Shown here piece after piece: positions 1 through 64,000 of a stretch of DNA of 64,000 bases. Numbering within the stretch: the stretch's first letter is position 1; the number at the start of each line of letters is the position of its first letter. This DNA is from Bacteroidales bacterium (GTDB taxonomy: Bacteria; Bacteroidota; Bacteroidia; Bacteroidales; Prolixibacteraceae). The position numbers and the translations under genes are program-made. The DNA is taken from contig JAAYDJ010000021.1 of the NCBI GenBank assembly GCA_012729335.1, forward strand, positions 186,001-250,000, written 5' to 3'. The notes below the pieces were generated by a model. That model had not been told where the DNA came from, did not search any database, and saw only the letters and a list, made by a program, of their open reading frames with translations.

Positions 1-764
1 CCCGTCAATCAAACCTGGCCCTGGTATACAACTGTGTCAGCCTCCCCGGATACCAGACGGAAGAATTCCGGGGAGGGCCGCCAGAGGCATTGGTACTACC
101 GGCTGAAAAAAGGAGCTTTCCTGAACCTGACGGGAAGACGACGCCTGCACCTGGGGGGAAGGTGACACCGGATCCTGAAGGGAAGGTGACACCGGGTCCT
201 GAAGGGAAGGTGACACCGGGTCCTGAAGGGACGGCTCCACAGGCACGCAAAATGGTGCTCACGGTGGCAAAAGTCGACTCAGAGCGTACATTCAGGCTGA
301 AGGGCCTGGATACCTTTATAGAAGTGGCCGGGCTCCTGCCGGAGATCTCCTTCTGCATTGCCGGTTTTGGCGGGGAAAAGCCGGCCTGGCTCAGCATACC
401 CCTGCCTCCCAACCTGATGGTTACCGGAGACCTTCCGCACGACCAGCTGCCCCAATACTACCTGCAATCGCTGATCTACTGCCAGTTTTCCCGCTCCGAA
501 TCCTTTGGCATCGCCCTGGCCGAAGCCATCCATTACGGATGCCTTCCCCTGATCACCCGGGTGGGGGGTATGCCCGAAATCGTACGTGACGATACCCTTA
601 CCGTTGACAGGAATCCCCGGCTCATTGCAGATAAAATCAGCCGCCTTTTCACCATGCCGCACCCCTCCCCCTCCCTGTTGCCCTGGTTCAGCGTCGCCCA
701 CCGCACCCAAAGGCTCCTGCAACTGCTCACAGACGTGAAAGCAGCGTCCGGTCTCACTCCCTGA
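1..764 (+). CDS. Glycosyltransferase family 4, C-terminal part (5' end outside window)
   Basis: This is the C-terminal Rossmann domain of a GT-B retaining glycosyltransferase, which would transfer a sugar from a nucleotide-sugar donor during envelope polysaccharide synthesis. The frame is open from the first bases (reading ...NLALVYNCVSLPG...), so the true start lies upstream; a TTG at 90 is only an internal codon. VLTVAKVD followed by LKGLDTFIEVAGLLPEISFCIAGFG is the usual start of the GT4 C-terminal domain. ESFGIALAEAIHYGCLPLI is the GT4 E-x7-E donor-binding motif. The inter-domain linker carries a Pro/Gly/Thr-rich insertion built from an 8-residue repeat. It converges on the next gene, 25 bp away. 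Family assignment is firm; the acceptor sugar is unknown. Confidence 0.85.
   Translation, partial: RQSNLALVYNCVSLPGYQTEEFRGGPPEALVLPAEKRSFPEPDGKTTPAPGGKVTPDPEGKVTPGPEGKVTPGPEGTAPQARKMVLTVAKVDSERTFRLKGLDTFIEVAGLLPEISFCIAGFGGEKPAWLSIPLPPNLMVTGDLPHDQLPQYYLQSLIYCQFSRSESFGIALAEAIHYGCLPLITRVGGMPEIVRDDTLTVDRNPRLIADKISRLFTMPHPSPSLLPWFSVAHRTQRLLQLLTDVKAASGLTP
137..232 (+). repeat. 24-bp coding minisatellite in glycosyltransferase linker
   Basis: Three near-identical 24-bp units lie at 161-184, 185-208 and 209-232, each encoding an eight-residue GKVTPxPE-type unit. A diverged copy (GKTTPAPG) precedes them at about 137-160. Units two and three are identical and unit one differs by one base. The length is a multiple of three, so copy-number change keeps the frame. 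The repeat sits between the two Rossmann domains, where length change should be tolerated. Confidence 0.85.
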
Positions 765-789
765 AACCTTTTCCGGCAGAGGACAGCCC

Positions 790-1788
790 TTACCTGACGC
801 CCAACCAACGCGTCATCTCCTGCCAGCGATGGAGCCAGGTATGGTGGTTGCGCACCGCATCATAATTACGCTCAATTAAAGGAATATAGCGGTCGAAATG
901 CGCCAGGATATCCAGAATATGGCCTGCCGGATCCCCCTCCTCCAGGGCAATCACCGGATCATAACCAAACAGCGCTTTCATCTCGGCAGGGGTTTTCCCC
1001 ACCACCAGGCATTTGGAAGCCATCGACTGGAGATACCGGTTGGTCATTGTTTCCACACCGGCGGCCCGTTCAGGATGGGTGACACTGGCCGGGTAACACA
1101 CCGAAATCCTGGTTTGCGCCAATCCCTCCCTGAAGGAGGAGAAATCGGGAAAAACGAGACCCCCCTCCTCCCGGGTATAGAGGTACGTCACTCCTTTTTC
1201 CGCAAGGGGACCCACCATCTTCCGGTGAACCGGCTCAAATCGTCTTCCCATGAATAGGAGGTCGATCGTTTTATCTGTATAGGGGTAATAGTGGTACCTG
1301 CAGGGATCCACCCCTTCGGGGATCCAGTGAATCCCCCGGTGACCGGTCATCCGGGAGAGGTTCTCCGCCGACTGCTGAGAGGAGACAAAAACCGGATCGA
1401 CAGAGAAATCAGAGAGGAATTTCACCAGGAGGGGATAATAGTGGGGCCATGCATCAAAGAGGTAAACGGCCTTTGGGCCCCGCAGCAAGAACCAGGGAAA
1501 ACATTTTTTCAGTCTGGGGCCCATAAGGATGCAAAGCTGAGGAGAACCTGCCGGCAGCGTCCTTTGGGCCAGCCGTGGAAGGCTTTTCATCACCGGTACA
1601 TCCCACAGACCACTCCACAGCCGGTAGGAGGCGCGCGACACCACATAGGGAGCGGTGGCTCCCCTCCTGATCTCTGTATCAGTGAGCACAGCCTCTTCAA
1701 ACTCCGTGATGGTATCCTCTGAAACGCGGTAGGTGCCCTCGTTTCCGGTAATGAGGGACCAGGGGATGTTTTTAGTCTTTTTGTCCAT
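790..1788 (-). CDS. Glycosyltransferase, CgeB-like group 1 family
   Basis: A 332-residue protein resembling CgeB-type or group 1 glycosyltransferases. The C-terminal half has the family layout: HWIPEGVDP, then DLLFMGRRFEPVHRKMV, an ERAAGVETMTNRYLQSMASKC stretch of the kind that binds the donor, and a final helical region. The open frame extends upstream to 2127, but that part overlaps the flippase gene. The ATG at 1788 (MDKKTKNIPW) lies 5 bp after the flippase stop and is the sensible start. It probably forms an operon with the flippase and adds sugars to the glycan that the flippase exports. The substrate cannot be told from sequence. Confidence 0.8.
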   Translation of the reverse strand: MDKKTKNIPWSLITGNEGTYRVSEDTITEFEEAVLTDTEIRRGATAPYVVSRASYRLWSGLWDVPVMKSLPRLAQRTLPAGSPQLCILMGPRLKKCFPWFLLRGPKAVYLFDAWPHYYPLLVKFLSDFSVDPVFVSSQQSAENLSRMTGHRGIHWIPEGVDPCRYHYYPYTDKTIDLLFMGRRFEPVHRKMVGPLAEKGVTYLYTREEGGLVFPDFSSFREGLAQTRISVCYPASVTHPERAAGVETMTNRYLQSMASKCLVVGKTPAEMKALFGYDPVIALEEGDPAGHILDILAHFDRYIPLIERNYDAVRNHHTWLHRWQEMTRWLGVR

Positions 1789-1793
1789 ATGGG

Positions 1794-3293
1794 TTAACGG
1801 CGTGACTGAGGAGTAAACCTGCTGGTCCATGATCTGAGGAGCTCGTGCAGTTCCGGGGAGAGTTTCATCAGGAGGATCATCGCGGTAAAGATAAGAATGA
1901 CCAGTCCGCTCCGGCACAGAATATCGGGGATCAGGGGCATTGCGGGAAGCAACACGCCTGCAGCGACCGCGGCAAAACCGGCCAGGAAAACAAGCAAAAT
2001 CCGGGAGGTAACGCCATAGATTCCGAAGGCCACTTTCTGCAGGGCGGCTTGCAGCAATGAGTTGATGATCAGGGTGAGGCTTGTGGCCAGGGCTGCCCCG
2101 TTGATGCCAAAACGGGGTATCAGCCACATGCTGAGCAGCGCCTGGATTCCTATGGACAGGGTGAGAAACAAGGTGTTAAATCCGAAATATTTCGAGGATT
2201 CGGTGATGTTTCCAGCCAGGGCAATTACGGTATTGACAAGCATGCCCGCTGAATAGATCACCATGACCATCCTGCCGTCGCCGTAAACAGGGGGAAGAAT
2301 CCTGAAGATATTGTCGAGATTGACGAGGATTCCCGCAAAAACGAGGGTGCCGGCAATGGCCTGGTTGGTGGCGGCTTTCCGGTAGATTTCCCTGATGTGG
2401 TCGCGGTCGTCGCGTTTCCAGGCCTCGGCGATGATACCCGTGGCAATCCGGCTGATCGAATTGTAAGGTACCCTGATCAGGGTGGCAAACAAGGCACAGA
2501 CCCCGAAAATACCCACATCACTGAGCGACAGGTACTGGTTCACGAAGACCTTGTCAACATTCAGGAGGATGACCCCGGCCAAACCATTGATGAACCCGAA
2601 GAGCATGGTGCGTCCTGTTTCCCGGCGCAACCCGGGAGTGAGGAAGGAGAGTCGCGGCTGCAGGCTGAACTGCCCCCTCCTGACCAACACCGCGATGACC
2701 GGAACCACAGGCAGACTCATGGAAACCACATACCCCATGAAAAAGAAGCGGAAATCCACCACCCCCAGCGCATACAGAACGATCAGGGTCAGGTTGATGA
2801 CCTTGTGCATGAAATCAAGCCAAAAGGTTCCCGTCACACTGTCATACAGTACCTTGTTATAGTTGTCGAGAAGGCTGAACAGGATACGCATGAAAATCAG
2901 GGGAACCATCAGCCACAAATAATCAACCACCAGGGGAGACCGCTCCAGGTTGCTTTCCACCACCCATGGCCTGAGCACATAAAACCCTGCCGCGGTGACC
3001 AGAAAACCGGTCAGCCCGGTGGCTATGGCCAGAAACAAAAAACCGTTGTGTTTTCTTTCCTGGTTTCTGAAATGTGGAAACAACCGGTTGACCACACTGT
3101 TGAATCCCAGGGTGCCGAATTGTGCAAAAATAAGGGAAACAGAAGCAAAGAGCTGTACCAGACCGATTTGGGCGGTGTCGAAAAATTGGGGCATGATGAT
3201 CCCCACATTGATGTATCCGATCACAATACCCAGATAGGACCAGAATGCACCCCTGACCGATTGTCTGATGATAATTCCCATAATGCGCCTCAA
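1794..3293 (-). CDS. Polysaccharide flippase, Wzx/MATE-like (MOP superfamily)
   Basis: A 499-residue integral membrane protein with about 12-14 hydrophobic segments, starting with GAFWSYLGIVIGYINVGIIMP, the typical first helix of Wzx/RfbX-type lipid-linked oligosaccharide flippases. The length is normal for the family. It would move undecaprenyl-linked glycan across the inner membrane. The next gene downstream is a glycosyltransferase 5 bp away, which fits an envelope-glycan cluster. An alternative start at 3281 (MGIIIRQS) has a GAGG purine stretch in front and may be the true one. It is divergent from the YfhO-family gene. Confidence 0.85.
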   Translation of the reverse strand: MRRIMGIIIRQSVRGAFWSYLGIVIGYINVGIIMPQFFDTAQIGLVQLFASVSLIFAQFGTLGFNSVVNRLFPHFRNQERKHNGFLFLAIATGLTGFLVTAAGFYVLRPWVVESNLERSPLVVDYLWLMVPLIFMRILFSLLDNYNKVLYDSVTGTFWLDFMHKVINLTLIVLYALGVVDFRFFFMGYVVSMSLPVVPVIAVLVRRGQFSLQPRLSFLTPGLRRETGRTMLFGFINGLAGVILLNVDKVFVNQYLSLSDVGIFGVCALFATLIRVPYNSISRIATGIIAEAWKRDDRDHIREIYRKAATNQAIAGTLVFAGILVNLDNIFRILPPVYGDGRMVMVIYSAGMLVNTVIALAGNITESSKYFGFNTLFLTLSIGIQALLSMWLIPRFGINGAALATSLTLIINSLLQAALQKVAFGIYGVTSRILLVFLAGFAAVAAGVLLPAMPLIPDILCRSGLVILIFTAMILLMKLSPELHELLRSWTSRFTPQSRR

Positions 3294-3321
3294 AGCTAAT
3301 CATTCAAATACAAAATATCCC

Positions 3322-3329
3322 TACTTTTG
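3322..3329 (+). promoter_or_regulatory. Bacteroidota -7 promoter element (TAnnTTTG)
   Basis: TACTTTTG followed by GC matches the Bacteroidota primary-sigma -7 consensus TAnnTTTG. It lies 28 bp before the ATG of the YfhO-family gene, in the 64-bp divergent spacer. No clear -33 TTTG is visible. Confidence 0.6.
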
Positions 3330-3357
3330 CGGGAAGCTCAATAACTTAAATGCATCC

Positions 3358-5817
3358 ATGGAAAAGAAGGAAACCCTGAAAAAGATAGCTTCCATAGCGG
3401 CGATGGTCGTTTTTTTCATCATCATTTCTTACCTCTACTTGTTTCCATTGCTGGAGGGGAAGGAGATTGCCCAACACGATATTCAGAGTCACATCGGGAT
3501 GTCGAAGGAGCTGGCCGATTTCCGCAAGGCCACGGGAGAGGAGGCGATCTGGACCAATTCGATGTTCGGGGGAATGCCCGGTTACATGATTTCGGTGCGG
3601 TATGACAGCAATCTGCTCAACAGGGTGCATGGCTGGCTGGTGACCCTTTTTCATCCGGCGTCCATGATTCTCCTTTACCTGCTGGGGTTTTATATTTTGC
3701 TCACCTCCCTGAAGGCAGGGCGGTTGCCTGCTTTGGCGGGGGCCCTGGCGTACGGGTTTTCCACCTACCTGATCATTATTATCCAGGCGGGGCACAATTC
3801 GAAAGCCTATGCGCTCGGCTATCTGGTGATGGTGATCGCCGGCGTCCTGATGGCCTACCGATATGACCGGCGAAAGGGCGCCCTGCTCTTTACCGTGGCC
3901 CTGGCCCTGGAGATCCTGGTCGGCCACATCCAGATCACCTATTACGGACTGCTGGCCCTCCTGGTATTTGGCATCACCGAACTGGTTTATGCCCTCAGGG
4001 AAAAAAGATCCCTTCCCTTTCTGAAAACCACGGGCTGGCTCGTCGCAGGAGCCCTTCTGGCGGTGGCGGTGAACTTCTCCTACCTCTATTCCAACTACAA
4101 GTTTTCCAAAGAAACGATTCGCGGCAAATCAGAACTCACCCACAACTCCGAAAACCAGACTTCCGGTCTCGACAAGGATTATGTGGTCCAGTGGAGCCAG
4201 GGGATTTCCGAGACCATGACCCTGCTGATTCCGGGTTACATGGGGGGCAGCCATACGACTTCTCCCGGGCAGGATTCGGAAAGTTACAGAATCCTGCGCG
4301 AAAGGGGCGTTGAGAATCCGCGGCAGGCCCTGGGCAGTGTCATCCTTTATCATGGAGAGAAACCCTATACCAGTGGGCCCTATTATGCAGGGGCCATCGT
4401 GGTTTTCCTTTTTGTTTTGGGGCTTTTTGTGGTCAGGGGGGCTGACCGGTGGTGGCTGCTGGCCGCCACCCTTCTCTCTTTTGTGCTGTCATGGGGGAAA
4501 TATGTCATGCCCCTGACCAGTTTCCTGCTCGATTATCTGCCGATGTACAACAAATTCAGGGCACCGGAGATGACCCTGGTCATCGCCGGCATTACCATGC
4601 CACTCCTGGGATTTTTAGCCCTCAGGGAGATTGGCAGCGGAAAGGTGGAGAAAAGGGCATGGCAGAAAGGCCTGAAATGGGCCTTTGGCATCACCGGGGG
4701 CATTGCGCTCCTCCTTGCCCTGCTTCCGGGACTGGCCGGGAGTTTTTCGGCCCCCTTTGACGGTTCCTACCCCGACTGGCTCCTCGATGCCGTGGTCAGC
4801 GACCGCAAAACCATGCTCCGCAACGATGCCTTCCGTTCCTTTCTTTTCATCGCCCTGGCTGCGGGAGCTCTCCTGCTCTGGCAATTGAAAAAAATCAAAC
4901 CCGGATGGTTCTATGGCGCCCTGGCCCTGCTGATCCTGGCCGACCTCTGGTTCGTGGATAAAAGATACCTCAACAAAAGCCATTTCACCACGCCCAGGCA
5001 GGCCGCCTCATTATACGCCCCCACTTCAGCCGACACGGAAATCCTGAAAGACAAGGATCTCAGCTTCAGGGTTCTTCCCCTGCAGAATCCCTGGCAGGAC
5101 GCCCGGGCTTCCTATTTCCATAAAAATGTGGGGGGGTACAGCGCCGCCAAACTGCGCCGCTACCAGGAAATGATCGACCATTACCTTCACCCCGAACTGG
5201 AAAGAATGGTGGAAGGATTCCGGAAAATGCCCTCCCCCGACTCCGTCTTCCGGGATCTTCCGGCCCTGAATATGATGAACACGCGGTACATCATCTACGA
5301 CCTGAATGCTCCCCCGCTTAAGAATACCCAGGCCTGGGGGAATGCCTGGTTCGCCACCGCATGTCATGTGGCGGCCAATGCCGATGAAGAGATCGAAGCC
5401 CTCAAAGGGGTGCGTACTCCCGGTCAGGCCGTGACAGACCGCCGGTTTGCCTCCTTCGTGGAGGGAAAAAGTTTCCTCAGGGATTCCACCGCGACCATTA
5501 CCCTTACGGAATACCAACCCAATTATCTTAAATACCGGTATGAGGCGGCCTCGGAACAACTGACCCTCTTCTCGGAAATCTACTATGCCGACGGCTGGAA
5601 AGCCTATGTCGACGGGAAGGAAACGCCCCATTTCAGAGCCAACTACATCCTGCGGGCCATGGTGATTCCTGCCGGGGCGCATACCATCGAGTTCAGGTTT
5701 CATCCCTCCACTTACTTTGCCGGCAACAAGGTCTCCCTGGCCGGCTCCATTCTGTTGCTGCTGGCCGTGGCCGGATATTTCCTCCTGGAGTACAGGCAAA
5801 AGAAAACTCAGGGTTGA
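3358..5817 (+). CDS. YfhO family membrane protein
   Basis: An 819-residue polytopic membrane protein of the YfhO family (GT-C-like fold). Members are linked to glycosylation of cell-wall polymers or lipoteichoic acid in Firmicutes and are common but uncharacterised in Bacteroidota. A first transmembrane helix lies near residues 9-32. The conserved loop AQHDIQSHIGMSKELADF, with NSMFGGMPGYMI after it, is the family's N-terminal acidic-loop region. About a dozen further helices follow, then a soluble C-terminal domain (SEIYYADGWKAYVDG) and a last helix. The open frame begins at 3268, but the ATG at 3358 follows a TAnnTTTG element and gives a proper N-terminus. The acceptor is unknown. Confidence 0.85.
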   Translation: MEKKETLKKIASIAAMVVFFIIISYLYLFPLLEGKEIAQHDIQSHIGMSKELADFRKATGEEAIWTNSMFGGMPGYMISVRYDSNLLNRVHGWLVTLFHPASMILLYLLGFYILLTSLKAGRLPALAGALAYGFSTYLIIIIQAGHNSKAYALGYLVMVIAGVLMAYRYDRRKGALLFTVALALEILVGHIQITYYGLLALLVFGITELVYALREKRSLPFLKTTGWLVAGALLAVAVNFSYLYSNYKFSKETIRGKSELTHNSENQTSGLDKDYVVQWSQGISETMTLLIPGYMGGSHTTSPGQDSESYRILRERGVENPRQALGSVILYHGEKPYTSGPYYAGAIVVFLFVLGLFVVRGADRWWLLAATLLSFVLSWGKYVMPLTSFLLDYLPMYNKFRAPEMTLVIAGITMPLLGFLALREIGSGKVEKRAWQKGLKWAFGITGGIALLLALLPGLAGSFSAPFDGSYPDWLLDAVVSDRKTMLRNDAFRSFLFIALAAGALLLWQLKKIKPGWFYGALALLILADLWFVDKRYLNKSHFTTPRQAASLYAPTSADTEILKDKDLSFRVLPLQNPWQDARASYFHKNVGGYSAAKLRRYQEMIDHYLHPELERMVEGFRKMPSPDSVFRDLPALNMMNTRYIIYDLNAPPLKNTQAWGNAWFATACHVAANADEEIEALKGVRTPGQAVTDRRFASFVEGKSFLRDSTATITLTEYQPNYLKYRYEAASEQLTLFSEIYYADGWKAYVDGKETPHFRANYILRAMVIPAGAHTIEFRFHPSTYFAGNKVSLAGSILLLLAVAGYFLLEYRQKKTQG

Positions 5818-5878
5818 CGGTGGCCTGTGAGGCATTCCGCATGGATCCGCAGCCACAGAACCCACAATTACCTGCACC

Positions 5879-6397
5879 GTGGAACATCCAAGACTGACTT
5901 CTGACTTTTTTCTGCGTGATGTGCTGACGGTGGCCCCGGATCTGGTCGGTAAAACGCTGGTCAGGGTATTTGAAGACGGAACCACAGGGCGGTTTACCAT
6001 CACCGAGACAGAAGCCTACCGGGGATCAGAGGACAAGGCCTGTCACGCCAGCCGGGGGAAGACTCCCCGTAACGGGGTCATGTTCGGAGAAGGAGGGGTC
6101 ATTTATGTGTACTTTGTGTACGGGATGCATTGGATGCTCAATTTTGTCACGGGTCATGCCGGGGATGCCTCAGCGGTTCTGATCAGGGGGGCCGGCGGGG
6201 TGACGGGCCCTGGAAGGGTGGGCCGCCTCCTGGCCCTCGACCGTTCATTTTACGGTGAAAAACTGACCTCCAGTCCCCGGCTCTGGATCGAAGACTCTGA
6301 CCTGAAAGTCCAGGTCAAATCACTGCCCAGGGTGGGAATCCCCTATGCCGGGGAACCCTGGATTTCCATGCCCTGGCGTTATGTAATGATCTTATGA
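5879..6397 (+). CDS. mpg: 3-methyladenine DNA glycosylase (AAG/MPG family)
   Basis: Base-excision repair enzyme that removes alkylated purines such as 3-methyladenine and hypoxanthine. Motifs of the AAG fold are clear: DFFLRDVLTVAPDLVGKTLV at the start, ITETEAYRGSEDKACHASRG containing the catalytic Glu, and GVIYVYFVYGMHWMLNFVTG carrying the substrate-pocket aromatics. GPGRVGRLLALDRSFYG and a short C-terminal strand close the fold. At 172 residues it is slightly shorter than the usual 190-210. The start is a GTG (5879), with no better in-frame ATG. It lies alone between the YfhO-family gene and a repeat array. Confidence 0.9.
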   Translation: MEHPRLTSDFFLRDVLTVAPDLVGKTLVRVFEDGTTGRFTITETEAYRGSEDKACHASRGKTPRNGVMFGEGGVIYVYFVYGMHWMLNFVTGHAGDASAVLIRGAGGVTGPGRVGRLLALDRSFYGEKLTSSPRLWIEDSDLKVQVKSLPRVGIPYAGEPWISMPWRYVMIL

Positions 6398-6406
6398 CCA
6401 CCCTCA

Positions 6407-6528
6407 ACCATCAGGCCATATGACCAGCCTCCATTATTCACCATCAGGCCATCCGAGCACGCTCCATTTTTCACCATCAGGCCATCTGAGCACGCTCCAT
6501 TTTTCACCATCAGGCCATCTGACCAGCC
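6407..6528. repeat. 33-bp tandem repeat, about 3.7 copies
   Basis: Units begin at 6407, 6440, 6473 and 6506, an exact 33-bp period. Each starts with accatcaggccat and continues with a gagcacgctccattttt-type tail. Units two and three differ at one position; units one and four diverge in the second half. The array fills most of the 174-bp gap between mpg and the DAHP synthase gene (opposite strands). No coding frame or terminator explains it. Confidence 0.85.
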
Positions 6529-6571
6529 GCATAAAATAACCACGGAAAAGAGCCTCCCTTTACCGTCGCAC

Positions 6572-7675
6572 TTACCGCTCCCCGTTGGTGTGGTCCATGA
6601 TTTCGGTCTGTATTCTCACCGAATCCTCGTGGATCATCTGAAAGAGCACCTTGGTGAAAGCCTCGGCCAGGTTGAGCTTTTTCCCCAGTTGTGTGCGGTC
6701 TTCCATGAGTTGCGCCCAGCGGTTGATCTGCAGGGCGGTCACATTGTTTTCCCTTTTATACCTGCCAATTTCCCTAACGATATCCATCCGGGAGGAGAGC
6801 ACTTCCAGCAGTTCCTTGTCCAGGGCATCGATCCGGTTGCGGAGCACTTCCAGCTGGTTGTCGAACAGGGGATTGGCGGCGCTCTGATGACGGATGACCA
6901 GTCTGTCAAGGAGTAAGCCCAGGTCGGCGGGGGTGAGCTGCTGCTCTTTGTCGCTCAGGGCGCAGGAGGGGTCTACATGCGATTCGATCATCAGCCCCTC
7001 GAGGCCCATGTCAAAGGCTTTCTGGGCGATCTCATAGAGATACTCCCTTTTCCCGGCGATGTGGCTGGGGTCACAGATCACGGGCACTTCAGGCATGAGA
7101 CGGCGCAATTCGATAACAGTCTGCCAGTTGGGATAATTGCGGTATTTGGTTTCCCCAAAGGGTGTGAACCCCCGGTGAATCGCCACAATATGGCGTATAC
7201 CGGCGCGGTACACCCGCTCGATGGCCCCCATCCAGAGCTGAAGGTCGGGATTCACGGGATTCTTGACCATCACTACGGCATCGGTACCCCTGACCACGTC
7301 GGCAATCTCCTGCACCACGAAAGGGCTGGCCGTGGAACGGGCTCCGATCCAGAGCACGTCAATGCCGTGTTTAAGGGCTTCCTCGGTATGGGTGGCATTG
7401 GCCACCTCAGTTCCCACCGGCAGTCCGGTCTCTTCCCTGACTGTCTGCAGCCACCGGAGGGCCACCGATCCCATCCCCTCAAAGCTGCCGGGGCGGGTAC
7501 GGGGTTTCCATACTCCTCCCCGGAAAACAAACACCCGGTGGTCACGGGCCAGCATCCTGGCCGTGGCCAGCGCCTGCTCCTCACTCTCCAGACTGCAGGG
7601 CCCCGCAATCAGCAGGGGATTGTTGAGCTGCGGCAACCACTCCCTGACCCTGGATATTTCCAATCCTGTACTCAT
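6572..7675 (-). CDS. Bifunctional 3-deoxy-7-phosphoheptulonate synthase / chorismate mutase
   Basis: First enzyme of the shikimate pathway (PEP plus erythrose 4-phosphate to DAHP) fused to a chorismate mutase that makes prephenate. The N-terminal 250 residues are a type I-beta (KDO8PS-like) DAHP synthase: LLIAGPCSLES near residues 21-31, GARSTASPFVVQEIAD, VMVKNPVNPDLQLWMGAIER, and CDPSHIAGKREY. Residues from about 273 form an AroQ-type mutase helix bundle (LRNRIDALDKELLEVLSSRM...IGRYKREN). This domain order is common in Bacteroidota. It is the second gene after tyrA (3-bp gap), so both enzymes leading to prephenate and tyrosine are co-transcribed behind the leader at 8678-8752. Confidence 0.95.
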   Translation of the reverse strand: MSTGLEISRVREWLPQLNNPLLIAGPCSLESEEQALATARMLARDHRVFVFRGGVWKPRTRPGSFEGMGSVALRWLQTVREETGLPVGTEVANATHTEEALKHGIDVLWIGARSTASPFVVQEIADVVRGTDAVVMVKNPVNPDLQLWMGAIERVYRAGIRHIVAIHRGFTPFGETKYRNYPNWQTVIELRRLMPEVPVICDPSHIAGKREYLYEIAQKAFDMGLEGLMIESHVDPSCALSDKEQQLTPADLGLLLDRLVIRHQSAANPLFDNQLEVLRNRIDALDKELLEVLSSRMDIVREIGRYKRENNVTALQINRWAQLMEDRTQLGKKLNLAEAFTKVLFQMIHEDSVRIQTEIMDHTNGER

Positions 7676-7678
7676 TTG

Positions 7679-8575
7679 CTATTTGGTAAAATATGTCACA
7701 AAAGTCTCTTCATTTTTCAGGAAGCGGGGGCTCTCCCCATTCAGGATGGCCCTGATGCGGTTGGCATTCAGGATCAGCGCTTCGAGCTGCCGGCTCTCCC
7801 CGTCGCGGATGGCATCGCGGAACTGCTCCAGATGCTTCATGTAGACGTTGAGCGATTCCACCATGTAATCCCTGTTTTGCACAAAGATGGGGTGCCACAT
7901 GGCGCAGGAACTCTTGGCCAGCCTGACGGTGGAATTAAATCCCCCGCTGGCCAGGTCAAATATGATGTTCCGGTCTTCCTTGTCCTGCACGGCATTGGCC
8001 AGGGCATAGGCCGCCGCATGGGGAAGATGCGACACAAAGGCGGTACTGTGGTCCTGCTCATCGGAAGTCATATAGGCGATGTGCATGCCCAGGGCATGAA
8101 ACATCTTCTCGACCAGGGCCAGGTGCTGGGGACCGCTCTCCTCCTGGTCGCAGAGAATGGCGATTTTCCCCCGGAAGAGGTTTTCCAGGGCCGCCGAAGG
8201 CCCCGAATTTTCGGTCCCCGCCATGGGATGGGCTGGTACGTACTGGCGACGCCGTGAATGCTCCCGCACCGCTTCCGTTAACCGCCGCTTGACCGACCCC
8301 ATATCCGTCACCGTGGTGTGCGCCCCCACCCGGTCCAGCACCCCCGGCAACAGGGTTACCGCCACATCCACGGGAGTGGTTATCAGCACCAGATCGGCCC
8401 CGGGCAACGCCTCCTCCAGAGAATCCACCCGATCCACAATCCCCAGCCTGACCGCCTCCGCAGCATGCTCCGGATCACTCTCCACTCCCACCAAACCAGT
8501 GGCAAAACCCGCCCGGCGTAAATCCTTCGCCATCGACCCCCCAATCAATCCCAATCCGATCACAACTACATCCAT
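7679..8575 (-). CDS. tyrA: Prephenate dehydrogenase
   Basis: Oxidative decarboxylation of prephenate to 4-hydroxyphenylpyruvate, the tyrosine branch. MDVVVIGLGLIGGSMAKDLR is the N-terminal NAD(P)-binding GxGxxG motif. LVLITTPVDVAVTLLP, VTDMGSVKRRL, and HPMAGTENSGPSAAL with the catalytic-site His region follow, then the helical dimerisation domain (FVSHLPHAAAYALANA, FNSTVRLAKSSCAMW). At 298 residues it has no C-terminal ACT domain, so feedback would have to act elsewhere. It is the first structural gene after the attenuator hairpin at 8616-8647, and the DAHP synthase gene follows 3 bp after its stop. Confidence 0.94.
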   Translation of the reverse strand: MDVVVIGLGLIGGSMAKDLRRAGFATGLVGVESDPEHAAEAVRLGIVDRVDSLEEALPGADLVLITTPVDVAVTLLPGVLDRVGAHTTVTDMGSVKRRLTEAVREHSRRRQYVPAHPMAGTENSGPSAALENLFRGKIAILCDQEESGPQHLALVEKMFHALGMHIAYMTSDEQDHSTAFVSHLPHAAAYALANAVQDKEDRNIIFDLASGGFNSTVRLAKSSCAMWHPIFVQNRDYMVESLNVYMKHLEQFRDAIRDGESRQLEALILNANRIRAILNGESPRFLKNEETFVTYFTK

Positions 8576-8610
8576 TTCACGTCTCCTCCCAGGTTAAAAC
8601 CCCGATTCAA

Positions 8611-8647
8611 TTAAAACAGAAGGTCCCGGGAATCCGGGACCTTCTGT
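8611..8647 (-). terminator. Leader terminator (attenuator) of tyrA operon
   Basis: A perfect 14-bp inverted repeat, arms 8634-8647 and 8616-8629, with a four-base loop 8630-8633. Read on the minus strand the stem is GC-rich at its top and is followed by TTTTAATT, a short U-tract. It lies between the leader peptide stop (8678) and the tyrA start (8575), so it would end transcription before the structural genes. On the plus strand no gene precedes it. Confidence 0.8.
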
Positions 8648-8694
8648 AAATTATCTTTTGCCTGCCGCATACAATATTCACCTCTCAGCCCCGG
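8634..8694 (-). promoter_or_regulatory. Candidate antiterminator pairing in tyrA leader
   Basis: CCGGGGCT, in codons 20-22 of the leader peptide (8694 down to 8687), can pair over eight positions, two of them G-U, with GGTCCCGG (8641 down to 8634) in the 5' arm of the terminator. A ribosome stalled in the aromatic codons upstream would leave CCGGGGCT free, favouring antitermination. A ribosome reaching the stop codon would cover it and let the terminator form. The complementarity is read directly; the mechanism is inferred. Confidence 0.6.
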
Positions 8695-8752
8695 TAAACC
8701 CGCCGAAATAATAAAACCAAAAGTAAAAACCGTTTACAGCAGTAAATTTCAT
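8678..8752 (-). CDS. Aromatic amino acid leader peptide upstream of tyrA
   Basis: A 24-codon reading frame from ATG 8752 to TGA 8678. It contains NGFYFWFYYFGGF: leader residues 9-16 are eight consecutive aromatic codons, giving in all six Phe, three Tyr and one Trp in 24 residues. Such a run is a classic sensor for charged tRNA-Phe and tRNA-Tyr, the products of the two-gene operon that follows. A TAnnTTTG promoter lies about 24 bp upstream, so the transcript would begin just before this ATG. A purine-rich AAAGG lies upstream of the start. The frame stays open to 8881 upstream, but that region holds the promoter. Confidence 0.8.
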   Translation of the reverse strand: MKFTAVNGFYFWFYYFGGFTGAER

Positions 8753-8775
8753 ACTTTTCAGAACCTTTACGGGTA

Positions 8776-8783
8776 CAAATATA
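8776..8783 (-). promoter_or_regulatory. Promoter -7 element of the tyrA/DAHP synthase operon
   Basis: TATATTTG on the minus strand matches TAnnTTTG exactly. The expected start of transcription, near 8769, leaves a 5' leader of about 17 nt before the leader-peptide ATG at 8752. A possible weak -33 TTG lies about 23 bp upstream. Confidence 0.65.
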
Positions 8784-8931
8784 AGGATCTGTTTAAGATC
8801 TGTAATCAATTCAGTAAAAAGTTTCTTCCAAAGGATCGAAATAACCGTTTTACCGCTTGGTGTATACTGTATTTTTAACACTATCTTTTCAATTTACTTC
8901 TATTTGTAGTAACAACTACTTTTTTTTTAAT

Positions 8932-8939
8932 TATATTTG
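8932..8939 (+). promoter_or_regulatory. Promoter -7 element for the large T9SS protein gene
   Basis: TATATTTG, an exact TAnnTTTG, lies 102 bp before the ATG at 9042 in an AT-rich stretch with a T9 tract just upstream. The remainder of the 8784-9041 divergent spacer shows no gene or hairpin. Confidence 0.5.
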
Positions 8940-9041
8940 AACCTCGGGCGGGTATCTTTTACCTGTGAGCAGATCAAACCATTGCCTTTTGTGATTTTTT
9001 AGAAGTAATTGTAATATTCACCAACTTTAAAACGATTGATT

Positions 9042-12000
9042 ATGAGATTAAAACTTCTACTTCTTCTACTTGTGATTTCCGGGGCTTTGTATGCCCAGGA
9101 ACCGTACCGGAATCTTATTTTCACGGAAATGCGTGGAGATGACACCCGGTTCAACTACATTGAGATCACCAATATGGGGAACAAGACCGTTGACCTGGCC
9201 GAGTTTGAGGTAGGCAACTATGACCCCTGGTCGGCACCGTGGTATGACAACCGTATTGCCGAATCCAGAAGGTTGCGTCTTCCCCATAAGATGCTGGCCC
9301 CGGGGCAGTCTTATCTGATCTGCTCTGTCGATGACGAGCCGTACAACATCTGGCCGCTGGATCCGGAGCGTCATCTCGGGCAGCGGACGGGTTACTATGA
9401 GATGTTTGAGAAGGCTGATCTGCAGATTCACTTTGAAGCAACGGAATGGGGCAATTTCCCGGCCGAATACGACAGTGTTTCACCGTATGGCTGGAACCTG
9501 CTTGACAACTGGGGTGGCCGTAGCTCCTTTTACATCATGCATTATTTCAAGGAAACCGAACTGGAAAGGGACTCCGTCATTGTGGATGCCTTCAATGCGG
9601 CTTACAATGCTGAAACCAGCCCATACAAATCAACGGGAGGTTCCGATGCAGCCGGGGTGACCGGTGCCACCGGCAACCGTATCCTGGTGCGTAAAGCCAC
9701 TGTCACGGAAGGAACGGGCGATGCCCTGGACTCCTGGACACTGATAGCCGGTGTGGACATCACCGACTCGGAATGGCTGCCCCTGAGGTTCCCCCAGGGT
9801 GGATGGAATCCGCTGGTGAAACCCTACTGGACCATTGGCAACCATGGCGACTTCACCCTGAGCACCCAGTCGATCAAGGGTAAAACCTCTGCCACGGTGG
9901 TGGATATCCCCAACAAAAAAATCACCGTGCCCTGGGGCGTCAGGAATGAGTTCTATTTCCTCGACAACTTCGTGGAATCCCCCGGTCTGGCGTGGTACTA
10001 CACCCTTTCGGCCGCCAAGGAAGACTCAGCCTATGCTTCGGCGCGCACCAACGACACCATTACCTTCTATGCTGTGGGTAACACCCTGCAGGAGATCAAG
10101 TTCGTCATCAATGTACTGCCTTCGACCGATGCCGACAACATCGTGATGCCCAAAATCCCGATGCAATACAACAGCGAGCAGTACAATGGTACCTATGTCA
10201 ACATGGGGGCCTACTGTGGCATCACCACCGGGCATGAAGTCGACACCATCATGGCCGGCAACCTGCTGCTGGGTATCGGGTACAACACCAGGGTCGACTC
10301 CCTGCTGAAATACCTCGAGAAACCCACCCAGGCCACCTGGGAAATCCAGTTTGTAGACGGCGTGCAAAGGGCCGACCTCAAAAACGGCGACAAGCTGAAA
10401 GTGACCGCAAAGAACGGATCCGTGAAGGAATACTTCATCAAGATCAACCGGTATGCACCCAACAAAATCGCCCGTCTGAGCGCCATTACCTGGCCCGATG
10501 TTCCCGAATCCCTGAAAGGATTCTTCGGATGGAAGGGAGATACCATTCCCGGATTCAGCGGCACCAACTATGATTACACCATCAGCATTCCCGCAGAAAC
10601 CGCCGGAATGCCGGCCCTGGTCGCCAAGCCCGAACAACTGAACACCACCGTGCAGGTCCACAGGGCCACCAACCTGGCAGGCTCCCTGGCCGACCGTACC
10701 GTCACCTTTAACACCACCGCCGAAGACGGAACCACCAAGCTCACCTACAAGGTAACCATGAACAAGGAAAAAGCCCTTGAAGATGTGGAGCCCTATTTCG
10801 CCGATCCCTTCATTTCGGAGTTTGTATACAGGGACCAGTGGGCCAACAGTTACATGGAAGTGGTGAACCCCGGAAACCAGCTGCTGGATATGAGTAACTA
10901 CATGTTCGCCTATGCTTATGTCAACAGTCCGGCCGAAGCCATCACCATGCAGACGGCCGCCGACAGCTGGGCCAACCGTTATCTGAAGTACATACCCGGT
11001 TACAAATGGGTAGACCAGGCCACCTGGGAAACCCAGCCCGCCATGGTCGTGCCCGACCCGGCCGTCGACCCGATCGTCTATCCCGGCGAAGTCTTCGTGA
11101 TTGGTGACCGGCGTGGTGGAGGCCAGGTGAATGCCACCCAGCATCCCTGGTGGGGAGGTTACAAAACCAATGTCGACTTCGGTACGGGTTACAACCCGTG
11201 GGGTGAAACCATCGGCGCCTGCCTCACCGGCTGGCATGCCACCAACTACTACCTCTTCCGCATCGACAACGACTCCATTAAGCTGGGCCTCAAAGCGGCC
11301 AGCGATCCCAACGACTTCACCCTCATCGATGTCTTCGGAAGCGGTGACGGAACCAACTCCGTCGTCAACGGCAGGAACATCGACCAGATCCAGAGCTTCA
11401 CCCGTAAGCCCCATATCTACCACGGGAATACCGAATTCAAGGGTTCTTTCGGCACCAACGACGACGACAGCGAATGGTTCTATGCCGACAGGCCGTACTG
11501 GGTAAGCAGGGGTTACGGATGGCCTGTGGACATCCTGATGATCTGCTCCGGATTGGGCAGCCACTTTATGAACGAACCCACCGCCTACAAGTCGACCATC
11601 AACTCGGTCGCTTACAAGGTGAGTGAAGGCTACGGACCCGATGAAACCCTCCGCGGGGTCAAAGCCAACACGACCGTCGACGACTTCCTGACCAGGATCC
11701 TCAAGGCCAACCCGGGACAGACTCTTACGCTCAAGAATGCTGCAGGGAATGTCCTCACCGGAACCCAGAAGCTGACCAACGGAGACAAGCTCGAGGTCCT
11801 TTCGGCCGACAGTGTAAACACCTCGGTCTATACGCTTAATGTGACGGAGAAAGGGTTGAGCTCCAACGCCATTCTCTCCTCGGCAACCTACTTCATCAGT
11901 GTGGACGTGACCACAGGAGGTATTTACCTCATTCCGCAGGGGACGAAACTGACCGATGCCATCGCCAATGTGGTGGTACCCGAAGGAGCCACCCTGACCG

Positions 12001-12929
12001 TGGTTGATGGCAACGACGCCTGGGTGCCCTTCAAGAAACTCAATTTCGACAGCACCTATGTCGACGTGATCGTCACCGACAATATCTACTTCGAAGTTCT
12101 GGCCGAAGACGGGCTGACCATGGTACGCTATCAGCTGGTGCCCGATGCAGAAGCAAGCGACGCCTTTGTGACTTCCGACCTCTATGCCGTCGACCAGTCC
12201 AAATTGCTCATCAGCTTTGTTCCCAGGGGCACTGAAGTCTCCTCCTTCCTCAGGAATGTCATTCCGGTGAGGGGAGCCACCATCAAGGTGGTCGACAAGA
12301 ACGGCCTGCAGCGGACCAAGGGAGCGCTCTATCAGGACGACATGCTCGTGGTGACCTCCAAGGACGGTAAGGTAACCAAGACCTACTATCTCGATATGCT
12401 GAGGACAGAATTCCTCTCCACGGCTTATCTGGCCTATGTCCTTTCCGACACGTATAAGGTCGACCAGATCGGCAAGGTGATCACCAAGCCGATGGCCGAA
12501 TCTGCCATCAGTGACCTGATGGCCAAGCTCACCCCGGCCTTCGGAGCCCAGATGGCCATCTTTGACAAGAACGGCGTAGCCAAACCGACCACAGGCAAGC
12601 TGATGCGCGGCGACGTGCTGAAGGTGACCTCCGCCGATGGCAAGATCGTGAACACCTACGCTCTTGAACTCGACTACACCGCCGCCAGCACCATCAGAAG
12701 TGAAATCAGCGTCTATCCCAACCCGACCGACGGTGAAGTCCACATCAGGGGTCTGCAGGCCGGAAACCGCGTCAGGGTCATCAACCTCACCGGAGCCCTC
12801 CTGTTTGACAGGGTGGCCGGCAACTCGCTGGAGATGATTTCCCTCAGGAACCAGCCGTCAGGCATGTATTTCATCACCGTCAGTGACGCCGGCAATGTGA
12901 TCGGCCAATACAAGGTGATCAGAAAGTAA
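9042..12929 (+). CDS. Large secreted protein with lamin-tail-like domains and T9SS type A sorting domain
   Basis: A 1295-residue exported protein of unknown function. A Sec signal peptide (LKLLLLLLVISGALYAQ) is followed by a lamin-tail-like domain (YRNLIFTEMRGDDTRFNYIE...). A second such domain starts near residue 590 (ADPFISEFVYRDQWANSYME). Several beta-rich modules of roughly 90-110 residues follow in series; they recur with a signature such as GDxLKVTSADGKxxxTYxL, seen near residues 930, 1110 and 1210. The last 75 residues (ISVYPNPTDGEVHIRGL... to GQYKVIRK) are a T9SS type A sorting domain, so the protein should cross the outer membrane and be attached or released. The ATG at 9042 is preferred to the TTG at 9036. 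A terminator follows. Confidence 0.85.
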   Translation: MRLKLLLLLLVISGALYAQEPYRNLIFTEMRGDDTRFNYIEITNMGNKTVDLAEFEVGNYDPWSAPWYDNRIAESRRLRLPHKMLAPGQSYLICSVDDEPYNIWPLDPERHLGQRTGYYEMFEKADLQIHFEATEWGNFPAEYDSVSPYGWNLLDNWGGRSSFYIMHYFKETELERDSVIVDAFNAAYNAETSPYKSTGGSDAAGVTGATGNRILVRKATVTEGTGDALDSWTLIAGVDITDSEWLPLRFPQGGWNPLVKPYWTIGNHGDFTLSTQSIKGKTSATVVDIPNKKITVPWGVRNEFYFLDNFVESPGLAWYYTLSAAKEDSAYASARTNDTITFYAVGNTLQEIKFVINVLPSTDADNIVMPKIPMQYNSEQYNGTYVNMGAYCGITTGHEVDTIMAGNLLLGIGYNTRVDSLLKYLEKPTQATWEIQFVDGVQRADLKNGDKLKVTAKNGSVKEYFIKINRYAPNKIARLSAITWPDVPESLKGFFGWKGDTIPGFSGTNYDYTISIPAETAGMPALVAKPEQLNTTVQVHRATNLAGSLADRTVTFNTTAEDGTTKLTYKVTMNKEKALEDVEPYFADPFISEFVYRDQWANSYMEVVNPGNQLLDMSNYMFAYAYVNSPAEAITMQTAADSWANRYLKYIPGYKWVDQATWETQPAMVVPDPAVDPIVYPGEVFVIGDRRGGGQVNATQHPWWGGYKTNVDFGTGYNPWGETIGACLTGWHATNYYLFRIDNDSIKLGLKAASDPNDFTLIDVFGSGDGTNSVVNGRNIDQIQSFTRKPHIYHGNTEFKGSFGTNDDDSEWFYADRPYWVSRGYGWPVDILMICSGLGSHFMNEPTAYKSTINSVAYKVSEGYGPDETLRGVKANTTVDDFLTRILKANPGQTLTLKNAAGNVLTGTQKLTNGDKLEVLSADSVNTSVYTLNVTEKGLSSNAILSSATYFISVDVTTGGIYLIPQGTKLTDAIANVVVPEGATLTVVDGNDAWVPFKKLNFDSTYVDVIVTDNIYFEVLAEDGLTMVRYQLVPDAEASDAFVTSDLYAVDQSKLLISFVPRGTEVSSFLRNVIPVRGATIKVVDKNGLQRTKGALYQDDMLVVTSKDGKVTKTYYLDMLRTEFLSTAYLAYVLSDTYKVDQIGKVITKPMAESAISDLMAKLTPAFGAQMAIFDKNGVAKPTTGKLMRGDVLKVTSADGKIVNTYALELDYTAASTIRSEISVYPNPTDGEVHIRGLQAGNRVRVINLTGALLFDRVAGNSLEMISLRNQPSGMYFITVSDAGNVIGQYKVIRK

Positions 12930-12944
12930 CCCACTTTTAACCAT

Positions 12945-12979
12945 AAAACAAGAGCCTGTAATACAGGCTCTTGTTTTTT
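12945..12979 (+). terminator. Intrinsic terminator after T9SS protein gene
   Basis: Inverted repeat with arms 12945-12957 and 12965-12977, loop 12958-12964, and a T6 run at the 3' side. It lies 15 bp after the stop codon and separates this gene from the GH5 gene. Confidence 0.88.
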
Positions 12980-13028
12980 ATACACATGCGTAAAAGAATC
13001 AGAAATATTCCTGTTAAAACGGATAAAC

Positions 13029-13985
13029 ATGAAAATCAAACATTGGATAACTGCAGCATTCCTTATACTTATCCTGGGGGTCGAGGCGCAACCGGTAAAG
13101 CAATATGGCCAGTTGTCGGTAAAGGGGAACCAGCTGGTCAGTGACAAGGGGGAAGCCGTCATGCTGGCGGGCGTTAGTTATGGCTGGCACAACTGGTGGC
13201 CCCGGTTTTACAACAAATCGACCGTAAAATGGCTGGCTGAAGACTGGCACTGCGACCTGGTCAGGGCCGCCATGGGCGTGGGACCCCGGGGCAGCTACAC
13301 CGATAAACCGGAGTGGTCCACTCAGCTGATCTCAGAAGTGATTGAAGGAGCCCTCGAAAACGACCTCTACGTGATCATCGACTGGCACAGCCATGAACTT
13401 AAAACCGAGGAAGCCCGGCGCTTCTTCTCCGATATGGCGGCCAAATACGGCCAGCATCCCCATATAATCTATGAGATCTTCAATGAGCCCGTAAAGGACT
13501 CCTGGAGCGACGTCAAAGCCTATTCCATAGAGATCATCAAGGCGATCAGGGAGAAAGATCCCGACAACCTCATTCTTGTGGGAAGTCCGCACTGGTGTCA
13601 GGACCTTCACCTGGTGGCCGATGACCCCATTGTGGGGTATGACAACCTCATGTATACGGTTCATTTTTACGCAGCCACCCATAAGCAGTCGCTTCGCGAC
13701 CGGTGTAACTATGCCCTGGCAAAGGGGATTCCCCTCTTTGTGTCGGAATCGGCAGGGATGGAAGCCAGCGGAAACGGCCCCATCGACCATCAGGAGTGGC
13801 AGACCTGGATAGACTGGATGAAATCACACCAGATCAGCTGGGTAACCTGGTCCATTGCCGACAAGAACGAGACCTGTTCCATGCTGAAACCTGAGGCGGC
13901 TTCCGAAGGAGGATGGAGCGAAGATCAGATGAAGGAGTCGGGAGTGAAAACCAGGGCGCTGCTCAGGGCTTTCAGGGCAGAATAG
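13029..13985 (+). CDS. Glycoside hydrolase family 5 endoglucanase-like protein
   Basis: A 318-residue secreted GH5 hydrolase, probably a beta-1,4-glucanase of the GH5_2 type. A signal peptide ends near residue 20. HIIYEIFNEP places the acid/base at Glu153, and LFVSESAG places the nucleophile at Glu240. VHFYAATH (His212) and WVTWSIADKNETCSML are the other active-site strands. The length is that of a bare catalytic domain; no carbohydrate-binding module or T9SS tail is present, so it is probably periplasmic. It converges with the SusCD/FAS1 operon and shares a bidirectional terminator with it. The exact glucan or mannan substrate cannot be fixed from sequence. Confidence 0.88.
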   Translation: MKIKHWITAAFLILILGVEAQPVKQYGQLSVKGNQLVSDKGEAVMLAGVSYGWHNWWPRFYNKSTVKWLAEDWHCDLVRAAMGVGPRGSYTDKPEWSTQLISEVIEGALENDLYVIIDWHSHELKTEEARRFFSDMAAKYGQHPHIIYEIFNEPVKDSWSDVKAYSIEIIKAIREKDPDNLILVGSPHWCQDLHLVADDPIVGYDNLMYTVHFYAATHKQSLRDRCNYALAKGIPLFVSESAGMEASGNGPIDHQEWQTWIDWMKSHQISWVTWSIADKNETCSMLKPEAASEGGWSEDQMKESGVKTRALLRAFRAE

Positions 13986-14060
13986 AAAGGAGACAACCGG
14001 GACAGCCTGAATATCGGGTCAGTCACCCCCCTTCGCCAGCTCCCCTGTATAAGCTCAAAA

Positions 14061-14105
14061 GAAAGCGGCATGCCTTCCAAACGAAGGACATGCCGCTTTC
14101 CTTTT
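14061..14105 (+). terminator. Bidirectional terminator between GH5 and SusD genes
   Basis: Arms 14061-14072 and 14089-14100 pair perfectly over 12 bp, and an inner CCTTC/GAAGG extends the stem past one bulged base. TTTCCTTTT follows on the plus strand. On the minus strand the hairpin lies 29 bp after the susD stop. Confidence 0.8.
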
Positions 14106-14128
14106 ATGCCACAGGCGATTGCCGCCGG

Positions 14129-15982
14129 TTAATCGAAGATTTTGATATACCAGTTCTCAGGATTCAACAGGTAGTTATACATGGTCTCCCTTTGCCCGGG
14201 AGGGTATTTCGCCGACACCCTGGAAGCCAGGAAGGAGGGGTCATTTCTCCGTTTGGCGATACGCATGAGGTCGTAAAACCGTTCCCCTTCAAAGGCGAGT
14301 TCGCGGGCCCGCTCATCAATGAGCTGATCTTCGAAAAAGAGCTGTTTGGCCTCCAGATTCCCGGTCAGATCGTTGTAGCTGACGATTTCGTTGGTGTAAG
14401 GATGGTGGAAATAGTTGATATTGGAGACCTTGATGCCATCGGTGCCTCCGCCGAAGCCCACCCTTCCGCGGACACCCAGTTCGGCTCTGGAACTGAGGGG
14501 ATTGTACTGTGCTCCGTTGTTGACAATACTCAGGGCTGTCGGAGTCTGGGTACGGAGAATGCCACCCTGCATGACCACCCACCAGTTGTAAATCTCCGCC
14601 AGGTAAAGATGGATGTTCCCGGCCCGGTAAATGTGAAAATGGGCATCCTGGGCATATATATTCTTACCAATGGAGTATTTCCACACCACCGTATCGCAGT
14701 CGGCGGTAAAGATTTCCGCGGTACGCATATCCTCTTCGCGCTTGAGTAACAGCATGGTCTGGACACTTGCGGGGTCGAGCATCATCTCATCTTTGATATA
14801 GGCATAGGATACGCCGTAACCACGGTGAAAATCACCCGGCATACCGGGATTGCCGACTTCAGATTTCCAGGGATCGTTGTTCTCAATAATGGTGTAGTTA
14901 TCGAAGATGGTCTCCCAATACATCACTGCGGCCCGGGTGGGTTTGAGCATATACCGGTGCGGGGCAATGGGCTCAAAGAAGTACTGGAACTGGTTCTGCT
15001 GGAAATTGGCCTTGTTGAACCACAGGGTGAAGATGTGTTCCTTAACGTCGACATTGCCAAAGATGTTCCGCCAGTTGGCGTTCTGGAATGTGGCGTCAAG
15101 ATGGTACCTCAGGTCCTCCGAGGTATTTTTCGTGATGAACTCAAAGTGGGTTGCGGCTTTGGCCAGGTTACCCTGATAAAGGTACATCTGTCCCAGCAGG
15201 GCATGCCAGGCATAGGTGTTCCAGACGGTGACCTCCCAGGTGATGTCGTTGTTGTCGATATAGTGGTTAACCCCGACCGCCTTAACCTCCTTCTCCAGCT
15301 GATCGGTGAAATAGTTGACCACCATCTCCTGGGTGAAGTATTTCTTGTCCAGCTGAAGGCTCACATTGGGAATGGTATCGTTATGGTACCCGTCACGGCC
15401 GAAGACGATATTTACGCTGTCGGTATAGGTGCCCGGAGACTCCACATAAGCTTCGATCTCTTCAAGGGTCACAAGGGATTCATGAATAAAGGGAACTTTC
15501 CCGTAGATGCGGGCGGCGTTGAAATAAGCCCAGGCACGCATGCAGAGGGCTTCTCCGTATAAGCGGTCGTAGTTGGTCAGCTGGCTTTTGGGGTCGGTCA
15601 CCTCGGGATGCTCCCGTTGCAGCAGCCTGATAAAATTGTTGCTCGCGGCAATCAGCTTGAAGAAATTGTCGGGTGCCGCATACTTGTTCTTTTCCGAAAT
15701 CCGGAAATTGTATATCTCCACCATATCGGGGTCGGCATTGGGGGTGATGGTGAGCAGATCGGCCCTGAGCTCGCCCAGGATCAGCAACTGCTCTACCAGC
15801 TGCTGTTGCAGGCCATACATCCCCATGGCCAGCGAGCGGTATTCATACCAGTCGTTCAGCAGCTTTTCCTCGGTCACCGACAACTCCTGTTCTGGATTCA
15901 AAAACTCCTTGCAGGAGGTGAAAAACATCACCGGAATAAAGAACAAGGTGATAAGCAGAGCATATTTAAACAGCCGTTTCAT
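14129..15982 (-). CDS. SusD/RagB family nutrient-binding outer membrane lipoprotein
   Basis: A 617-residue SusD-like lipoprotein, the surface lid that hands a glycan or peptide ligand to its SusC partner. The signal peptide ends in a lipobox, FFTSC, with Cys24 lipidated. The N-terminal TPR-type helices are visible in LCMRAWAYFNAARIYGKVPFIHE, which is diagnostic. The C-terminal RagB domain includes ELAFEGERFYDLMRIAKR. The ATG at 15982 gives the compact signal peptide; another ATG at 15994 is possible. It is the last gene of the seven-gene operon, just after its SusC. A second SusD lies at 22459-23928, so the operon encodes two transporter pairs. Confidence 0.92.
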   Translation of the reverse strand: MKRLFKYALLITLFFIPVMFFTSCKEFLNPEQELSVTEEKLLNDWYEYRSLAMGMYGLQQQLVEQLLILGELRADLLTITPNADPDMVEIYNFRISEKNKYAAPDNFFKLIAASNNFIRLLQREHPEVTDPKSQLTNYDRLYGEALCMRAWAYFNAARIYGKVPFIHESLVTLEEIEAYVESPGTYTDSVNIVFGRDGYHNDTIPNVSLQLDKKYFTQEMVVNYFTDQLEKEVKAVGVNHYIDNNDITWEVTVWNTYAWHALLGQMYLYQGNLAKAATHFEFITKNTSEDLRYHLDATFQNANWRNIFGNVDVKEHIFTLWFNKANFQQNQFQYFFEPIAPHRYMLKPTRAAVMYWETIFDNYTIIENNDPWKSEVGNPGMPGDFHRGYGVSYAYIKDEMMLDPASVQTMLLLKREEDMRTAEIFTADCDTVVWKYSIGKNIYAQDAHFHIYRAGNIHLYLAEIYNWWVVMQGGILRTQTPTALSIVNNGAQYNPLSSRAELGVRGRVGFGGGTDGIKVSNINYFHHPYTNEIVSYNDLTGNLEAKQLFFEDQLIDERARELAFEGERFYDLMRIAKRRNDPSFLASRVSAKYPPGQRETMYNYLLNPENWYIKIFD

Positions 15983-15999
15983 ACTATACTGCATTATGG

Positions 16000-18900
16000 T
16001 TAGAGTCCTAATTTAATACCTACAATAAACTGCCTGGGGTGGGGGGTCAGGCCGTAGTCAATACCCTGGCTGGAGGGTTCGCGTGAGTAACCGAATTCCG
16101 GGTCGTAGCCGAGGTATTCCGAGAAGGTGAAGAGGTTACTTCCGGCCAGGTAGAACTGTGCGTTGCGGAAGCTCAGAAATTCGTTGGGGATGGTATAACT
16201 CAGCACCACGTTTTTGAGGCGGAGGTAGGAACCATCTTCGATCCAGCGGGTAGAGAAGGCTGAGTTGCCAATGGGGTCGTCCCAGAGGGCCCGTGGCACA
16301 GAAGTCTGATGTCCCTCAAACTGCCAGCGGTTCAGTACATGGGTGCTCTGGTTTTCCAGGCCGGTCATCTTTTCATTCTGATAGCGCACATAATTAAAGA
16401 CCTCATTTCCTGACACAAACTGTACAAACGGGGTGAGGGCCCACCGTTTCCAGGTAAGGGTGGTGGAGAGGCCTCCGAAATACTCGGGCAGGGAAGAGCC
16501 GATGGAGGTTTTGTCGTAATCATCGATCACCTTGTCGGGGACACCTTCGGGCCCTGAGAGGTCCCTGTAGCGCGCATCCCCACCCCTGTAGGCCATGTTG
16601 CGGTCGTTGACCAGACCATCAGCCTGGGCATCGGCAGTAGTGGCATACACGCCGTCGAAAACATAGCCATAGAATTCGTTGGCGGAGGATCCCTTCATAT
16701 TGACAATCTGTCCGCCGGGAATGTCGGTGACCAGTTTGTCACCTTTGATGCCGGTGATCTCATTCGTCACGTTCGAGAGCGAAAGATGTATATCCCATTT
16801 GAAGGCAGGCCGGTCGACAAGGCGGGCAGTCGTAGAAACCTCCCACCCCTTGTTTTCCATTTCGCCCCCGTTTTCAGGACGATAGCCGTACCCCAGGTAA
16901 GAGGTAATCGGCGTGTAAATGAGCATGTCGGAAGTGACCGATTTGAAATAGTCGGCGCTGAACATCCAGCGGTTGCCCCAGAGGGAAAGATCGATACCTC
17001 CGTTGAGCTGTGCGATTCTTTCGTAAGAAAGGGTTTCATTGGGATAGGTGGCCGGGTACAATCCGACGGTTTCCCTGAACTTAATGGAGTTGTAGTAGCG
17101 GGTGGCATTGGCCTCGCCCACATCGTCGTTTCCGCTGATCCCATAGGAAGCCCTGAGCTTAAGTTCCTCGAGCCAGGAGAGCTCCTTCAGGAAGCTTTCG
17201 CCTGAAAGCCGCCAGGCCAGTCCGCCCGAGTAAAATACCCCAAAGGGAACTCCGCCAATTTTCAGTGTCTTGGCGGCCTCGTCCCCCACACGTGAAGTGC
17301 CGTCAAGGGAAACACTTGCCGTGGCGATGTAACGGTCTTTGTAGGTATACACCAGGCTCTCAAAAAGGGAGGCCCAGGTCCACAACCGGTTTTCACCGCC
17401 GATCTCCCGGAGATTATCGGTACCCTCCTGCAGCATCCGGTACTGGTCGTTCTCATGGGCGTTTTTGGTCAGACCCCAGTCATATTCAAAATTATTCTGC
17501 ATGATGTTAATCCCCGTCACCGAGGAGAGCTGGTGGTCAGTTCCGAAGGTCTCGTTATAGCGGAGGTAGGTGTGGTTGTTAAAGGCGGTGATGCTGTTGT
17601 TGGAAGCCTTTGCCACGTTGATGGCCTCGAAATTGTAATAATGTTCCATTCCCCTGTTGGGCATGAAGATCTGTTCCTTGAGCACATTGAAGGTCAGTCC
17701 GAACATGGTCGAAAGCACGAGGTTCTTCCGGAGGGAAGCCTCAAAGCCCAGGGTGGAAATGAAATTGTAGTTGGTATTCTTGGCTTCGTAATTATTGATG
17801 ACGGCCAGGGGATTGCTCACCCCCAGTTCCTCGACGTCGGCCAGCAGGGTGAGTTCCTTCCCTTCGTCGTCATACTGGTAGGGATTGAGCATGGGCGATT
17901 TGGCCAGGGCCGAAAGGATTGGACTGGTCTGCCGTACAATGGCCGACTCCTTCATTCTGGCGATATTGTAGTTAAGTGACACCGAGGCATTCATCTTGAG
18001 CCAGGTGAAGATATTCAGAAGGCTGACAAAACGGAGGTTGTACCCGTTGTTTCCGGTTTCCTTCACAATTCCCTTGTTGTCGTTATATCCGAAGGAGAGA
18101 CCATAGCGGGCGATTTCATCACCCCCCTTGACCATCAGATTGAAATTGGTGAACATGGAATTGTTGTAAATCAGGTCCTGCCATTTCGTATCGTGCTGGT
18201 AATCGATGTAATCCTCATGGTCTGACTGGATGAAGAGGTTGGGATAGAGCGTTCTGATCCGCTCATCGAGCAAACCCGAGGTGTACAGGACCTCATTGAC
18301 CAGGGTTTTATGCTGGGCGGCATTCATCTGGGGGATCAGGTTGGCAGGGGCAAGAGAGACGCCTGTGCGCAGGTCCACATCGATGGTGGTTTCGGTGGCA
18401 CTGGGATCCAGGGTTTCGATAACGATCAGGCCGTTGGAAGCTTTCGAGCCATAAGCGGCGGTCACGGCAGGGTCCCTGATGACAGTGGTTTTGGAGATGT
18501 CCATGACGTTGATGCCCAGCAGGGGATTGTACCTGTAGCCATCGAGTTTGGAACCGAAAGTGCCGGGAGGGGTCATGGGAATCCCGTCGACGATAAACAT
18601 GGGCTGGCTGGTGGTATTCAGGGAGCTGGTCCCACGGAGCAGGGTGACGGCCCCGCTGCCCGGATCACCCGAGCGGTTGGTCACGTGCATCCCGGGGGTG
18701 CGCCCCTGCATGAACTGATCAACCGACAGTACCGGAGTGTGCCTGATGTCAGAAGTGGAAAGGGTGGAAAAGGCGCCGATCATGTTTCGGCGGGGTAACG
18801 ATCCTACCAGATAATTGATACCATCGTCTCCGGAAACCATATCCAGCGGAGTGAGATAAATCTTCAGCTCCCGCATGTTGTTCAGGTATACCCGCTTGTC

Positions 18901-19164
18901 TTTATAACCGGTATGGGCTGAGACGATCAGCCAATGGCTGCCCGAGGGGGAGACCACACTGAAACGGCCTTTCTCATCGGTTACCACGGGAAGTTCAAAG
19001 GATCCTTCCACCCCTATGGACACCCCGGCCAAAGGGGTATTGTCTCCGTTGACCACCACCCCGGTAACCCTAATCGAATCTTGTGCCTGCACACCTGTCC
19101 TGACAAACAGGGATAACAGCAGCAGCAAAACCACGCTCAGCCTAACAGTCTGTGTATTCTTCAT
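16000..19164 (-). CDS. SusC/RagA family TonB-linked outer membrane transporter (second pair)
   Basis: A 1054-residue TonB-dependent outer-membrane barrel. Residues 1-26 form a signal peptide. Next come a carboxypeptidase-regulatory-like domain (IRVTGVVVNGDNTPLAGVSI) and a plug (VDQFMQGRTPGMHVTNRSGD, SQPMFIVDGIPM). A 22-strand barrel follows, ending in the terminal strand FIVGIKLGL. The frame runs open to 19320, but the ATG at 19164 (MKNTQTVRLSVV) begins the signal peptide. It follows the FAS1 gene by 168 bp, the largest gap in the operon, so an internal promoter is possible, although no TAnnTTTG stands out. The substrate imported with the SusD partner is unknown. Confidence 0.92.
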   Translation of the reverse strand: MKNTQTVRLSVVLLLLLSLFVRTGVQAQDSIRVTGVVVNGDNTPLAGVSIGVEGSFELPVVTDEKGRFSVVSPSGSHWLIVSAHTGYKDKRVYLNNMRELKIYLTPLDMVSGDDGINYLVGSLPRRNMIGAFSTLSTSDIRHTPVLSVDQFMQGRTPGMHVTNRSGDPGSGAVTLLRGTSSLNTTSQPMFIVDGIPMTPPGTFGSKLDGYRYNPLLGINVMDISKTTVIRDPAVTAAYGSKASNGLIVIETLDPSATETTIDVDLRTGVSLAPANLIPQMNAAQHKTLVNEVLYTSGLLDERIRTLYPNLFIQSDHEDYIDYQHDTKWQDLIYNNSMFTNFNLMVKGGDEIARYGLSFGYNDNKGIVKETGNNGYNLRFVSLLNIFTWLKMNASVSLNYNIARMKESAIVRQTSPILSALAKSPMLNPYQYDDEGKELTLLADVEELGVSNPLAVINNYEAKNTNYNFISTLGFEASLRKNLVLSTMFGLTFNVLKEQIFMPNRGMEHYYNFEAINVAKASNNSITAFNNHTYLRYNETFGTDHQLSSVTGINIMQNNFEYDWGLTKNAHENDQYRMLQEGTDNLREIGGENRLWTWASLFESLVYTYKDRYIATASVSLDGTSRVGDEAAKTLKIGGVPFGVFYSGGLAWRLSGESFLKELSWLEELKLRASYGISGNDDVGEANATRYYNSIKFRETVGLYPATYPNETLSYERIAQLNGGIDLSLWGNRWMFSADYFKSVTSDMLIYTPITSYLGYGYRPENGGEMENKGWEVSTTARLVDRPAFKWDIHLSLSNVTNEITGIKGDKLVTDIPGGQIVNMKGSSANEFYGYVFDGVYATTADAQADGLVNDRNMAYRGGDARYRDLSGPEGVPDKVIDDYDKTSIGSSLPEYFGGLSTTLTWKRWALTPFVQFVSGNEVFNYVRYQNEKMTGLENQSTHVLNRWQFEGHQTSVPRALWDDPIGNSAFSTRWIEDGSYLRLKNVVLSYTIPNEFLSFRNAQFYLAGSNLFTFSEYLGYDPEFGYSREPSSQGIDYGLTPHPRQFIVGIKLGL

Positions 19165-19332
19165 AATGTTCTGGTATTGGAAAGGAGTTGCATGGCCGGC
19201 CTGGCAGGGCTGACCATGGATATTCAAGTTCCCGGTGATGATTTTCGCATGTGACAGTTTCCGGTCCTTCCTCGGGGTACCGGAGTGGCTCTCGCCCGGC
19301 TGTGGAATTCGGTTTTTCATCCTGGCAAGGTA

Positions 19333-20871
19333 TTAATAGGGAATAAACTCAATATAGTCGATGACCAGTCCGTTCCCGGCAACACTCGACGGCCCCTTGT
19401 ATTCGAAGCGGAGGACCGCCTGGCCATATTCGGTCTGGTTTTCCATCCAGAAGTCAAACCGGTTAAAGCGTCCTTCCTGGGCAAAACGGATGGGTGTCTG
19501 TACACTGGGCAGAACCCCCCTGTACCGGATATAGTCGTAATAGTCAAAGCTCCTGGCCAGCTGGTTGTTGGTATAGATGTCGTATTTCCCGCCGATATCC
19601 ATCTGGGTGCGTACCACAACCCTGTACCTGCGCGGGAAGAGATTGCGTGTCTTGAACTCCACGATAAACCGCTGGTTGTACCCCTTGTTAAACGAAACGC
19701 TGAGGATGGAGTCTTTCGAGGCACCGGGAATATATTGACGCAGGGGGGCGAACGACTGGTCACTGATCAGTTTGACACTGTCCCTCCAGGTAAATTTGTT
19801 GACCCCCACTTCACGAACCAGCGCTTCGCCTTCGAAGCGGCTTCTCCCTGAAAAGAGCGAGTCTGAAATAACAAAATTCTCATAATCGTATGCGATACCG
19901 TTACTGCATACCGCCCGGTCAACCGGCATATAATCGATGGCCACACTGTCACCCAGAATGTTGAGCAGCTTCAGCGTATCCTTCCAGGCCGGCCGTATGA
20001 ACTCCTCTTCATCGAGCATGTTCAGGAAAACACCCTTCTCCAGAAGATAGGGGATCAGAATCTCGTTCTGCCAGGCCACAGGAATGTCTTCGTGGGTCTT
20101 ATAGTTACCGCCCAGCTTCTGAGCCATCACCGTAAGGGCATCCTCATACTTTTCCTTCCGGGGAAAAACGATGGTGGCCGTAATGTTACGCAACTCCTGC
20201 TTTACAGGGAAATACTTGATCTCAAAATTATTGAGTGTAACGGCTACCGTATCGTAAATGGTCATCCCTTCGTCGTTAAACCCGATGGGGCGGCTTTTTT
20301 CGCGGTCGAGCACCACACTGTCGCGGCTGTCGATATAATCCCTGAGCAGGGGATTGTTCTCGATGTAGTACTCATAGAAAGTCGGTTTGGGCATGGCCAC
20401 CTGGTCCATTTTGTAATACTTGCCGTTCCGGTAAAGGGGACTCTCAAAACGCAGGGGAATACCATCATAGTTCGAATTGCCGCCATTCCTTTCAAACAGG
20501 GCCAGTTTCAGGGCCAGGGTCTGCACACGCCGCTTTTCCGAAATGCTGTTCGCCTGGATAAAATGGGTGACAATATGATAGTCCAAAACCGCCTTGGTCA
20601 TGGGATGCCCCGCCAGAAACTGATTGATGGCCTGGTTAGTCGGAATGAAATAGGTGTATACCTTCACCGACTTAAAGATGGTATCATACTTGAACTCCTT
20701 CAGAGCATTCACAAAGAGGGAAACCTCCTGATCCTTTTCAAGGACCTCCCAAATATCCTGGTCAGTGGTCTCCGGCACCACATTGTAATGCTTGTCCCAA
20801 ATATCGGAGCAACCTCCGGCTACCAGGAGGATGATCAGGATGATGAAACCGGGAATATTTTTCATTTTCAT
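19333..20871 (-). CDS. FAS1 (fasciclin) domain lipoprotein
   Basis: A 512-residue lipoprotein. The lipobox LLVAGGC places the lipidated Cys near residue 21. A FAS1 domain follows: DIWEVLEKDQEVSLFVNALKE, then VYTYFIPTNQAINQFL. A second, divergent FAS1-like region spans about residues 140-300. The last 150 residues are a beta-sandwich resembling carbohydrate-binding or adhesive modules, ending GLVIDYIEFIPY. FAS1 domains mediate adhesion to matrix polymers and proteins. The ATG at 20871 is 1 bp after the upstream FAS1 gene's stop. Its place in a SusCD operon suggests a surface accessory binding protein; the ligand is unknown. Confidence 0.85.
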   Translation of the reverse strand: MKMKNIPGFIILIILLVAGGCSDIWDKHYNVVPETTDQDIWEVLEKDQEVSLFVNALKEFKYDTIFKSVKVYTYFIPTNQAINQFLAGHPMTKAVLDYHIVTHFIQANSISEKRRVQTLALKLALFERNGGNSNYDGIPLRFESPLYRNGKYYKMDQVAMPKPTFYEYYIENNPLLRDYIDSRDSVVLDREKSRPIGFNDEGMTIYDTVAVTLNNFEIKYFPVKQELRNITATIVFPRKEKYEDALTVMAQKLGGNYKTHEDIPVAWQNEILIPYLLEKGVFLNMLDEEEFIRPAWKDTLKLLNILGDSVAIDYMPVDRAVCSNGIAYDYENFVISDSLFSGRSRFEGEALVREVGVNKFTWRDSVKLISDQSFAPLRQYIPGASKDSILSVSFNKGYNQRFIVEFKTRNLFPRRYRVVVRTQMDIGGKYDIYTNNQLARSFDYYDYIRYRGVLPSVQTPIRFAQEGRFNRFDFWMENQTEYGQAVLRFEYKGPSSVAGNGLVIDYIEFIPY

Positions 20872-20872
20872 A

Positions 20873-22456
20873 TTATTTAACGGGTTCAAATCTTACATAA
20901 TCCCACATGAAGGCCCCCGGAATCAGGGAGACGATTCGGATGGTATGGTCCTCATACCTTTGGAATTCGACGGTACCAATCTCTTTACGGGCATAAGGAT
21001 TGGAGGAACTTCCACCCGTGGTCAGGTCAACCAGTCCGCCAATCTTCTTGTTATCGAGATAAACCTCCACCAGGGCATTCTCTTCACTGTAGGCATGAGC
21101 GCCCAGGAAGACCTTGTATTTCCCCTGGATGATCTTGGGCATGGTGTATGATATCGTAAAATCGCCGTTCAGGAAAAGGTAATCCTGATTCCATGCCGGA
21201 TCGTCGGCGTCTTCCGACTTCACGAAGAAAAGGTCGGCACCGCTCCAGGTAATCCTGCTCAGCAGGGAAGGATCCTCGATCTCGTAACTTCCGGCTTCGC
21301 GGCGCAACTCGCTGAACAAAGACTCCTCCCAGAACTCATAGTTCCGGATGGCGGGAGCGGGGGAGAACTGGCGCATGATCTGGTTGATGAAATGAACCGA
21401 TCCCGACTGGGTAATCATGTTGCTGGCGTCGTACAACACCCCCACATAATCGATTAACGTGGTGTCACCGTTGGCATGGAAAATGGAGTCAAACACCATA
21501 AACCCCTTATTGATGGCGATGTCGATCCCGATTCCGTTCACCGAAAGGGGAATGTCGGAATAGGTATTGTAATTGGAGGCCACCCCCTCAAAATCATCAA
21601 GGAAGAGGCTCCCCTCCAGCACATGATAAGCCATGAAGTTGTAGAGGAGATTGGACTTGCTTGTATAATTGGTGCTTCCGGGGCTGATATGGTTGGCCAG
21701 ATCCTCGAAGGAACGGATATTGCGCCGGTGAAAGATGGAGTCGTGTTCGACCAGCAGGGTGTGAGGCCGCAATCTCCGTGTGTCGGTTTTCAGGTTGATG
21801 TTGAGGGTATCCCTGAGGCCGGTAGCGTCGAGGGCTGCCTTGAAGATGGAATATCCGGGGTTTTGTGCCAGCCACCCATAGGTGGTGAAGGTCACCGGCG
21901 TCAGCATGGTCTCCATCACATGGACATAGCCATTGGAAGCTTCTATGTTGGGGAGAATGATCGCCGCCTGGTTATTGATTTTGTAATAGGAGGTGTCAGA
22001 TTCGATAATGAAACTGACGGTGAGCTGGTCGCCCGAAAGGGTCAGCTCGGGAAGGGCACCAAAGGGAAAGTCATTGGTAATGATGCCCATGTTAAGCACA
22101 TGATACCGGCTCAGAGCCCTGACATACACCTCATCATTGAGCAGGTCGCTGAGAGAGTTGTACTGGGGATGCTCATTGATGAACTTGTCGACGGCTTCGT
22201 TGGTGGGGAGAAAGAGGGTGTACTGAAATTTCCCATCCGTGGCATTGGGGTTGTACGCACTCATGGTCAGGTCAAGACCGCCTTTCTCCATGATAGCCAG
22301 GAAACTGGAAAAGGTATCCTTCTTTTCCACCATATAATCGTAGATGGTCATTTTGATCATGTCCTCAAACTCCGGGTTCGGATGTTCTTCTTCCCTGCAG
22401 GACCACTGAAAGAGAAGCGCTGCGATGAGGACCAAAAGGAGACTGCTATTTTTCAT
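20873..22456 (-). CDS. FAS1 domain lipoprotein with C-terminal beta-sandwich
   Basis: A 527-residue lipoprotein with lipobox LLFQWSC (Cys20). Two FAS1 repeats are seen. The first includes FQYTLFLPTNEAVDKFINEH and ALSRYHVLNMGI. The second starts at GYSIFKAALDATGLRDTL and includes YNFMAYHVLEGSLF. From about residue 400 a beta-sandwich follows, ending AFMWDYVRFEPVK; the downstream FAS1 protein ends in a similar way. The start is 2 bp after the SusD stop and the stop is 1 bp before the next gene, so translation is probably coupled. It is likely surface-exposed and accessory to the SusCD transporters. Confidence 0.85.
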   Translation of the reverse strand: MKNSSLLLVLIAALLFQWSCREEEHPNPEFEDMIKMTIYDYMVEKKDTFSSFLAIMEKGGLDLTMSAYNPNATDGKFQYTLFLPTNEAVDKFINEHPQYNSLSDLLNDEVYVRALSRYHVLNMGIITNDFPFGALPELTLSGDQLTVSFIIESDTSYYKINNQAAIILPNIEASNGYVHVMETMLTPVTFTTYGWLAQNPGYSIFKAALDATGLRDTLNINLKTDTRRLRPHTLLVEHDSIFHRRNIRSFEDLANHISPGSTNYTSKSNLLYNFMAYHVLEGSLFLDDFEGVASNYNTYSDIPLSVNGIGIDIAINKGFMVFDSIFHANGDTTLIDYVGVLYDASNMITQSGSVHFINQIMRQFSPAPAIRNYEFWEESLFSELRREAGSYEIEDPSLLSRITWSGADLFFVKSEDADDPAWNQDYLFLNGDFTISYTMPKIIQGKYKVFLGAHAYSEENALVEVYLDNKKIGGLVDLTTGGSSSNPYARKEIGTVEFQRYEDHTIRIVSLIPGAFMWDYVRFEPVK

Positions 22457-22458
22457 GG

Positions 22459-23928
22459 CTAGTTGTTGTAATAAGGGTTCTGAACAAGATTTTTATTTCT
22501 CTCAAGTTCATCTTCGTGAACCGGCATGTACCAGCCCAGGGGGTTGGTCAGTTTAACGGCCAGGATTCTTTTCTGGGTAGAGGGAACATTGCGGACGATC
22601 ACCTCGATCAGTTTTTCCTTTCGGGCGTAATTGTTTCTACGGCCCATGCGGAGAAGGTCAAACCACCGTTTTCCTTCGAAAGCGAGTTCCAGGGCCCGCT
22701 CTTCGAGGATGGCGTCCTCGTATGCTGTGGCTGAATTGGGGAGGCCGATGGCGCCCACGCTGGCGCGATCCCTGATCAGGTTAATAATTTCAAGGGCTTC
22801 CCCATAACGGTTCAGCTGGGAAAGGGCTTCGGCCTTCATCAGCAGGACATCAGCCAGGCGGTAAACGATCCAGTTGGCGCTGTTCTGAAGGGTTCCCGTT
22901 CTGATGGTATTGCCATCGGGGGCACTCCCTACATATTTCCAGATGATATAGTCGTCGTCGCCATACCGTTTGATGGAGGCGTCCTCACCGCGGACCAGTT
23001 CCTTGGCATAGAGCCGGGCAAACATCTCCAGGGCCGTCTGGCTTGGATCATAATTATAGCTATTCCGGTTGGTCAGGCCGTAGAGCTGGTTGCTCTGGTT
23101 TCTTCCCATGTCGAACTGAAACTCAAATATGCTCTCCAGGGCGTTGCCGGGATAGTAGAGTTCGAACCATTTGCCACTGGGCATCAGAACGATCTCCTTG
23201 TTGGCCTCAATGCGGGCCACATGCTCCAGTACCTTGTTGTAATCGAAGTTCCACAGGGCGATATCGGCCAGGAGCGCATCAAAGGCCGCTTTGGAGGCAC
23301 GCCCCTTGTTCTCGGCAAGGGTAGGATAACCATCGGCAATGGCAAAGTTCCGGTTTTCCTCCAGATCTTTGGTGATCTGGGCCAGCACGACCGCCTCGTC
23401 CGACTTGGGAATGTAAAAATCGGTATCGTCAGTCTCTGAAGGTTCCAGAATCAGGGGAACATCCTTAAAAATGCGCACCAGATAGAAATAGGAGAGCGAA
23501 CGCAGAAAGTAGGCCTCCGCCATCCATCCCTTCAGCTGGTAGTCGGTGAACGTATTGTCCTTCTCCTGCACCAGGGGAGCATTCTTGATGATCTCGTTGC
23601 AATAGTTGATCACCTGGTAAAACTTGCTCCAGCTGGCCATACCGTTATCAGGATAGATATTGTTCTGGGCCATCTTCTTCTGGTCATCGCCCTGGTTGGT
23701 GTCACCGATCACCATGTCGGCCCTGATTTCCCCATAGAGGAAAAAGAGATTGTCCATTTTGGCCATGGCGCTGTAAGCCCCGCTCAACATGGCTTCCACA
23801 TCCTCTTTGGTCTGCCAGAACTCTTCCCGGGTAAGGCCGCTCGGAGGTTCCAGTTCCAGCCAGTCATTACAGGAGACCTGGACAAGCATCGCCAGGAGGA
23901 TCATGATATATTTAATATTCCTTTTCAT
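22459..23928 (-). CDS. SusD/RagB family outer membrane lipoprotein (first pair)
   Basis: A 489-residue SusD-like protein, with lipobox LVQVSC (Cys20) followed by NDWLELEPPSGLTREEFWQT, a typical SusD N-terminus. YFLRSLSYFYLVRIFKDVPLI is the conserved TPR helix pair. ALELAFEGKRWFDLLRMGRRN is the C-terminal RagB signature. The length of about 490 is usual. It starts 13 bp after its SusC partner and would form the lid of that transporter. It shows clear divergence from the second SusD (617 residues), so the two pairs probably bind different ligands or different parts of one polymer. Confidence 0.92.
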   Translation of the reverse strand: MKRNIKYIMILLAMLVQVSCNDWLELEPPSGLTREEFWQTKEDVEAMLSGAYSAMAKMDNLFFLYGEIRADMVIGDTNQGDDQKKMAQNNIYPDNGMASWSKFYQVINYCNEIIKNAPLVQEKDNTFTDYQLKGWMAEAYFLRSLSYFYLVRIFKDVPLILEPSETDDTDFYIPKSDEAVVLAQITKDLEENRNFAIADGYPTLAENKGRASKAAFDALLADIALWNFDYNKVLEHVARIEANKEIVLMPSGKWFELYYPGNALESIFEFQFDMGRNQSNQLYGLTNRNSYNYDPSQTALEMFARLYAKELVRGEDASIKRYGDDDYIIWKYVGSAPDGNTIRTGTLQNSANWIVYRLADVLLMKAEALSQLNRYGEALEIINLIRDRASVGAIGLPNSATAYEDAILEERALELAFEGKRWFDLLRMGRRNNYARKEKLIEVIVRNVPSTQKRILAVKLTNPLGWYMPVHEDELERNKNLVQNPYYNN

Positions 23929-23941
23929 TGTTCACCTGATT

Positions 23942-26900
23942 TTAGAATCCGACCAATAAGCTGAAAGTAAATGTTTTGGGAGGTGGGGTGTTGGCGTTGT
24001 CTTCACCTATCCAGAAAGGATCAGAGGCATTCTGCCCCACTTCGGGATCCTGACCCGAGTATTGGGTGATGGTAAAGAGTTTGCGGGCGCTGAGGGCCAG
24101 GTTAAGGCTGCGCAGACCCAGGCGGCTGCAGGTTTTCTGGGGAAGCTGATAGCCGAACTTGACATTGTTGAGCCGCATGAAGTCTCCCTTTTCCACATAC
24201 CGGTCAGACCCCAGGTTGTTGGCCGGGTGGTTGAGGTAAGCCCGGGGGAGTGTTCCGGGTTCATCCTGTCCCTGTACCCGCCAGCGGCTGAGCACCGCCT
24301 TGCTCTGGTTGTTCCGGTTAAGCATCCCTTCGGTATTGATGGCCACCCTGTTGACAATGTCAAAGCCCAGGCGGTAGTGGAACCCGAAGGAAAAATCAAA
24401 ATCCTTATATTTGAGGGAAGCTCCGAAACCCCCGATAAAGTCGGGATTGGAGTCGCCAATGTACACTACGTCGTTCAGGTCAATGACCCCGTCATGGTTG
24501 ACATCTTCGTAGCGGGCATCCCCTCCCTTGAAAACATACGATCCCTGAAAGGTGAGCGGAATGGGATTGCCCTCGCCGTCGAGCAGGGGATTCCCTTTGG
24601 CATCGCGGGCCACCACATCCTCATCGCTGGGCCATACCCCCAGATAACGCACCCCGTAAAAGGAGCCGATGGGTTCCCCTTCTTTCACCAACTGGGGAAA
24701 CGCCCCGTTGGTCAGGGAGGTGTTCCTCTCCTTATTGAAGTTCTCAGGCACCATGTTGAAAGTGTTCACATTGCGCGACGTATTGAAATCCAGGAAAAGA
24801 GAGAAATCCTTGGTTCTGACCACTCTCCAGTTGGCCATGAGTTCCCATCCCCGGTTTTCAAGTTCGCCGCCGTTGAGGAACCGCAGGGAACCAAAACCGG
24901 CACTGCTGGGAATGTTGTAGTTATTGAAAAGCATGTCGGTGGTCAGTTTGCTGTAAATGTCGGCCTGCAGGAATACCCGGTCGTCAAACAAATTCAGCTC
25001 AATCCCGTAGTTTGTCGAGGTGGTGTTGGACCATTTGAGGTTGTTGAGCTGGATATTGCTGGGAATGACGGCCGTATTGTCGATGTAGTTGGTCGTAGAG
25101 ACATAGGTGGCAAAGCGTGCATAGGGGTCGCCGGGCTGTTGGCCGGAAAGGCCCCAGCTGGCTTTCAGCTTGCTCTCCCCGAGCCACTCCAGGGTTTCCA
25201 GCCAGGGTTCGCTGCTAAACCGCCAGAATCCCGAAACCCCGGCAAATACCCCCCAGCGGTTGTTGGCCCCGAAGGCGGCATTGGCATCGGCCCTCACATT
25301 GGTGGTGATACCGTAACGGTCAAGGTATTTATAGTTCGCATTCAACGTGGCGGCGATGTCCCTGCCTTCCCCCATCCCAGTACCAATCCAGTTGATCTGG
25401 GCATTGATGGCCGGATCCTGGATATCGGTGCTGGGTGTACGGTTACTCTGGATGTTCAACCATTCGTATTGCGACTGGTTGGTGAACCAGGTGGCCGCCC
25501 CGGAAAGCACATGCCTTGAAGATTTAAAGGGGGAGTTGAAAAGCAGCTGCGTCTCGGTCTGAATGGATGAGTTGATGTTATTGCTCTCCTCCGCCTTGTT
25601 GATCTGCCAGTCGAGCCAGTCGGCCCCGATGGCATTGTAGGGAAGGAAATTCTTCGACTTGGCGCCGGTGTATTGGATGGAAACCGTCTCGTTGAAGATC
25701 AGCCAGTTGTTAATGGTGTACCGCAACCTGAAGGTGTTGTCGAGGGAATTCTCTACCCGGTCGTTACGGCCCAGGGTGGCCACGGCCACCGGATTAAAAT
25801 AAGATACCCCATTGCCCTGGTAACTGTTGATGGGGTTGAAATATTCCCCGGTCAGGTTCCCATACTGGTCGCGCTCCCAGATGCTCATGTTAGGAGCCTT
25901 CACGTAGGCCATGGAACGGACATTGTTGCCTCCGAGGGTGACATTTCCGTCAATGGTGTTGGAGATAAAGCTGAAGTTGACCGTGAACAGCAGTTTCCGG
26001 GAGAGGTGGTAATCGAGGTTGATACGGGTGGAAAAGCGCTGGGCGGCGGTACCCAGGGTGGTTCCCTCTTCATCGAGGTAGCTCAGCGAGGTAAAATAGC
26101 GGGTACGCTGTCCCCCTCCCGAAATCTTGAAATAGTGGTCATGGTTCATGGAGTTGCGGGTGATGGCTCCGATCCAGTCGGTATTGGCCGAATAGTTGTA
26201 GAAGTCGGCGAAGTCGCGGTCGTAGGCGATTTCCGGAGGCATGTTGAACACTCCGTAGGCATTGTGCCACTCTTCGAGCTGAAGCATGATGTATTCGTCC
26301 CCGTTCAGCATCGGAATGGCCGGAGGCTGGATGTTGTATGTGTTCTTATACTGGTAGTCGAACTGTACCTTTCCCATTCTCCCCTTGTGGGTTTCAATCA
26401 GGAGAACGCCGTCGGCCCCACGGGAGCCGTATACGGCGGTGGAAGCGGCATCTTTGAGGACTTCGATGGACTTGATGTCCTGGAGGGCAATGTTGATCAG
26501 GTTACTGATATCTTCCTGGTCGGCCGAAGCCAGATCAAAATCGCGCGATACCCGGTCCTGTGGCACCCCGTCGATGACGATGAGGGGCTGGCTGTTCCCC
26601 ATGGAACTCAATCCCCTGATGACCAGGGAGGATCCCGATCCCGGGTCGCCCGAAGCACTGATGATATCCAATCCCGAAACTTTCCCCTGGAGGGCATCGG
26701 CAGCCGATACCAAACCGGTCTCATTCATCTCCATGAGATCGATTTTCACAGAGGCCGTGGCATTGTCGCGCTGGTCGATGTTGGTCAGACGGTTCGACGT
26801 GGTGGCCTGTGCGGTCACCACCACCTCCCCGATCTCCACATCCGAAGGATCGATCTCCACCATGATGGTTTTCGAGGGATCGGGCTTGATCTCTTTTGAG

Positions 26901-27157
26901 TTGTAACCGATCACGCTGACCAGCACTTTATTGCCCGCATTGCGCATTTCCAGCACAAAGTCACCGTTCACGTTGGTGATGGTGCCCCCTACCACACGGT
27001 TATCGCTGTCGTACTCGACAATATTGGCCCCGATGACGGTTGTCCTATCCGAACTGTCTATGACCCTGCCCCTGATAACAACCTTTCCCTGGGGATATGC
27101 TTCCATAAAGCTGCAGATGGCCAGCAGAAGCAAAAGGAGACTTTTTATTCTTTTCAT
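23942..27157 (-). CDS. SusC/RagA family TonB-linked outer membrane transporter (first pair)
   Basis: A 1071-residue TonB-dependent barrel. The signal peptide (SLLLLLLAICSFMEAYPQ) leads to a carboxypeptidase-regulatory-like domain (IRGRVIDSSDRTTVIGANIV). The plug carries LQGKVSGLDIISASGD and GNSQPLIVIDGVPQDRV, then a long barrel ends in FTFSLLVGF. GSRGADGVLLIETHKG is the SusC-type signature in the plug. It lies between the first FAS1 gene (44 bp upstream) and SusD (13 bp downstream). No TonB-interacting STN or anti-sigma signalling domain is seen, so regulation through a SusR- or FecR-type partner is not indicated here. Confidence 0.92.
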   Translation of the reverse strand: MKRIKSLLLLLLAICSFMEAYPQGKVVIRGRVIDSSDRTTVIGANIVEYDSDNRVVGGTITNVNGDFVLEMRNAGNKVLVSVIGYNSKEIKPDPSKTIMVEIDPSDVEIGEVVVTAQATTSNRLTNIDQRDNATASVKIDLMEMNETGLVSAADALQGKVSGLDIISASGDPGSGSSLVIRGLSSMGNSQPLIVIDGVPQDRVSRDFDLASADQEDISNLINIALQDIKSIEVLKDAASTAVYGSRGADGVLLIETHKGRMGKVQFDYQYKNTYNIQPPAIPMLNGDEYIMLQLEEWHNAYGVFNMPPEIAYDRDFADFYNYSANTDWIGAITRNSMNHDHYFKISGGGQRTRYFTSLSYLDEEGTTLGTAAQRFSTRINLDYHLSRKLLFTVNFSFISNTIDGNVTLGGNNVRSMAYVKAPNMSIWERDQYGNLTGEYFNPINSYQGNGVSYFNPVAVATLGRNDRVENSLDNTFRLRYTINNWLIFNETVSIQYTGAKSKNFLPYNAIGADWLDWQINKAEESNNINSSIQTETQLLFNSPFKSSRHVLSGAATWFTNQSQYEWLNIQSNRTPSTDIQDPAINAQINWIGTGMGEGRDIAATLNANYKYLDRYGITTNVRADANAAFGANNRWGVFAGVSGFWRFSSEPWLETLEWLGESKLKASWGLSGQQPGDPYARFATYVSTTNYIDNTAVIPSNIQLNNLKWSNTTSTNYGIELNLFDDRVFLQADIYSKLTTDMLFNNYNIPSSAGFGSLRFLNGGELENRGWELMANWRVVRTKDFSLFLDFNTSRNVNTFNMVPENFNKERNTSLTNGAFPQLVKEGEPIGSFYGVRYLGVWPSDEDVVARDAKGNPLLDGEGNPIPLTFQGSYVFKGGDARYEDVNHDGVIDLNDVVYIGDSNPDFIGGFGASLKYKDFDFSFGFHYRLGFDIVNRVAINTEGMLNRNNQSKAVLSRWRVQGQDEPGTLPRAYLNHPANNLGSDRYVEKGDFMRLNNVKFGYQLPQKTCSRLGLRSLNLALSARKLFTITQYSGQDPEVGQNASDPFWIGEDNANTPPPKTFTFSLLVGF

Positions 27158-27201
27158 TTCTTTCTTAAACCTTTGGTTTAGTGAATCAGGTTAAATCACG
27201 A

Positions 27202-29517
27202 CTACTTGGTGTCGAGTGCGGCAAAATCCAGAACTTTGTCGATTTCATGGATCACCCCGTTGGATATGGTGCTTTTGATGGTTTCGGTGCCTTCACCCAG
27301 GCCTTTCCCCAAAATGAGATTGGTCCGGGATGACTCCTGCACTTCCACAAAGGGATTGCCGTCCTTGCCCATGATTCTGATGACATCGATACCGGGCTGG
27401 ATCATGATCTGGGTGTAGAAGGTGGCATATTGTGAGGAGGCTTCAGAAGTGCGGGTGGTTTCGTAATATCCCGGAGATTTCTTGCCATCGGTGAAGATGA
27501 TATGCCCAGGCACAAAATGAAGGAGCACCAGCTTTTTGAGCTGGTCGGTCGTCATCCCCGCGGTTTCATAAGCGGCCAGCGCAGCATCACTGGGGACAAA
27601 TACCGTATACACCTCACTCTCGGAGATGAAACTGTACCGGTATTCCTTGGCCAGGTCAAAACCGGCGGCTTTCAGCAGGTTATGGAAACGGGGATAATTG
27701 GTGGATATGGCCGAATAAAGGCTTACCGCCGAAAAACTGAACCAGTTGTTGATCTCGTAAGTGACCCCATTATCGGCATTGCTGCTGATCTGCCGGGGGA
27801 ATTCCTGAACCACCTGCGACCCCCCGTAACCTTCGGTAGTCACATCGGTTCCCCGTACCTCTCCGGTTTCATTGTTCACAATCAGGTAGGTTCCCGCCTG
27901 GGTCGGAATGAATTCCTTCCGGGCCAGCCCCTTGGGCCGCTCCAGTCCCACATGATTCAGCAATAAAGTCCGCAGGTCACTCTTGGTCATGCCAAACTCC
28001 TGAACAGACCCGGGAGAAATCATAAAGGCCGAAAACCTTTCCCTGACCTGATCATACACCAGGGAGGAGTCCTCCTGCAGTTTCAGGTCTGATTCGACAA
28101 AGAAAATGTAATCCTGGTTCTGCCGCTTCAGGGAGGAGAGAAGCCCCGATGACTCAATCGCGTACATCACCCGCGTGTAGCCCCGGGAGAGGTAAACAGG
28201 CCCCGTCACACTTTTAAAAGCCCTGGGAACGATGGCATTTTTTACTCCCATAAAAGTGCAGTTGCTGCCATACTGTTTCTGAACGATATCCTCCCGGTCG
28301 ACCGTGATCAGGTCCAGTTCCCCGTTGTAAAAACCCTTTTCCAGATCGGTGGGATAAATCGGGTTGACCGACATATAAGTGTTGACGATGATCCTTTTAA
28401 TATGATCGGGCGCATTTTTAAGGCTTCCCCACCGGGTGCCGCCCACCAGGTACTCGTTCACAAAGGCATTAAAGGCTTCATTGGTCGGGGCGATCAGCCC
28501 ATGATGATACCTGATGGCCACATTCTCGGGAAGCCCGTAGGTGCTGGGGGGGGCTTTGGTCTTCTCCCGGTTGATGTTAAAGGTCAGCCTGGGATAGGTG
28601 AGGTCAAAGAGCGAATCCACAGCCAAACCCTGGTCCGCCCCCGGCTGATCCAGGGTTTTGTTGTTGTTGTAGACAAATTCGGGAAAGGTGTTGATCAGAT
28701 CAAGAAAGGCGGTATAGGAATGGGGACCCGTCTTGTCACTGAGGATCTGATAGCCGTTTTTCAGGGGCTCCACCACCCGGTCAATTTTATATACAAATCC
28801 GTTCTCCGCAAAAACCTCCTCTCCGGTTACCTTGCCCCCGGCATAATAAATATCGGTGGGCGCCTCAATGGGCCGGCTGAAATAAAACTCATAGTCGGCA
28901 CTGTTCAGTTCATAAATGTCGAAATACTCCTTATAAAATATCGGCGCGTATTTCCTGGAATCGATCGTCTCCCGCCGCTTCCAGGATGTGGTCGTCGTAT
29001 CGACAATGGAAATGTAATTACGCAGGTTCCTTCTTTCCCCGAAAACCCCATACCGGGGATCCTTGTCCAGTAAAAGGGTTTCCCTTTTGTACCCCTTGGG
29101 CTCATTGTTGGTCAGGTCCTTGGGGTCGATCCACCCGAACACGTCGAGTGAACGAAGCTGGTTCTTGCTCCACGGATTCTGGACAATGTGGTATTTCACC
29201 AGGTCGGTCAGTACTCCCATGGGAATATCCTCCAACCGTTTGTACTTCGTACTCTGCTGAAAATACTGCGTAAAGGCTGCGTCCGTGGGGGCAAACACCG
29301 TGTAACTCCCCGATACGTCGAGAATGGTGTCGTAACCGGTCATCTCCAGGCATTTGGCGAATGTCGAAAGGTCAGGTTGTGTCTTCAGCTGGGTGAAGAC
29401 CTTGCCCGCCAACCACTCAGGCCTTTGAAATTTGTCGATGTACGAGTCGTCCCGGCAACTGCCGAACACAAACAGCATGAGTACCAGGTACAGCATAGAT
29501 TTAGTTCCGGCCTTCAT
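27202..29517 (-). CDS. Multi-domain FAS1 (fasciclin) lipoprotein
   Basis: A 771-residue lipoprotein with lipobox FVFGSC (Cys21). Four FAS1-like units can be followed. One starts near residue 40 (FAKCLEMTGYDTILDVSGSYTVFAPTDAAF shows the H1 box). A divergent one spans about 265-420 and includes GLIAPTNEAFNAF. A third spans about 450-560. The fourth spans about 620-770, with VYTVFVPSDAALAAY and LVLLHFVPGHIIFTDG, and ends in VIHEIDKVLDF, the H2-type C-terminal strand. It is the first gene of the operon, 41 bp downstream of a TAnnTTTG element. A role in surface adhesion or capture is inferred from family and context; the ligand is unknown. Confidence 0.87.
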   Translation of the reverse strand: MKAGTKSMLYLVLMLFVFGSCRDDSYIDKFQRPEWLAGKVFTQLKTQPDLSTFAKCLEMTGYDTILDVSGSYTVFAPTDAAFTQYFQQSTKYKRLEDIPMGVLTDLVKYHIVQNPWSKNQLRSLDVFGWIDPKDLTNNEPKGYKRETLLLDKDPRYGVFGERRNLRNYISIVDTTTTSWKRRETIDSRKYAPIFYKEYFDIYELNSADYEFYFSRPIEAPTDIYYAGGKVTGEEVFAENGFVYKIDRVVEPLKNGYQILSDKTGPHSYTAFLDLINTFPEFVYNNNKTLDQPGADQGLAVDSLFDLTYPRLTFNINREKTKAPPSTYGLPENVAIRYHHGLIAPTNEAFNAFVNEYLVGGTRWGSLKNAPDHIKRIIVNTYMSVNPIYPTDLEKGFYNGELDLITVDREDIVQKQYGSNCTFMGVKNAIVPRAFKSVTGPVYLSRGYTRVMYAIESSGLLSSLKRQNQDYIFFVESDLKLQEDSSLVYDQVRERFSAFMISPGSVQEFGMTKSDLRTLLLNHVGLERPKGLARKEFIPTQAGTYLIVNNETGEVRGTDVTTEGYGGSQVVQEFPRQISSNADNGVTYEINNWFSFSAVSLYSAISTNYPRFHNLLKAAGFDLAKEYRYSFISESEVYTVFVPSDAALAAYETAGMTTDQLKKLVLLHFVPGHIIFTDGKKSPGYYETTRTSEASSQYATFYTQIMIQPGIDVIRIMGKDGNPFVEVQESSRTNLILGKGLGEGTETIKSTISNGVIHEIDKVLDFAALDTK

Positions 29518-29557
29518 TCTATTGGTTTTTAAATCAGAGTGAAAAAATAAATACTGT

Positions 29558-29565
29558 CAAAAATA
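29558..29565 (-). promoter_or_regulatory. Promoter -7 element of the FAS1/SusCD operon
   Basis: TATTTTTG on the minus strand matches TAnnTTTG and lies 41 bp upstream of the first FAS1 start. The surrounding 127-bp spacer is AT-rich and holds no gene. No operator could be recognised. Confidence 0.55.
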
Positions 29566-29644
29566 CAATTAAATGGCAATAATAATAAAGTTGGCGCAAA
29601 AAAAAGAACCGCCAACCAAAATTAGTCATTTTTAATTTTTCTGC

Positions 29645-32185
29645 CTAACGTCGCACGAATTTCCGGGTTTCGAGGATCCTGCCGTGTTGTTTGAGGCGGG
29701 CGAAATAGAGTCCCGGAGGGAGATGGTCGAGGCGGATGGTGGCAGGGGTTCCGGGTGTCAGCTTTTCCGGAGGAAGGGTGAGGAGAATACGACCGGAGAG
29801 GTCGGTGATATCGAGTGCGTACCCCCCGGCGGGATGGGCATTTTCCATGAGCAGGGAGATCTGCGGGCCAGCGGGATTGGGCCAGAGGCGGAAGCCGCTG
29901 CCAGCCGTGACCACAGCACCGGCAGGGGTCAGGTTCTGCTGGATTTCCAGATTATCGATGGCCCAGCCCCAGCCATGCGCATAAGGATCGGAATAGAGGC
30001 GGAACCGGATCAGCAGGGTGTCGCCCTCCCTGAAATTTCCGTTTCCTGTAAGCAGGAATTCGCGACGGTAATAGAGTTCACGGGTGCCGGCAAACAGGGA
30101 ATTCTGGCCCGAGATTCTCTGGTTGTATGCCGATTTCCAGGCTGGCCGGCTCCCCGAATCGTAACCATTCAGAAGTGGCAGCCAGGTTAGGCCTCCATCC
30201 CTGCTTCCCTCGGCAATCACATAATCGTAGAAATCTTCGCTGCCATAACGGGCCTCTTCTTCTCCGGGTTCCACCAGAACGACCTCTTCCCACGCAATTT
30301 TCCCATTCCCCCTGACCAGAATGGGAATCCTGAGCAGGGCGGTCAGATTGATTTGCTGGTTATCGGCATCGGGACTGGGATAGGGGTGGGGGGAGTGAAG
30401 GGCGTGGTCGGTAAACCCGTTGACCAGGGACACGGAGAAGTCATACAGGATGAAATCGGCACTTTGGCTGCTGAAGTCGGCCGAGTAGGACGAAACCGGT
30501 TGCAGGATGCCTTCGGTTTTCACCCCGAATTTCCCCTTTTCAGGAAGCTCCCGCCGGTTGGCCTGTCCTGCAATATCAATGGCTACAATTTTATATTCCA
30601 GAAGTTCTCCACCTTTCAGAAACAGGTTTTCAAGGGGGACCAACCCCCGGTAGGAGTTTTCTGATTCCCTTTTTAAGCCCACAGGCATCAGTTCGTTTCC
30701 GTTAAGGTAAACCTGGGCGTACACCGTATCCACGCCGGCGTTGTCGGTGACAATGGCTGTGATCTCCAGTTGGGGGGCAGTGGTAAGGAGGTATTTCTCA
30801 GGGGTATGGAGGATGAGGGGTTTCACCGTGTCGGGGCCCAGGGTGAGCTTCCATGAGCGGCCCGGGGCGCCGGCAGGGGAGGTGAAATTCCGGCCCAGCG
30901 TGTCGGTCGCAGCCAGAAAATAGCTGAGGGTAACGATCCCCGAGTCAGGGAACAGTTCCGCCAGGAATTGACCGGGTGACCCGGTCATGGGCATAAGGAG
31001 GGTATCGCGGTGTGACCCGAATCCATCGTAGCTGTAAAACAGGGTGAGGAGACTGTCGGTGAGGCCCGCCTCGCTTTCCACCGAAGCTTCAAAAACCAGC
31101 GGTGCTGAGGTCTCTTCCCGGTCTTTCAGAGGGGTATGCCTGATCCACAGATGTGTCCAGCCCAGGTCGGCCAGAATGCCGGAGGTCAGGGGCCCCGGGG
31201 AGTGAATGGCCTCGCCCCGGCCTGCCGAGGAAGTCATCAGCGCATTGATGGTTCCGTAGGGATAACTCTGGTCGTTCAAATGGTAGATGCTGGATCCTTC
31301 CTTAAAAGTTTGGGGAGCATAAAGGCGGGGTTTCTGACCGTCATCGAACAACAGGGCTGCAGGACTTCTGGCATACAGATGGTTGGACACAAAACTGTAA
31401 TAGAGTGCCGCGGAGGGATTCCCATAGGTGGAACCATTGGTAAGTAGCCGGCCTTCCGCATCCTCCACCTTCCGGTCAAAGGCCGCGGGCAGCATGTCGC
31501 CGTATCCGAAGGATCCCGTACGGGCAGAGAGATCGGCTTCAAAAAAGCCCACAAACCCCAGGCCATGGGCAATTTCATGCAACACCGTCGATACGAAATC
31601 ATAGCGGTCATAAGGGGTGTTCAGGTCGGTTCCGGTATACCAGGGTTGGCTCGAGTTAAAGGAAGCCACCATATCGGGGACGCCGGCACCTGAGATCTCC
31701 CTGCCGGTGATTTTCTCGGCCAGGGCCACCGGATACCAGGTATCAGGTTCGGGGGCACCCTCAAAATCAATATGATAGCTGGTGGCGCCGCAACTCCCCA
31801 GGGTAGTGCTTCCCAGCTTTTCCCAGCGGGCTTCCACATAGATGGGTATGCTGCTAGAAACCACAGATTCCCAGATCGATACGGCGTATTCAAATGCGTT
31901 TCTGACGCTGTCGGGGAATCCTTTGTACGTGACGATGAGATCCGACTTTTTGGAAGCCGACTTAAGGCTGTCTAAGAATCCGGCAGGAGGCCCCACCCTG
32001 GCATGGCCGCTCTCCCCCGAAATGTGACAAACCACCGGGGGTACCCCGTTAAGAACCTTCCGGCCATCGCTCTGCGGAAACAGCAACCCGGGAACAGTGA
32101 GCAATCCCAGAAAAAGCAGGAATCCTGCAGCCCTGACAGAGCGGACTTTCAGAAAGGGTAAAGGAGAGTGGGCAACAATGGTCAT
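29645..32185 (-). CDS. Secreted zinc metalloprotease-like protein with T9SS sorting domain
   Basis: An 846-residue exported protein. After an N-terminal hydrophobic segment (residues 20-36) comes a protease-like domain with VLHEIAHGLGFVG (His203, Glu204, His207), a zincin HExxH motif. The metzincin third ligand expected at about residue 213 is Gly rather than His or Asp, so zinc binding must differ from classic metzincins. The middle part (about 360-540) is beta-rich. A domain around 560-750 resembles a jelly-roll (DFSVSLVNGFTDHAL...WGWAIDNLEI). The C-terminus (FRLWPNPAGPQISLLM to ETRKFVRR) is a T9SS type A sorting domain. It stands alone upstream of the FAS1 operon. Activity is plausible but not proven. 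Confidence 0.8.
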   Translation of the reverse strand: MTIVAHSPLPFLKVRSVRAAGFLLFLGLLTVPGLLFPQSDGRKVLNGVPPVVCHISGESGHARVGPPAGFLDSLKSASKKSDLIVTYKGFPDSVRNAFEYAVSIWESVVSSSIPIYVEARWEKLGSTTLGSCGATSYHIDFEGAPEPDTWYPVALAEKITGREISGAGVPDMVASFNSSQPWYTGTDLNTPYDRYDFVSTVLHEIAHGLGFVGFFEADLSARTGSFGYGDMLPAAFDRKVEDAEGRLLTNGSTYGNPSAALYYSFVSNHLYARSPAALLFDDGQKPRLYAPQTFKEGSSIYHLNDQSYPYGTINALMTSSAGRGEAIHSPGPLTSGILADLGWTHLWIRHTPLKDREETSAPLVFEASVESEAGLTDSLLTLFYSYDGFGSHRDTLLMPMTGSPGQFLAELFPDSGIVTLSYFLAATDTLGRNFTSPAGAPGRSWKLTLGPDTVKPLILHTPEKYLLTTAPQLEITAIVTDNAGVDTVYAQVYLNGNELMPVGLKRESENSYRGLVPLENLFLKGGELLEYKIVAIDIAGQANRRELPEKGKFGVKTEGILQPVSSYSADFSSQSADFILYDFSVSLVNGFTDHALHSPHPYPSPDADNQQINLTALLRIPILVRGNGKIAWEEVVLVEPGEEEARYGSEDFYDYVIAEGSRDGGLTWLPLLNGYDSGSRPAWKSAYNQRISGQNSLFAGTRELYYRREFLLTGNGNFREGDTLLIRFRLYSDPYAHGWGWAIDNLEIQQNLTPAGAVVTAGSGFRLWPNPAGPQISLLMENAHPAGGYALDITDLSGRILLTLPPEKLTPGTPATIRLDHLPPGLYFARLKQHGRILETRKFVRR

Positions 32186-32309
32186 TCAGCAAAGCGTTAG
32201 AGAAAACATAAACCGGAACCCCGGGAAATAAAAAAACAAAGATACCGGTTTGTTGGTTCATGGCAAGGGCTATCCGGCTCTATCGGCAGGGTTATTTCCA
32301 GTGTCCTGG

Positions 32310-32330
32310 GGAGGCAGTGACACTGCCTCC
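32310..32330. terminator. Perfect hairpin after cardiolipin synthase gene
   Basis: Ten-base arms 32310-32319 and 32321-32330 around a single base, 6 bp past the stop of the minus-strand cls gene. It lacks a clear U-tract on the minus strand, so termination strength is uncertain. Confidence 0.4.
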
Positions 32331-32335
32331 CTCCA

Positions 32336-33814
32336 TTAGTACATCGGGCTGATCAGGTGGGCCAGGGATTCTTTAAGCCGGTCGGACCAGGGGCGGCGTT
32401 TCCATTCGGGGAGCAGGATTTCGCGGCTGTGGTGGAGGTCATGCCGGAAATAAGCCATCAGCTGACGGTTAAACTGGGCGTCATAAACAAAAGCGTTCAC
32501 TTCAAAATTGGTTTCCAGGCTCCGGAAATCAAGGTTGGCGGTACCCAGAGAAGAAAACACCCCGTCCACCATGATGAGCTTACTGTGTATAAATCCTTTC
32601 TGGTAAAAGAAGATACGGACACCCGCCTCGAGGAGATCCTCGACAAAGGAGAAGGAGCACCACTTTGGAATGAGGGCATCGGAGAATTCGGGGATCAGTA
32701 TTTTTACGTCGACGCCCCCGAGGGCGGCGGTTTTCAGGGCCATGACGATCGAAGGTGGGGGCATCAGGTAGGGGGTGACCACGGCGATTTCCCGCTGGGC
32801 TCCGGCGATGGCTTTAAAAAAGGCCTGGCCGATGCTTTCCCAGTCGGAATCGGGGCCGCTGGCGCTGATCTGGACGGCGGTTCCCGGGTCCATGGTCATG
32901 GGCGGAAAATAGGCCGGGCCTGACAGGTTCTCCCTGCAGATAAAATACCAGTCGGCAGCAAAGACCGCCTGCAGGGAGACCACCGCATCGCCGCTGATTT
33001 CCAGGTGGGTATCGCGCCAGGGCCCGATATGCCTGATGCCCTTCCGGTATCGGTCGGCAATGTTGATGCCCCCGGTAAACCCCGTATGACCGTCAATGAC
33101 CACGATCTTGCGGTGATTCCGGTAGTTGACACGATGCGTGAACCGCGGAAAACGCACCTCCATGAAGGGGCGGACATCCACACCGGCCTCCTTCAGGTCA
33201 CGCAGGTATCTGCGGCTCAGATCCCAGCACCCCACATCGTCGATGATCAGCCTTACCTCCACCCCTGCACGGGCTTTGCGCATCAGTATCTCCTTCAGCT
33301 GATGACCGGTCTCGTCCTCATCAATAATGTAATATTCGAGATGGATATGATGCCGTGCCTGTTCCATCGCGTTGAAAAGCGCCCTGAAAGTCTTCTCCCC
33401 GTTATTGAGGATTGTCAGCCGGTTACCGGTGGTCAGCAGCGAATGGGAGTTGCTCATGAGCAACTTGACAATGGTCTCCTTTTCACGGGCCGCTTCCGGA
33501 AGATGAAACTCGTTTTTCTGAAGTTTGCGCAGCTGCCGGTTGGTCAGCGTACGGAAGCGCCCCAGCGTCCGCAATCCCCGGCGCGAAAACATCTTGTTCT
33601 TGCGGTATTCCTGCCCGAAAAAAAGATAAAAGACCAGTCCGACCACCGGCAACAAAACCAGCGCCAGAATCCACGCCGCCGTCTTGTAGGGCGACCTGTT
33701 TTCGGAAACCACAATGAAAGCTATGGCTACCGATGTGATCAGAAACAGCAGCGACACAACTCCCCATATGCTGGGCTGAAGAAAATTCCAGTTACCCCAC
33801 ATAGACCTATTCAA
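32336..33814 (-). CDS. cls: Cardiolipin synthase (phospholipase D family)
   Basis: Condenses two phosphatidylglycerol molecules into cardiolipin at the inner membrane. Two N-terminal helices (about residues 14-36 and 45-66) anchor it. Two HxKxxxxD active-site motifs of the PLD superfamily are intact: HRKIVVID at His234/Lys236/Asp241 and HSKLIMVD at His410/Lys412/Asp417. At 492 residues it matches the usual length of bacterial ClsA. It is transcribed alone, divergently from the trp operon, with a 137-bp spacer before the trp leader peptide. Confidence 0.94.
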   Translation of the reverse strand: MNRSMWGNWNFLQPSIWGVVSLLFLITSVAIAFIVVSENRSPYKTAAWILALVLLPVVGLVFYLFFGQEYRKNKMFSRRGLRTLGRFRTLTNRQLRKLQKNEFHLPEAAREKETIVKLLMSNSHSLLTTGNRLTILNNGEKTFRALFNAMEQARHHIHLEYYIIDEDETGHQLKEILMRKARAGVEVRLIIDDVGCWDLSRRYLRDLKEAGVDVRPFMEVRFPRFTHRVNYRNHRKIVVIDGHTGFTGGINIADRYRKGIRHIGPWRDTHLEISGDAVVSLQAVFAADWYFICRENLSGPAYFPPMTMDPGTAVQISASGPDSDWESIGQAFFKAIAGAQREIAVVTPYLMPPPSIVMALKTAALGGVDVKILIPEFSDALIPKWCSFSFVEDLLEAGVRIFFYQKGFIHSKLIMVDGVFSSLGTANLDFRSLETNFEVNAFVYDAQFNRQLMAYFRHDLHHSREILLPEWKRRPWSDRLKESLAHLISPMY

Positions 33815-33923
33815 GGCATTTCCCTGGTAAAAATAAGAAAAGTTCTGCCCCGGGCCGCGTCAGGTCACCGGCCACCCTGCAACTTTTTTTACCCCGCAGT
33901 GGTGCAGGTTAAAAATTATCACT

Positions 33924-33930
33924 TATCTTG
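33924..33930 (+). promoter_or_regulatory. Possible trp operon -7 element
   Basis: TATCTTG followed by C is an imperfect version of TAnnTTTG, 22 bp before the leader-peptide ATG. That spacing would place the transcription start just before the leader, as in the tyrA operon. The match is weak. Confidence 0.35.
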
Positions 33931-33951
33931 CACCCGTAATTGAAGATTGAA

Positions 33952-34011
33952 ATGAATCAGTTGATCACAGTTTGGTTTTGGTGGCTTTCCTGCTTTCCCG
34001 GCAAGAAGTGA
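33952..34011 (+). CDS. trpL: trp operon leader peptide
   Basis: A 19-residue frame, MNQLITVWFWWLSCFPGKK, ends at TGA 34009-34011. Trp codons lie at 33973, 33979 and 33982, so three of four consecutive residues are Trp, far above the normal frequency. It sits 80 bp before trpE and is followed at once by an antiterminator/terminator pair. This is the arrangement of the enterobacterial trp leader, in which ribosome stalling at Trp codons controls termination. The sequence itself shows no similarity to E. coli TrpL beyond composition. The start follows a GAAGATTGAA purine-rich stretch that could serve as a ribosome-binding site. Confidence 0.88.
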   Translation: MNQLITVWFWWLSCFPGKK

Positions 34012-34057
34012 ACCAGCTTTGACTGTGGTGCTAAGATATCCGAAAGCCTGCTTCTTG
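34002..34057 (+). promoter_or_regulatory. trp leader antiterminator
   Basis: CAAGAAG (34002-34008, the end of the leader frame) pairs fully with CTTCTTG (34051-34057). CAGCTTT (34014-34020) pairs with AAAGCcTG (34043-34050), leaving one bulged C. The two helices stack in register and take up the whole 5' arm of the terminator. A ribosome stalled at the Trp codons leaves both segments free. A ribosome at the stop codon covers them. The pairing is seen; the switching is inferred. Confidence 0.7.
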
Positions 34058-34079
34058 ACCGATGCAGGCTTTTTTGTTT
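34043..34079 (+). terminator. trp leader terminator (attenuator)
   Basis: Nine-base-pair stem, arms 34043-34051 and 34064-34072, loop 34052-34063, followed by a T-tract (34070-34075) and TTTT after one G. It lies between the leader peptide and trpE and would abort transcription when Trp is plentiful. Confidence 0.85.
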
Positions 34080-34091
34080 TGAGTAAATCTT

Positions 34092-35513
34092 ATGAATGCA
34101 GATATGGAGAAACAACGTTATTTCCCGGTAGTCCGGAAGATCCTGGCCGACACGGTCACCCCGGTGAGCCTTTATCTGAGGCTGCGCCACCTCTTTCCCA
34201 AGGCGATATTGCTGGAAAGCTCCGATTACCGGGGACAGGAGAATGCCTGGTCTTTCATCTGTTTCGAGCCGGTCTCCTGTTTCACCGCCGAAGAGGGGGT
34301 GGTCACCATCGGGCAGCAGGGCAACGGCAGCGTCACCTATACCCTCTCCGCCGGTCAACCGCTGCATGACCTCCTCGACCGGTATTATGCCTCCTTTGAA
34401 GTGGATGGTGAAGCATTAAATCTTCCCATCAACGGCCTGTTCGGATACATGAATTTCGATGCCGTACGCTATTTTGAGAAAATTGACATCAAGGCCCCTG
34501 CCGGTGAGGCCTTCCGGATTCCGGAGGTGAAATACTGCTTTTACAAGTATGTCATCGCCATTGACCACCACAAAAACCAGATGTACCTGGTCGAGAACCT
34601 CCGGGAAGGGGAATCCTCGCAGATGGATTATCTCCATCACCTATTGGTGAACCTCAATTTCATCACCTCAGGATTCAGAGCCACCGGGGAGGAGACCTCC
34701 AACCTTACCGATGAGGAATTCCGGAAGATGGTCACCAAAGGAAAGGCACATTGTCACCGGGGCGATGTCTTCCAGGTGGTCTTTTCCAGGCAGTTTTCAC
34801 AATCCTTTGAGGGCGATGATTTTAATGTTTACAGGGCCTTGCGGTCGGTCAACCCCTCCCCCTATCTTTTTTATTTTGATTATGGCCATTACCGGATTTT
34901 CGGTTCCAGTCCGGAAGCCCAGATCCGCATCAAAGGGGGCAGGGCTTCCATTCATCCCATTGCGGGAACCTTCAGGCGCACCGGCAACGATGAGTATGAC
35001 AAGGAGCAGGCCGCCCTGCTGGCCCTTGATCCGAAGGAAAACGCCGAGCATGTGATGCTGGTCGACCTGGCCCGCAACGACCTGAGCCGTAACGCTTCGG
35101 AAGTCACCGTAGACAGCTTCCGCGAGGTGCAGTATTACTCCCACGTGATCCACCTTGTCTCCCAGGTGTCGGGGAAACTGGCCCCCGGCACCAACCTCAT
35201 CAGGGTTCTGGGGGAGACCTTCCCCGCGGGGACCCTCTCGGGTGCACCCAAGCACCGCGCCATACAGCTTATCGACACGTATGAGAACCAGCGGCGCGGC
35301 TACTACGGCGGATGCATCGGCTACCTGGGTTTTGACCAGTCCGTCAACCACGCCATCGTCATCCGCTCTTTCCTGAGCAAAAACAACCGCCTCTTTTACC
35401 AGGCCGGAGCCGGCATCGTCGCCCACTCGTCGGAGGAAAACGAACTCCAGGAAGTCTTTAACAAGCTGGCCGCCCTCAGGAAAGCCGTCACCCTCGCCGA
35501 AGAAATCAAATAG
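34092..35513 (+). CDS. trpE: Anthranilate synthase component I
   Basis: Converts chorismate and ammonia to anthranilate, the first step of tryptophan synthesis. It has 473 residues. AILLESSDYRGQENAWSFI near residue 38 carries the LLES motif used for Trp feedback inhibition in this family. The chorismate-binding domain is complete: HPIAGTFRRTGNDEYD, ENAEHVMLVDLARNDLSR, FPAGTLSGAPKHRAIQLID, and YYGGCIGYLGFD. It is the first structural gene after the attenuator. The 221-bp gap to trpG is filled by a heptanucleotide array. It works with TrpG, which supplies ammonia from glutamine. Confidence 0.96.
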   Translation: MNADMEKQRYFPVVRKILADTVTPVSLYLRLRHLFPKAILLESSDYRGQENAWSFICFEPVSCFTAEEGVVTIGQQGNGSVTYTLSAGQPLHDLLDRYYASFEVDGEALNLPINGLFGYMNFDAVRYFEKIDIKAPAGEAFRIPEVKYCFYKYVIAIDHHKNQMYLVENLREGESSQMDYLHHLLVNLNFITSGFRATGEETSNLTDEEFRKMVTKGKAHCHRGDVFQVVFSRQFSQSFEGDDFNVYRALRSVNPSPYLFYFDYGHYRIFGSSPEAQIRIKGGRASIHPIAGTFRRTGNDEYDKEQAALLALDPKENAEHVMLVDLARNDLSRNASEVTVDSFREVQYYSHVIHLVSQVSGKLAPGTNLIRVLGETFPAGTLSGAPKHRAIQLIDTYENQRRGYYGGCIGYLGFDQSVNHAIVIRSFLSKNNRLFYQAGAGIVAHSSEENELQEVFNKLAALRKAVTLAEEIK

Positions 35514-35528
35514 GCCTTCGCTTAAGAC

Positions 35529-35724
35529 ATTCAAGACTCAGGACTCAAGATTCCAGATTCCAGATTCCAGATTCAAGACTCAAGATTCCAGATTCAAGAC
35601 TCAGGATTCCAGACTCAAGACTCAGGACTCAAGATTCCAGACTCAAGATTCCAGACTCAAGACTCAAGACTCAAGATTCCAGACTCAAGACTCAAGATTT
35701 AAGATTTAAGATTCAAGATTTAAG
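35529..35724. repeat. Heptanucleotide tandem array, 28 units in exact register
   Basis: All 196 bases divide into 28 consecutive 7-mers with no indel. Only five variants occur: attcaag, actcaag, actcagg, attccag and atttaag. The consensus is A-Y-T-Y-M-R-G. Variants are interspersed in a non-random mosaic, with atttaag limited to the 3' end. The array fills almost the whole trpE-trpG gap and ends 10 bp before the trpG ATG. It must be transcribed with the operon. Confidence 0.93.
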
Positions 35725-35734
35725 ACTTTTCGAT

Positions 35735-36304
35735 ATGAAGTGTATTGTGATCGACAACTACGATTCGTTCACCTGGAACCTGGTGCATGCGGTGCGCAAG
35801 CTGACCGGGCAGGAGGTGAGGGTCGTCAGGAATGATGAGGTGGTCATGGAGGAGCTGGAGGGGTTTGACAAGATCCTCCTGTCGCCGGGGCCGGGCATCC
35901 CTGCGGAAGCGGGGAGGATGCCGGAGGTGATCCGCACCCTGGCCTCCCGGAAAAGCATTCTGGGGGTGTGCCTGGGGCACCAGGCCATCGGCGAGGTGTT
36001 TGGTGCCCGCCTCCTTAACATGGATGAGGTTCTCCATGGGATCGCCACCCCTATCCATGTCGTCAGCAGGGAACTCCCCCTTTACAAGGGCCTCCCCGCC
36101 ATTTTCGACGCAGGCAGATACCACTCCTGGATCGTCGACCACCACGATTTCCCCGATTGCCTGGAAATCACCGCCGTCGATGAGGACAACCGGGTCATGT
36201 CGCTCCGGCACAGATCGTTCGACGTACAGGGCGTTCAATATCACCCCGAATCGGTGCTCACTCCGGAAGGGGAAAAAATCATCGCCAACTGGCTCCGGCA
36301 ATAA
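35735..36304 (+). CDS. trpG: Anthranilate synthase component II (glutamine amidotransferase)
   Basis: Class I amidotransferase that supplies ammonia to TrpE. It has 189 residues, the normal size for an unfused TrpG. The catalytic triad is visible: Cys79 in GVCLGHQAIGE, and His170 and Glu172 in GVQYHPES. LSPGPGIP at residues 49-56 is the conserved oxyanion-loop motif. Its start codon lies 10 bp beyond the heptanucleotide array. A 130-bp gap separates it from trpD, with no terminator seen. Confidence 0.95.
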   Translation: MKCIVIDNYDSFTWNLVHAVRKLTGQEVRVVRNDEVVMEELEGFDKILLSPGPGIPAEAGRMPEVIRTLASRKSILGVCLGHQAIGEVFGARLLNMDEVLHGIATPIHVVSRELPLYKGLPAIFDAGRYHSWIVDHHDFPDCLEITAVDEDNRVMSLRHRSFDVQGVQYHPESVLTPEGEKIIANWLRQ

Positions 36305-36434
36305 AAGGGGTGAAAAGCAGAAACTTCCCGGGTGCTCAGGCAGATCAGGTTTATAAGGAGGTTAAAGTCGAGATTGAGGGATTTCGCGGGGCCCGGGCAG
36401 GAACAAGAATAAGGACAAGAAAAAGATTGAGAGA

Positions 36435-37427
36435 ATGAAAGAGGTACTGGAATATTTGTTTGAAGGCCATAGCCTGACCCAAAAGGAGGCGCAGGAGGTT
36501 TTAACGCGCATCGGGCAGAATTACTTTTCAGAGATTGAGATCTCCTCATTTCTGACGGTGTACCAGATGCGCCGGATTACGCCGGAAGAGATGGCCGGTT
36601 TCAGGAATGCACTGCTCGACCTTTGTCTGGCGGTGGATCTGTCTGATTTTGAAACCATTGACGTCTGTGGTACGGGGGGCGACGGCAAGAACACCTTCAA
36701 CATCAGCACCATCAGTTCCTTTGTGCTGGCCGGGGCAGGGTTCAGGGTGGTCAAGCACGGCAATTTCGGGGTATCGGGGCCTGTCGGCTCCTCCAATCTC
36801 TTTGAGCAGGCCGGATACCGTTTCAGCAATGATTCCAGGAAGCTGCGCCGTGAAGTGGAGGAGGCGGGAATCACCTTTCTGCATGCTCCCCTGTTCCATC
36901 CGGCCATGAAATACGTGGCTCCGGTGAGGAAGACCCTGCGGACCAAGACTTTTTTCAACATGCTGGGGCCTATGATTAATCCCGCTTTTCCCCGCTACCA
37001 GCTGATCGGGGTCTATTCCCCTGCAGTACAGGATCTCTATGGTCAGGTCTATCGCGAACAGGGGAACCGCTGCCTGATCGTCCACAGTCTCGATGGCTAC
37101 GACGAGATCTCCCTGACGGGCAGGGTCAGGCTTCTTTCCGGAGGCCGTGAAGAATTTCTGGAGCCGGCCACACTGGGGTTCGACCCCGTGGCCCCGGAAG
37201 CGCTGGCCGGCGGAAAAACAGTGGCCGCGGCGGCGTCGGTATTCATGGAGCTCCTCTCCAACCGGGCCACCCCCGCACAGAAAAACGTGGTCCTGGCCAA
37301 TGCCGCAGCCGGCATCCGCTGCTTCCGCCCTGAAACCTCCTGGGAAGCGTGCGTGGCTGCCGCCCGCGAATCACTTGAAAGCGGAAAAGCCCTCGCCAGA
37401 TTTAAGCATCTCATTGATATGCAGTAG
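36435..37427 (+). CDS. trpD: Anthranilate phosphoribosyltransferase
   Basis: Transfers phosphoribose from PRPP to anthranilate. It has 330 residues. CGTGGDGKNTFNIST (residues 78-92) is the PRPP-binding glycine loop. KHGNFGVSGPVGSSNLFEQ follows, with VRKTLRTKTFFNMLGPMINP further on, as in the family. The N-terminal helical domain (YLFEGHSLTQKEAQEVL) is complete. It is the third structural gene of the trp operon; 133 bp separate it from trpC and show nothing of note. Confidence 0.95.
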   Translation: MKEVLEYLFEGHSLTQKEAQEVLTRIGQNYFSEIEISSFLTVYQMRRITPEEMAGFRNALLDLCLAVDLSDFETIDVCGTGGDGKNTFNISTISSFVLAGAGFRVVKHGNFGVSGPVGSSNLFEQAGYRFSNDSRKLRREVEEAGITFLHAPLFHPAMKYVAPVRKTLRTKTFFNMLGPMINPAFPRYQLIGVYSPAVQDLYGQVYREQGNRCLIVHSLDGYDEISLTGRVRLLSGGREEFLEPATLGFDPVAPEALAGGKTVAAAASVFMELLSNRATPAQKNVVLANAAAGIRCFRPETSWEACVAAARESLESGKALARFKHLIDMQ

Positions 37428-37560
37428 AATAAACGCAATAACGTAAACACATGAAGTACCCATGCCAAATTATGCGCCAACGGTATGATTTACACCCAGG
37501 ATATGGCTTCTGTCCCATTAGGTTAATTGTGAGTTAATTACAAAATAATAATTCAAACAG

Positions 37561-38346
37561 ATGAACATTCTGGATACCATCATCGCCTCCAAACAAAACG
37601 AGGTATCCCGGTTGAAAAAGAAGAGCCGGGAAAGGATCCTTGAAGAAGGCAGATTCACGCACCGAGCCCCACTCTCTCTGAAGGAGAGGCTCATCGGGGA
37701 ATCCTCATCGGGCGTCATTGCCGAGTTTAAGCGGCGTTCCCCCTCCAAAGGAGAGATCTGCGCTGCGGCTGATCCGGTGTGGATCACCCGGGGGTATGCC
37801 GATGCCGGCGCCGCCGGGCTATCGGTGCTCACCGACCACCCCTTTTTCGGGGGATCTGTGGATGACCTGCTGAATGTACGCGAGGCCCATCCGAACATCC
37901 CCATCCTGCGGAAAGAATTCATCATCGACCCGCACCAGGTGGCCGAAGCCCGGGCCTGCGGCGCCGATGTCATTCTGCTGATCGCCGCCTGCCTCTCCCG
38001 GGAGGAAGTGCATTCCCTGACTGCCGAAGCCAAAAGCCTCGGCCTGGAGGTACTGCTCGAAATCCATGGCCCTGAGGATATGGAAAAGATCTCCCCCCAG
38101 GTCGATCTGGTCGGCGTCAACAACCGCAATCTAAAAACTTTTACGGTGGACGTGGCTGTATCCCTCGAGTTGGCCCCCCAAATCCCCGGGCATTTCGTGA
38201 AAATCTCGGAAAGCGGCATCTCCTCTCCTGCTTCCGTCCTTCTGCTGCGTGAGGCAGGTTACCGGGGTTTCCTGATCGGCGAAAGTTTCATGAAAACCGG
38301 CGACCCCGGAACCACCTGCGCCGCCTTCATTTCAGCCCTGTCATGA
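37561..38346 (+). CDS. trpC: Indole-3-glycerol phosphate synthase
   Basis: Ring closure of carboxyphenylamino-deoxyribulose phosphate to indole-3-glycerol phosphate. A 261-residue TIM barrel with the family's sites: GVIAEFKRRSPSKG carries the catalytic Lys, ILRKEFIIDPHQVAEA follows, LVGVNNRNLKTF and KISESGI make the phosphate-binding end. It is not fused to TrpF. The trpF start overlaps its stop by four bases (ATGA), so translation of the two is probably coupled. Confidence 0.95.
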   Translation: MNILDTIIASKQNEVSRLKKKSRERILEEGRFTHRAPLSLKERLIGESSSGVIAEFKRRSPSKGEICAAADPVWITRGYADAGAAGLSVLTDHPFFGGSVDDLLNVREAHPNIPILRKEFIIDPHQVAEARACGADVILLIAACLSREEVHSLTAEAKSLGLEVLLEIHGPEDMEKISPQVDLVGVNNRNLKTFTVDVAVSLELAPQIPGHFVKISESGISSPASVLLLREAGYRGFLIGESFMKTGDPGTTCAAFISALS

Positions 38347-38978
38347 CCGGAACGCTGCTTATAAAAGTGTGTGGCATGAGGGATCCTGCCAACCGGATGG
38401 AACTGGAAGACCTCCCCATCGATCTCTTCGGAACCATTTTCTATCCTCCTTCGCCGCGCTATGCAGGCCATCTCCCCCGGGAGGTACTGACACGGCTCAC
38501 CGCCACCGCCAAAGAAAAAGTGGCCGTTTTCGTCGATGCCGGCTTCCATGAAATCAGGGCGATCACCCGTTCCTATGGTTTCACTTTCGTCCAGCTGCAT
38601 GGAAGCGAACCGCCGGCCCTGGGAAAAGCCCTGAAAGAGGTTGGTCTCAAGGTCATAAAAGCGGTTTCCGCCGATCCGGTCACCGGATTCTCCCTCGCGG
38701 AGGAGTTCACCGAGGCCGCCGATTATTTTCTCTTTGACACCCGCACTCCCGGAAAAGGGGGCAGCGGTGAAAAATGGGACTGGCGGCTGCTCGAAACCTA
38801 CCGGGGGCAACTCCCTTTTTTCCTGAGCGGGGGCATCGCTTCCGGCGATGCGGCGGCGATTGCCGCTCTCCGGCACCCGGCCCTCTGCGGCATCGACCTG
38901 AACAGCGGATTTGAGCATGAACCCGGAATTAAAAACAGGCAGGCCCTCCATGCCTTTATAGAGACGTTGAAAATGTAA
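38343..38978 (+). CDS. trpF: Phosphoribosylanthranilate isomerase
   Basis: Amadori isomerisation of phosphoribosylanthranilate, the step before TrpC. A 211-residue TIM barrel. KVCGMRDPAN contains the catalytic Cys, VAVFVDAGFHEI follows, and FDTRTPGKGGSGEKWDW carries the catalytic Asp and the phosphate-binding loop. FLSGGIASGD is the C-terminal phosphate site. It starts within the trpC stop (ATGA overlap) and ends 18 bp before trpB. Its length is normal for the family. Confidence 0.94.
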   Translation: MTGTLLIKVCGMRDPANRMELEDLPIDLFGTIFYPPSPRYAGHLPREVLTRLTATAKEKVAVFVDAGFHEIRAITRSYGFTFVQLHGSEPPALGKALKEVGLKVIKAVSADPVTGFSLAEEFTEAADYFLFDTRTPGKGGSGEKWDWRLLETYRGQLPFFLSGGIASGDAAAIAALRHPALCGIDLNSGFEHEPGIKNRQALHAFIETLKM

Positions 38979-38996
38979 ATCTTACACAAATATCAC

Positions 38997-40178
38997 ATGA
39001 GCTATTTTGTTGACGAAAAAGGGTATTACGGTGCCTTTGGAGGCGCCTGGATCCCGGAAATGATGCAGGCCAATGTCAGTGAGTTGCAGGAACGTTATCT
39101 GGAGATCATGGCGACGGAGGAGTTCCGCAGGGAATTTGACCTCCTGATGAAGGACTACGTAGGCCGGCCGTCGCCCCTGTATGAAGCGCCGCGATTAAGC
39201 GCTTATTACGGAAGCCGCATTTTCCTGAAGCGGGAAGACCTCAACCACACCGGGTCGCACAAGCTGAACAACACCATTGGCCAGGTGCTGCTGGCGCAAA
39301 AACTGGGCAAGACGCGGATCATTGCCGAGACGGGGGCAGGCCAGCACGGACTGGCCACCGCCACGGTGTGCGCCCTCAAGGGCCTGCCATGTGTGGTGTA
39401 TATGGGAGCCCTCGATGTAAAACGCCAGGAACCCAACGTGAGGAAAATGAAGATGCTGGGTGCCGAGGTCATCCCCGTGACAAGCGGCAACCAGACCCTC
39501 AAGGACGCTACCAACGAAGCGATGCGCGACTGGATTAACCACCCCGAAGATACCCATTACATCATCGGATCGGTGGTGGGGCCCCACCCTTACCCCGACA
39601 TGGTGGCCCGTTTCCAGTCGGTCATCAGCGAAGAGATGAAGCGACAACTGCAGGAACAGACGGGTTCCGGGTTTCCCACCCGGGTGATGGCCTGCGTGGG
39701 CGGGGGCAGCAATGCCGCCGGGGCCTTCTATCACTACCTCGACCATCCTGAGGTGGAGCTGATCGGCGTGGAAGCGGCCGGCAAGGGCGCCGATACCCCG
39801 GAGACGGCCGCCACCCTGGCCGTAGGCTCCCCGGGAGTTCTCCACGCCGCACACACCATCCTCATGCAAAACAACGACGGACAGATCACCGAACCCTACT
39901 CCATCTCAGCCGGCCTCGACTACCCCGGCATAGGTCCCCTCCATGCCCACCTCTTTAAAACCGGAAGAGCCTCCTACCTCCACGCCACCGACCAGGAAAC
40001 CCTCCAGGCCGCCCTGCTGCTTACCCGCCTCGAAGGCATCATCCCCGCCCTCGAATCGGCACACGCCCTGGCCGCTCTCCCCAAAATCCCCCTCCGGACC
40101 GGAGATATCACCGTCATCTGCCTCTCCGGACGCGGCGATAAGGATATGCAAACCTACCTCGATGCCTATGGCTACTGA
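38997..40178 (+). CDS. trpB: Tryptophan synthase beta chain
   Basis: PLP enzyme joining indole and serine to tryptophan. It has 393 residues. HTGSHKLNNT contains the PLP Lys89. GAGQHGLATATVCAL, CVGGGSNAAGAFYHY (the phosphate-binding glycine loop) and SAGLDYPGIGPLHAHL are all present. This is the TrpB1 type, which works with TrpA in an alpha2beta2 channel complex. The start (MSYFVDEKGYYGAFGG) is standard for this family. trpA follows after 98 bp. Confidence 0.97.
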   Translation: MSYFVDEKGYYGAFGGAWIPEMMQANVSELQERYLEIMATEEFRREFDLLMKDYVGRPSPLYEAPRLSAYYGSRIFLKREDLNHTGSHKLNNTIGQVLLAQKLGKTRIIAETGAGQHGLATATVCALKGLPCVVYMGALDVKRQEPNVRKMKMLGAEVIPVTSGNQTLKDATNEAMRDWINHPEDTHYIIGSVVGPHPYPDMVARFQSVISEEMKRQLQEQTGSGFPTRVMACVGGGSNAAGAFYHYLDHPEVELIGVEAAGKGADTPETAATLAVGSPGVLHAAHTILMQNNDGQITEPYSISAGLDYPGIGPLHAHLFKTGRASYLHATDQETLQAALLLTRLEGIIPALESAHALAALPKIPLRTGDITVICLSGRGDKDMQTYLDAYGY

Positions 40179-40276
40179 AAGGAAGCACCCGATACCCATT
40201 AAAGTTTTCCGGCAATGTAAAAGGCGGCAATAAGTCAATAACAACATAATAAACAACATCCATAACAGTTAACGAA

Positions 40277-41053
40277 ATGCATAACAGGATCAACGAATTA
40301 TTCTCCCGCAAATCGCACCATATCCTGTCGGTCTATTTCACCGCAGGTTATCCCCGCCTGGAGGACACGGTCCCCATCATCGAATTATTGGAACAAAATG
40401 GCGTCGACCTGGTGGAGATCGGGATGCCCTTTTCCGATCCGACGGCCGACGGGCCTGTTATCCAGAAAAGCAGCGACTCCGCCCTTAAAAACGGCATGTC
40501 ACTCGAAGTGCTATTCCACCAATTGGAAAATATCAGGGAACGGGTATCCATTCCCCTGCTCCTGATGGGATATGTGAATCCCGTGTTGCAGTATGGTGTC
40601 GAAAGGTTTTGCCGACAGTGCCGTCAATCAGGCATCGACGGAATCATCCTCCCCGATCTTCCCCCGCAGGAATACCTCACCCATTTCCGCCCCTTTTTCG
40701 AAGAAAACAACCTCCACCACATCTTCCTGATCACCCCACAGTCGAGTGAGGCCAGAATCAGGGAGCTTGACGCCCTCGGCAGCGGCTTCCTTTATATGGT
40801 TTCCTCAGCCTCCACCACGGGAGCCACCAAAAAAGCGGAAGAGTTCAGCCATGAATATTTCACACGGGTAGAAAAACTGGGATTACAAAACCCGCGCCTC
40901 ATCGGATTCGGAATTTCCGACAAATCCACTTTTGAGAAGGCCTGCAAATACGCTCCCGGGGCCATTATCGGCAGCGCCTTCGTGAAGGCCCTGGGCCAGC
41001 CCCTTCCCCTGGAGCAAACTATAGGGAAATTTGTCAAAGAGATTAAGGAGTAA
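40277..41053 (+). CDS. trpA: Tryptophan synthase alpha chain
   Basis: Cleaves indole-3-glycerol phosphate to indole and glyceraldehyde 3-phosphate, passing indole to TrpB. A 258-residue TIM barrel. VDLVEIGMPFSDPTADGP supplies the catalytic Glu48 and Asp58. FYMVSSAS-like FLYMVSSASTTG and GFGISDKSTF are the phosphate-binding strands. It is the last gene of the trp operon. The convergent hicA toxin gene ends only 9 bp away, and no terminator lies in between, so readthrough antisense to hicBA is possible. Confidence 0.95.
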   Translation: MHNRINELFSRKSHHILSVYFTAGYPRLEDTVPIIELLEQNGVDLVEIGMPFSDPTADGPVIQKSSDSALKNGMSLEVLFHQLENIRERVSIPLLLMGYVNPVLQYGVERFCRQCRQSGIDGIILPDLPPQEYLTHFRPFFEENNLHHIFLITPQSSEARIRELDALGSGFLYMVSSASTTGATKKAEEFSHEYFTRVEKLGLQNPRLIGFGISDKSTFEKACKYAPGAIIGSAFVKALGQPLPLEQTIGKFVKEIKE

Positions 41054-41062
41054 TTTTTAAAA

Positions 41063-41257
41063 TTACAGTTTAATATCAGCTTGTTTAAGAATGGCGTAAA
41101 ATGTTCCCCTCGGAAGTTCCTTGCTACCATGTACCGGAACTGTGACGGTTTTACGGGTTATAGCATTAAAGTACAAATGGTGACTTCCATTGGAGCGCCT
41201 AAATGCAAATCCGTTATGAACTAGAATCCTAATCAGGTTCCGGGCAGAATAGTCCAT
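41063..41257 (-). CDS. hicA: HicA-type mRNA interferase toxin
   Basis: A 64-residue double-stranded-RNA-binding-fold toxin of the HicA/YcfA family. The core motif GFAFRRSNGSHHLYF includes the catalytic His26 in GSH, and VTVPVHGSKELPRGTFYAILKQADI is the family's C-terminal half. It would cleave mRNA when free. It lies 6 bp downstream of the hicB antitoxin on the same strand, so the order is antitoxin first. Both genes appear intact. Confidence 0.9.
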   Translation of the reverse strand: MDYSARNLIRILVHNGFAFRRSNGSHHLYFNAITRKTVTVPVHGSKELPRGTFYAILKQADIKL

Positions 41258-41263
41258 GGTTGA

Positions 41264-41488
41264 TTACAGAATCAGGGAGTACTCCAGAGTATTGTTGTCA
41301 TCAGGAATTTCTTCTCCCTTTTCATGCAATTCAGTAATGTATAATTCTATGGCTTCTTTAGCCATGGCAATGGCATGGTCAATATTATCACCATAGGTAA
41401 TGCATCCTGGCAATGCTGGTACAGTTACCGTATAACCACCTTCCGGTTCACTGGTTAAAAGCAGCTTATAGGTACGTTTTTTAGTCAT
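41264..41488 (-). CDS. hicB: HicB-type antitoxin
   Basis: A 74-residue partial RNase H-fold antitoxin of the HicB family: YKLLLTSEPEGGYTVTVPALPGCITYGDNIDHAIAMAKEAIELYI is the conserved core. No C-terminal ribbon-helix-helix or HTH DNA-binding domain is present, so autoregulation, if any, is not by the usual route. It is paired with hicA 6 bp downstream. A TAnnTTTG promoter element is 18 bp upstream. Confidence 0.9.
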   Translation of the reverse strand: MTKKRTYKLLLTSEPEGGYTVTVPALPGCITYGDNIDHAIAMAKEAIELYITELHEKGEEIPDDNNTLEYSLIL

Positions 41489-41505
41489 AGGCCCCTACAA
41501 CACAT

Positions 41506-41513
41506 CAAATATA
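41506..41513 (-). promoter_or_regulatory. Promoter -7 element of hicBA
   Basis: TATATTTG on the minus strand, an exact TAnnTTTG, lies 18 bp before the hicB ATG. It sits immediately downstream of the metG terminator. Confidence 0.6.
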
Positions 41514-41523
41514 CAAAATTCCC

Positions 41524-41555
41524 AGAAAAAAACCGCTCCCGGTGAAGAGAGCGGT
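41524..41555 (-). terminator. Intrinsic terminator of metG
   Basis: On the minus strand, arms 41549-41555 and 41532-41538 (ACCGCTC/GAGCGGT) form a hairpin followed by an uninterrupted T-tract (41532-41525). It lies about 170 bp past the metG stop and separates metG from hicBA. Confidence 0.8.
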
Positions 41556-41611
41556 GAAGGTATATGGGGTAAGCGGCCAACCCGTCAGAACGGCATGACC
41601 CCTTACGAAGG

Positions 41612-41631
41612 GCGCCGGTATCCACCGGCGC
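41612..41631. repeat. Perfect inverted repeat downstream of metG
   Basis: Arms GCGCCGGT (41612-41619) and ACCGGCGC (41624-41631) with a four-base loop. TTTTCTT follows on the plus strand, but no plus-strand gene leads into it. It may be an additional 3'-end hairpin for metG. Confidence 0.5.
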
Positions 41632-41726
41632 TTTTCTTAACTTGTCCTTATCCTTGTCCTCGTACTTGTTCCGGGCGAAGCCCCTCCTTCACCTCCACCT
41701 TCACCTGGCCGGAGCGAAGCGAAGGC

Positions 41727-43760
41727 CTATTTGACCTCGGCGCCGTTTTTAACCACCGTTTCCGGAGATACCAGCACCAGCTTCCCGGAGGGGTCCTGGG
41801 CGCAGAGAATCATCCCCTTCGATTCAATCCCCTTCAGGGGCCGCGGCTCAAGGTTGACCAATATACACACCTGTTTGCCGACCATCTCTTCAGGAGTATA
41901 ATGCTCGGCGATACCCGAAACCACGGTACGTACGTCGATCCCCGTATCGATTTTCAGTTTGAGCAGCTTCTGGGTTTTGGCCACCTTTTCCGCTTCCAGA
42001 ACCGTGCCGGTGCGGATGTCCATCATTCCGAACTGGTCGATGTTAATGGAATCCTTTGCCGGGGTGACGCCTGCCGTGGCCGCCTCGTTGGCTTTTTTGG
42101 TGGCCAGCAGCTTCTCCACCTGCCTTTCAATCTCTTTGTCCTCGATCTTCTCAAAGAGCAGGCTCGAAGGATTCAACCGGTGCCCCGCAGGCAACAGGTC
42201 GGTCAGTCCCAGCTGGTCCCATCCCAACCGGCCCGTGTTCAGGAAACCGCGGAGCTTCTCCATACTAAAGGGCAGGAAGGGTTCCAGGGCAATGGTCAGG
42301 TTCGCAGTGACCTGCAACGATACATACAATATGGTCTTCACCCTTTCCTGATCGGTCTTGATCACTTTCCAGGGTTCTTCATCGGCCAGGTATTTGTTGC
42401 CCAGGCGGGCCATGTCCATCCCATTTTTCAGCGCCTCCCGGAAACGGAAGCTGTTCAGGCTCTTTTCAATCTCCCCTTTCAGGACCGACAAAGTCTCCAG
42501 GGTCTGACGGTCATTCTCAGTGAACGCCCCGGCAGCCGGAACCGTCGCCTCGAAATATTTCTCGGTGAGCACCAGCGCCCGGTTGACAAAATTGCCCAGA
42601 ATGGCCACCAGTTCACTGTTGTTGCGGGTCTGGAAATCCTTCCAGGTGAAGTCGTTGTCTTTGGTCTCGGGCGCGTTGGCCGTCAACACATATTTCAGTA
42701 CGTCTTCCTTGCCGGGAAACTCCTCGAGATATTCGTGCAGCCATACCGCCCAATTTCGCGACGTGGAGATCTTGTCCCCTTCCAGGTTGAGAAATTCGTT
42801 GGCCGGCACATTGTCGGGAAGGTTGTAGCTCCCTTCGGCCTTCAGCATGGCCGGAAAAATGATGCAATGGAAAACGATGTTGTCCTTGCCGATGAAGTGA
42901 AGCATCCGGGTGTCACGCTCTTTCCACCACTTCTCCCACTCTGGGGTGAGTTCGCGTGTGGCCGAAATATAGCCGATAGGGGCATCGAACCATACATAAA
43001 GCACTTTGCCCTGTGCCTCATCAAGGGGTACAGGCACCCCCCAGTCGAGGTCGCGGGTGACGGCCCGCGGTTGTAACCCACTGTCGATCCACGACTTGCA
43101 CTGCCCATACACATTCGATTTCCACTCCTTATGGCCTTCAAGGATCCACTCCCTGAGCCAGGGCTCATACTGGTCAAGGGGCAGGTACCAGTGTTTGGTC
43201 TCCTTCAGCACCGGCGTATTGCCGCTGAGCATGGACCGGGGGGTAATCAGTTCGGTGGGACTCAAAGAGGTGCCGCAGCTCTCGCACTGGTCGCCGTAGG
43301 CCTTCTCAAAACCACACTTCGGGCAGGTACCCACAATATAACGATCAGCCAGGAACTGCCCTGTTTCCTCATCGAAATACTGCGCAGTGGTTTTCTCCAC
43401 GAATTTCCCCCCGTCATACAGATTCCTGAAAAACTGCGAGGCAGTCTCATAATGGATCGGAGCGCTGGTCCGGGAATAGACATCAAAAGAGATCCCCAGA
43501 CGCTGAAACGAATCTTTGATCATGGCATGGTACTTATCTACCACATCCTGCGGGGTGATCCCTGCGTTGCGGGCCTTCAGGGTAATGGGCACCCCATGCT
43601 CATCGGACCCCCCGATGAAAAGCACCTCTTCTCCTTTCAACCTGAGATAACGGGCATATATGTCGGCGGGAACGTAAACCCCGGCCAGGTGGCCGATATG
43701 GACCGGCCCGTTGGCATACGGAAGGGCCGACGTGATCAGCGTGCGCTTGAAATCAGTCAT
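41727..43760 (-). CDS. metG: Methionyl-tRNA synthetase
   Basis: Charges tRNA-Met for initiation and elongation. It has 677 residues. HIGH occurs at residues 21-24 ([11 protein letters not shown]) and KISTS, a KMSKS variant, at 330-334. A zinc knuckle with Cys146, Cys149, Cys159 and Cys162 places it in the E. coli-like MetG1 class. The last 100 residues ([17 protein letters not shown] to [10 protein letters not shown]) are the EMAP/Trbp111-like tRNA-binding and dimerisation domain. It is transcribed alone; an intrinsic terminator and a second hairpin lie downstream. Confidence 0.97.
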
Positions 43761-43795
43761 GGATGGTCATTTTTTGTGCGGGGGACAAAGATAAC

Positions 43796-45364
43796 TCATT
43801 TTTCGACTGACTGGTAAAAGAAGAATTCTTCCGTGGACCCAAACAGGATGTTGCCGCTGTGACCCTCTTCAGCCCAGCCGATCGCCTCAGGGCCCGGCCT
43901 TCCGGAAGGCCCTGCTGATCCGGGGGGATTCCCGTAGCCCCCGGGACCACCGGGGCCAGCCATTCCGCCGTTGCCGTGTTTTCCTCCGGAACCTCCGGGT
44001 GCCCGCGCATCGATCAGGTGACGGTAAGGCCAGGCATCCGCGGTAAAGTAAAGCGTGATATTCCCGCCATAACCTCCGATACCCCCCAGTCCGCCCGGGC
44101 CACCCCAGCCTCCGGGAGCCCCCTCCTCACCAGGCCCATGCCGCTCAATCTCCTCTTCCACCCATACCTCCACATCCCGGTAAACAACCTCCTCGACCTC
44201 CACATCCACTGCCACTTCCTCTTCCTTCCCTTCCCGGTTGGTCACCTTACGTACCTCCCTGCGGGTACGCTTCTCCTTAAAAGGCTGCTTTTCAACCTTC
44301 TTCACCCTGACTTTCTCCTTCCACTTTTCACCATCGCGCCCTTTTCCCCCCGGGCCGCCATCGCCGCCATCGCCGGCACTCCCTCCGTCACCACCCCGGG
44401 AAACCACCTCCAGACTCCCCCCGTCAGGATTGACCAGGTAACGGAACTCCTCTCCGGTAAAGAGATTTTTGGCATAGAGGTAAAGCAGGTTGCAACTCAG
44501 CAGCGAATCATAATACAGATCAGCCCATACCGACACGTCGGGACCGTCATCACCCCACTCGCCATCCTGCCCGGGCTCCCCATGCCCACCAGGCTGCCCT
44601 TCACCACCCCGGAAACCATTCATCCCCGAAAAGCCCATGCCGCCACTCCTCCCGCGAAACGAAAGCGCATAATCATGACGGTAGTCCAGCCACACCGAAA
44701 AAGTATCTGTGACCCCCTGACTCCGCAGCGACTCCACGAAAAGATCGCTGCGGTGGTCCCTGATCAGGGTGAAATCAGGCTCGATGACAAACCTTCCCCG
44801 TTGCCAGCTTCCCCCATCGGCCCAAAAACGGTAATACTCCGCCGCACGGCTGTTGCGCAGATCTTCGTAGACCCTGACCATCCCGTTATCAAAACGGGCC
44901 ACCAGTTCCCCTTTCACCTGGCTGCCGGGGGCTTTGTCAAAATCTTCCACCGGGCGGTACACGATTTCCGTCTCATAATTGAGGGGGAGCAGCAACTCAC
45001 GGACCAGCACCGGCTGCTTCCGGGGATACACCCTGATGCTGATATACTTCCCTTTGGAAGGAACCAACCGTTCATTTACCGTCACCTTCCCTCCGCTGAA
45101 ACTCCCCCCGGTTACCTCCACACGGTAATTCCACCACAGATGGGTACCTCCGGCCAAACCGGTGCTCCTTTTGACCTTTCCGTTCTTCATATGGGAAATA
45201 ACCCCGATGCGGAAGGATTCGCCGGGAAGAAGCAATTCCCCGCGGTCATAAAAAAGGGTGATGGAATCGGGCTGAGAACGGAATAATCCCGCCTGAACCT
45301 GCATCGGGGCGACAAGGAACATCACGACGGCCGTAAGTGCGTAGAAGTAAAATCCCTTTTTCAT
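43796..45364 (-). CDS. Secreted glycine-rich, collagen-like protein
   Basis: Not recognised as a known family. A signal peptide (residues 1-25, ending VQA) is followed by about 210 residues of unassigned sequence. Four Gly-rich, partly GXY-periodic tracts then occur, at about 240-276, 323-345, 410-434 and 456-493. Between the second and third lies a highly charged block (346-408) rich in Lys/Arg and then Glu/Val, which reads as a basic half followed by an acidic half. NPDGGSLEV and NITLYFTADAWPY link the tracts. No T9SS tail is seen. It is probably a periplasmic or surface structural protein. It is divergent from ldcA, with metG downstream 35 bp away. Confidence 0.75.
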   Translation of the reverse strand: MKKGFYFYALTAVVMFLVAPMQVQAGLFRSQPDSITLFYDRGELLLPGESFRIGVISHMKNGKVKRSTGLAGGTHLWWNYRVEVTGGSFSGGKVTVNERLVPSKGKYISIRVYPRKQPVLVRELLLPLNYETEIVYRPVEDFDKAPGSQVKGELVARFDNGMVRVYEDLRNSRAAEYYRFWADGGSWQRGRFVIEPDFTLIRDHRSDLFVESLRSQGVTDTFSVWLDYRHDYALSFRGRSGGMGFSGMNGFRGGEGQPGGHGEPGQDGEWGDDGPDVSVWADLYYDSLLSCNLLYLYAKNLFTGEEFRYLVNPDGGSLEVVSRGGDGGSAGDGGDGGPGGKGRDGEKWKEKVRVKKVEKQPFKEKRTRREVRKVTNREGKEEEVAVDVEVEEVVYRDVEVWVEEEIERHGPGEEGAPGGWGGPGGLGGIGGYGGNITLYFTADAWPYRHLIDARAPGGSGGKHGNGGMAGPGGPGGYGNPPGSAGPSGRPGPEAIGWAEEGHSGNILFGSTEEFFFYQSVEK

Positions 45365-45522
45365 GATGTTCAGGTATTAAGTGATCAGATATTACTGGGG
45401 CAAATCTCAAAAACCATTCCGTTTTATTGTATAATTGCCCCTGAATCTTTAGCTTTAGATTTCGTAAAATGACCCGATGGTTTGGCCTGTTAAAGCCGGG
45501 AGGTTGATTTGATGGTCATGCT

Positions 45523-46470
45523 GTGGAAATGATGGAAAACTGGGAACAACGGAAAAAGATGGTTTCACCTCCGTTTTTGCAGAAGGGGTCGGTGATCAGG
45601 ATCGTCTCCCCTGCCGGGAAGTGCGAAGCGGAGCCTCTGGAGGGTATGGTGCGGTGGCTGAAGGCTGAAGGCCACCAGGTGGAACTGGGCCGGCATGCCG
45701 CAGGCAGCTGGTTTCAATATGCCGGCACCGACCGGGAACGGCTCACCGACCTCCAGGAAGCCCTCGACGACCCTGCCGTGAATGCCATTCTCTGCTCCCG
45801 CGGCGGTTACGGCACCATCCGCCTGCTGGAACACCTCGATTTCCGGGGCTTCCGGAAACATCCCAAGTGGGTGGCCGGTTACAGCGACATTACCCTGCTG
45901 CACAGCCTTCTTCACAGGAAGGGATTCCGCTCGGTCCACGGTGCCATGTGTCGTCACAGCCTCGGCGAGGACGGCCTCCCCAATGAGAGCTTCCTTCGAC
46001 TGATGGCCCTTCTCCGGGGTGATAAAAACCCCCTCACATGGCCGGGCCACCCGCTCAACCGGCCGGGAATGACCACAGCTCCTCTCACCGGGGGGAACCT
46101 CTCCCTCCTTTACGCCCTGGCCGGAACCCCCTACGAGGCCGATACCCGGGGTAAAATCCTCTTCATCGAGGAGATCGGGGAATACCTCTACCACCTCGAC
46201 CGGATGATGGTCAGCCTCCGGCTGGCAGGAAAACTGAAACCACTGGCCGGGCTCGTGGTGGGCCATTTCACCGGCATGAAAGACAATGACGATCCATTCG
46301 GGAATCAAGCGGAAGAGATTATCCTCGATGCGGTCAGGGAATATGGCTTTCCCGTGGCCTTCGGCTTCCCGGCAGGCCATGCACAGCCCAACTTCCCCCT
46401 GGTCAGCGGCGGTACCTATACCCTTATTACGGGAAGCGAAGGCTGCTCCCTGGTTCCGGCAGATTTTTAA
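45523..46470 (+). CDS. ldcA: LD-carboxypeptidase (muramoyltetrapeptide carboxypeptidase, S66 family)
   Basis: Removes the terminal D-Ala from murein tetrapeptides during peptidoglycan recycling. S66 features: SVIRIVSPAGK at the N-terminus, CSRGGYGTIRLLEHLDF, and GYSDITLLH with the nucleophile Ser121 (numbering from the GTG). ILFIEEIGEYLYHLDRM holds the catalytic Glu, and LVVGHFTGM the catalytic His. The start is uncertain: GTG 45523, ATG 45529 and ATG 45559 are all in frame, and the family usually begins near MVSPPFLQKG (45559). YraN follows 18 bp downstream, perhaps in the same operon. Confidence 0.93.
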   Translation: MEMMENWEQRKKMVSPPFLQKGSVIRIVSPAGKCEAEPLEGMVRWLKAEGHQVELGRHAAGSWFQYAGTDRERLTDLQEALDDPAVNAILCSRGGYGTIRLLEHLDFRGFRKHPKWVAGYSDITLLHSLLHRKGFRSVHGAMCRHSLGEDGLPNESFLRLMALLRGDKNPLTWPGHPLNRPGMTTAPLTGGNLSLLYALAGTPYEADTRGKILFIEEIGEYLYHLDRMMVSLRLAGKLKPLAGLVVGHFTGMKDNDDPFGNQAEEIILDAVREYGFPVAFGFPAGHAQPNFPLVSGGTYTLITGSEGCSLVPADF

Positions 46471-46488
46471 CCCCTTCAGGCCCGCACC

Positions 46489-46872
46489 ATGATGAATAAA
46501 ATAAAACCTTCCACCCGGGCCACCGGTGATACGGCCGAACATATTGCCAGGGCTTACCTGGAAAATAAGGGATATGAGATCCTCGATACCAACTGGCGGA
46601 TCAGCCACCTCGAACTCGACATCATTGCCCGTGACGGGCGCGAACTGGTCATTGTGGAGGTGCGCTCCCGTATGGGAGAGAATTTCGCCCACCCCTCCGA
46701 CGCACTCTCCCCTCAGAAAATGAAAAACATCCTCACCGCCGCCGAAGCATGGGTCCTCTATCATGGCTGGAACGGCGATACCCGCTTCGACCTTATCCTG
46801 GTCACCCTCCTGGGCCCCGGAGAATACGAACTGGAACACTACGACAACGCATTCAACTCCACACTGCTATGA
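46489..46872 (+). CDS. YraN/UPF0102 family nuclease-fold protein
   Basis: A 127-residue protein of the UPF0102 family, which has a Holliday-junction-resolvase-like nuclease fold and unclear cellular role. GDTAEHIARAYLENKGYEILDTNWR is the family N-terminus. ELDIIARDGRELVIVEVRSR corresponds to the PD-(D/E)xK core, here with EVR in place of the usual EVK. It lies between ldcA and the MmcQ-like gene, overlapping the start of the latter by four bases (ATGA), so the three genes are probably one transcript. Confidence 0.9.
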   Translation: MMNKIKPSTRATGDTAEHIARAYLENKGYEILDTNWRISHLELDIIARDGRELVIVEVRSRMGENFAHPSDALSPQKMKNILTAAEAWVLYHGWNGDTRFDLILVTLLGPGEYELEHYDNAFNSTLL

Positions 46873-47252
46873 ACATCGAAGAGATCCGTGAATATTGCCT
46901 GGCACGGCCGGGTGTGAGCGAAGGATTTCCCTTTGATGAAACGACATTGGTATTCAAGGTCATGGGGAAAATCTTCTGCATCGCTGACCTCGAAGGCCGG
47001 ATCGGCATCGCCCTGAAGAACACCCCTGAAAAAATCTCGGAAATGAGGGAAGAGTGGCCCTGCGTCACCCCGGCATCCCACCTGAGCCATGTCCACTGGA
47101 ACAACATCACCGACACTTATGCCGTCCCCGCCGGAGTGCTGAAAAACTGGATCGATGACTCCTACCGGATTGTGGCGGCGGGACTTACCCGCAAACTCAA
47201 GGAAGAACTGAAAAAACAGAGTACATATGGGAGTACACCAGAAGGAATTTGA
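46869..47252 (+). CDS. MmcQ/YjbR family protein
   Basis: A 127-residue protein of the MmcQ/YjbR family, which has a double-wing DNA-binding-like fold and no agreed function. EEIREYCLARPGVSEGFPFDETTLVFKVMGKIFCIADL and HLSHVHWNNITDTYAVP are characteristic. The open frame runs upstream to 46749, but the ATG at 46869 overlaps the yraN stop and gives the family N-terminus MNIEEIREYC. Its 3' end overlaps the S4-protein gene by 26 bp. Confidence 0.88.
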   Translation: MNIEEIREYCLARPGVSEGFPFDETTLVFKVMGKIFCIADLEGRIGIALKNTPEKISEMREEWPCVTPASHLSHVHWNNITDTYAVPAGVLKNWIDDSYRIVAAGLTRKLKEELKKQSTYGSTPEGI

Positions 47253-47460
47253 ACTTACCGGCGATTACATCGAGCTGATCAGCCTGCTGAAATACCTGAG
47301 ATTGAGTGAATCCGGCGGCCATGCCAAGATGATGGTCGACGAAGGGATGGTCAGGCGCAACGGGGAGACCGAGTATCGCCGGCGGGCCAAGATCAGGGCC
47401 GGGGAAACCCTGGAGGTGGAAGGCATTACCATCAGGGTGGTGGCCGCAAAAAATGCATAA
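47227..47460 (+). CDS. S4-domain RNA-binding protein (YbcJ/YaaA-like)
   Basis: A 77-residue protein consisting of little more than one S4 RNA-binding domain: ISLLKYLRLSESGGHAKMMVDEGMVRRNGETEYRRRAKIRAGETLEV. Such stand-alone S4 proteins occur near ribosome-associated or recombination genes. It begins inside the end of the MmcQ-like gene. It is the last gene of the ldcA-yraN cluster. The 190-bp gap that follows, to the convergent comF, shows no gene or clear terminator. Confidence 0.87.
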   Translation: MGVHQKEFELTGDYIELISLLKYLRLSESGGHAKMMVDEGMVRRNGETEYRRRAKIRAGETLEVEGITIRVVAAKNA

Positions 47461-47650
47461 TGGACCAGGCAGGAAGCTCTGCGGCCTAAGTCCGGTGTGA
47501 AGGGTGTCAGGCGCATGCCCGCGTGACTCTGCCGTGCGTTCCCATGAAAGTCGCATGGTGCTTCGACCGCATAAGGAGAGGTATATGGGCTCCATACGGG
47601 TTCCATGGGGCAATGCGGATGCATCCGATGCGTTGCAGGCTGGTCATCTC

Positions 47651-48349
47651 CTATCCCACTTCTGCACAGGCCAGGGTGGCCACGCTCACCTTGGAAGCGC
47701 CGGCGGCCAGCAGGGTGCCGGCAGCAGCCTCCAGGGTGGCCCCCGTGGTCACCACATCGTCGACCACCAGCAGATGACGGCCGGCAAACATCTCGGGATG
47801 GAGTACGGTGAAGATCCCTTCGACATTCTGCCACCGCTCGAAGCGGTTTTTGCGGGTTTGGGTGGAGGTAAACCGGCTGCGTACCAGGTTGCCGGCCGAT
47901 AGGGGAATCCCCAGCACAGAGGCCATTCCCCGGGCAATCCATTCACTCTGGTTGTACCCCCGCCGCCGCTCCCGCCGGGGATGGAGAGGCAAAGGCACCA
48001 CCCACTCCGCCCCCTCAAAGGGAGTACCCTTCAGTTCACTCCCGAAAAGCCGGCCCATCTCATCACCTATCTCCTTCATCCCCTTGTATTTGAGATAGTG
48101 AACCAACCGCTGGTAACGGCTTCCCTTCCTGAAAAAAAGCCACGCCGTGGCATGCTCCACAGCCACCCTCCCCCAGAACATCTGCGCTACCTTGTTCTCT
48201 GGATCACGGTGAAACCGCGTTCGCGGTAAATCCTCAAGACAATGCAGGCAGAGATAGCGCTCCCCCGTGACCAAACGCCGGCCACAGGCCACACACAAAG
48301 GCGGATAAAACAACTCCAGCAAACCTTCTAAATAATCATGCAGAACCAT
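47651..48349 (-). CDS. comF: ComF family phosphoribosyltransferase-like protein
   Basis: A 232-residue ComF-type protein linked to DNA uptake or recombination in other bacteria. An N-terminal zinc-ribbon (CVACGRRL...CLHCLEDL) is followed by a phosphoribosyltransferase fold whose PRPP loop is LLVVDDVVTTGATL. PLPLHPRRERRRGYNQSEWIARG is the family signature. The frame is open to 48436, but the ATG at 48349 (MVLHDYLEGLLELFYPP) is the typical ComF start. It is transcribed alone; no other competence gene is in the window. Confidence 0.88.
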   Translation of the reverse strand: MVLHDYLEGLLELFYPPLCVACGRRLVTGERYLCLHCLEDLPRTRFHRDPENKVAQMFWGRVAVEHATAWLFFRKGSRYQRLVHYLKYKGMKEIGDEMGRLFGSELKGTPFEGAEWVVPLPLHPRRERRRGYNQSEWIARGMASVLGIPLSAGNLVRSRFTSTQTRKNRFERWQNVEGIFTVLHPEMFAGRHLLVVDDVVTTGATLEAAAGTLLAAGASKVSVATLACAEVG

Positions 48350-48550
48350 GCCGATCCCTCTCCTTCTCTTCTGTATCTGAATACAATTTACGTTATTTCT
48401 GCTTCCCCTGAACCACCCCTCCCCCCGGGATGTCACATTTTACCACCCCATGCAAAAACTTCACTCCTCCCGTCAAAACAGGCATAATCCATACAGATTC
48501 TAAATAAGTGCAAATTCACCGGCCCAAAATCCCAGCCTGTGATAAATTAC

Positions 48551-48558
48551 TAAATTTG
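48551..48558 (+). promoter_or_regulatory. Promoter -7 element of cytochrome-SUMF1 gene
   Basis: TAAATTTG, an exact TAnnTTTG, lies 47 bp before the ATG at 48606. Confidence 0.55.
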
Positions 48559-48605
48559 AGGCTCGTGAAATTTCTGAACCATAACAAAACCGGAATCCCG
48601 GGTTG

Positions 48606-50162
48606 ATGAAGCATATGCGCTCTTTTTTCAAAAACAGGTTATACCTTCTGATTTTAACCGGGTTTATCGCAGGCATCGGACTTACCCTGCTGTCACACAA
48701 GGGAATAGAAGCCACCTCCACCAATGGGTTTTGTGAGGTGTGTCATGTACATCCCCATGTTTTCAATTCCTGGAAGCTTTCAACCCATTACGACACCCGG
48801 AGCGGGATGAGGGTGGGTTGTGTGGAGTGCCATCTTCCGCCAAAGGGAGAGGGATACCTTAAGGAAAAAATCAGGCTGGGAGCCAAAGATATATATGGGT
48901 TCCTTTTCAAGGACAGTGCTGATTTCAACTGGGAGGCCCGGAGGACGGTCGAGATGGCGCAGCATTTCACCTACCAGGAGTCGTGTGTGAAATGCCATGA
49001 AAACCTCTTTCCCCGTACCCTGACCAAAGAGGGGCAGGAAGCCCATCTCTACTATACCCAGAAAGAGGATGAACTTCTCTGCCTGAATTGTCACATTGAC
49101 GTAGGCCATTATGATCCTGACCGGAAGCACGACAAGAACGTAGGGTTCGGCAGGGAGGCGACTGCCGGGAGGGAGGTGTTCACGGAGCCTGCACAGGTCA
49201 GCACCCTGGAGAGTTTTACCGAAACCCTTCCGGGCACCGGCGTTTCCTTTAAGATGGTGGCCCTTCCCGGAGGAAGCTTCACGATGGGCAGTCCCGGCGA
49301 CGAACCCTTCCGGAAAGAAGATGAAGGCCCGGCCAGGAAGGTCACTGTCAGCCCCTTCTTCATGGCCGAAACGGAGGTTACCTGGGAGGCGTTCCTGGCC
49401 TTTTATGGAGCCACGGCTGCCGAAGGACGCTCCACCGATACCGAAGGATCGCGGACGATTTCCGACACCCTGAACTCCAGACTGCCGGCAGGCGTTGACG
49501 CCGTCACCGGCCCCACACCCCCCTACGGGCAGCCCGACCAGAACTGGGGTATGGGCAGCCGCCCCGCCATCACCATGAGTTATTACGCCGCAGAAACTTA
49601 CTGCAAGTGGCTCTCGCAGGTGACCGGAAAAAACTACCGCCTCCCCACGGAGGCCGAATGGGAATACGCCGCCCGCGGAGGCACCCAGACCCCATACTTC
49701 TTCGAGGGAGAACCCCGCGATTTCATGAAAAAAGGATTCCTGGGCCGCCTCTTCGGAAAGGAAAATAACCTCATCAATCAATATGTCATCTACGAGGCCA
49801 ACAGCCTGAGCCGCACCCAAACACCCGACAAGGTGGAAGCCAATCCGTTCGGACTGAAGAATATGCTGGGGAATGCCGCGGAGTACTGTGCCGACTGGTA
49901 TGCCGCCGATGCCTACACGCTCCTCACCGACGGGGTCACCGACCCCCGCGGACCGGCCACCGGCAGCGAACGGGTCATCAGGGGCGGTGCCTTTAAAAGC
50001 GAAGCCCCTTATGTGCGCAGCGCCGCACGCGATCAGACCCAAACCGAAGCCTGGCTCAAAACCGACCCGCAGATGCCTAAAAGCAAATGGTGGCTCTCCG
50101 ACTGCAACCACGTCTCCTTCAGGGTGGTCTGCGATTTCGATGAGAAAACAGGAAAAAAATAG
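48606..50162 (+). CDS. NapC/NrfH-type tetraheme cytochrome c fused to SUMF1-like domain
   Basis: A 518-residue fusion. An N-terminal membrane anchor (residues 11-30) precedes a NapC/NirT-like cytochrome domain with four CxxCH haem sites, at Cys43-His47, Cys72-His76, Cys127-His131 and Cys159-His163. Such domains take electrons from quinol and pass them to periplasmic partners. From about residue 215 a formylglycine-generating-enzyme/SUMF1-like domain follows (MVALPGGSFTMGSPGDEP, RLPTEAEWEYAARGG, GNAAEYCADWY, ERVIRGGAF). The two Cys that bind copper in true FGE, after RGGSF, are not present here (KSEAPYVRSAARDQ). It is therefore unlikely to be a sulfatase activator. A Gfo/Idh/MocA oxidoreductase gene follows 27 bp away. 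Confidence 0.88.
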   Translation: MKHMRSFFKNRLYLLILTGFIAGIGLTLLSHKGIEATSTNGFCEVCHVHPHVFNSWKLSTHYDTRSGMRVGCVECHLPPKGEGYLKEKIRLGAKDIYGFLFKDSADFNWEARRTVEMAQHFTYQESCVKCHENLFPRTLTKEGQEAHLYYTQKEDELLCLNCHIDVGHYDPDRKHDKNVGFGREATAGREVFTEPAQVSTLESFTETLPGTGVSFKMVALPGGSFTMGSPGDEPFRKEDEGPARKVTVSPFFMAETEVTWEAFLAFYGATAAEGRSTDTEGSRTISDTLNSRLPAGVDAVTGPTPPYGQPDQNWGMGSRPAITMSYYAAETYCKWLSQVTGKNYRLPTEAEWEYAARGGTQTPYFFEGEPRDFMKKGFLGRLFGKENNLINQYVIYEANSLSRTQTPDKVEANPFGLKNMLGNAAEYCADWYAADAYTLLTDGVTDPRGPATGSERVIRGGAFKSEAPYVRSAARDQTQTEAWLKTDPQMPKSKWWLSDCNHVSFRVVCDFDEKTGKK

Positions 50163-50189
50163 CATGTTGCCAACTATAAATTCTAAATT

Positions 50190-51581
50190 ATGAGCAAGAA
50201 TAGTTTTTCAAGAAGAAAGTTCATCACCGGGGCGGCTGCCGTGGGCGCTGCCGGAGTGGTAGGTTTTAATCCGCTGGTCTCCTGTTCGGGAGGTGGCGGC
50301 CAGAAGTCGGGTTCTCTGGTGACCGGCCAGCCTTTTAAGCGATTGGATGATTTGGTACTTCCCCCGCTGCTGGACAAGGCTCCCGACGGGCAACCCCTGA
50401 AGGCGGGGGTCATCGGCTGCGGAGGACGCGGTACCGGCGCCGCCCTCAACTGGCTGGGTGCCGGCCCCAACGTGACCATCACCGCCCTGGGCGACGTCTT
50501 CCAGGACCGCGTTGACGGCTGTAAGGCAAGAATCAAGGCCGACTACAACGTGGAGGTCCCCGAAGAGAACTGTTTCGTAGGTTTTGACAACTTCCAGAAG
50601 GTCATCGACTCGGGTGTGGACGTGGTCCTGCTCTGCACACCCCCGGTTTTCCGCCCCGAACATTTCGAGGCTGCCGTCAAGGCCCGTAAACATGTATTTA
50701 TGGAAAAACCGGTGGCCGTGGATCCTGCGGGAGTCCGCAGCGTCCTGGCTTCAGCCAAAATGGCCGACAGCCTGGGCCTTAAAGTGGTGTGCGGCACCCA
50801 GCGCCACCACCAGCGCGATTATGTCGAAGTATACAAACAGGTGGCCACCGGCGCCATCGGCGATATCATCTCGGCAAACGCCTACTGGAACCAGAACAAA
50901 CTGTGGCACCGCAATCCCCAGGCCGACTGGAGCGAAATGGAATATATGATCCGCGACTGGGTCAACTGGTGCTGGCTCTCAGGCGACCACATCGTCGAGC
51001 AGCACGTCCACAACATCGACGTCATCAACTGGTTTACGGGTGAATATCCCACCAGTGCCGTGGGCTTCGGCTCCCGCCAGCGCCGCATCACCGGCGACCA
51101 GTACGATAACTTCTCGGTAGACTTCGTCTATGACAACGGCATGCACATGCACAGCATGTGCCGCCAGATCAACGGCTGCGAAAACAACGTCAGCGAATAC
51201 ATCCGCGGAACAAAAGGTTTTACCAACTGCCAGAACAAAATCTATGACCTGGCCGGAAATGAAATCTACAGCTTCCCCTATTCACTTGATGAAAGCGGCT
51301 CTCCTAAAAAATCGGTCGACGTCAACCCCTATGACCAGGAGCATATTGACCTGGTGACCTGTATCCGCGAAGACAAGCCCCTGAATGAGGCGGAAGCCAC
51401 CGCCATGAGCTGCCTGGTGGCCATCATGGGGCGCGTCTCGGCCTATACCGGCAAGAAGGTAACCCTTGAGGAAATGATGAACTCTGACCTTAAACTGGGG
51501 CCCGCCACCTATGTCATGGGCGATGTGGGCTACATGAAAAACGCGGTCGTTCCCGTTCCCGGAGAAGCCGCCAACGAATAA
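50190..51581 (+). CDS. Tat-exported Gfo/Idh/MocA family oxidoreductase
   Basis: A 463-residue NAD(P)-dependent sugar-type oxidoreductase of the Gfo/Idh/MocA family. A twin-arginine signal (FSRRKFITGAAA, residues 6-17) ends in a possible lipobox, LVSC, at Cys32, so the enzyme should be periplasmic or membrane-tethered. AGVIGCGGRGTGAALN (from residue 72) is the cofactor-binding motif. HVFMEKPVAVDPAGV carries the conserved Lys. CGTQRHHQRDYVEVYKQV and SGDHIVEQHVHNIDVINWF are active-site segments. The NAD(P) is probably bound before export. It lies 27 bp after the cytochrome-SUMF1 gene and shares its terminator, so electron flow between the two is possible but unproven. Confidence 0.9.
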   Translation: MSKNSFSRRKFITGAAAVGAAGVVGFNPLVSCSGGGGQKSGSLVTGQPFKRLDDLVLPPLLDKAPDGQPLKAGVIGCGGRGTGAALNWLGAGPNVTITALGDVFQDRVDGCKARIKADYNVEVPEENCFVGFDNFQKVIDSGVDVVLLCTPPVFRPEHFEAAVKARKHVFMEKPVAVDPAGVRSVLASAKMADSLGLKVVCGTQRHHQRDYVEVYKQVATGAIGDIISANAYWNQNKLWHRNPQADWSEMEYMIRDWVNWCWLSGDHIVEQHVHNIDVINWFTGEYPTSAVGFGSRQRRITGDQYDNFSVDFVYDNGMHMHSMCRQINGCENNVSEYIRGTKGFTNCQNKIYDLAGNEIYSFPYSLDESGSPKKSVDVNPYDQEHIDLVTCIREDKPLNEAEATAMSCLVAIMGRVSAYTGKKVTLEEMMNSDLKLGPATYVMGDVGYMKNAVVPVPGEAANE

Positions 51582-51600
51582 TCCGGAAAAAACAGTAAGA

Positions 51601-51636
51601 AAGGGCGTCCTGGTATACAGGATGCCTTTTTTTTTA
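51601..51636 (+). terminator. Terminator after the Gfo/Idh/MocA gene
   Basis: Stem 51601-51612 with 51618-51629, two G-U pairs, loop 51613-51617, followed by a T9 run. It lies 19 bp past the stop codon. Confidence 0.85.
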
Positions 51637-51667
51637 CCGCGTGTGCAGCTGCTGTCAGCCATGGGGG

Positions 51668-53116
51668 TCAGGCTTCCTCCCTGCCGATGAGAAAGCGGTC
51701 GTAAAGCCAGAGCAGGAGCATGGCCAGGAGGGCGATGCCGCTGAAGAGATACCAGATATGCCAGGGATGGCAGTTCTGCCAAAGGAAAGTGCCCAGCTCG
51801 GCGGAATTCATACCCAGGCGGGAGGCGGCCTCATTCCAGAAATCGTTTTTTGAAAAGGTGGCGGAGATCTCGGGAAAGGTGATTCCCCGGCGGGAGAGCT
51901 CCCCGGCCAAAAGGTAATGTTTGTCGGAGATGCGTTCGTAGATTCCTCCTGAGAGCCAGCCGGCGAGCTGATGGCCGGCGGCCACAGGCAGGAAGGAAGT
52001 GCCCATGTAAAGGGCTTTTTTATCCTCGGGGGCGATGCGGCCAATGTATTCGGTAAATTTCGGGGAACTGGACATTTCACCCAGGCCGAAAATCAGAATC
52101 CCCAGGAGGATAAGCCACCCGCTCTGCATGCTGAACATCAGCGCCAGTCCGCCCGCCAGCACCAGAATTCCCCCCATCATGGCCGACAGGGGCCTGAAGC
52201 GCATCACAAAAGCCGAGACCATCAGCTGGAAGAGGATGATAAAAAAGGAGTCCATGCTGGACAGGGTCACCGCGGAAATGGTGCCCTCCGGGGTGCCGAT
52301 GGAGGCCGCCAATGCCGGCGATAAAACCGCAATCCCCCGGTAGAGGGTGGCCGTATCCACCCAGTGGTCCACAAAAACCGGAAAGGAGTAGTACAACTGG
52401 TTGAAGGCGGTCCAGAACAGCACCATGATCACCAGGAAAAGCACGTATTTCCAGTTGAGCAGGGTTTCCCTGATGTTACGAAGAGCCTGAAGGATGCTGC
52501 TTCCGGCCGGCTGACCATCGGTGTTCACCACCGGATCACGGAAAAAGAGAAAGGTAATCAGGAAATTGAGACCAATAGCCCCCATCGACATGTAAAAGAC
52601 AAAATCCCAGCTTTTCTGGAGAAGGATTCCCGCAATGAAAGGGCCGATGAATCCGCCGATATTGACCATCATATAGAAAATCCCGAAACCGATGGAGGAG
52701 GTCTCCTTGTCGGTGGTGCGGGCAATCATGGCCGATATAATGGGTTTGAAGAAAGCTCCGCCCGTACAGGTCCAGATAAAGGCAAAAAAGACCCCTCCAA
52801 AGGAATGAAAGGCGGAAATCATGTAAAATCCGGAGATGTAAAGGGCAAATGCGAGGTAAAGCATTCTGCGGTACCCCAGTTTGTCGGCCAAGGCCCCCGT
52901 GAAAAGGGGCAGCAGGTATAACAGCATCGAACCGGTGCCCATGATGATCCCTTTCTGCCCCTGTGACAACCCCAGGGCCCCCGTGTCGGCCGAATTGACC
53001 AGGTATAGGGCAAATGCCATGTAAAAACCATACCACGCCCACCGCTCAAAGAGTTCAATGACATTCGAAGCCCAGAACAGGGCGCTGTACTTTCTGAAAA
53101 CCTGCAATGCTTTCAC
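51668..53116 (-). CDS. POT/MFS family transporter (proton-dependent peptide-type)
   Basis: A 482-residue, roughly 12-helix transporter. SNVIELFERWAWYGFYMAFALYL near residue 17 contains the ExxER motif of the proton-coupled oligopeptide transporter family. GALADKLGYRRMLYLAFALY is the MFS loop 2-3 motif. FKPIISAMIARTTDKETSSIGFGIFYMMVNIGGFIGPFIAG matches the POT signature 2 region. Substrate could be di- or tripeptides, but a divergent member may carry something else. It is downstream of the pseudo-receiver gene on the same strand (42-bp gap). Confidence 0.85.
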   Translation of the reverse strand: MKALQVFRKYSALFWASNVIELFERWAWYGFYMAFALYLVNSADTGALGLSQGQKGIIMGTGSMLLYLLPLFTGALADKLGYRRMLYLAFALYISGFYMISAFHSFGGVFFAFIWTCTGGAFFKPIISAMIARTTDKETSSIGFGIFYMMVNIGGFIGPFIAGILLQKSWDFVFYMSMGAIGLNFLITFLFFRDPVVNTDGQPAGSSILQALRNIRETLLNWKYVLFLVIMVLFWTAFNQLYYSFPVFVDHWVDTATLYRGIAVLSPALAASIGTPEGTISAVTLSSMDSFFIILFQLMVSAFVMRFRPLSAMMGGILVLAGGLALMFSMQSGWLILLGILIFGLGEMSSSPKFTEYIGRIAPEDKKALYMGTSFLPVAAGHQLAGWLSGGIYERISDKHYLLAGELSRRGITFPEISATFSKNDFWNEAASRLGMNSAELGTFLWQNCHPWHIWYLFSGIALLAMLLLWLYDRFLIGREEA

Positions 53117-53158
53117 TTCCGGAGCTTTTGGTTATAGCCCCGAAAATAAGCATTCTGC

Positions 53159-53659
53159 TCAGAATAATCTGAACTGTTCGGAAAAGAGTCCCAGTGAGAG
53201 GATCACAATGAAAAGAAAAAGAATCAGCAGGAAGAGCAGGACCGCTCCCCAGCGGAGCCCTTTCCTGACACTCTGCCGCTTTTCCCCCGAGATGGCCAGC
53301 CTGATCGCCGATACCAAATGATCAGGGGCCTTTTCATTCTTGACAATATAATCGAAAGCCCCCTGCCGCATGATCCCTACGGCCACCTCCACACTGTTCT
53401 GGCCGCTGAGGAAGATAAAAGTAACCTTCGGCCGGGTCTGATGCACCTTCTTCATCAAATCGAGCCCCGTAAAACCACTGTACGCGTAATTCAGAATGAC
53501 GATATCAGGATTCCGATGGATCTCTTTGAGACACTCCTCCGGATTACGGAAGGAAAGCAGGTTGTCAAAGTGCTTGCTTTTCAGGATCCCGGTGACCAGG
53601 TCGTTGTAAACCGGGTTGTCCTCAATCACAAAAATCAGGGGATTACGGTAATTCTCCAT
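53159..53659 (-). CDS. Membrane-anchored pseudo-receiver domain protein
   Basis: A 166-residue protein: a CheY-like receiver domain (about residues 8-130), then one transmembrane helix (about 137-160) and a short tail. The acidic pair Glu13/Asp14, Ser85 and Lys107 of receivers are in place. The phosphoacceptor position in DIVILNYAYSG is Asn57 instead of Asp, so normal phosphorylation should not occur. No DNA-binding or enzyme output domain exists. A C-terminal membrane anchor on a receiver is unusual. It may act by protein contact, perhaps on the POT-like transporter 42 bp downstream or on a membrane kinase; this is inference. Confidence 0.82.
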   Translation of the reverse strand: MENYRNPLIFVIEDNPVYNDLVTGILKSKHFDNLLSFRNPEECLKEIHRNPDIVILNYAYSGFTGLDLMKKVHQTRPKVTFIFLSGQNSVEVAVGIMRQGAFDYIVKNEKAPDHLVSAIRLAISGEKRQSVRKGLRWGAVLLFLLILFLFIVILSLGLFSEQFRLF

Positions 53660-53839
53660 CAGGTTGCATTTTTAAATTCCACGCACCAATTTAATAAATT
53701 TTCACGGACTAATCTGCTAACAATCAATTTTTAAAACGGAGATTTTAAGATCAGTGGGCAGGGATGGTAAAAATTTGAATAAACTTGCACTTTCAAACAC
53801 TTGCCGGGGGTAGTTTCCCGGCAGTAAAAACGCAGGCTT

Positions 53840-54610
53840 ATGCTTCTGGTTATCGACATTGGCAATACCAACATTGTTTTCGGGATTCATTCGGGTGAGG
53901 CGTGGACGGCCCACTGGCGGATTCAGACCGATACGGAAAAGACCGCCGACGAGTATGAGGTGATATTCAGAACGCTGATATCCAACGGACAGGTTCTTCC
54001 GGGGGAGATCACCTCGGTGGTTCTGAGCAGTGTGGTTCCCACGCTGGTGCAGCCCTTTATCGACATGTTGCAGCGTTTTTTGAATCTGCGGCCGGTAATC
54101 CTGGGCCCTGAAACCTACGACCGGCTGCCCCTGGGCATCCTGAATCCTTATCAGATCGGGTCCGATCTGGTGGCCAACGCTCTGGCGGCCTGGACCAAAT
54201 TCGGGGAATATGTGATGGTCATCGATTTCGGGACAGCGCTGACCTTCACCACCGTAGGAACCGGGGGAAAGATCCTGGGGGTGGCCATTGCCCCGGGAAT
54301 GAATACGGTGGTGAATGCCCTGGCCGGAAAAACCGCCCAGCTTCCCCGCGTGCACCTGGTACCCCCCCCTTCGGTTTTGGGACAGAATACCATGCACGCC
54401 ATCCAGTCGGGAATCGTCCTGGGATATGCAGGTCTGGTCACGTCCATGATCGGTCGCACCGAAGAGGAACTGCAACATAAACTCACCGTGGTGGCCACAG
54501 GAGGCCTCAGCACCGTCATGGCCCCCCTCATCCCCGCCATCGGACACATCGAACCCATGCTCACCCTCGAAGGACTCCAGCTCGCCGCCAGCTATACAGC
54601 GGCGCTCTGA
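53840..54610 (+). CDS. coaX: Type III pantothenate kinase
   Basis: Phosphorylates pantothenate, the first step of coenzyme A synthesis. It has 256 residues of ASKHA fold. LLVIDIGNTNIVFGI (residues 2-16) is the phosphate-1 motif. VVLSSVVPTL and PYQIGSDLVANALAAW follow, then MVIDFGTALTFTTV and GMNTVVNALAGKTAQLP, as in CoaX. TVVATGGLSTVM is the adenosine site. Type III enzymes are insensitive to CoA feedback in other species. It is a single gene with a degenerate -7 element (TAAACTTG at 53780) upstream. Confidence 0.95.
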   Translation: MLLVIDIGNTNIVFGIHSGEAWTAHWRIQTDTEKTADEYEVIFRTLISNGQVLPGEITSVVLSSVVPTLVQPFIDMLQRFLNLRPVILGPETYDRLPLGILNPYQIGSDLVANALAAWTKFGEYVMVIDFGTALTFTTVGTGGKILGVAIAPGMNTVVNALAGKTAQLPRVHLVPPPSVLGQNTMHAIQSGIVLGYAGLVTSMIGRTEEELQHKLTVVATGGLSTVMAPLIPAIGHIEPMLTLEGLQLAASYTAAL

Positions 54611-54682
54611 GACTTCCGCGGCCCGGTCGCCATATTCTGGCGACCCTCTATTCCTCTGTGTTGCCATCCACACGGTCACCGG

Positions 54683-54790
54683 CCTTTCCCCCGGAAAATG
54701 CCGCTGTTTCCTCCCCGGGAAAAGAGTGTAGTTTTCCTCGCCGGGAAGCACTGCGTTTTTCCTCGCCGGGAAGCACAGCAGTTTCCCCGC
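54683..54790. repeat. Degenerate ~25-bp repeats with palindromic core, upstream of dxs
   Basis: About five units spaced 22-26 bp, each with a TTTCC...CCGGGAA core that is nearly self-complementary. Units at 54732-54751 and 54757-54776 are identical over 20 bases; the others are diverged. The array ends 47 bp before the dxs promoter element and occupies much of the 255-bp coaX-dxs gap. Confidence 0.65.
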
Positions 54791-54837
54791 CATGCCGTCG
54801 GCGGCTATCCTGAAGAAGCGAATCAGTACAAATATGC

Positions 54838-54845
54838 TATATTTG
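54838..54845 (+). promoter_or_regulatory. Promoter -7 element of dxs
   Basis: TATATTTG, an exact TAnnTTTG, lies 20 bp before the dxs ATG at 54866. Confidence 0.65.
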
Positions 54846-54865
54846 ACCCTCGAAATCATTGCTGA

Positions 54866-56767
54866 ATGGAACCATTGGACCCACATCTGCTCACTTCCAT
54901 CAATTCCCCGGAAGATCTGAGAAAGCTCTCCCGGAATGAACTTCCGCAGGTTTGTCATGAACTGCGCGACTTCATTATTGATTCGGTGAGCCACAATCCC
55001 GGTCATTTCGGGGCCAGCCTGGGCGTGGTAGAACTGACCGTAGCCCTCCACTATGTCTATAAAACGCCTTACGACCAGCTGGTCTGGGATGTGGGGCATC
55101 AGGCTTACGGCCACAAAATTCTCACTGGGCGGCGTGACCTCTTCCACACCAACAGGAAAATGGGGGGGATCAGCGGTTTTCCCCGCCGCTACGAAAGCGA
55201 ATACGACGCCTTCGGGGTGGGCCATTCCTCCACCTCGATCTCCGCGGCCCTGGGAATGGCCGAAGCCAGCAAACTCAAAAACGAAAACCGCAAGGTGGTG
55301 GCCATCATCGGCGACGGTGCCATGACAGGTGGAATGGCTTTCGAAGGCCTGAACAACGCCGGATTCCTGAAATCCGACATCCTGGTGATCCTCAACGACA
55401 ACAACATGGCCATCGATCCCAACGTCGGAGGGATGAGCCAGTACCTCCTTTCCATCACCCGGTCGCAGACCTATAACCGGCTTAAAGACGAAGTATGGGA
55501 AGGCCTCGGAAAACTGCGCGGACTGGGACCCCTGGCACGGAGGGCCGTCCAGAAAATGGAAGGCGCCCTCAAATCACTTCTTCTTCACCAGAGCAACCTC
55601 TTCGAAGGCCTTAACTTCCGCTACTTCGGCCCCGTCGACGGCCATGACGTCCTTCAGCTCACCAGCGTACTGGCCGACTTGCGCGAAATCAAAGGTCCCA
55701 AATTGCTCCATGTCATCACCAAAAAAGGAAAAGGATTCCCCGAAGCCGAAATCAACCAAACCAAATTCCATGCCCCCGGGAAATTCGACAAGCTCACCGG
55801 AAAAATATATTCCTGCGGCTGCGAACTCGAGAAAGCCCCCAAATTCCAGAACGTCTTCGGGGAAACCATCGTCGAGCTGGCCGAAATGAATGAAAAGATC
55901 GTCGGCATCACCCCGGCGATGCCTTCGGGGTGCTCCCTGAACATCATGATGCAGAAGATGCCTCACCGTGCCTTCGATGTGGGTATCGCCGAACAGCATG
56001 CCGTCACTTTTGCGGCCGGGCTGGCGACGCAGGGGATGATACCTTTCTGCAACATCTATTCGACCTTCATGCAACGTGCCTACGACCAGGTGATCCATGA
56101 CGTGGCCCTCCAGAACCTTCATGTGGTTTTCTGCATCGACCGGGGCGGACTGGTGGGGGAAGACGGGGCTACCCACCACGGGGTATTCGACCTGGCTTAT
56201 ATGCGCACCCTCCCCAACATGGTGGTAGCCGCTCCCATGGACGAACCCGAACTCCGCAACATGATGTACACCGCCCAACTCGAAGGTTATGGGCCCTTTT
56301 CGATCCGTTACCCCCGGGGCTGCGGAACCACCGTCAACTGGAGAAATCCGTTTGAGAAAATAGAACCGGGCACCTCCCGCCAATTGTCGGAAGGCAGCGA
56401 CCTGGCCATCCTCACCATCGGCAAACCAGGCGTCTTCGCCCAGCGCGCCGTGAAAAAACTCCTCAGGGAGGGCCTCACCGTCGCCCATTTCGACATGCGG
56501 TTCGTAAAACCCCTCGATGAAGTGAGGCTCCACCACATCTTCAGGGAGTTTCCCAAAATCATAACCATCGAAGAGGGCACCGTCACCGGCGGTTTCGGCA
56601 GCGCCGTCGCTGAATTCAAAAGTGCCTACAATTACTCCTCCCAGCTGAAAATCATGGGCATCCCCGACCGGTTCATCGAACACGGCACCATCGAACAACT
56701 TTACAAGGAATGCGGCCTCGACGCCGAATCCATCTTCAGGGAAGCCCTTATTATGGCCGGCAGATAA
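54866..56767 (+). CDS. dxs: 1-deoxy-D-xylulose-5-phosphate synthase
   Basis: Thiamine-diphosphate enzyme that joins pyruvate and glyceraldehyde 3-phosphate, the entry step of the MEP isoprenoid pathway. It has 633 residues, the normal length. VWDVGHQAYGHKILTGR, GVGHSSTSISAALGMAEA and the TPP-binding GDGAMTGGMAFEGLNNA are all present. FDVGIAEQHAVTFAAGLA and FCIDRGGLVGEDGATHHGVFDLAY define the pyrimidine domain. It is followed 50 bp later by a histidine kinase gene on the same strand. Confidence 0.97.
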   Translation: MEPLDPHLLTSINSPEDLRKLSRNELPQVCHELRDFIIDSVSHNPGHFGASLGVVELTVALHYVYKTPYDQLVWDVGHQAYGHKILTGRRDLFHTNRKMGGISGFPRRYESEYDAFGVGHSSTSISAALGMAEASKLKNENRKVVAIIGDGAMTGGMAFEGLNNAGFLKSDILVILNDNNMAIDPNVGGMSQYLLSITRSQTYNRLKDEVWEGLGKLRGLGPLARRAVQKMEGALKSLLLHQSNLFEGLNFRYFGPVDGHDVLQLTSVLADLREIKGPKLLHVITKKGKGFPEAEINQTKFHAPGKFDKLTGKIYSCGCELEKAPKFQNVFGETIVELAEMNEKIVGITPAMPSGCSLNIMMQKMPHRAFDVGIAEQHAVTFAAGLATQGMIPFCNIYSTFMQRAYDQVIHDVALQNLHVVFCIDRGGLVGEDGATHHGVFDLAYMRTLPNMVVAAPMDEPELRNMMYTAQLEGYGPFSIRYPRGCGTTVNWRNPFEKIEPGTSRQLSEGSDLAILTIGKPGVFAQRAVKKLLREGLTVAHFDMRFVKPLDEVRLHHIFREFPKIITIEEGTVTGGFGSAVAEFKSAYNYSSQLKIMGIPDRFIEHGTIEQLYKECGLDAESIFREALIMAGR

Positions 56768-56817
56768 TTTTTTCCTGCCTCCTGCGTTGATAGGTTTATA
56801 ACTTAGAACCACCTGAT

Positions 56818-57993
56818 TTGGACATTTACCTGAAAAAACGACGCTGGAAGATCCTCCTGTTCCTGGGAGCCGTCATGATCGGCATGGCCTCCCTGCTCTA
56901 TACCAACTGGCTCACCGATAAACTGTCGCAGGAAGAGCGGAAAAAGGTGGAACTCTGGGCCGAAGCCATCAAACGGCTGGCCAGCGGAGACCTCGATTCG
57001 GAAACCGACATCTCCCTGATCGAAATGATCAGCAACCAGAACACCTCCATCCCCCTGATCGTCACCAGCCATGAAGACTCCATCCTGATCCATGCCAATA
57101 TCGCCTTCCCCCCCCAGCGGAAAAACGAAATCCTCAGGAAGGAACTCCGGAAAATGAAACTTCAGAATGCGCCCATCGAGATCTTCATCGATCAAGAGAC
57201 CAGGCAGTTCCTCTATTACAGGGAATCCTACCTGCTGCGGAATCTGCGTATGTTCCCGGTGGTACAACTGCTGGTCATCTTTTTGTTTATCGGGGTGGCC
57301 TACCTGGCTTTCAGCGCCTCACGGAGCGCCGAACAGAACCAGGTGTGGGTGGGCATGTCCAAGGAAACCGCCCACCAGCTCGGAACGCCCATCAGCTCCC
57401 TGATGGCCTGGATCGAAATCCTCAGGCTCCAGGAGGTGGAAAGCGCCACCGTCGATGAACTGGAAAAGGATGTCAGACGCCTCGAAAAAATCACCGACCG
57501 CTTCTCCAAGATCGGCTCACGCCCCGAACTCCTGCACACCGACCTCCGGAAAGTGCTGGCCGGCACCGTGGAATACCTCCGCCGCCGCACCTCCGAAAAG
57601 GTGAAATTCGACCTCCAGGCCGACCCTGCAGGCCACTGGGAGATCCCCCTCAACGAAGCCCTCTTCTCCTGGGTCATCGAAAACCTCTGCAAAAACGCCA
57701 TCGACGCCATGAACGGCGAAGGCGTCATCACCCTCACCCTCCGGGAAAAAGAAAACACCCTCCAGCTCGACATCTCCGATACCGGCAAAGGATTGCATAA
57801 ATCCCAGTTCAAGACCATCTTCCGCCCCGGATACTCCACCAAAAAACGGGGCTGGGGCCTGGGACTCTCCCTGGCCAAAAGAATCGTCGAAAACTACCAC
57901 AAAGGCAAAATCTTTATCCGCGATTCAGAACTCAACAAGGGAACCACCTTTCGGATTCTCCTCCGCCGGGGGATGGTAAACACCGGAAAATAA
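56818..57993 (+). CDS. Two-helix sensor histidine kinase
   Basis: A 391-residue inner-membrane histidine kinase. Helices at about 11-29 and 146-166 flank a periplasmic sensor of about 115 residues with no recognised domain. The HisKA dimerisation box is GMSKETAHQLGTPISSLMAWIEIL, with His186. The ATPase domain has IENLCKNAIDAM (N box), DTGKGL (G1) and GWGLGLSLAKRI (G2). The only possible start is TTG 56818, since a stop codon lies in frame at 56791. No response regulator gene is beside it, so the partner is elsewhere. It may be co-transcribed with dxs (50-bp gap). Confidence 0.92.
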   Translation: MDIYLKKRRWKILLFLGAVMIGMASLLYTNWLTDKLSQEERKKVELWAEAIKRLASGDLDSETDISLIEMISNQNTSIPLIVTSHEDSILIHANIAFPPQRKNEILRKELRKMKLQNAPIEIFIDQETRQFLYYRESYLLRNLRMFPVVQLLVIFLFIGVAYLAFSASRSAEQNQVWVGMSKETAHQLGTPISSLMAWIEILRLQEVESATVDELEKDVRRLEKITDRFSKIGSRPELLHTDLRKVLAGTVEYLRRRTSEKVKFDLQADPAGHWEIPLNEALFSWVIENLCKNAIDAMNGEGVITLTLREKENTLQLDISDTGKGLHKSQFKTIFRPGYSTKKRGWGLGLSLAKRIVENYHKGKIFIRDSELNKGTTFRILLRRGMVNTGK

Positions 57994-58033
57994 ATATTTT
58001 CAGTTAAAATTCTCTTGGTATTGCAAAAAAGTA

Positions 58034-58041
58034 TAATTTTG
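58034..58041 (+). promoter_or_regulatory. Promoter -7 element of the yceD-rpmF operon
   Basis: TAATTTTG matches TAnnTTTG and is only 17 bp before the GTG start at 58059. The 5' leader would be near 12 nt. Confidence 0.6.
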
Positions 58042-58058
58042 CAACACTTTTTTTGGCC

Positions 58059-58586
58059 GTGGAAAAGCTGTCGTCATATCTCATTGCCTTCAAAGGTTTA
58101 AAGGAAGGCAATCACGTTTTTGACTATCACATAGGCAATTCGTTCTTTGAACTTTTTGAGAACAGCCTAATTGAGGCCGCGGAAGCCGAGGCAAAAGTGG
58201 TCCTGGAAAAAAGGAACACTTTCATGTCGCTGGAACTCTCCCTCAGGGGAACGGTCAGGCTGACCTGTGACCGTTGCCTGGAAGAGTATGACCAACCGGT
58301 AGAAAATTCGGCCCGTTTAATTATCAAATTCGGGGAAACGGAACAGGAAGACGGGGATGAGGTCATTTGGCTGCACCCCGACGATTACCAGTTCAACGTG
58401 GCCCAAATCATCTATGAGTATCTGGTGTTCAGCATTCCCCTGAAGCATGTCCACCCCTCCCCTCCGGGAGGCCCCGGTGGCTGCAACCCGGAAATGCTGA
58501 AAAAACTGAAGGAATATACCCCGCTTCATGGTGAAAAAGGGGACGACCGATGGGAAAAATTGAAAAACTTATTGAATAACAATTAA
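58059..58586 (+). CDS. DUF177/YceD family protein
   Basis: A 175-residue YceD/DUF177 protein, the usual partner of rpmF; the plant homologue takes part in 23S rRNA accumulation. YLIAFKGLKEGNHVFDYHIGNSFFE is the family N-terminus, and LTCDRCLEEYDQPV is the conserved Cys pair. The GTG at 58059 is preferred; a TTG at 58053 is only 11 bp past the -7 element. rpmF follows 13 bp downstream. Confidence 0.9.
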   Translation: MEKLSSYLIAFKGLKEGNHVFDYHIGNSFFELFENSLIEAAEAEAKVVLEKRNTFMSLELSLRGTVRLTCDRCLEEYDQPVENSARLIIKFGETEQEDGDEVIWLHPDDYQFNVAQIIYEYLVFSIPLKHVHPSPPGGPGGCNPEMLKKLKEYTPLHGEKGDDRWEKLKNLLNNN

Positions 58587-58599
58587 AAATTAAATAGCT

Positions 58600-58785
58600 A
58601 TGGCACATCCTAAGCATAAACATTCGAAGACCAGAAGGGACAAACGCAGAACCCACGACAAGGCCGTGGTGCCCACCCTGGCAACCTGCTCCAACTGCGG
58701 AGCTACCGTACAGTATCATACCGTCTGCAGCGAATGCGGACACTACCGGGGAAAACAGGTCATCGAAAAAGAAATTGCCGTTTAA
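58600..58785 (+). CDS. rpmF: 50S ribosomal protein L32
   Basis: A 61-residue L32. HPKHKHSKTRRDKRRTHDK is the standard basic N-terminus. Four Cys (CSNCG...CSECGHYRG) form a zinc ribbon, so this is the zinc-binding form. The yceD-rpmF pairing is conserved across bacteria. An intrinsic terminator follows 9 bp after the stop. Confidence 0.97.
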   Translation: MAHPKHKHSKTRRDKRRTHDKAVVPTLATCSNCGATVQYHTVCSECGHYRGKQVIEKEIAV

Positions 58786-58794
58786 GTGCAAACC

Positions 58795-58828
58795 GGAAGA
58801 TCAGAAGAAATTCTGGTCTTTTTTTTTA
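58795..58828 (+). terminator. Terminator after rpmF
   Basis: Arms 58797-58806 and 58811-58820 (one G-U pair), loop 58807-58810, followed by a T-tract of ten. Confidence 0.85.
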
Positions 58829-58877
58829 ACTTAGCAGTTCTTTCCTTTGGTTCTCAGCACAGACACAATTTAAACAT

Positions 58878-59270
58878 ATGAAGATGAATCAGAAGAGTTA
58901 TTCGGAAACACCCTCCCAGAATATCAACCTGATCAGTCCGGGCACCAGGATTACGGGAGATATCACCGCTGAAGGGGATGTCAGAATTGACGGTCATCTT
59001 CGCGGGAACATCAAGACCAAGGGGAGGCTGGTCATCGGCGCCTCTGGCAGCATCGAAGGGGAGATTCTATGTTCCAACGTGGAGATTTCGGGCCATTTCA
59101 AGGGTAAGATTTCGGCCGCAGAGCTGCTCACACTCAAGGCGACCGCCGTGGTCACGGGCGACATCGTCACCACCAAACTGTCGGTGGAACCCGGGTCCCT
59201 TTTCACAGGCACCTGCCAGATGGGGCCCACCCCTGAAAAAACGGTGCAGGAGCCGCCTAAAAAAGCGTAA
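58878..59270 (+). CDS. Bactofilin (polymer-forming cytoskeletal protein)
   Basis: A 130-residue bactofilin. The beta-helix core is visible as short repeats: GTRITGDITAEGDVRIDGHLRGNIKTKGRLVIGASGSIEGEI and onward. Disordered N- and C-terminal tails flank it. Bactofilins polymerise without nucleotide and anchor envelope or cell-shape functions. In many Bacteroidota it stands before the F0 genes of ATP synthase, as here. The next gene starts right after its stop codon. Confidence 0.93.
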   Translation: MKMNQKSYSETPSQNINLISPGTRITGDITAEGDVRIDGHLRGNIKTKGRLVIGASGSIEGEILCSNVEISGHFKGKISAAELLTLKATAVVTGDIVTTKLSVEPGSLFTGTCQMGPTPEKTVQEPPKKA

Positions 59271-59669
59271 ATGCAGGCGCCCCTCCGGAGATATCTCCCG
59301 CGTGTGGCCATTCTTACCGGCGTGGTGCTTCTGGCCCTCCCGGCCCTTTTTCTCCTTCTCCCGGGGAAGTGGACTACCCCCTGGATGTACCTCCTTCCCC
59401 CGCTTGCCGCCCTCTTTTCCCTGCTCTCCTTTTCCATCCACGCCAATAGCACAGGCCAAAACACCGGAAGGTTTACCCGTACCAGCATGGTCCTCACCAT
59501 GGCCAGGCTCTTCTTCTACGTGTCCATAGCCCTGCTCCTGCTCCTGCTCCTTCCTGAACAGGGCATCGCCATGGTGCTCTCCTGGATGGTCCTTTACCTT
59601 CTTTTTGTGACCCTGGAAGCGTCGGAAATGGCCCGCCTGGTCAGACAGAAAACACCCCCCAACCGATAA
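59271..59669 (+). CDS. Four-helix membrane protein, AtpI-like
   Basis: A 132-residue hydrophobic protein with four predicted helices (about 12-31, 38-55, 75-97, 100-117). No motif identifies it with certainty. Its size, topology and place directly before atpB suggest an AtpI-type helper for c-ring assembly or ion supply. The two-helix AtpZ often found at this position in other Bacteroidota was not seen. It starts with no gap after the bactofilin stop, so it is co-transcribed. Confidence 0.7.
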   Translation: MQAPLRRYLPRVAILTGVVLLALPALFLLLPGKWTTPWMYLLPPLAALFSLLSFSIHANSTGQNTGRFTRTSMVLTMARLFFYVSIALLLLLLLPEQGIAMVLSWMVLYLLFVTLEASEMARLVRQKTPPNR

Positions 59670-59752
59670 AGGCCTCTTTTTATTACGAAAATACTCCCCC
59701 TTCTTCTTGATATTGAGGGGACCCTGCCGCTATTTCCGTTAACAAAATTAAT

Positions 59753-59760
59753 TACATTTG
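59753..59760 (+). promoter_or_regulatory. Promoter -7 element before atpB
   Basis: TACATTTG, an exact TAnnTTTG, lies 29 bp before the atpB ATG, so the F0/F1 genes may also be transcribed apart from bactofilin. Confidence 0.55.
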
Positions 59761-59789
59761 TCCCTGACTGCCATATTCAGGTCAGGATC

Positions 59790-60950
59790 ATGCGTATACT
59801 GTACCGTTTATATCTGCTTCTTTTTTTCCTGGCAGCAGGCCTGGTTCCTGCTTCCGGAAGCTTTCCGGGCACAGGGGAGGTACGAGGGATTCCCGTTGGG
59901 GATGAAATGCCGGCAGGGCAAGCGGCCTCAGGCCGTGAGAATCCCGGAGATCCCGGAGACGATGCGCACGCGGAGGCCCCGTTTGATGCGGGGAAATTCG
60001 TCATCGACCACGTGGCCGACGCCTACGAATGGCATATTGCCACCATCGGCCATACCCATATCGCGGTACCCCTGCCCATCCTCCTTTACAGCCGCCAAAC
60101 AGGATTCCACGCCTTCCTCTCCTCCAGGTTCAGCCACGGACACGCCTCCTGGAAGGGTTTTGCCATCGCCACCCAAGGAAAATACGAGGGCCAGATCGTG
60201 GAAATCAATGCACAGGGAGAGATCAGCGGCAAACCCTTCGACTTTTCCATCACCAAAACAGTGGCCGGAGCCCTCTTCTCAGCCATTCTCCTGGTGGTGC
60301 TCCTGATGACCATGGCCCGCGCCACCCTTAAAAACAAGGGTCAAGCCCCCTCCGGCCTCCAGAACCTCCTTGAACCGGTCATCTTCTTTGTCCGCGATGA
60401 AATCGCCCGCCCCGCCATCGGGGAACACTACGAGAGATTCCTCCCCCTGCTGCTCACCATGTTCTTTTTTATACTGGCTGATAACCTGACCGGATTGATC
60501 CCCATTTTTCCCTTCGGAGCCAACATCACCGGAAATATCAGCGTTACCCTGGTTCTGGCCATGGTCACCTTCCTGGTCACTACCTTCAGCGGAAACAAAC
60601 ACTACTGGAAAGAGATCTTCAACCCCGATGTGCCCTGGTGGATGAAATTCCCCGTCCCCCTGATGCCCTTCGTGGAATTCTTCGGCATGCTCACCAAACC
60701 TTTCGTGCTGATGGTCCGGTTATTCGCCAATATGATGGCCGGGCACCTCATCGTCACCGTTTTTGTCAGCCTGATTTTTATCTTCAGTCACCTTTTCGGG
60801 CCCGCAGGGGGCTTTCTGATCAGCCCGGTATCGGTTCTCTTCAGCGTCTTTATCCTGTTGCTCGACGTGCTGGTCTCTTTTATTCAGGCCTTTGTTTTCA
60901 CCCTGCTGTCGGCCCTCTACTTTGGGATGGCCACGGCAAAACACCATTAA
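59790..60950 (+). CDS. atpB: ATP synthase F0 subunit a
   Basis: The proton-channel subunit. It has 386 residues, much longer than the E. coli type (271), owing to an N-terminal extension of about 150 residues. That extension starts with a signal-like helix (residues 4-22) and includes FVIDHVADAYEWHIATIGHTHIAVPLP, a pattern seen in Bacteroidota subunit a. The channel part has LTKPFVLMVRLFANMMAGHL, with the essential Arg at residue 310. Five or six helices fill residues 158-386. It precedes atpE by 30 bp. Confidence 0.94.
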   Translation: MRILYRLYLLLFFLAAGLVPASGSFPGTGEVRGIPVGDEMPAGQAASGRENPGDPGDDAHAEAPFDAGKFVIDHVADAYEWHIATIGHTHIAVPLPILLYSRQTGFHAFLSSRFSHGHASWKGFAIATQGKYEGQIVEINAQGEISGKPFDFSITKTVAGALFSAILLVVLLMTMARATLKNKGQAPSGLQNLLEPVIFFVRDEIARPAIGEHYERFLPLLLTMFFFILADNLTGLIPIFPFGANITGNISVTLVLAMVTFLVTTFSGNKHYWKEIFNPDVPWWMKFPVPLMPFVEFFGMLTKPFVLMVRLFANMMAGHLIVTVFVSLIFIFSHLFGPAGGFLISPVSVLFSVFILLLDVLVSFIQAFVFTLLSALYFGMATAKHH

Positions 60951-61232
<282 letters not shown>

Positions 61233-61295
61233 TTCCTGCCGCCGCAGAACCCCCGGAACTCCCGGGGGTGCGTATTCACCTTAAAACAACAAACG

Positions 61296-61790
61296 ATGGA
61301 ACTGGTCACACCTGCCGCAGGAACCATTCTCTGGATGGTCGTCATCTTCGGGATTGTCATTTACATTCTGAGGCGTTTTGCCTGGAAACCTATCCTGACG
61401 GCCCTCAGGGAACGCGAGGAATCGATCAGGGATGCCCTGACGGCTGCCGAACAGGCCCGCCGCCAGATCAGCTCCCTCAAAGAAGAACAGGACCTGATCA
61501 GGGCCGAGGCCATCCGCGACAAAGAGCAGATCCTCAAAGACGCCCGCGACATCAGGGAGAAAATCCTGGCCGAAGCCCGCGAGAAAGCCTCCACCGAAAG
61601 CCAACGCATGATGGCCCGCCTGCGCGAGGAAATGGAAACCGAAAAACTGAAGGCCCTGGGTGACATCCGCCGCCAAATCGCTGATTATTCCGTGATGATC
61701 GCCGAGAAAATCCTGCAGGAAAAACTCGACAGCACCTCCCGTCAGGAAGAGATTATCCATAACCAGCTCGGAGATTTCAAACTCAACTGA
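61296..61790 (+). CDS. atpF: ATP synthase F0 subunit b
   Basis: The peripheral-stalk subunit, 164 residues. One N-terminal helix (LVTPAAGTILWMVVIFGIVIYIL) anchors it, and RRFAWKPILTALRERE leads into a long, Arg/Glu-rich coiled coil to the end. The length is usual. It starts 63 bp after atpE and ends 2 bp before atpH. Confidence 0.94.
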   Translation: MELVTPAAGTILWMVVIFGIVIYILRRFAWKPILTALREREESIRDALTAAEQARRQISSLKEEQDLIRAEAIRDKEQILKDARDIREKILAEAREKASTESQRMMARLREEMETEKLKALGDIRRQIADYSVMIAEKILQEKLDSTSRQEEIIHNQLGDFKLN

Positions 61791-61792
61791 TC

Positions 61793-62332
61793 ATGAACCA
61801 GGGCAAAATTCACGTCAGGTATGCCAGGGCGCTCTTTGAAGCCGGTAAGGAGAAGGGAATCCTCCCTGAACTCCACCATGACATGGCCGGCTTGCTTGGC
61901 CTTTGCCGTGATTCAGAGGAATTCGCCGGCCTTCTGGGCAACCCCGTGATTAAAAATTCCCGGAAAAAAGAGATCCTCCGCGAAAGCCTGCAGCCCTTCC
62001 TCCATGCGTTTACCCTGCGGTTTGTCCTGTTGGTCACCGACAACAACCGGGAAAACGCCCTTCCGGGCATCTGCCGTGATTTCCTGGACATGGTGCGTGC
62101 CGACAGGGGTATTCTGCCGGTGGCCCTGACTACGGCCCAACCCCTCAGTTCCGGCAGCCTCGACCGCATCAGGGAGGTGCTGCAACACGAAACAGGAAAG
62201 GAAATCGAACTCACCCAAAGGATCAAACCGGAAATCCTGGGAGGCATGGTCCTGAGAATTGAGGACCTCCAGTATGACGGAAGTATCACCACCCAGCTTA
62301 AAAAGATCAGGAATGCCCTTGAGGCGCGATAA
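61793..62332 (+). CDS. atpH: ATP synthase F1 subunit delta
   Basis: The 179-residue stalk-to-head connector. [23 protein letters not shown] is the N-terminal OSCP-like helix region. [31 protein letters not shown] is the C-terminal signature. It follows atpF by 2 bp and precedes atpA by 23 bp. Confidence 0.94.
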
Positions 62333-62355
62333 AGAAAAAATTAACAACGACAGAC

Positions 62356-63942
62356 ATGGCTGAAATCAGACCGGCAGAAGTGTCGGGAATCATCCGCAAG
62401 CAGCTGGAGCAGTTCAGGATCCAGGCCGACCTCGACGAAGTGGGGACGGTTTTGCAGGTAGGGGACGGTATTGCCCGTATACACGGGCTGGCCCGTGTCG
62501 AATCGAATGAGATGATTGAATTCGAAAGCGGTACCAGGGGTATCGTCCTCAATCTGGAGGAGGACAATGTGGGCGCAGTGCTGCTGGGGCCTTCCGAAAC
62601 CATCAGGGAAGGGGATACCGTAAAGAGGCTCAACAGGATCGCCTCCATCATGGTGGGGGAAAAGATGGTAGGCCGGGTCATCAACACCCTGGGAGAACCC
62701 ATTGACGGGAAAGGTCCCCTGGGCGGGAAGTTGTTTGAGATGCCGCTGGAGCGTAAAGCCCCCGGGGTGATCTTCAGGCAGGGTGTGAAACAACCCCTTC
62801 AAACAGGCATTAAGGCCATCGACGCCATGATTCCCATTGGGCGCGGACAGCGGGAGCTGATCATCGGTGACCGGCAGACCGGCAAGACAGCTGTGGCCAT
62901 TGACACCATCATCAACCAGCGCGAGAACTACCTCAAGGGGAAACCGGTCTACTGTATCTATGTGGCCATCGGCCAGAAAGGATCGACAGTGGCCACGCTG
63001 GCCGCCACCCTGGAGAAATTCGGAGCCATGGATTACACCATCATCGTGATGGCTTCGGCTTCCGATCCTGCGGCCCTGCAATTTTACGCCCCCTATGCCG
63101 GGGCAGCCATCGGGGAGTATTTCCGCGATACCGGCCGCGATGCCCTCATCATCTACGACGACCTTTCCAAGCAGGCCGTTTCCTACCGGGAAGTCTCCCT
63201 GCTGCTGCGCCGCCCTCCGGGTCGCGAAGCATACCCCGGCGACGTCTTCTACCTCCACTCCCGGCTCCTCGAAAGAGCCGCCAAAATCATCGAATCAGAC
63301 GAAATCGCCGCCCGGATGAACGACCTCCCCGACTGCCTCCGGGGTAAAGTCAAGGGCGGAGGATCCCTCACCGCCCTGCCCATCATCGAAACCCAGGCCG
63401 GCGACGTTTCCGCTTACATTCCCACCAATGTGATTTCCATCACCGACGGACAGATCTTTTTGGAAACCAACCTCTTTAACGCCGGTGTACGCCCAGCCAT
63501 CAACGTAGGCATCTCGGTATCGCGCGTAGGAGGATCAGCCCAGGTGAAGGCCATGAAGAAAATCGCCGGAACCCTCAAACTCGACCAGGCCCAGTTCAGG
63601 GAACTGGAAGCCTTCGCCAAATTCGGCTCCGACCTCGATATGGCCACCCTGCGCGTACTCGACAAAGGCCGCAAAAATGTCGAAATCCTCAAACAGGGCC
63701 AGTATCAGCCGGTCAAACTCGAACATATGATCGCCGTCATATATTGCGGAACCCGGGAGCTCCTGCGGAAAATCCCCCTGGAAAAGATAAAACGCTTCGA
63801 AGCCGACTTTCTGGAGCTTCTTGAACTCAAATACCGCAGTACCCTGGACCTGCTGGCTGAAGGCCTTCTCACCGACGATGCCGAAAAAAACCTCCAGGCC
63901 GCTGCCGCCGAAATCACCGAGAACTTCCTGGCAGGTCAATAG
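62356..63942 (+). CDS. atpA: ATP synthase F1 subunit alpha
   Basis: Non-catalytic nucleotide-binding subunit of the F1 head, 528 residues. GDRQTGKT (residues 171-178) is the Walker A motif. [48 protein letters not shown] contains Walker B and the alpha signature. The N-terminal beta-barrel and C-terminal helical domain ([20 protein letters not shown]) are complete. atpG begins 32 bp later. Confidence 0.98.
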
Positions 63943-63974
63943 GCCCGGGAAATTCCTCACCATCCCTCCGCGTT

Positions 63975-64000
63975 ATGTCAGGACTGAAAGAAATAAGAAC
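63975..64000 (+). CDS. atpG: ATP synthase F1 subunit gamma, first codons only
   Basis: An ATG at 63975 begins MSGLKEIR, the usual start of subunit gamma, and the frame runs to the window edge. Position after atpA supports this. Genes for beta and epsilon are not in the window, consistent with their separate location in many Bacteroidota. Confidence 0.75.

Follow-up and report, generated by a model that had tools for sequence, protein, structure and literature searches.

The tyrA/DAHP synthase-chorismate mutase operon on the minus strand of the window (the whole stretch of 64,000 nucleotides that was analysed) is preceded by an element of ~140 nt, which is very probably a ribosome-mediated (leader-peptide) transcription attenuator. 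The element would couple the operon to the supply of charged Phe and Tyr tRNA and probably also to that of Trp tRNA. The mechanism is classical and of a kind already known, and it is conserved to a striking degree in a group of bacteria from which there are hardly any descriptions of it. A promoter box, a leader of 24 codons that includes eight aromatic ones in series, a segment within the last codons and a 14-bp terminator had been proposed from the sequence alone, and all of them were confirmed at their positions when the minus strand was read. They are listed below by window position, together with the helix P1, which was absent from that sequence-only reading.

8776..8783, minus strand: putative promoter box TATATTTG, Bacteroidota-type -7 (TAnnTTTG), read directly from the sequence
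8678..8752, minus strand: leader ORF of 24 codons plus stop, peptide MKFTAVNGFYFWFYYFGGFTGAER, ATG at 8752 and TGA at 8680-8678
8729..8742, minus strand: 5' strand of the lock helix P1, formed by the codons immediately before the aromatic run, base of the predicted ribosome-free protector hairpin (shuffle test and folding)
8705..8728, minus strand: sensor run F-Y-F-W-F-Y-Y-F, eight aromatic codons in series, codons 9-16 (sequence and frame test)
8687..8694, minus strand: segment 2, CCGGGGCT, 5' strand of the antiterminator, partner 8641-8634, -15.4 kcal/mol
8662..8675, minus strand: 3' strand of the lock helix P1, between the leader stop and the terminator (shuffle test and folding)
8616..8647, minus strand: intrinsic terminator, perfect 14-bp hairpin ACAGAAGGTCCCGG-ATTC-CCGGGACCTTCTGT, segments 3 and 4 (sequence read)
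7679..8575, minus strand: tyrA, prephenate dehydrogenase, first gene of the operon, ATG at 8575
6572..7675, minus strand: DAHP synthase-chorismate mutase (type II) fusion, second gene, 3 nt after tyrA

The assignment of TATATTTG as a -7 box is our assumption from the consensus TAnnTTTG; a TTG at 8809-8807 is a possible -33 element, with a long spacing of 23 nt to the -7 box. Eight Phe/Tyr/Trp codons in series are present only once in the window on both strands, namely at the leader, and such a run was found in none of 40 simulated windows with matched first-order base frequencies, so the aromatic run is beyond chance. The terminator had been described as carrying a U-tract. A T-run indeed exists behind it, but it is short and weak (TTTT, 8616-8613), and the first of its four T is itself paired. 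Because the neighbouring gene is divergent (start at 9036, plus strand), the terminator ahead of tyrA ends no upstream gene. The product of this neighbour (9036-12929, plus strand) is large and combines a lamin-tail domain with a sorting signal for type IX secretion.

The identities given earlier to the two structural genes were borne out by their domains. TyrA is matched by NCBIfam PRK08507 above the cut-off and by Pfam PDH_N and PDH_C, and the second protein contains Pfam DAHP_synth_1 and CM_2, with no NCBIfam model for the fused enzyme above the cut-off. The structural genes thus make the amino acids that are encoded in the leader run, as expected of an attenuator. A search of the host genome for a class II DAHP synthase found none, and the one further match to the fused enzyme is a KDO8P synthase (NCBIfam); the fused gene is therefore the only DAHP synthase found in this genome. 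As the pathway would then have one entry enzyme, it would make sense for the sensor to include Trp and so respond to all three aromatic amino acids.

Other genes of the host genome were inspected as well. The prephenate dehydratase gene pheA (G000:C21:156966-157502, L124) lies outside the operon and has a TATATTTG box near its start; judged by eye, there is no aromatic leader directly before it. Six-codon Phe/Tyr runs in the host genome numbered five forward and none reverse, compared with eight and five for a reversed-pattern control, and inspection of four regions from this search yielded nothing usable. A search for His runs gave 94 matches vs 23 for its control and was uninformative.

Folding computations were in line with switching between alternative structures. 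RNA polymerase would start near 8769, and a ribosome would then enter the leader. When aromatic amino acids are plentiful, the ribosome would reach the stop codon and cover segment 2, so that the terminator could form and transcription would stop before tyrA; with a ribosome placed on the leader stop, the finished RNA was indeed computed to fold into the terminator (-29.7 kcal/mol). When aromatic tRNAs are scarce, the ribosome would stall in F-Y-F-W-F-Y-Y-F and leave segment 2 free to pair with the 5' arm of the terminator once this is made, and transcription would continue into the operon. The RNA transcribed as far as segment 3 was computed to form the antiterminator (-23.2 kcal/mol) whichever of codons 9-16 occupied the ribosomal A site, the footprint being taken as 12 nt. 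The pairing of CCGGGGCT with the terminator 5' arm over eight positions, as predicted previously, amounts to 8 bp and -15.4 kcal/mol, with p = 0.04 vs shuffles.

In the absence of a ribosome, the codons before the run would pair with the RNA past the stop, forming P1. In the computed ribosome-free fold of the window, P1 closes a hairpin in which the aromatic codons pair with segment 2; since segment 2 is tied up in this way, termination would be the default. The P1 helix of the window (8742-8729 with 8675-8662) has -15.7 kcal/mol and p = 0.003 vs shuffles. It departs from the family sequence and is shifted in register, the family register having a probability of only 0.49. Among 64 family sequences folded without a ribosome, the probability of P1 exceeded 0.5 in 55, and segment 2 was paired upstream in 63. 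In the folding model, the three computed states (stalled, at the stop, ribosome-free) are those of a classical attenuator. A pseudoknot of P1 and the antiterminator was also considered, as the two helices cross on the alignment. It was set aside, as ribosome-free folding gives the P1-closed hairpin with segment 2 paired to the leader, and a pseudoknot is not needed because a classical protector explains P1.

The host belongs to the Prolixibacteraceae, with Draconibacterium, Sunxiuqinia, Puteibacter and Prolixibacter as named relatives. The order depends on the scheme: the source entry gives Bacteroidales, and the NCBI taxonomy places the family in the Marinilabiliales of the class Bacteroidia; our order-level sampling followed the GTDB order, which is wider than that of NCBI. 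The TyrA of the window was matched in 46 of 61 genomes (60 relatives and the host). At the best 30 TyrA loci, all from Prolixibacteraceae, a short aromatic-rich ORF was found at most ~290 nt before tyrA in every case. In the nearest relative, L002 (TyrA 79% identical), the aromatic run is interrupted (FFYRSSYYYVPY).

A covariance model made from 30 family sequences matched 126 of 140 family genomes, mostly with a single match each, and the element was present in 100 of the 103 good family genomes and in 23 of 23 genera. Of the 14 family genomes with no match, 12 gave nothing better than 1e-17 for the DAHP synthase-chorismate mutase; in G003 the fused gene is represented only by a C-terminal fragment, and in G132 the fused gene is present and the contig stops within tyrA. 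Relatives that keep the operon and lack the aromatic run and the hairpin had been named as what would speak against the proposal. No such relative, with the operon kept, the DNA before it assembled and the element missing, could be demonstrated among these 14 genomes, and the proposal withstood this test within the family.

For the following counts, a set of 125 sequences was used, from which G126, whose two matches are truncated at contig ends, and an additional incomplete copy in G073 were excluded. A start motif of tyrA follows the element within 420 nt in 122 of them; two of the remaining three stretches end too soon, and in one tyrA is frame-shifted. The latter (L147, G091) has an intact leader and a frameshift near the start of tyrA, which may be an assembly error or a decayed gene. 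Upstream DNA was present for 124 sequences, 117 of which have a TAnnTTTG box at most 70 nt upstream of the model match, compared with 6.9 expected by shuffling, and in 85 of these 117 the box starts 24-27 nt before the match.

A few low-scoring matches of the model looked different. Three weak ones (L232, L234 and L235 in G111, G093 and G149) contain terminator-like hairpins and, by eye, have no aromatic leader inside the match. Another (L233, G022:C18:47553-47687, minus strand) consists of a histidine leader, MYTRHHHHGHHYFLQR, and a terminator; it has a TGTATTGTC...AAAATATT stretch in common with the aromatic element, and the start of the gene that follows resembles hisG by eye.

An aromatic leader was found at the same place in all 125 family sequences. 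At least five aromatic residues within ten occur in every one of these leaders, and at least six in 121; Phe and Tyr codons are present in all, and Trp codons in 85. In the aligned run of a non-redundant set (64 sequences, those under 85% identity), 419 of 443 codons (95%) are aromatic in the leader frame, while the other two frames give 134/441 (30%) and 94/441 (21%). Judging from this codon content, the reading frame of the leader is conserved across the family.

The peptide is recognisable family-wide, with a consensus around NN[TS]FYYWFYYFGS..G[IV], as would also be the case if the short ORF encoded an aromatic-rich microprotein with a function of its own, such as a membrane peptide, next to an unrelated terminator hairpin. 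We regard this as very unlikely. Phe, Tyr and Trp interchange in the leader, and where non-aromatic codons are conserved, their RNA takes part in pairing, AACAATAC in P1 and CGGGATC in the antiterminator. Moreover, the stop codon of L025, L034 and L220 lies upstream of segment 2, whose RNA is still kept, and leaders elsewhere have little in common past their aromatic richness.

The sequence-only reading had suggested asking whether the aromatic frame and the two alternative helices co-vary among relatives, and in the alignment of the 64 family sequences they do. In the terminator, 95.9% of cells are paired and two-sided changes occur in eight of ten pairs; the respective values are 96.7% and four of seven pairs for the antiterminator, and 84.8% and six of eight pairs for P1. 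The best slid controls, with the partner moved by 1-3 columns, reached 73.3% (terminator), 63.2% (antiterminator) and 70.5% (P1). For all three helices, the percentage paired, the two-sided cells and the covariation score were equalled by 0 of 500 shuffles, which correct for relatedness only in part. Two other counts did not clearly exceed the shuffles, namely two-sided pairs in the antiterminator (112/500) and P1 (107/500) and further pair types in the antiterminator (70/500). The first 30 family sequences gave the same picture of the helices as the 64.

The terminator and the antiterminator use a common strand, the 5' arm of the terminator, and both show compensatory changes. In L022 and L023, GGGATC / GGTCCC is changed to GAGATC / GGTCTC, and in L029 and L030 to GGAATC / GGTTCC; each time the 3' arm of the terminator follows. 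Several lineages thus alter three strands jointly, which is what switching between two helices requires. The individual leaders were also subjected to shuffle tests, in which single bases and not dinucleotides were shuffled and from which L012 and L013 were left out, as the perfect-stem scan found no terminator there. Among 28 family leaders, the antiterminator reached p < 0.05 in 18 and failed to do so in 10, and P1 failed to do so in four. Together with the conserved frame, the terminator and the antiterminator with its compensatory changes in the family give the interpretation as an attenuator good support.

The family consensus contains a dyad, AACAATAC ... GTATTGTT, an inverted repeat with 8-bp arms ~57 nt apart, which could be read as a DNA operator for a repressor with control at initiation. 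However, the arms co-change to other complementary sequences and differ in other lineages, and one of them sits within leader codons, making such an operator extremely improbable. A terminator with an alternative antiterminator is likewise common to T-boxes, riboswitches and protein-dependent attenuators, which would sense the amino acid directly and leave the short ORF incidental. In a search of the whole window with the Rfam models at their cut-offs, T-box and riboswitch families included, no match was found. Under permissive settings, Phe_leader (RF01859) scored 20.3 bits against a cut-off of 55 (E 0.34) and thus did not reach it; the unrelated family SL1 RNA scored above it in the same search. 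In addition, the element measures only ~140 nt and contains a coding run that keeps its frame and aromatic content. Direct sensing can therefore be considered exceedingly unlikely.

The occurrence of such leaders outside the family was assessed with a scan that demands a perfect stem, so the counts obtained with it are lower bounds. One locus missed by the scan (L046) illustrates this, as the covariance model finds the element at L196, whose contig has the same length. At named TyrA loci, an aromatic leader with a hairpin was present at most 5 kb upstream in 47 of 80, compared with two of 80 in a reverse-strand control. Outside Prolixibacteraceae, 35 of 67 named loci had one and 32 showed none, and at the 14 loci of Chryseobacterium and Kaistella none was seen in the perfect-stem scan over 5 kb upstream. 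The Flavobacterium leaders L108, L109 and L112 lie 2.3-2.6 kb upstream of tyrA.

Of 60 genomes from other families of the same GTDB order, 26 have an aromatic leader and hairpin ahead of the DAHP synthase-chorismate mutase gene (reverse strand, 2/60). The other 34 keep the fused gene with no leader seen, so that the link between operon and leader seen throughout the family does not extend in the same way beyond it, bearing in mind that the scan undercounts. Two of the stretches scanned were only ~1 kb long, and in G060 the scan took a copy of the fused gene (L278) that lacks a leader; two leaders precede its second copy (L043).

The antiterminator reached p < 0.05 in 32 of 39 leader modules from outside the family and in 23 of 27 modules of a fresh sample. 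The respective counts for P1 were 17/39 and 7/27, compared with 10/162 in a cross-lineage control. These counts indicate that P1 exists beyond the family and is not universal, and that the antiterminator is nearly universal. In 24 of 27 modules outside the family, a computed protector hides segment 2. Five of the 35 outside-family leaders (L063, L120-L123) were left out of the module tests as close copies or for brevity, and L039 and L041, of nine order-level loci, were not carried into them; the fresh sample leaves out L242 and L260, whose peptides repeat L079 and L103.

Five loci in genomes of other families (L042, L043, L285, L288 and L292) have two leader and terminator modules in series. 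They precede what appears to be the first gene of an aromatic operon, by eye pheA or an aminotransferase. Both modules gave < 0.05 in the antiterminator test in L042, L043 and L292, and one of the two did so in L285 and L288.

As far as our searches show, the element is new, and so are its P1-closed protector, its sensor of mixed aromatic codons, its conservation throughout the family with triple covariation, and its spread and doubling in related families. We put forward as a possibility, and tentatively, that leader-peptide control of the aromatic pathway is old and widespread in Bacteroidota, with one Phe/Tyr/often Trp sensor in front of varied operons (pheA-, aminotransferase- or tyrA-first) and doubled in several lineages as a two-step gate. 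Bacteroidota hardly use Shine-Dalgarno sequences. If attenuation operates as proposed, ribosome and RNA polymerase would be closely coupled at these leaders in such a phylum. Since attenuation of this kind works only with a ribosome that follows RNA polymerase closely, transcription-translation coupling in Bacteroidota would become directly testable. With hits in 126 genomes and a structure backed by covariance, the element, which falls under no Rfam family, gives geneticists a concrete example of leader-peptide attenuation to test in this group.

Leader-peptide attenuation is textbook knowledge in Proteobacteria. In the pheL / pheA attenuator of enterobacteria, a leader peptide rich in the end product is combined with alternative protector, antiterminator and terminator hairpins, and the element described here is like it in its set of hairpins, in its type of leader and in sitting upstream of genes of the same pathway. 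The two differ in that pheL is rich in Phe, whereas the present leader mixes Phe, Tyr and often Trp codons, and in that pheL controls pheA, whereas here tyrA and the DAHP synthase-chorismate mutase fusion would be controlled. With the trp, his, ilv and leu attenuators of Proteobacteria and Actinobacteria, the element has in common the stall codons, an antiterminator segment by the leader stop, termination as the default and a ribosome-free protector; unlike these, it is found in another phylum, follows a promoter box of the TAnnTTTG type and has three amino acids in one run. To our knowledge, sensors mixing Tyr with Phe and Trp codons are unusual, as are doubled aromatic attenuators. The wide attenuator surveys of Vitreschak et al. 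in 2004 and of Lopatovskaya et al. in 2010 may contain predictions for Bacteroidetes.

Among the matches listed by our literature search, none dealt with this element or with attenuators in Prolixibacteraceae. Tandem attenuators with two short ORFs are described for mgtCBR of Salmonella (PMC3641672). In Bacteroides thetaiotaomicron, short ORFs in long 5' UTRs were called reminiscent of leader peptides; the example given in the excerpted text is a hypothetical gene and not an aromatic operon, and its existence is said to need validation (PMC7366714). The closest account concerns Flavobacterium psychrophilum, in which strong clues for leader-peptide attenuation before amino-acid operons were reported, as well as a conserved structured 5' element before pheA with no Rfam match (PMC9723704). 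The earlier statement that no detailed case is known for this gene pair is thus roughly right and has to be read beside these flavobacterial reports. In the sections of the account at hand, a leader sequence, an antiterminator and a comparative test are not given, and Prolixibacteraceae and a tyrA-first operon are not covered. Phylum and pathway of the F. psychrophilum pheA element are nevertheless the same as here, and the two elements also have in common that neither is matched by an Rfam family.
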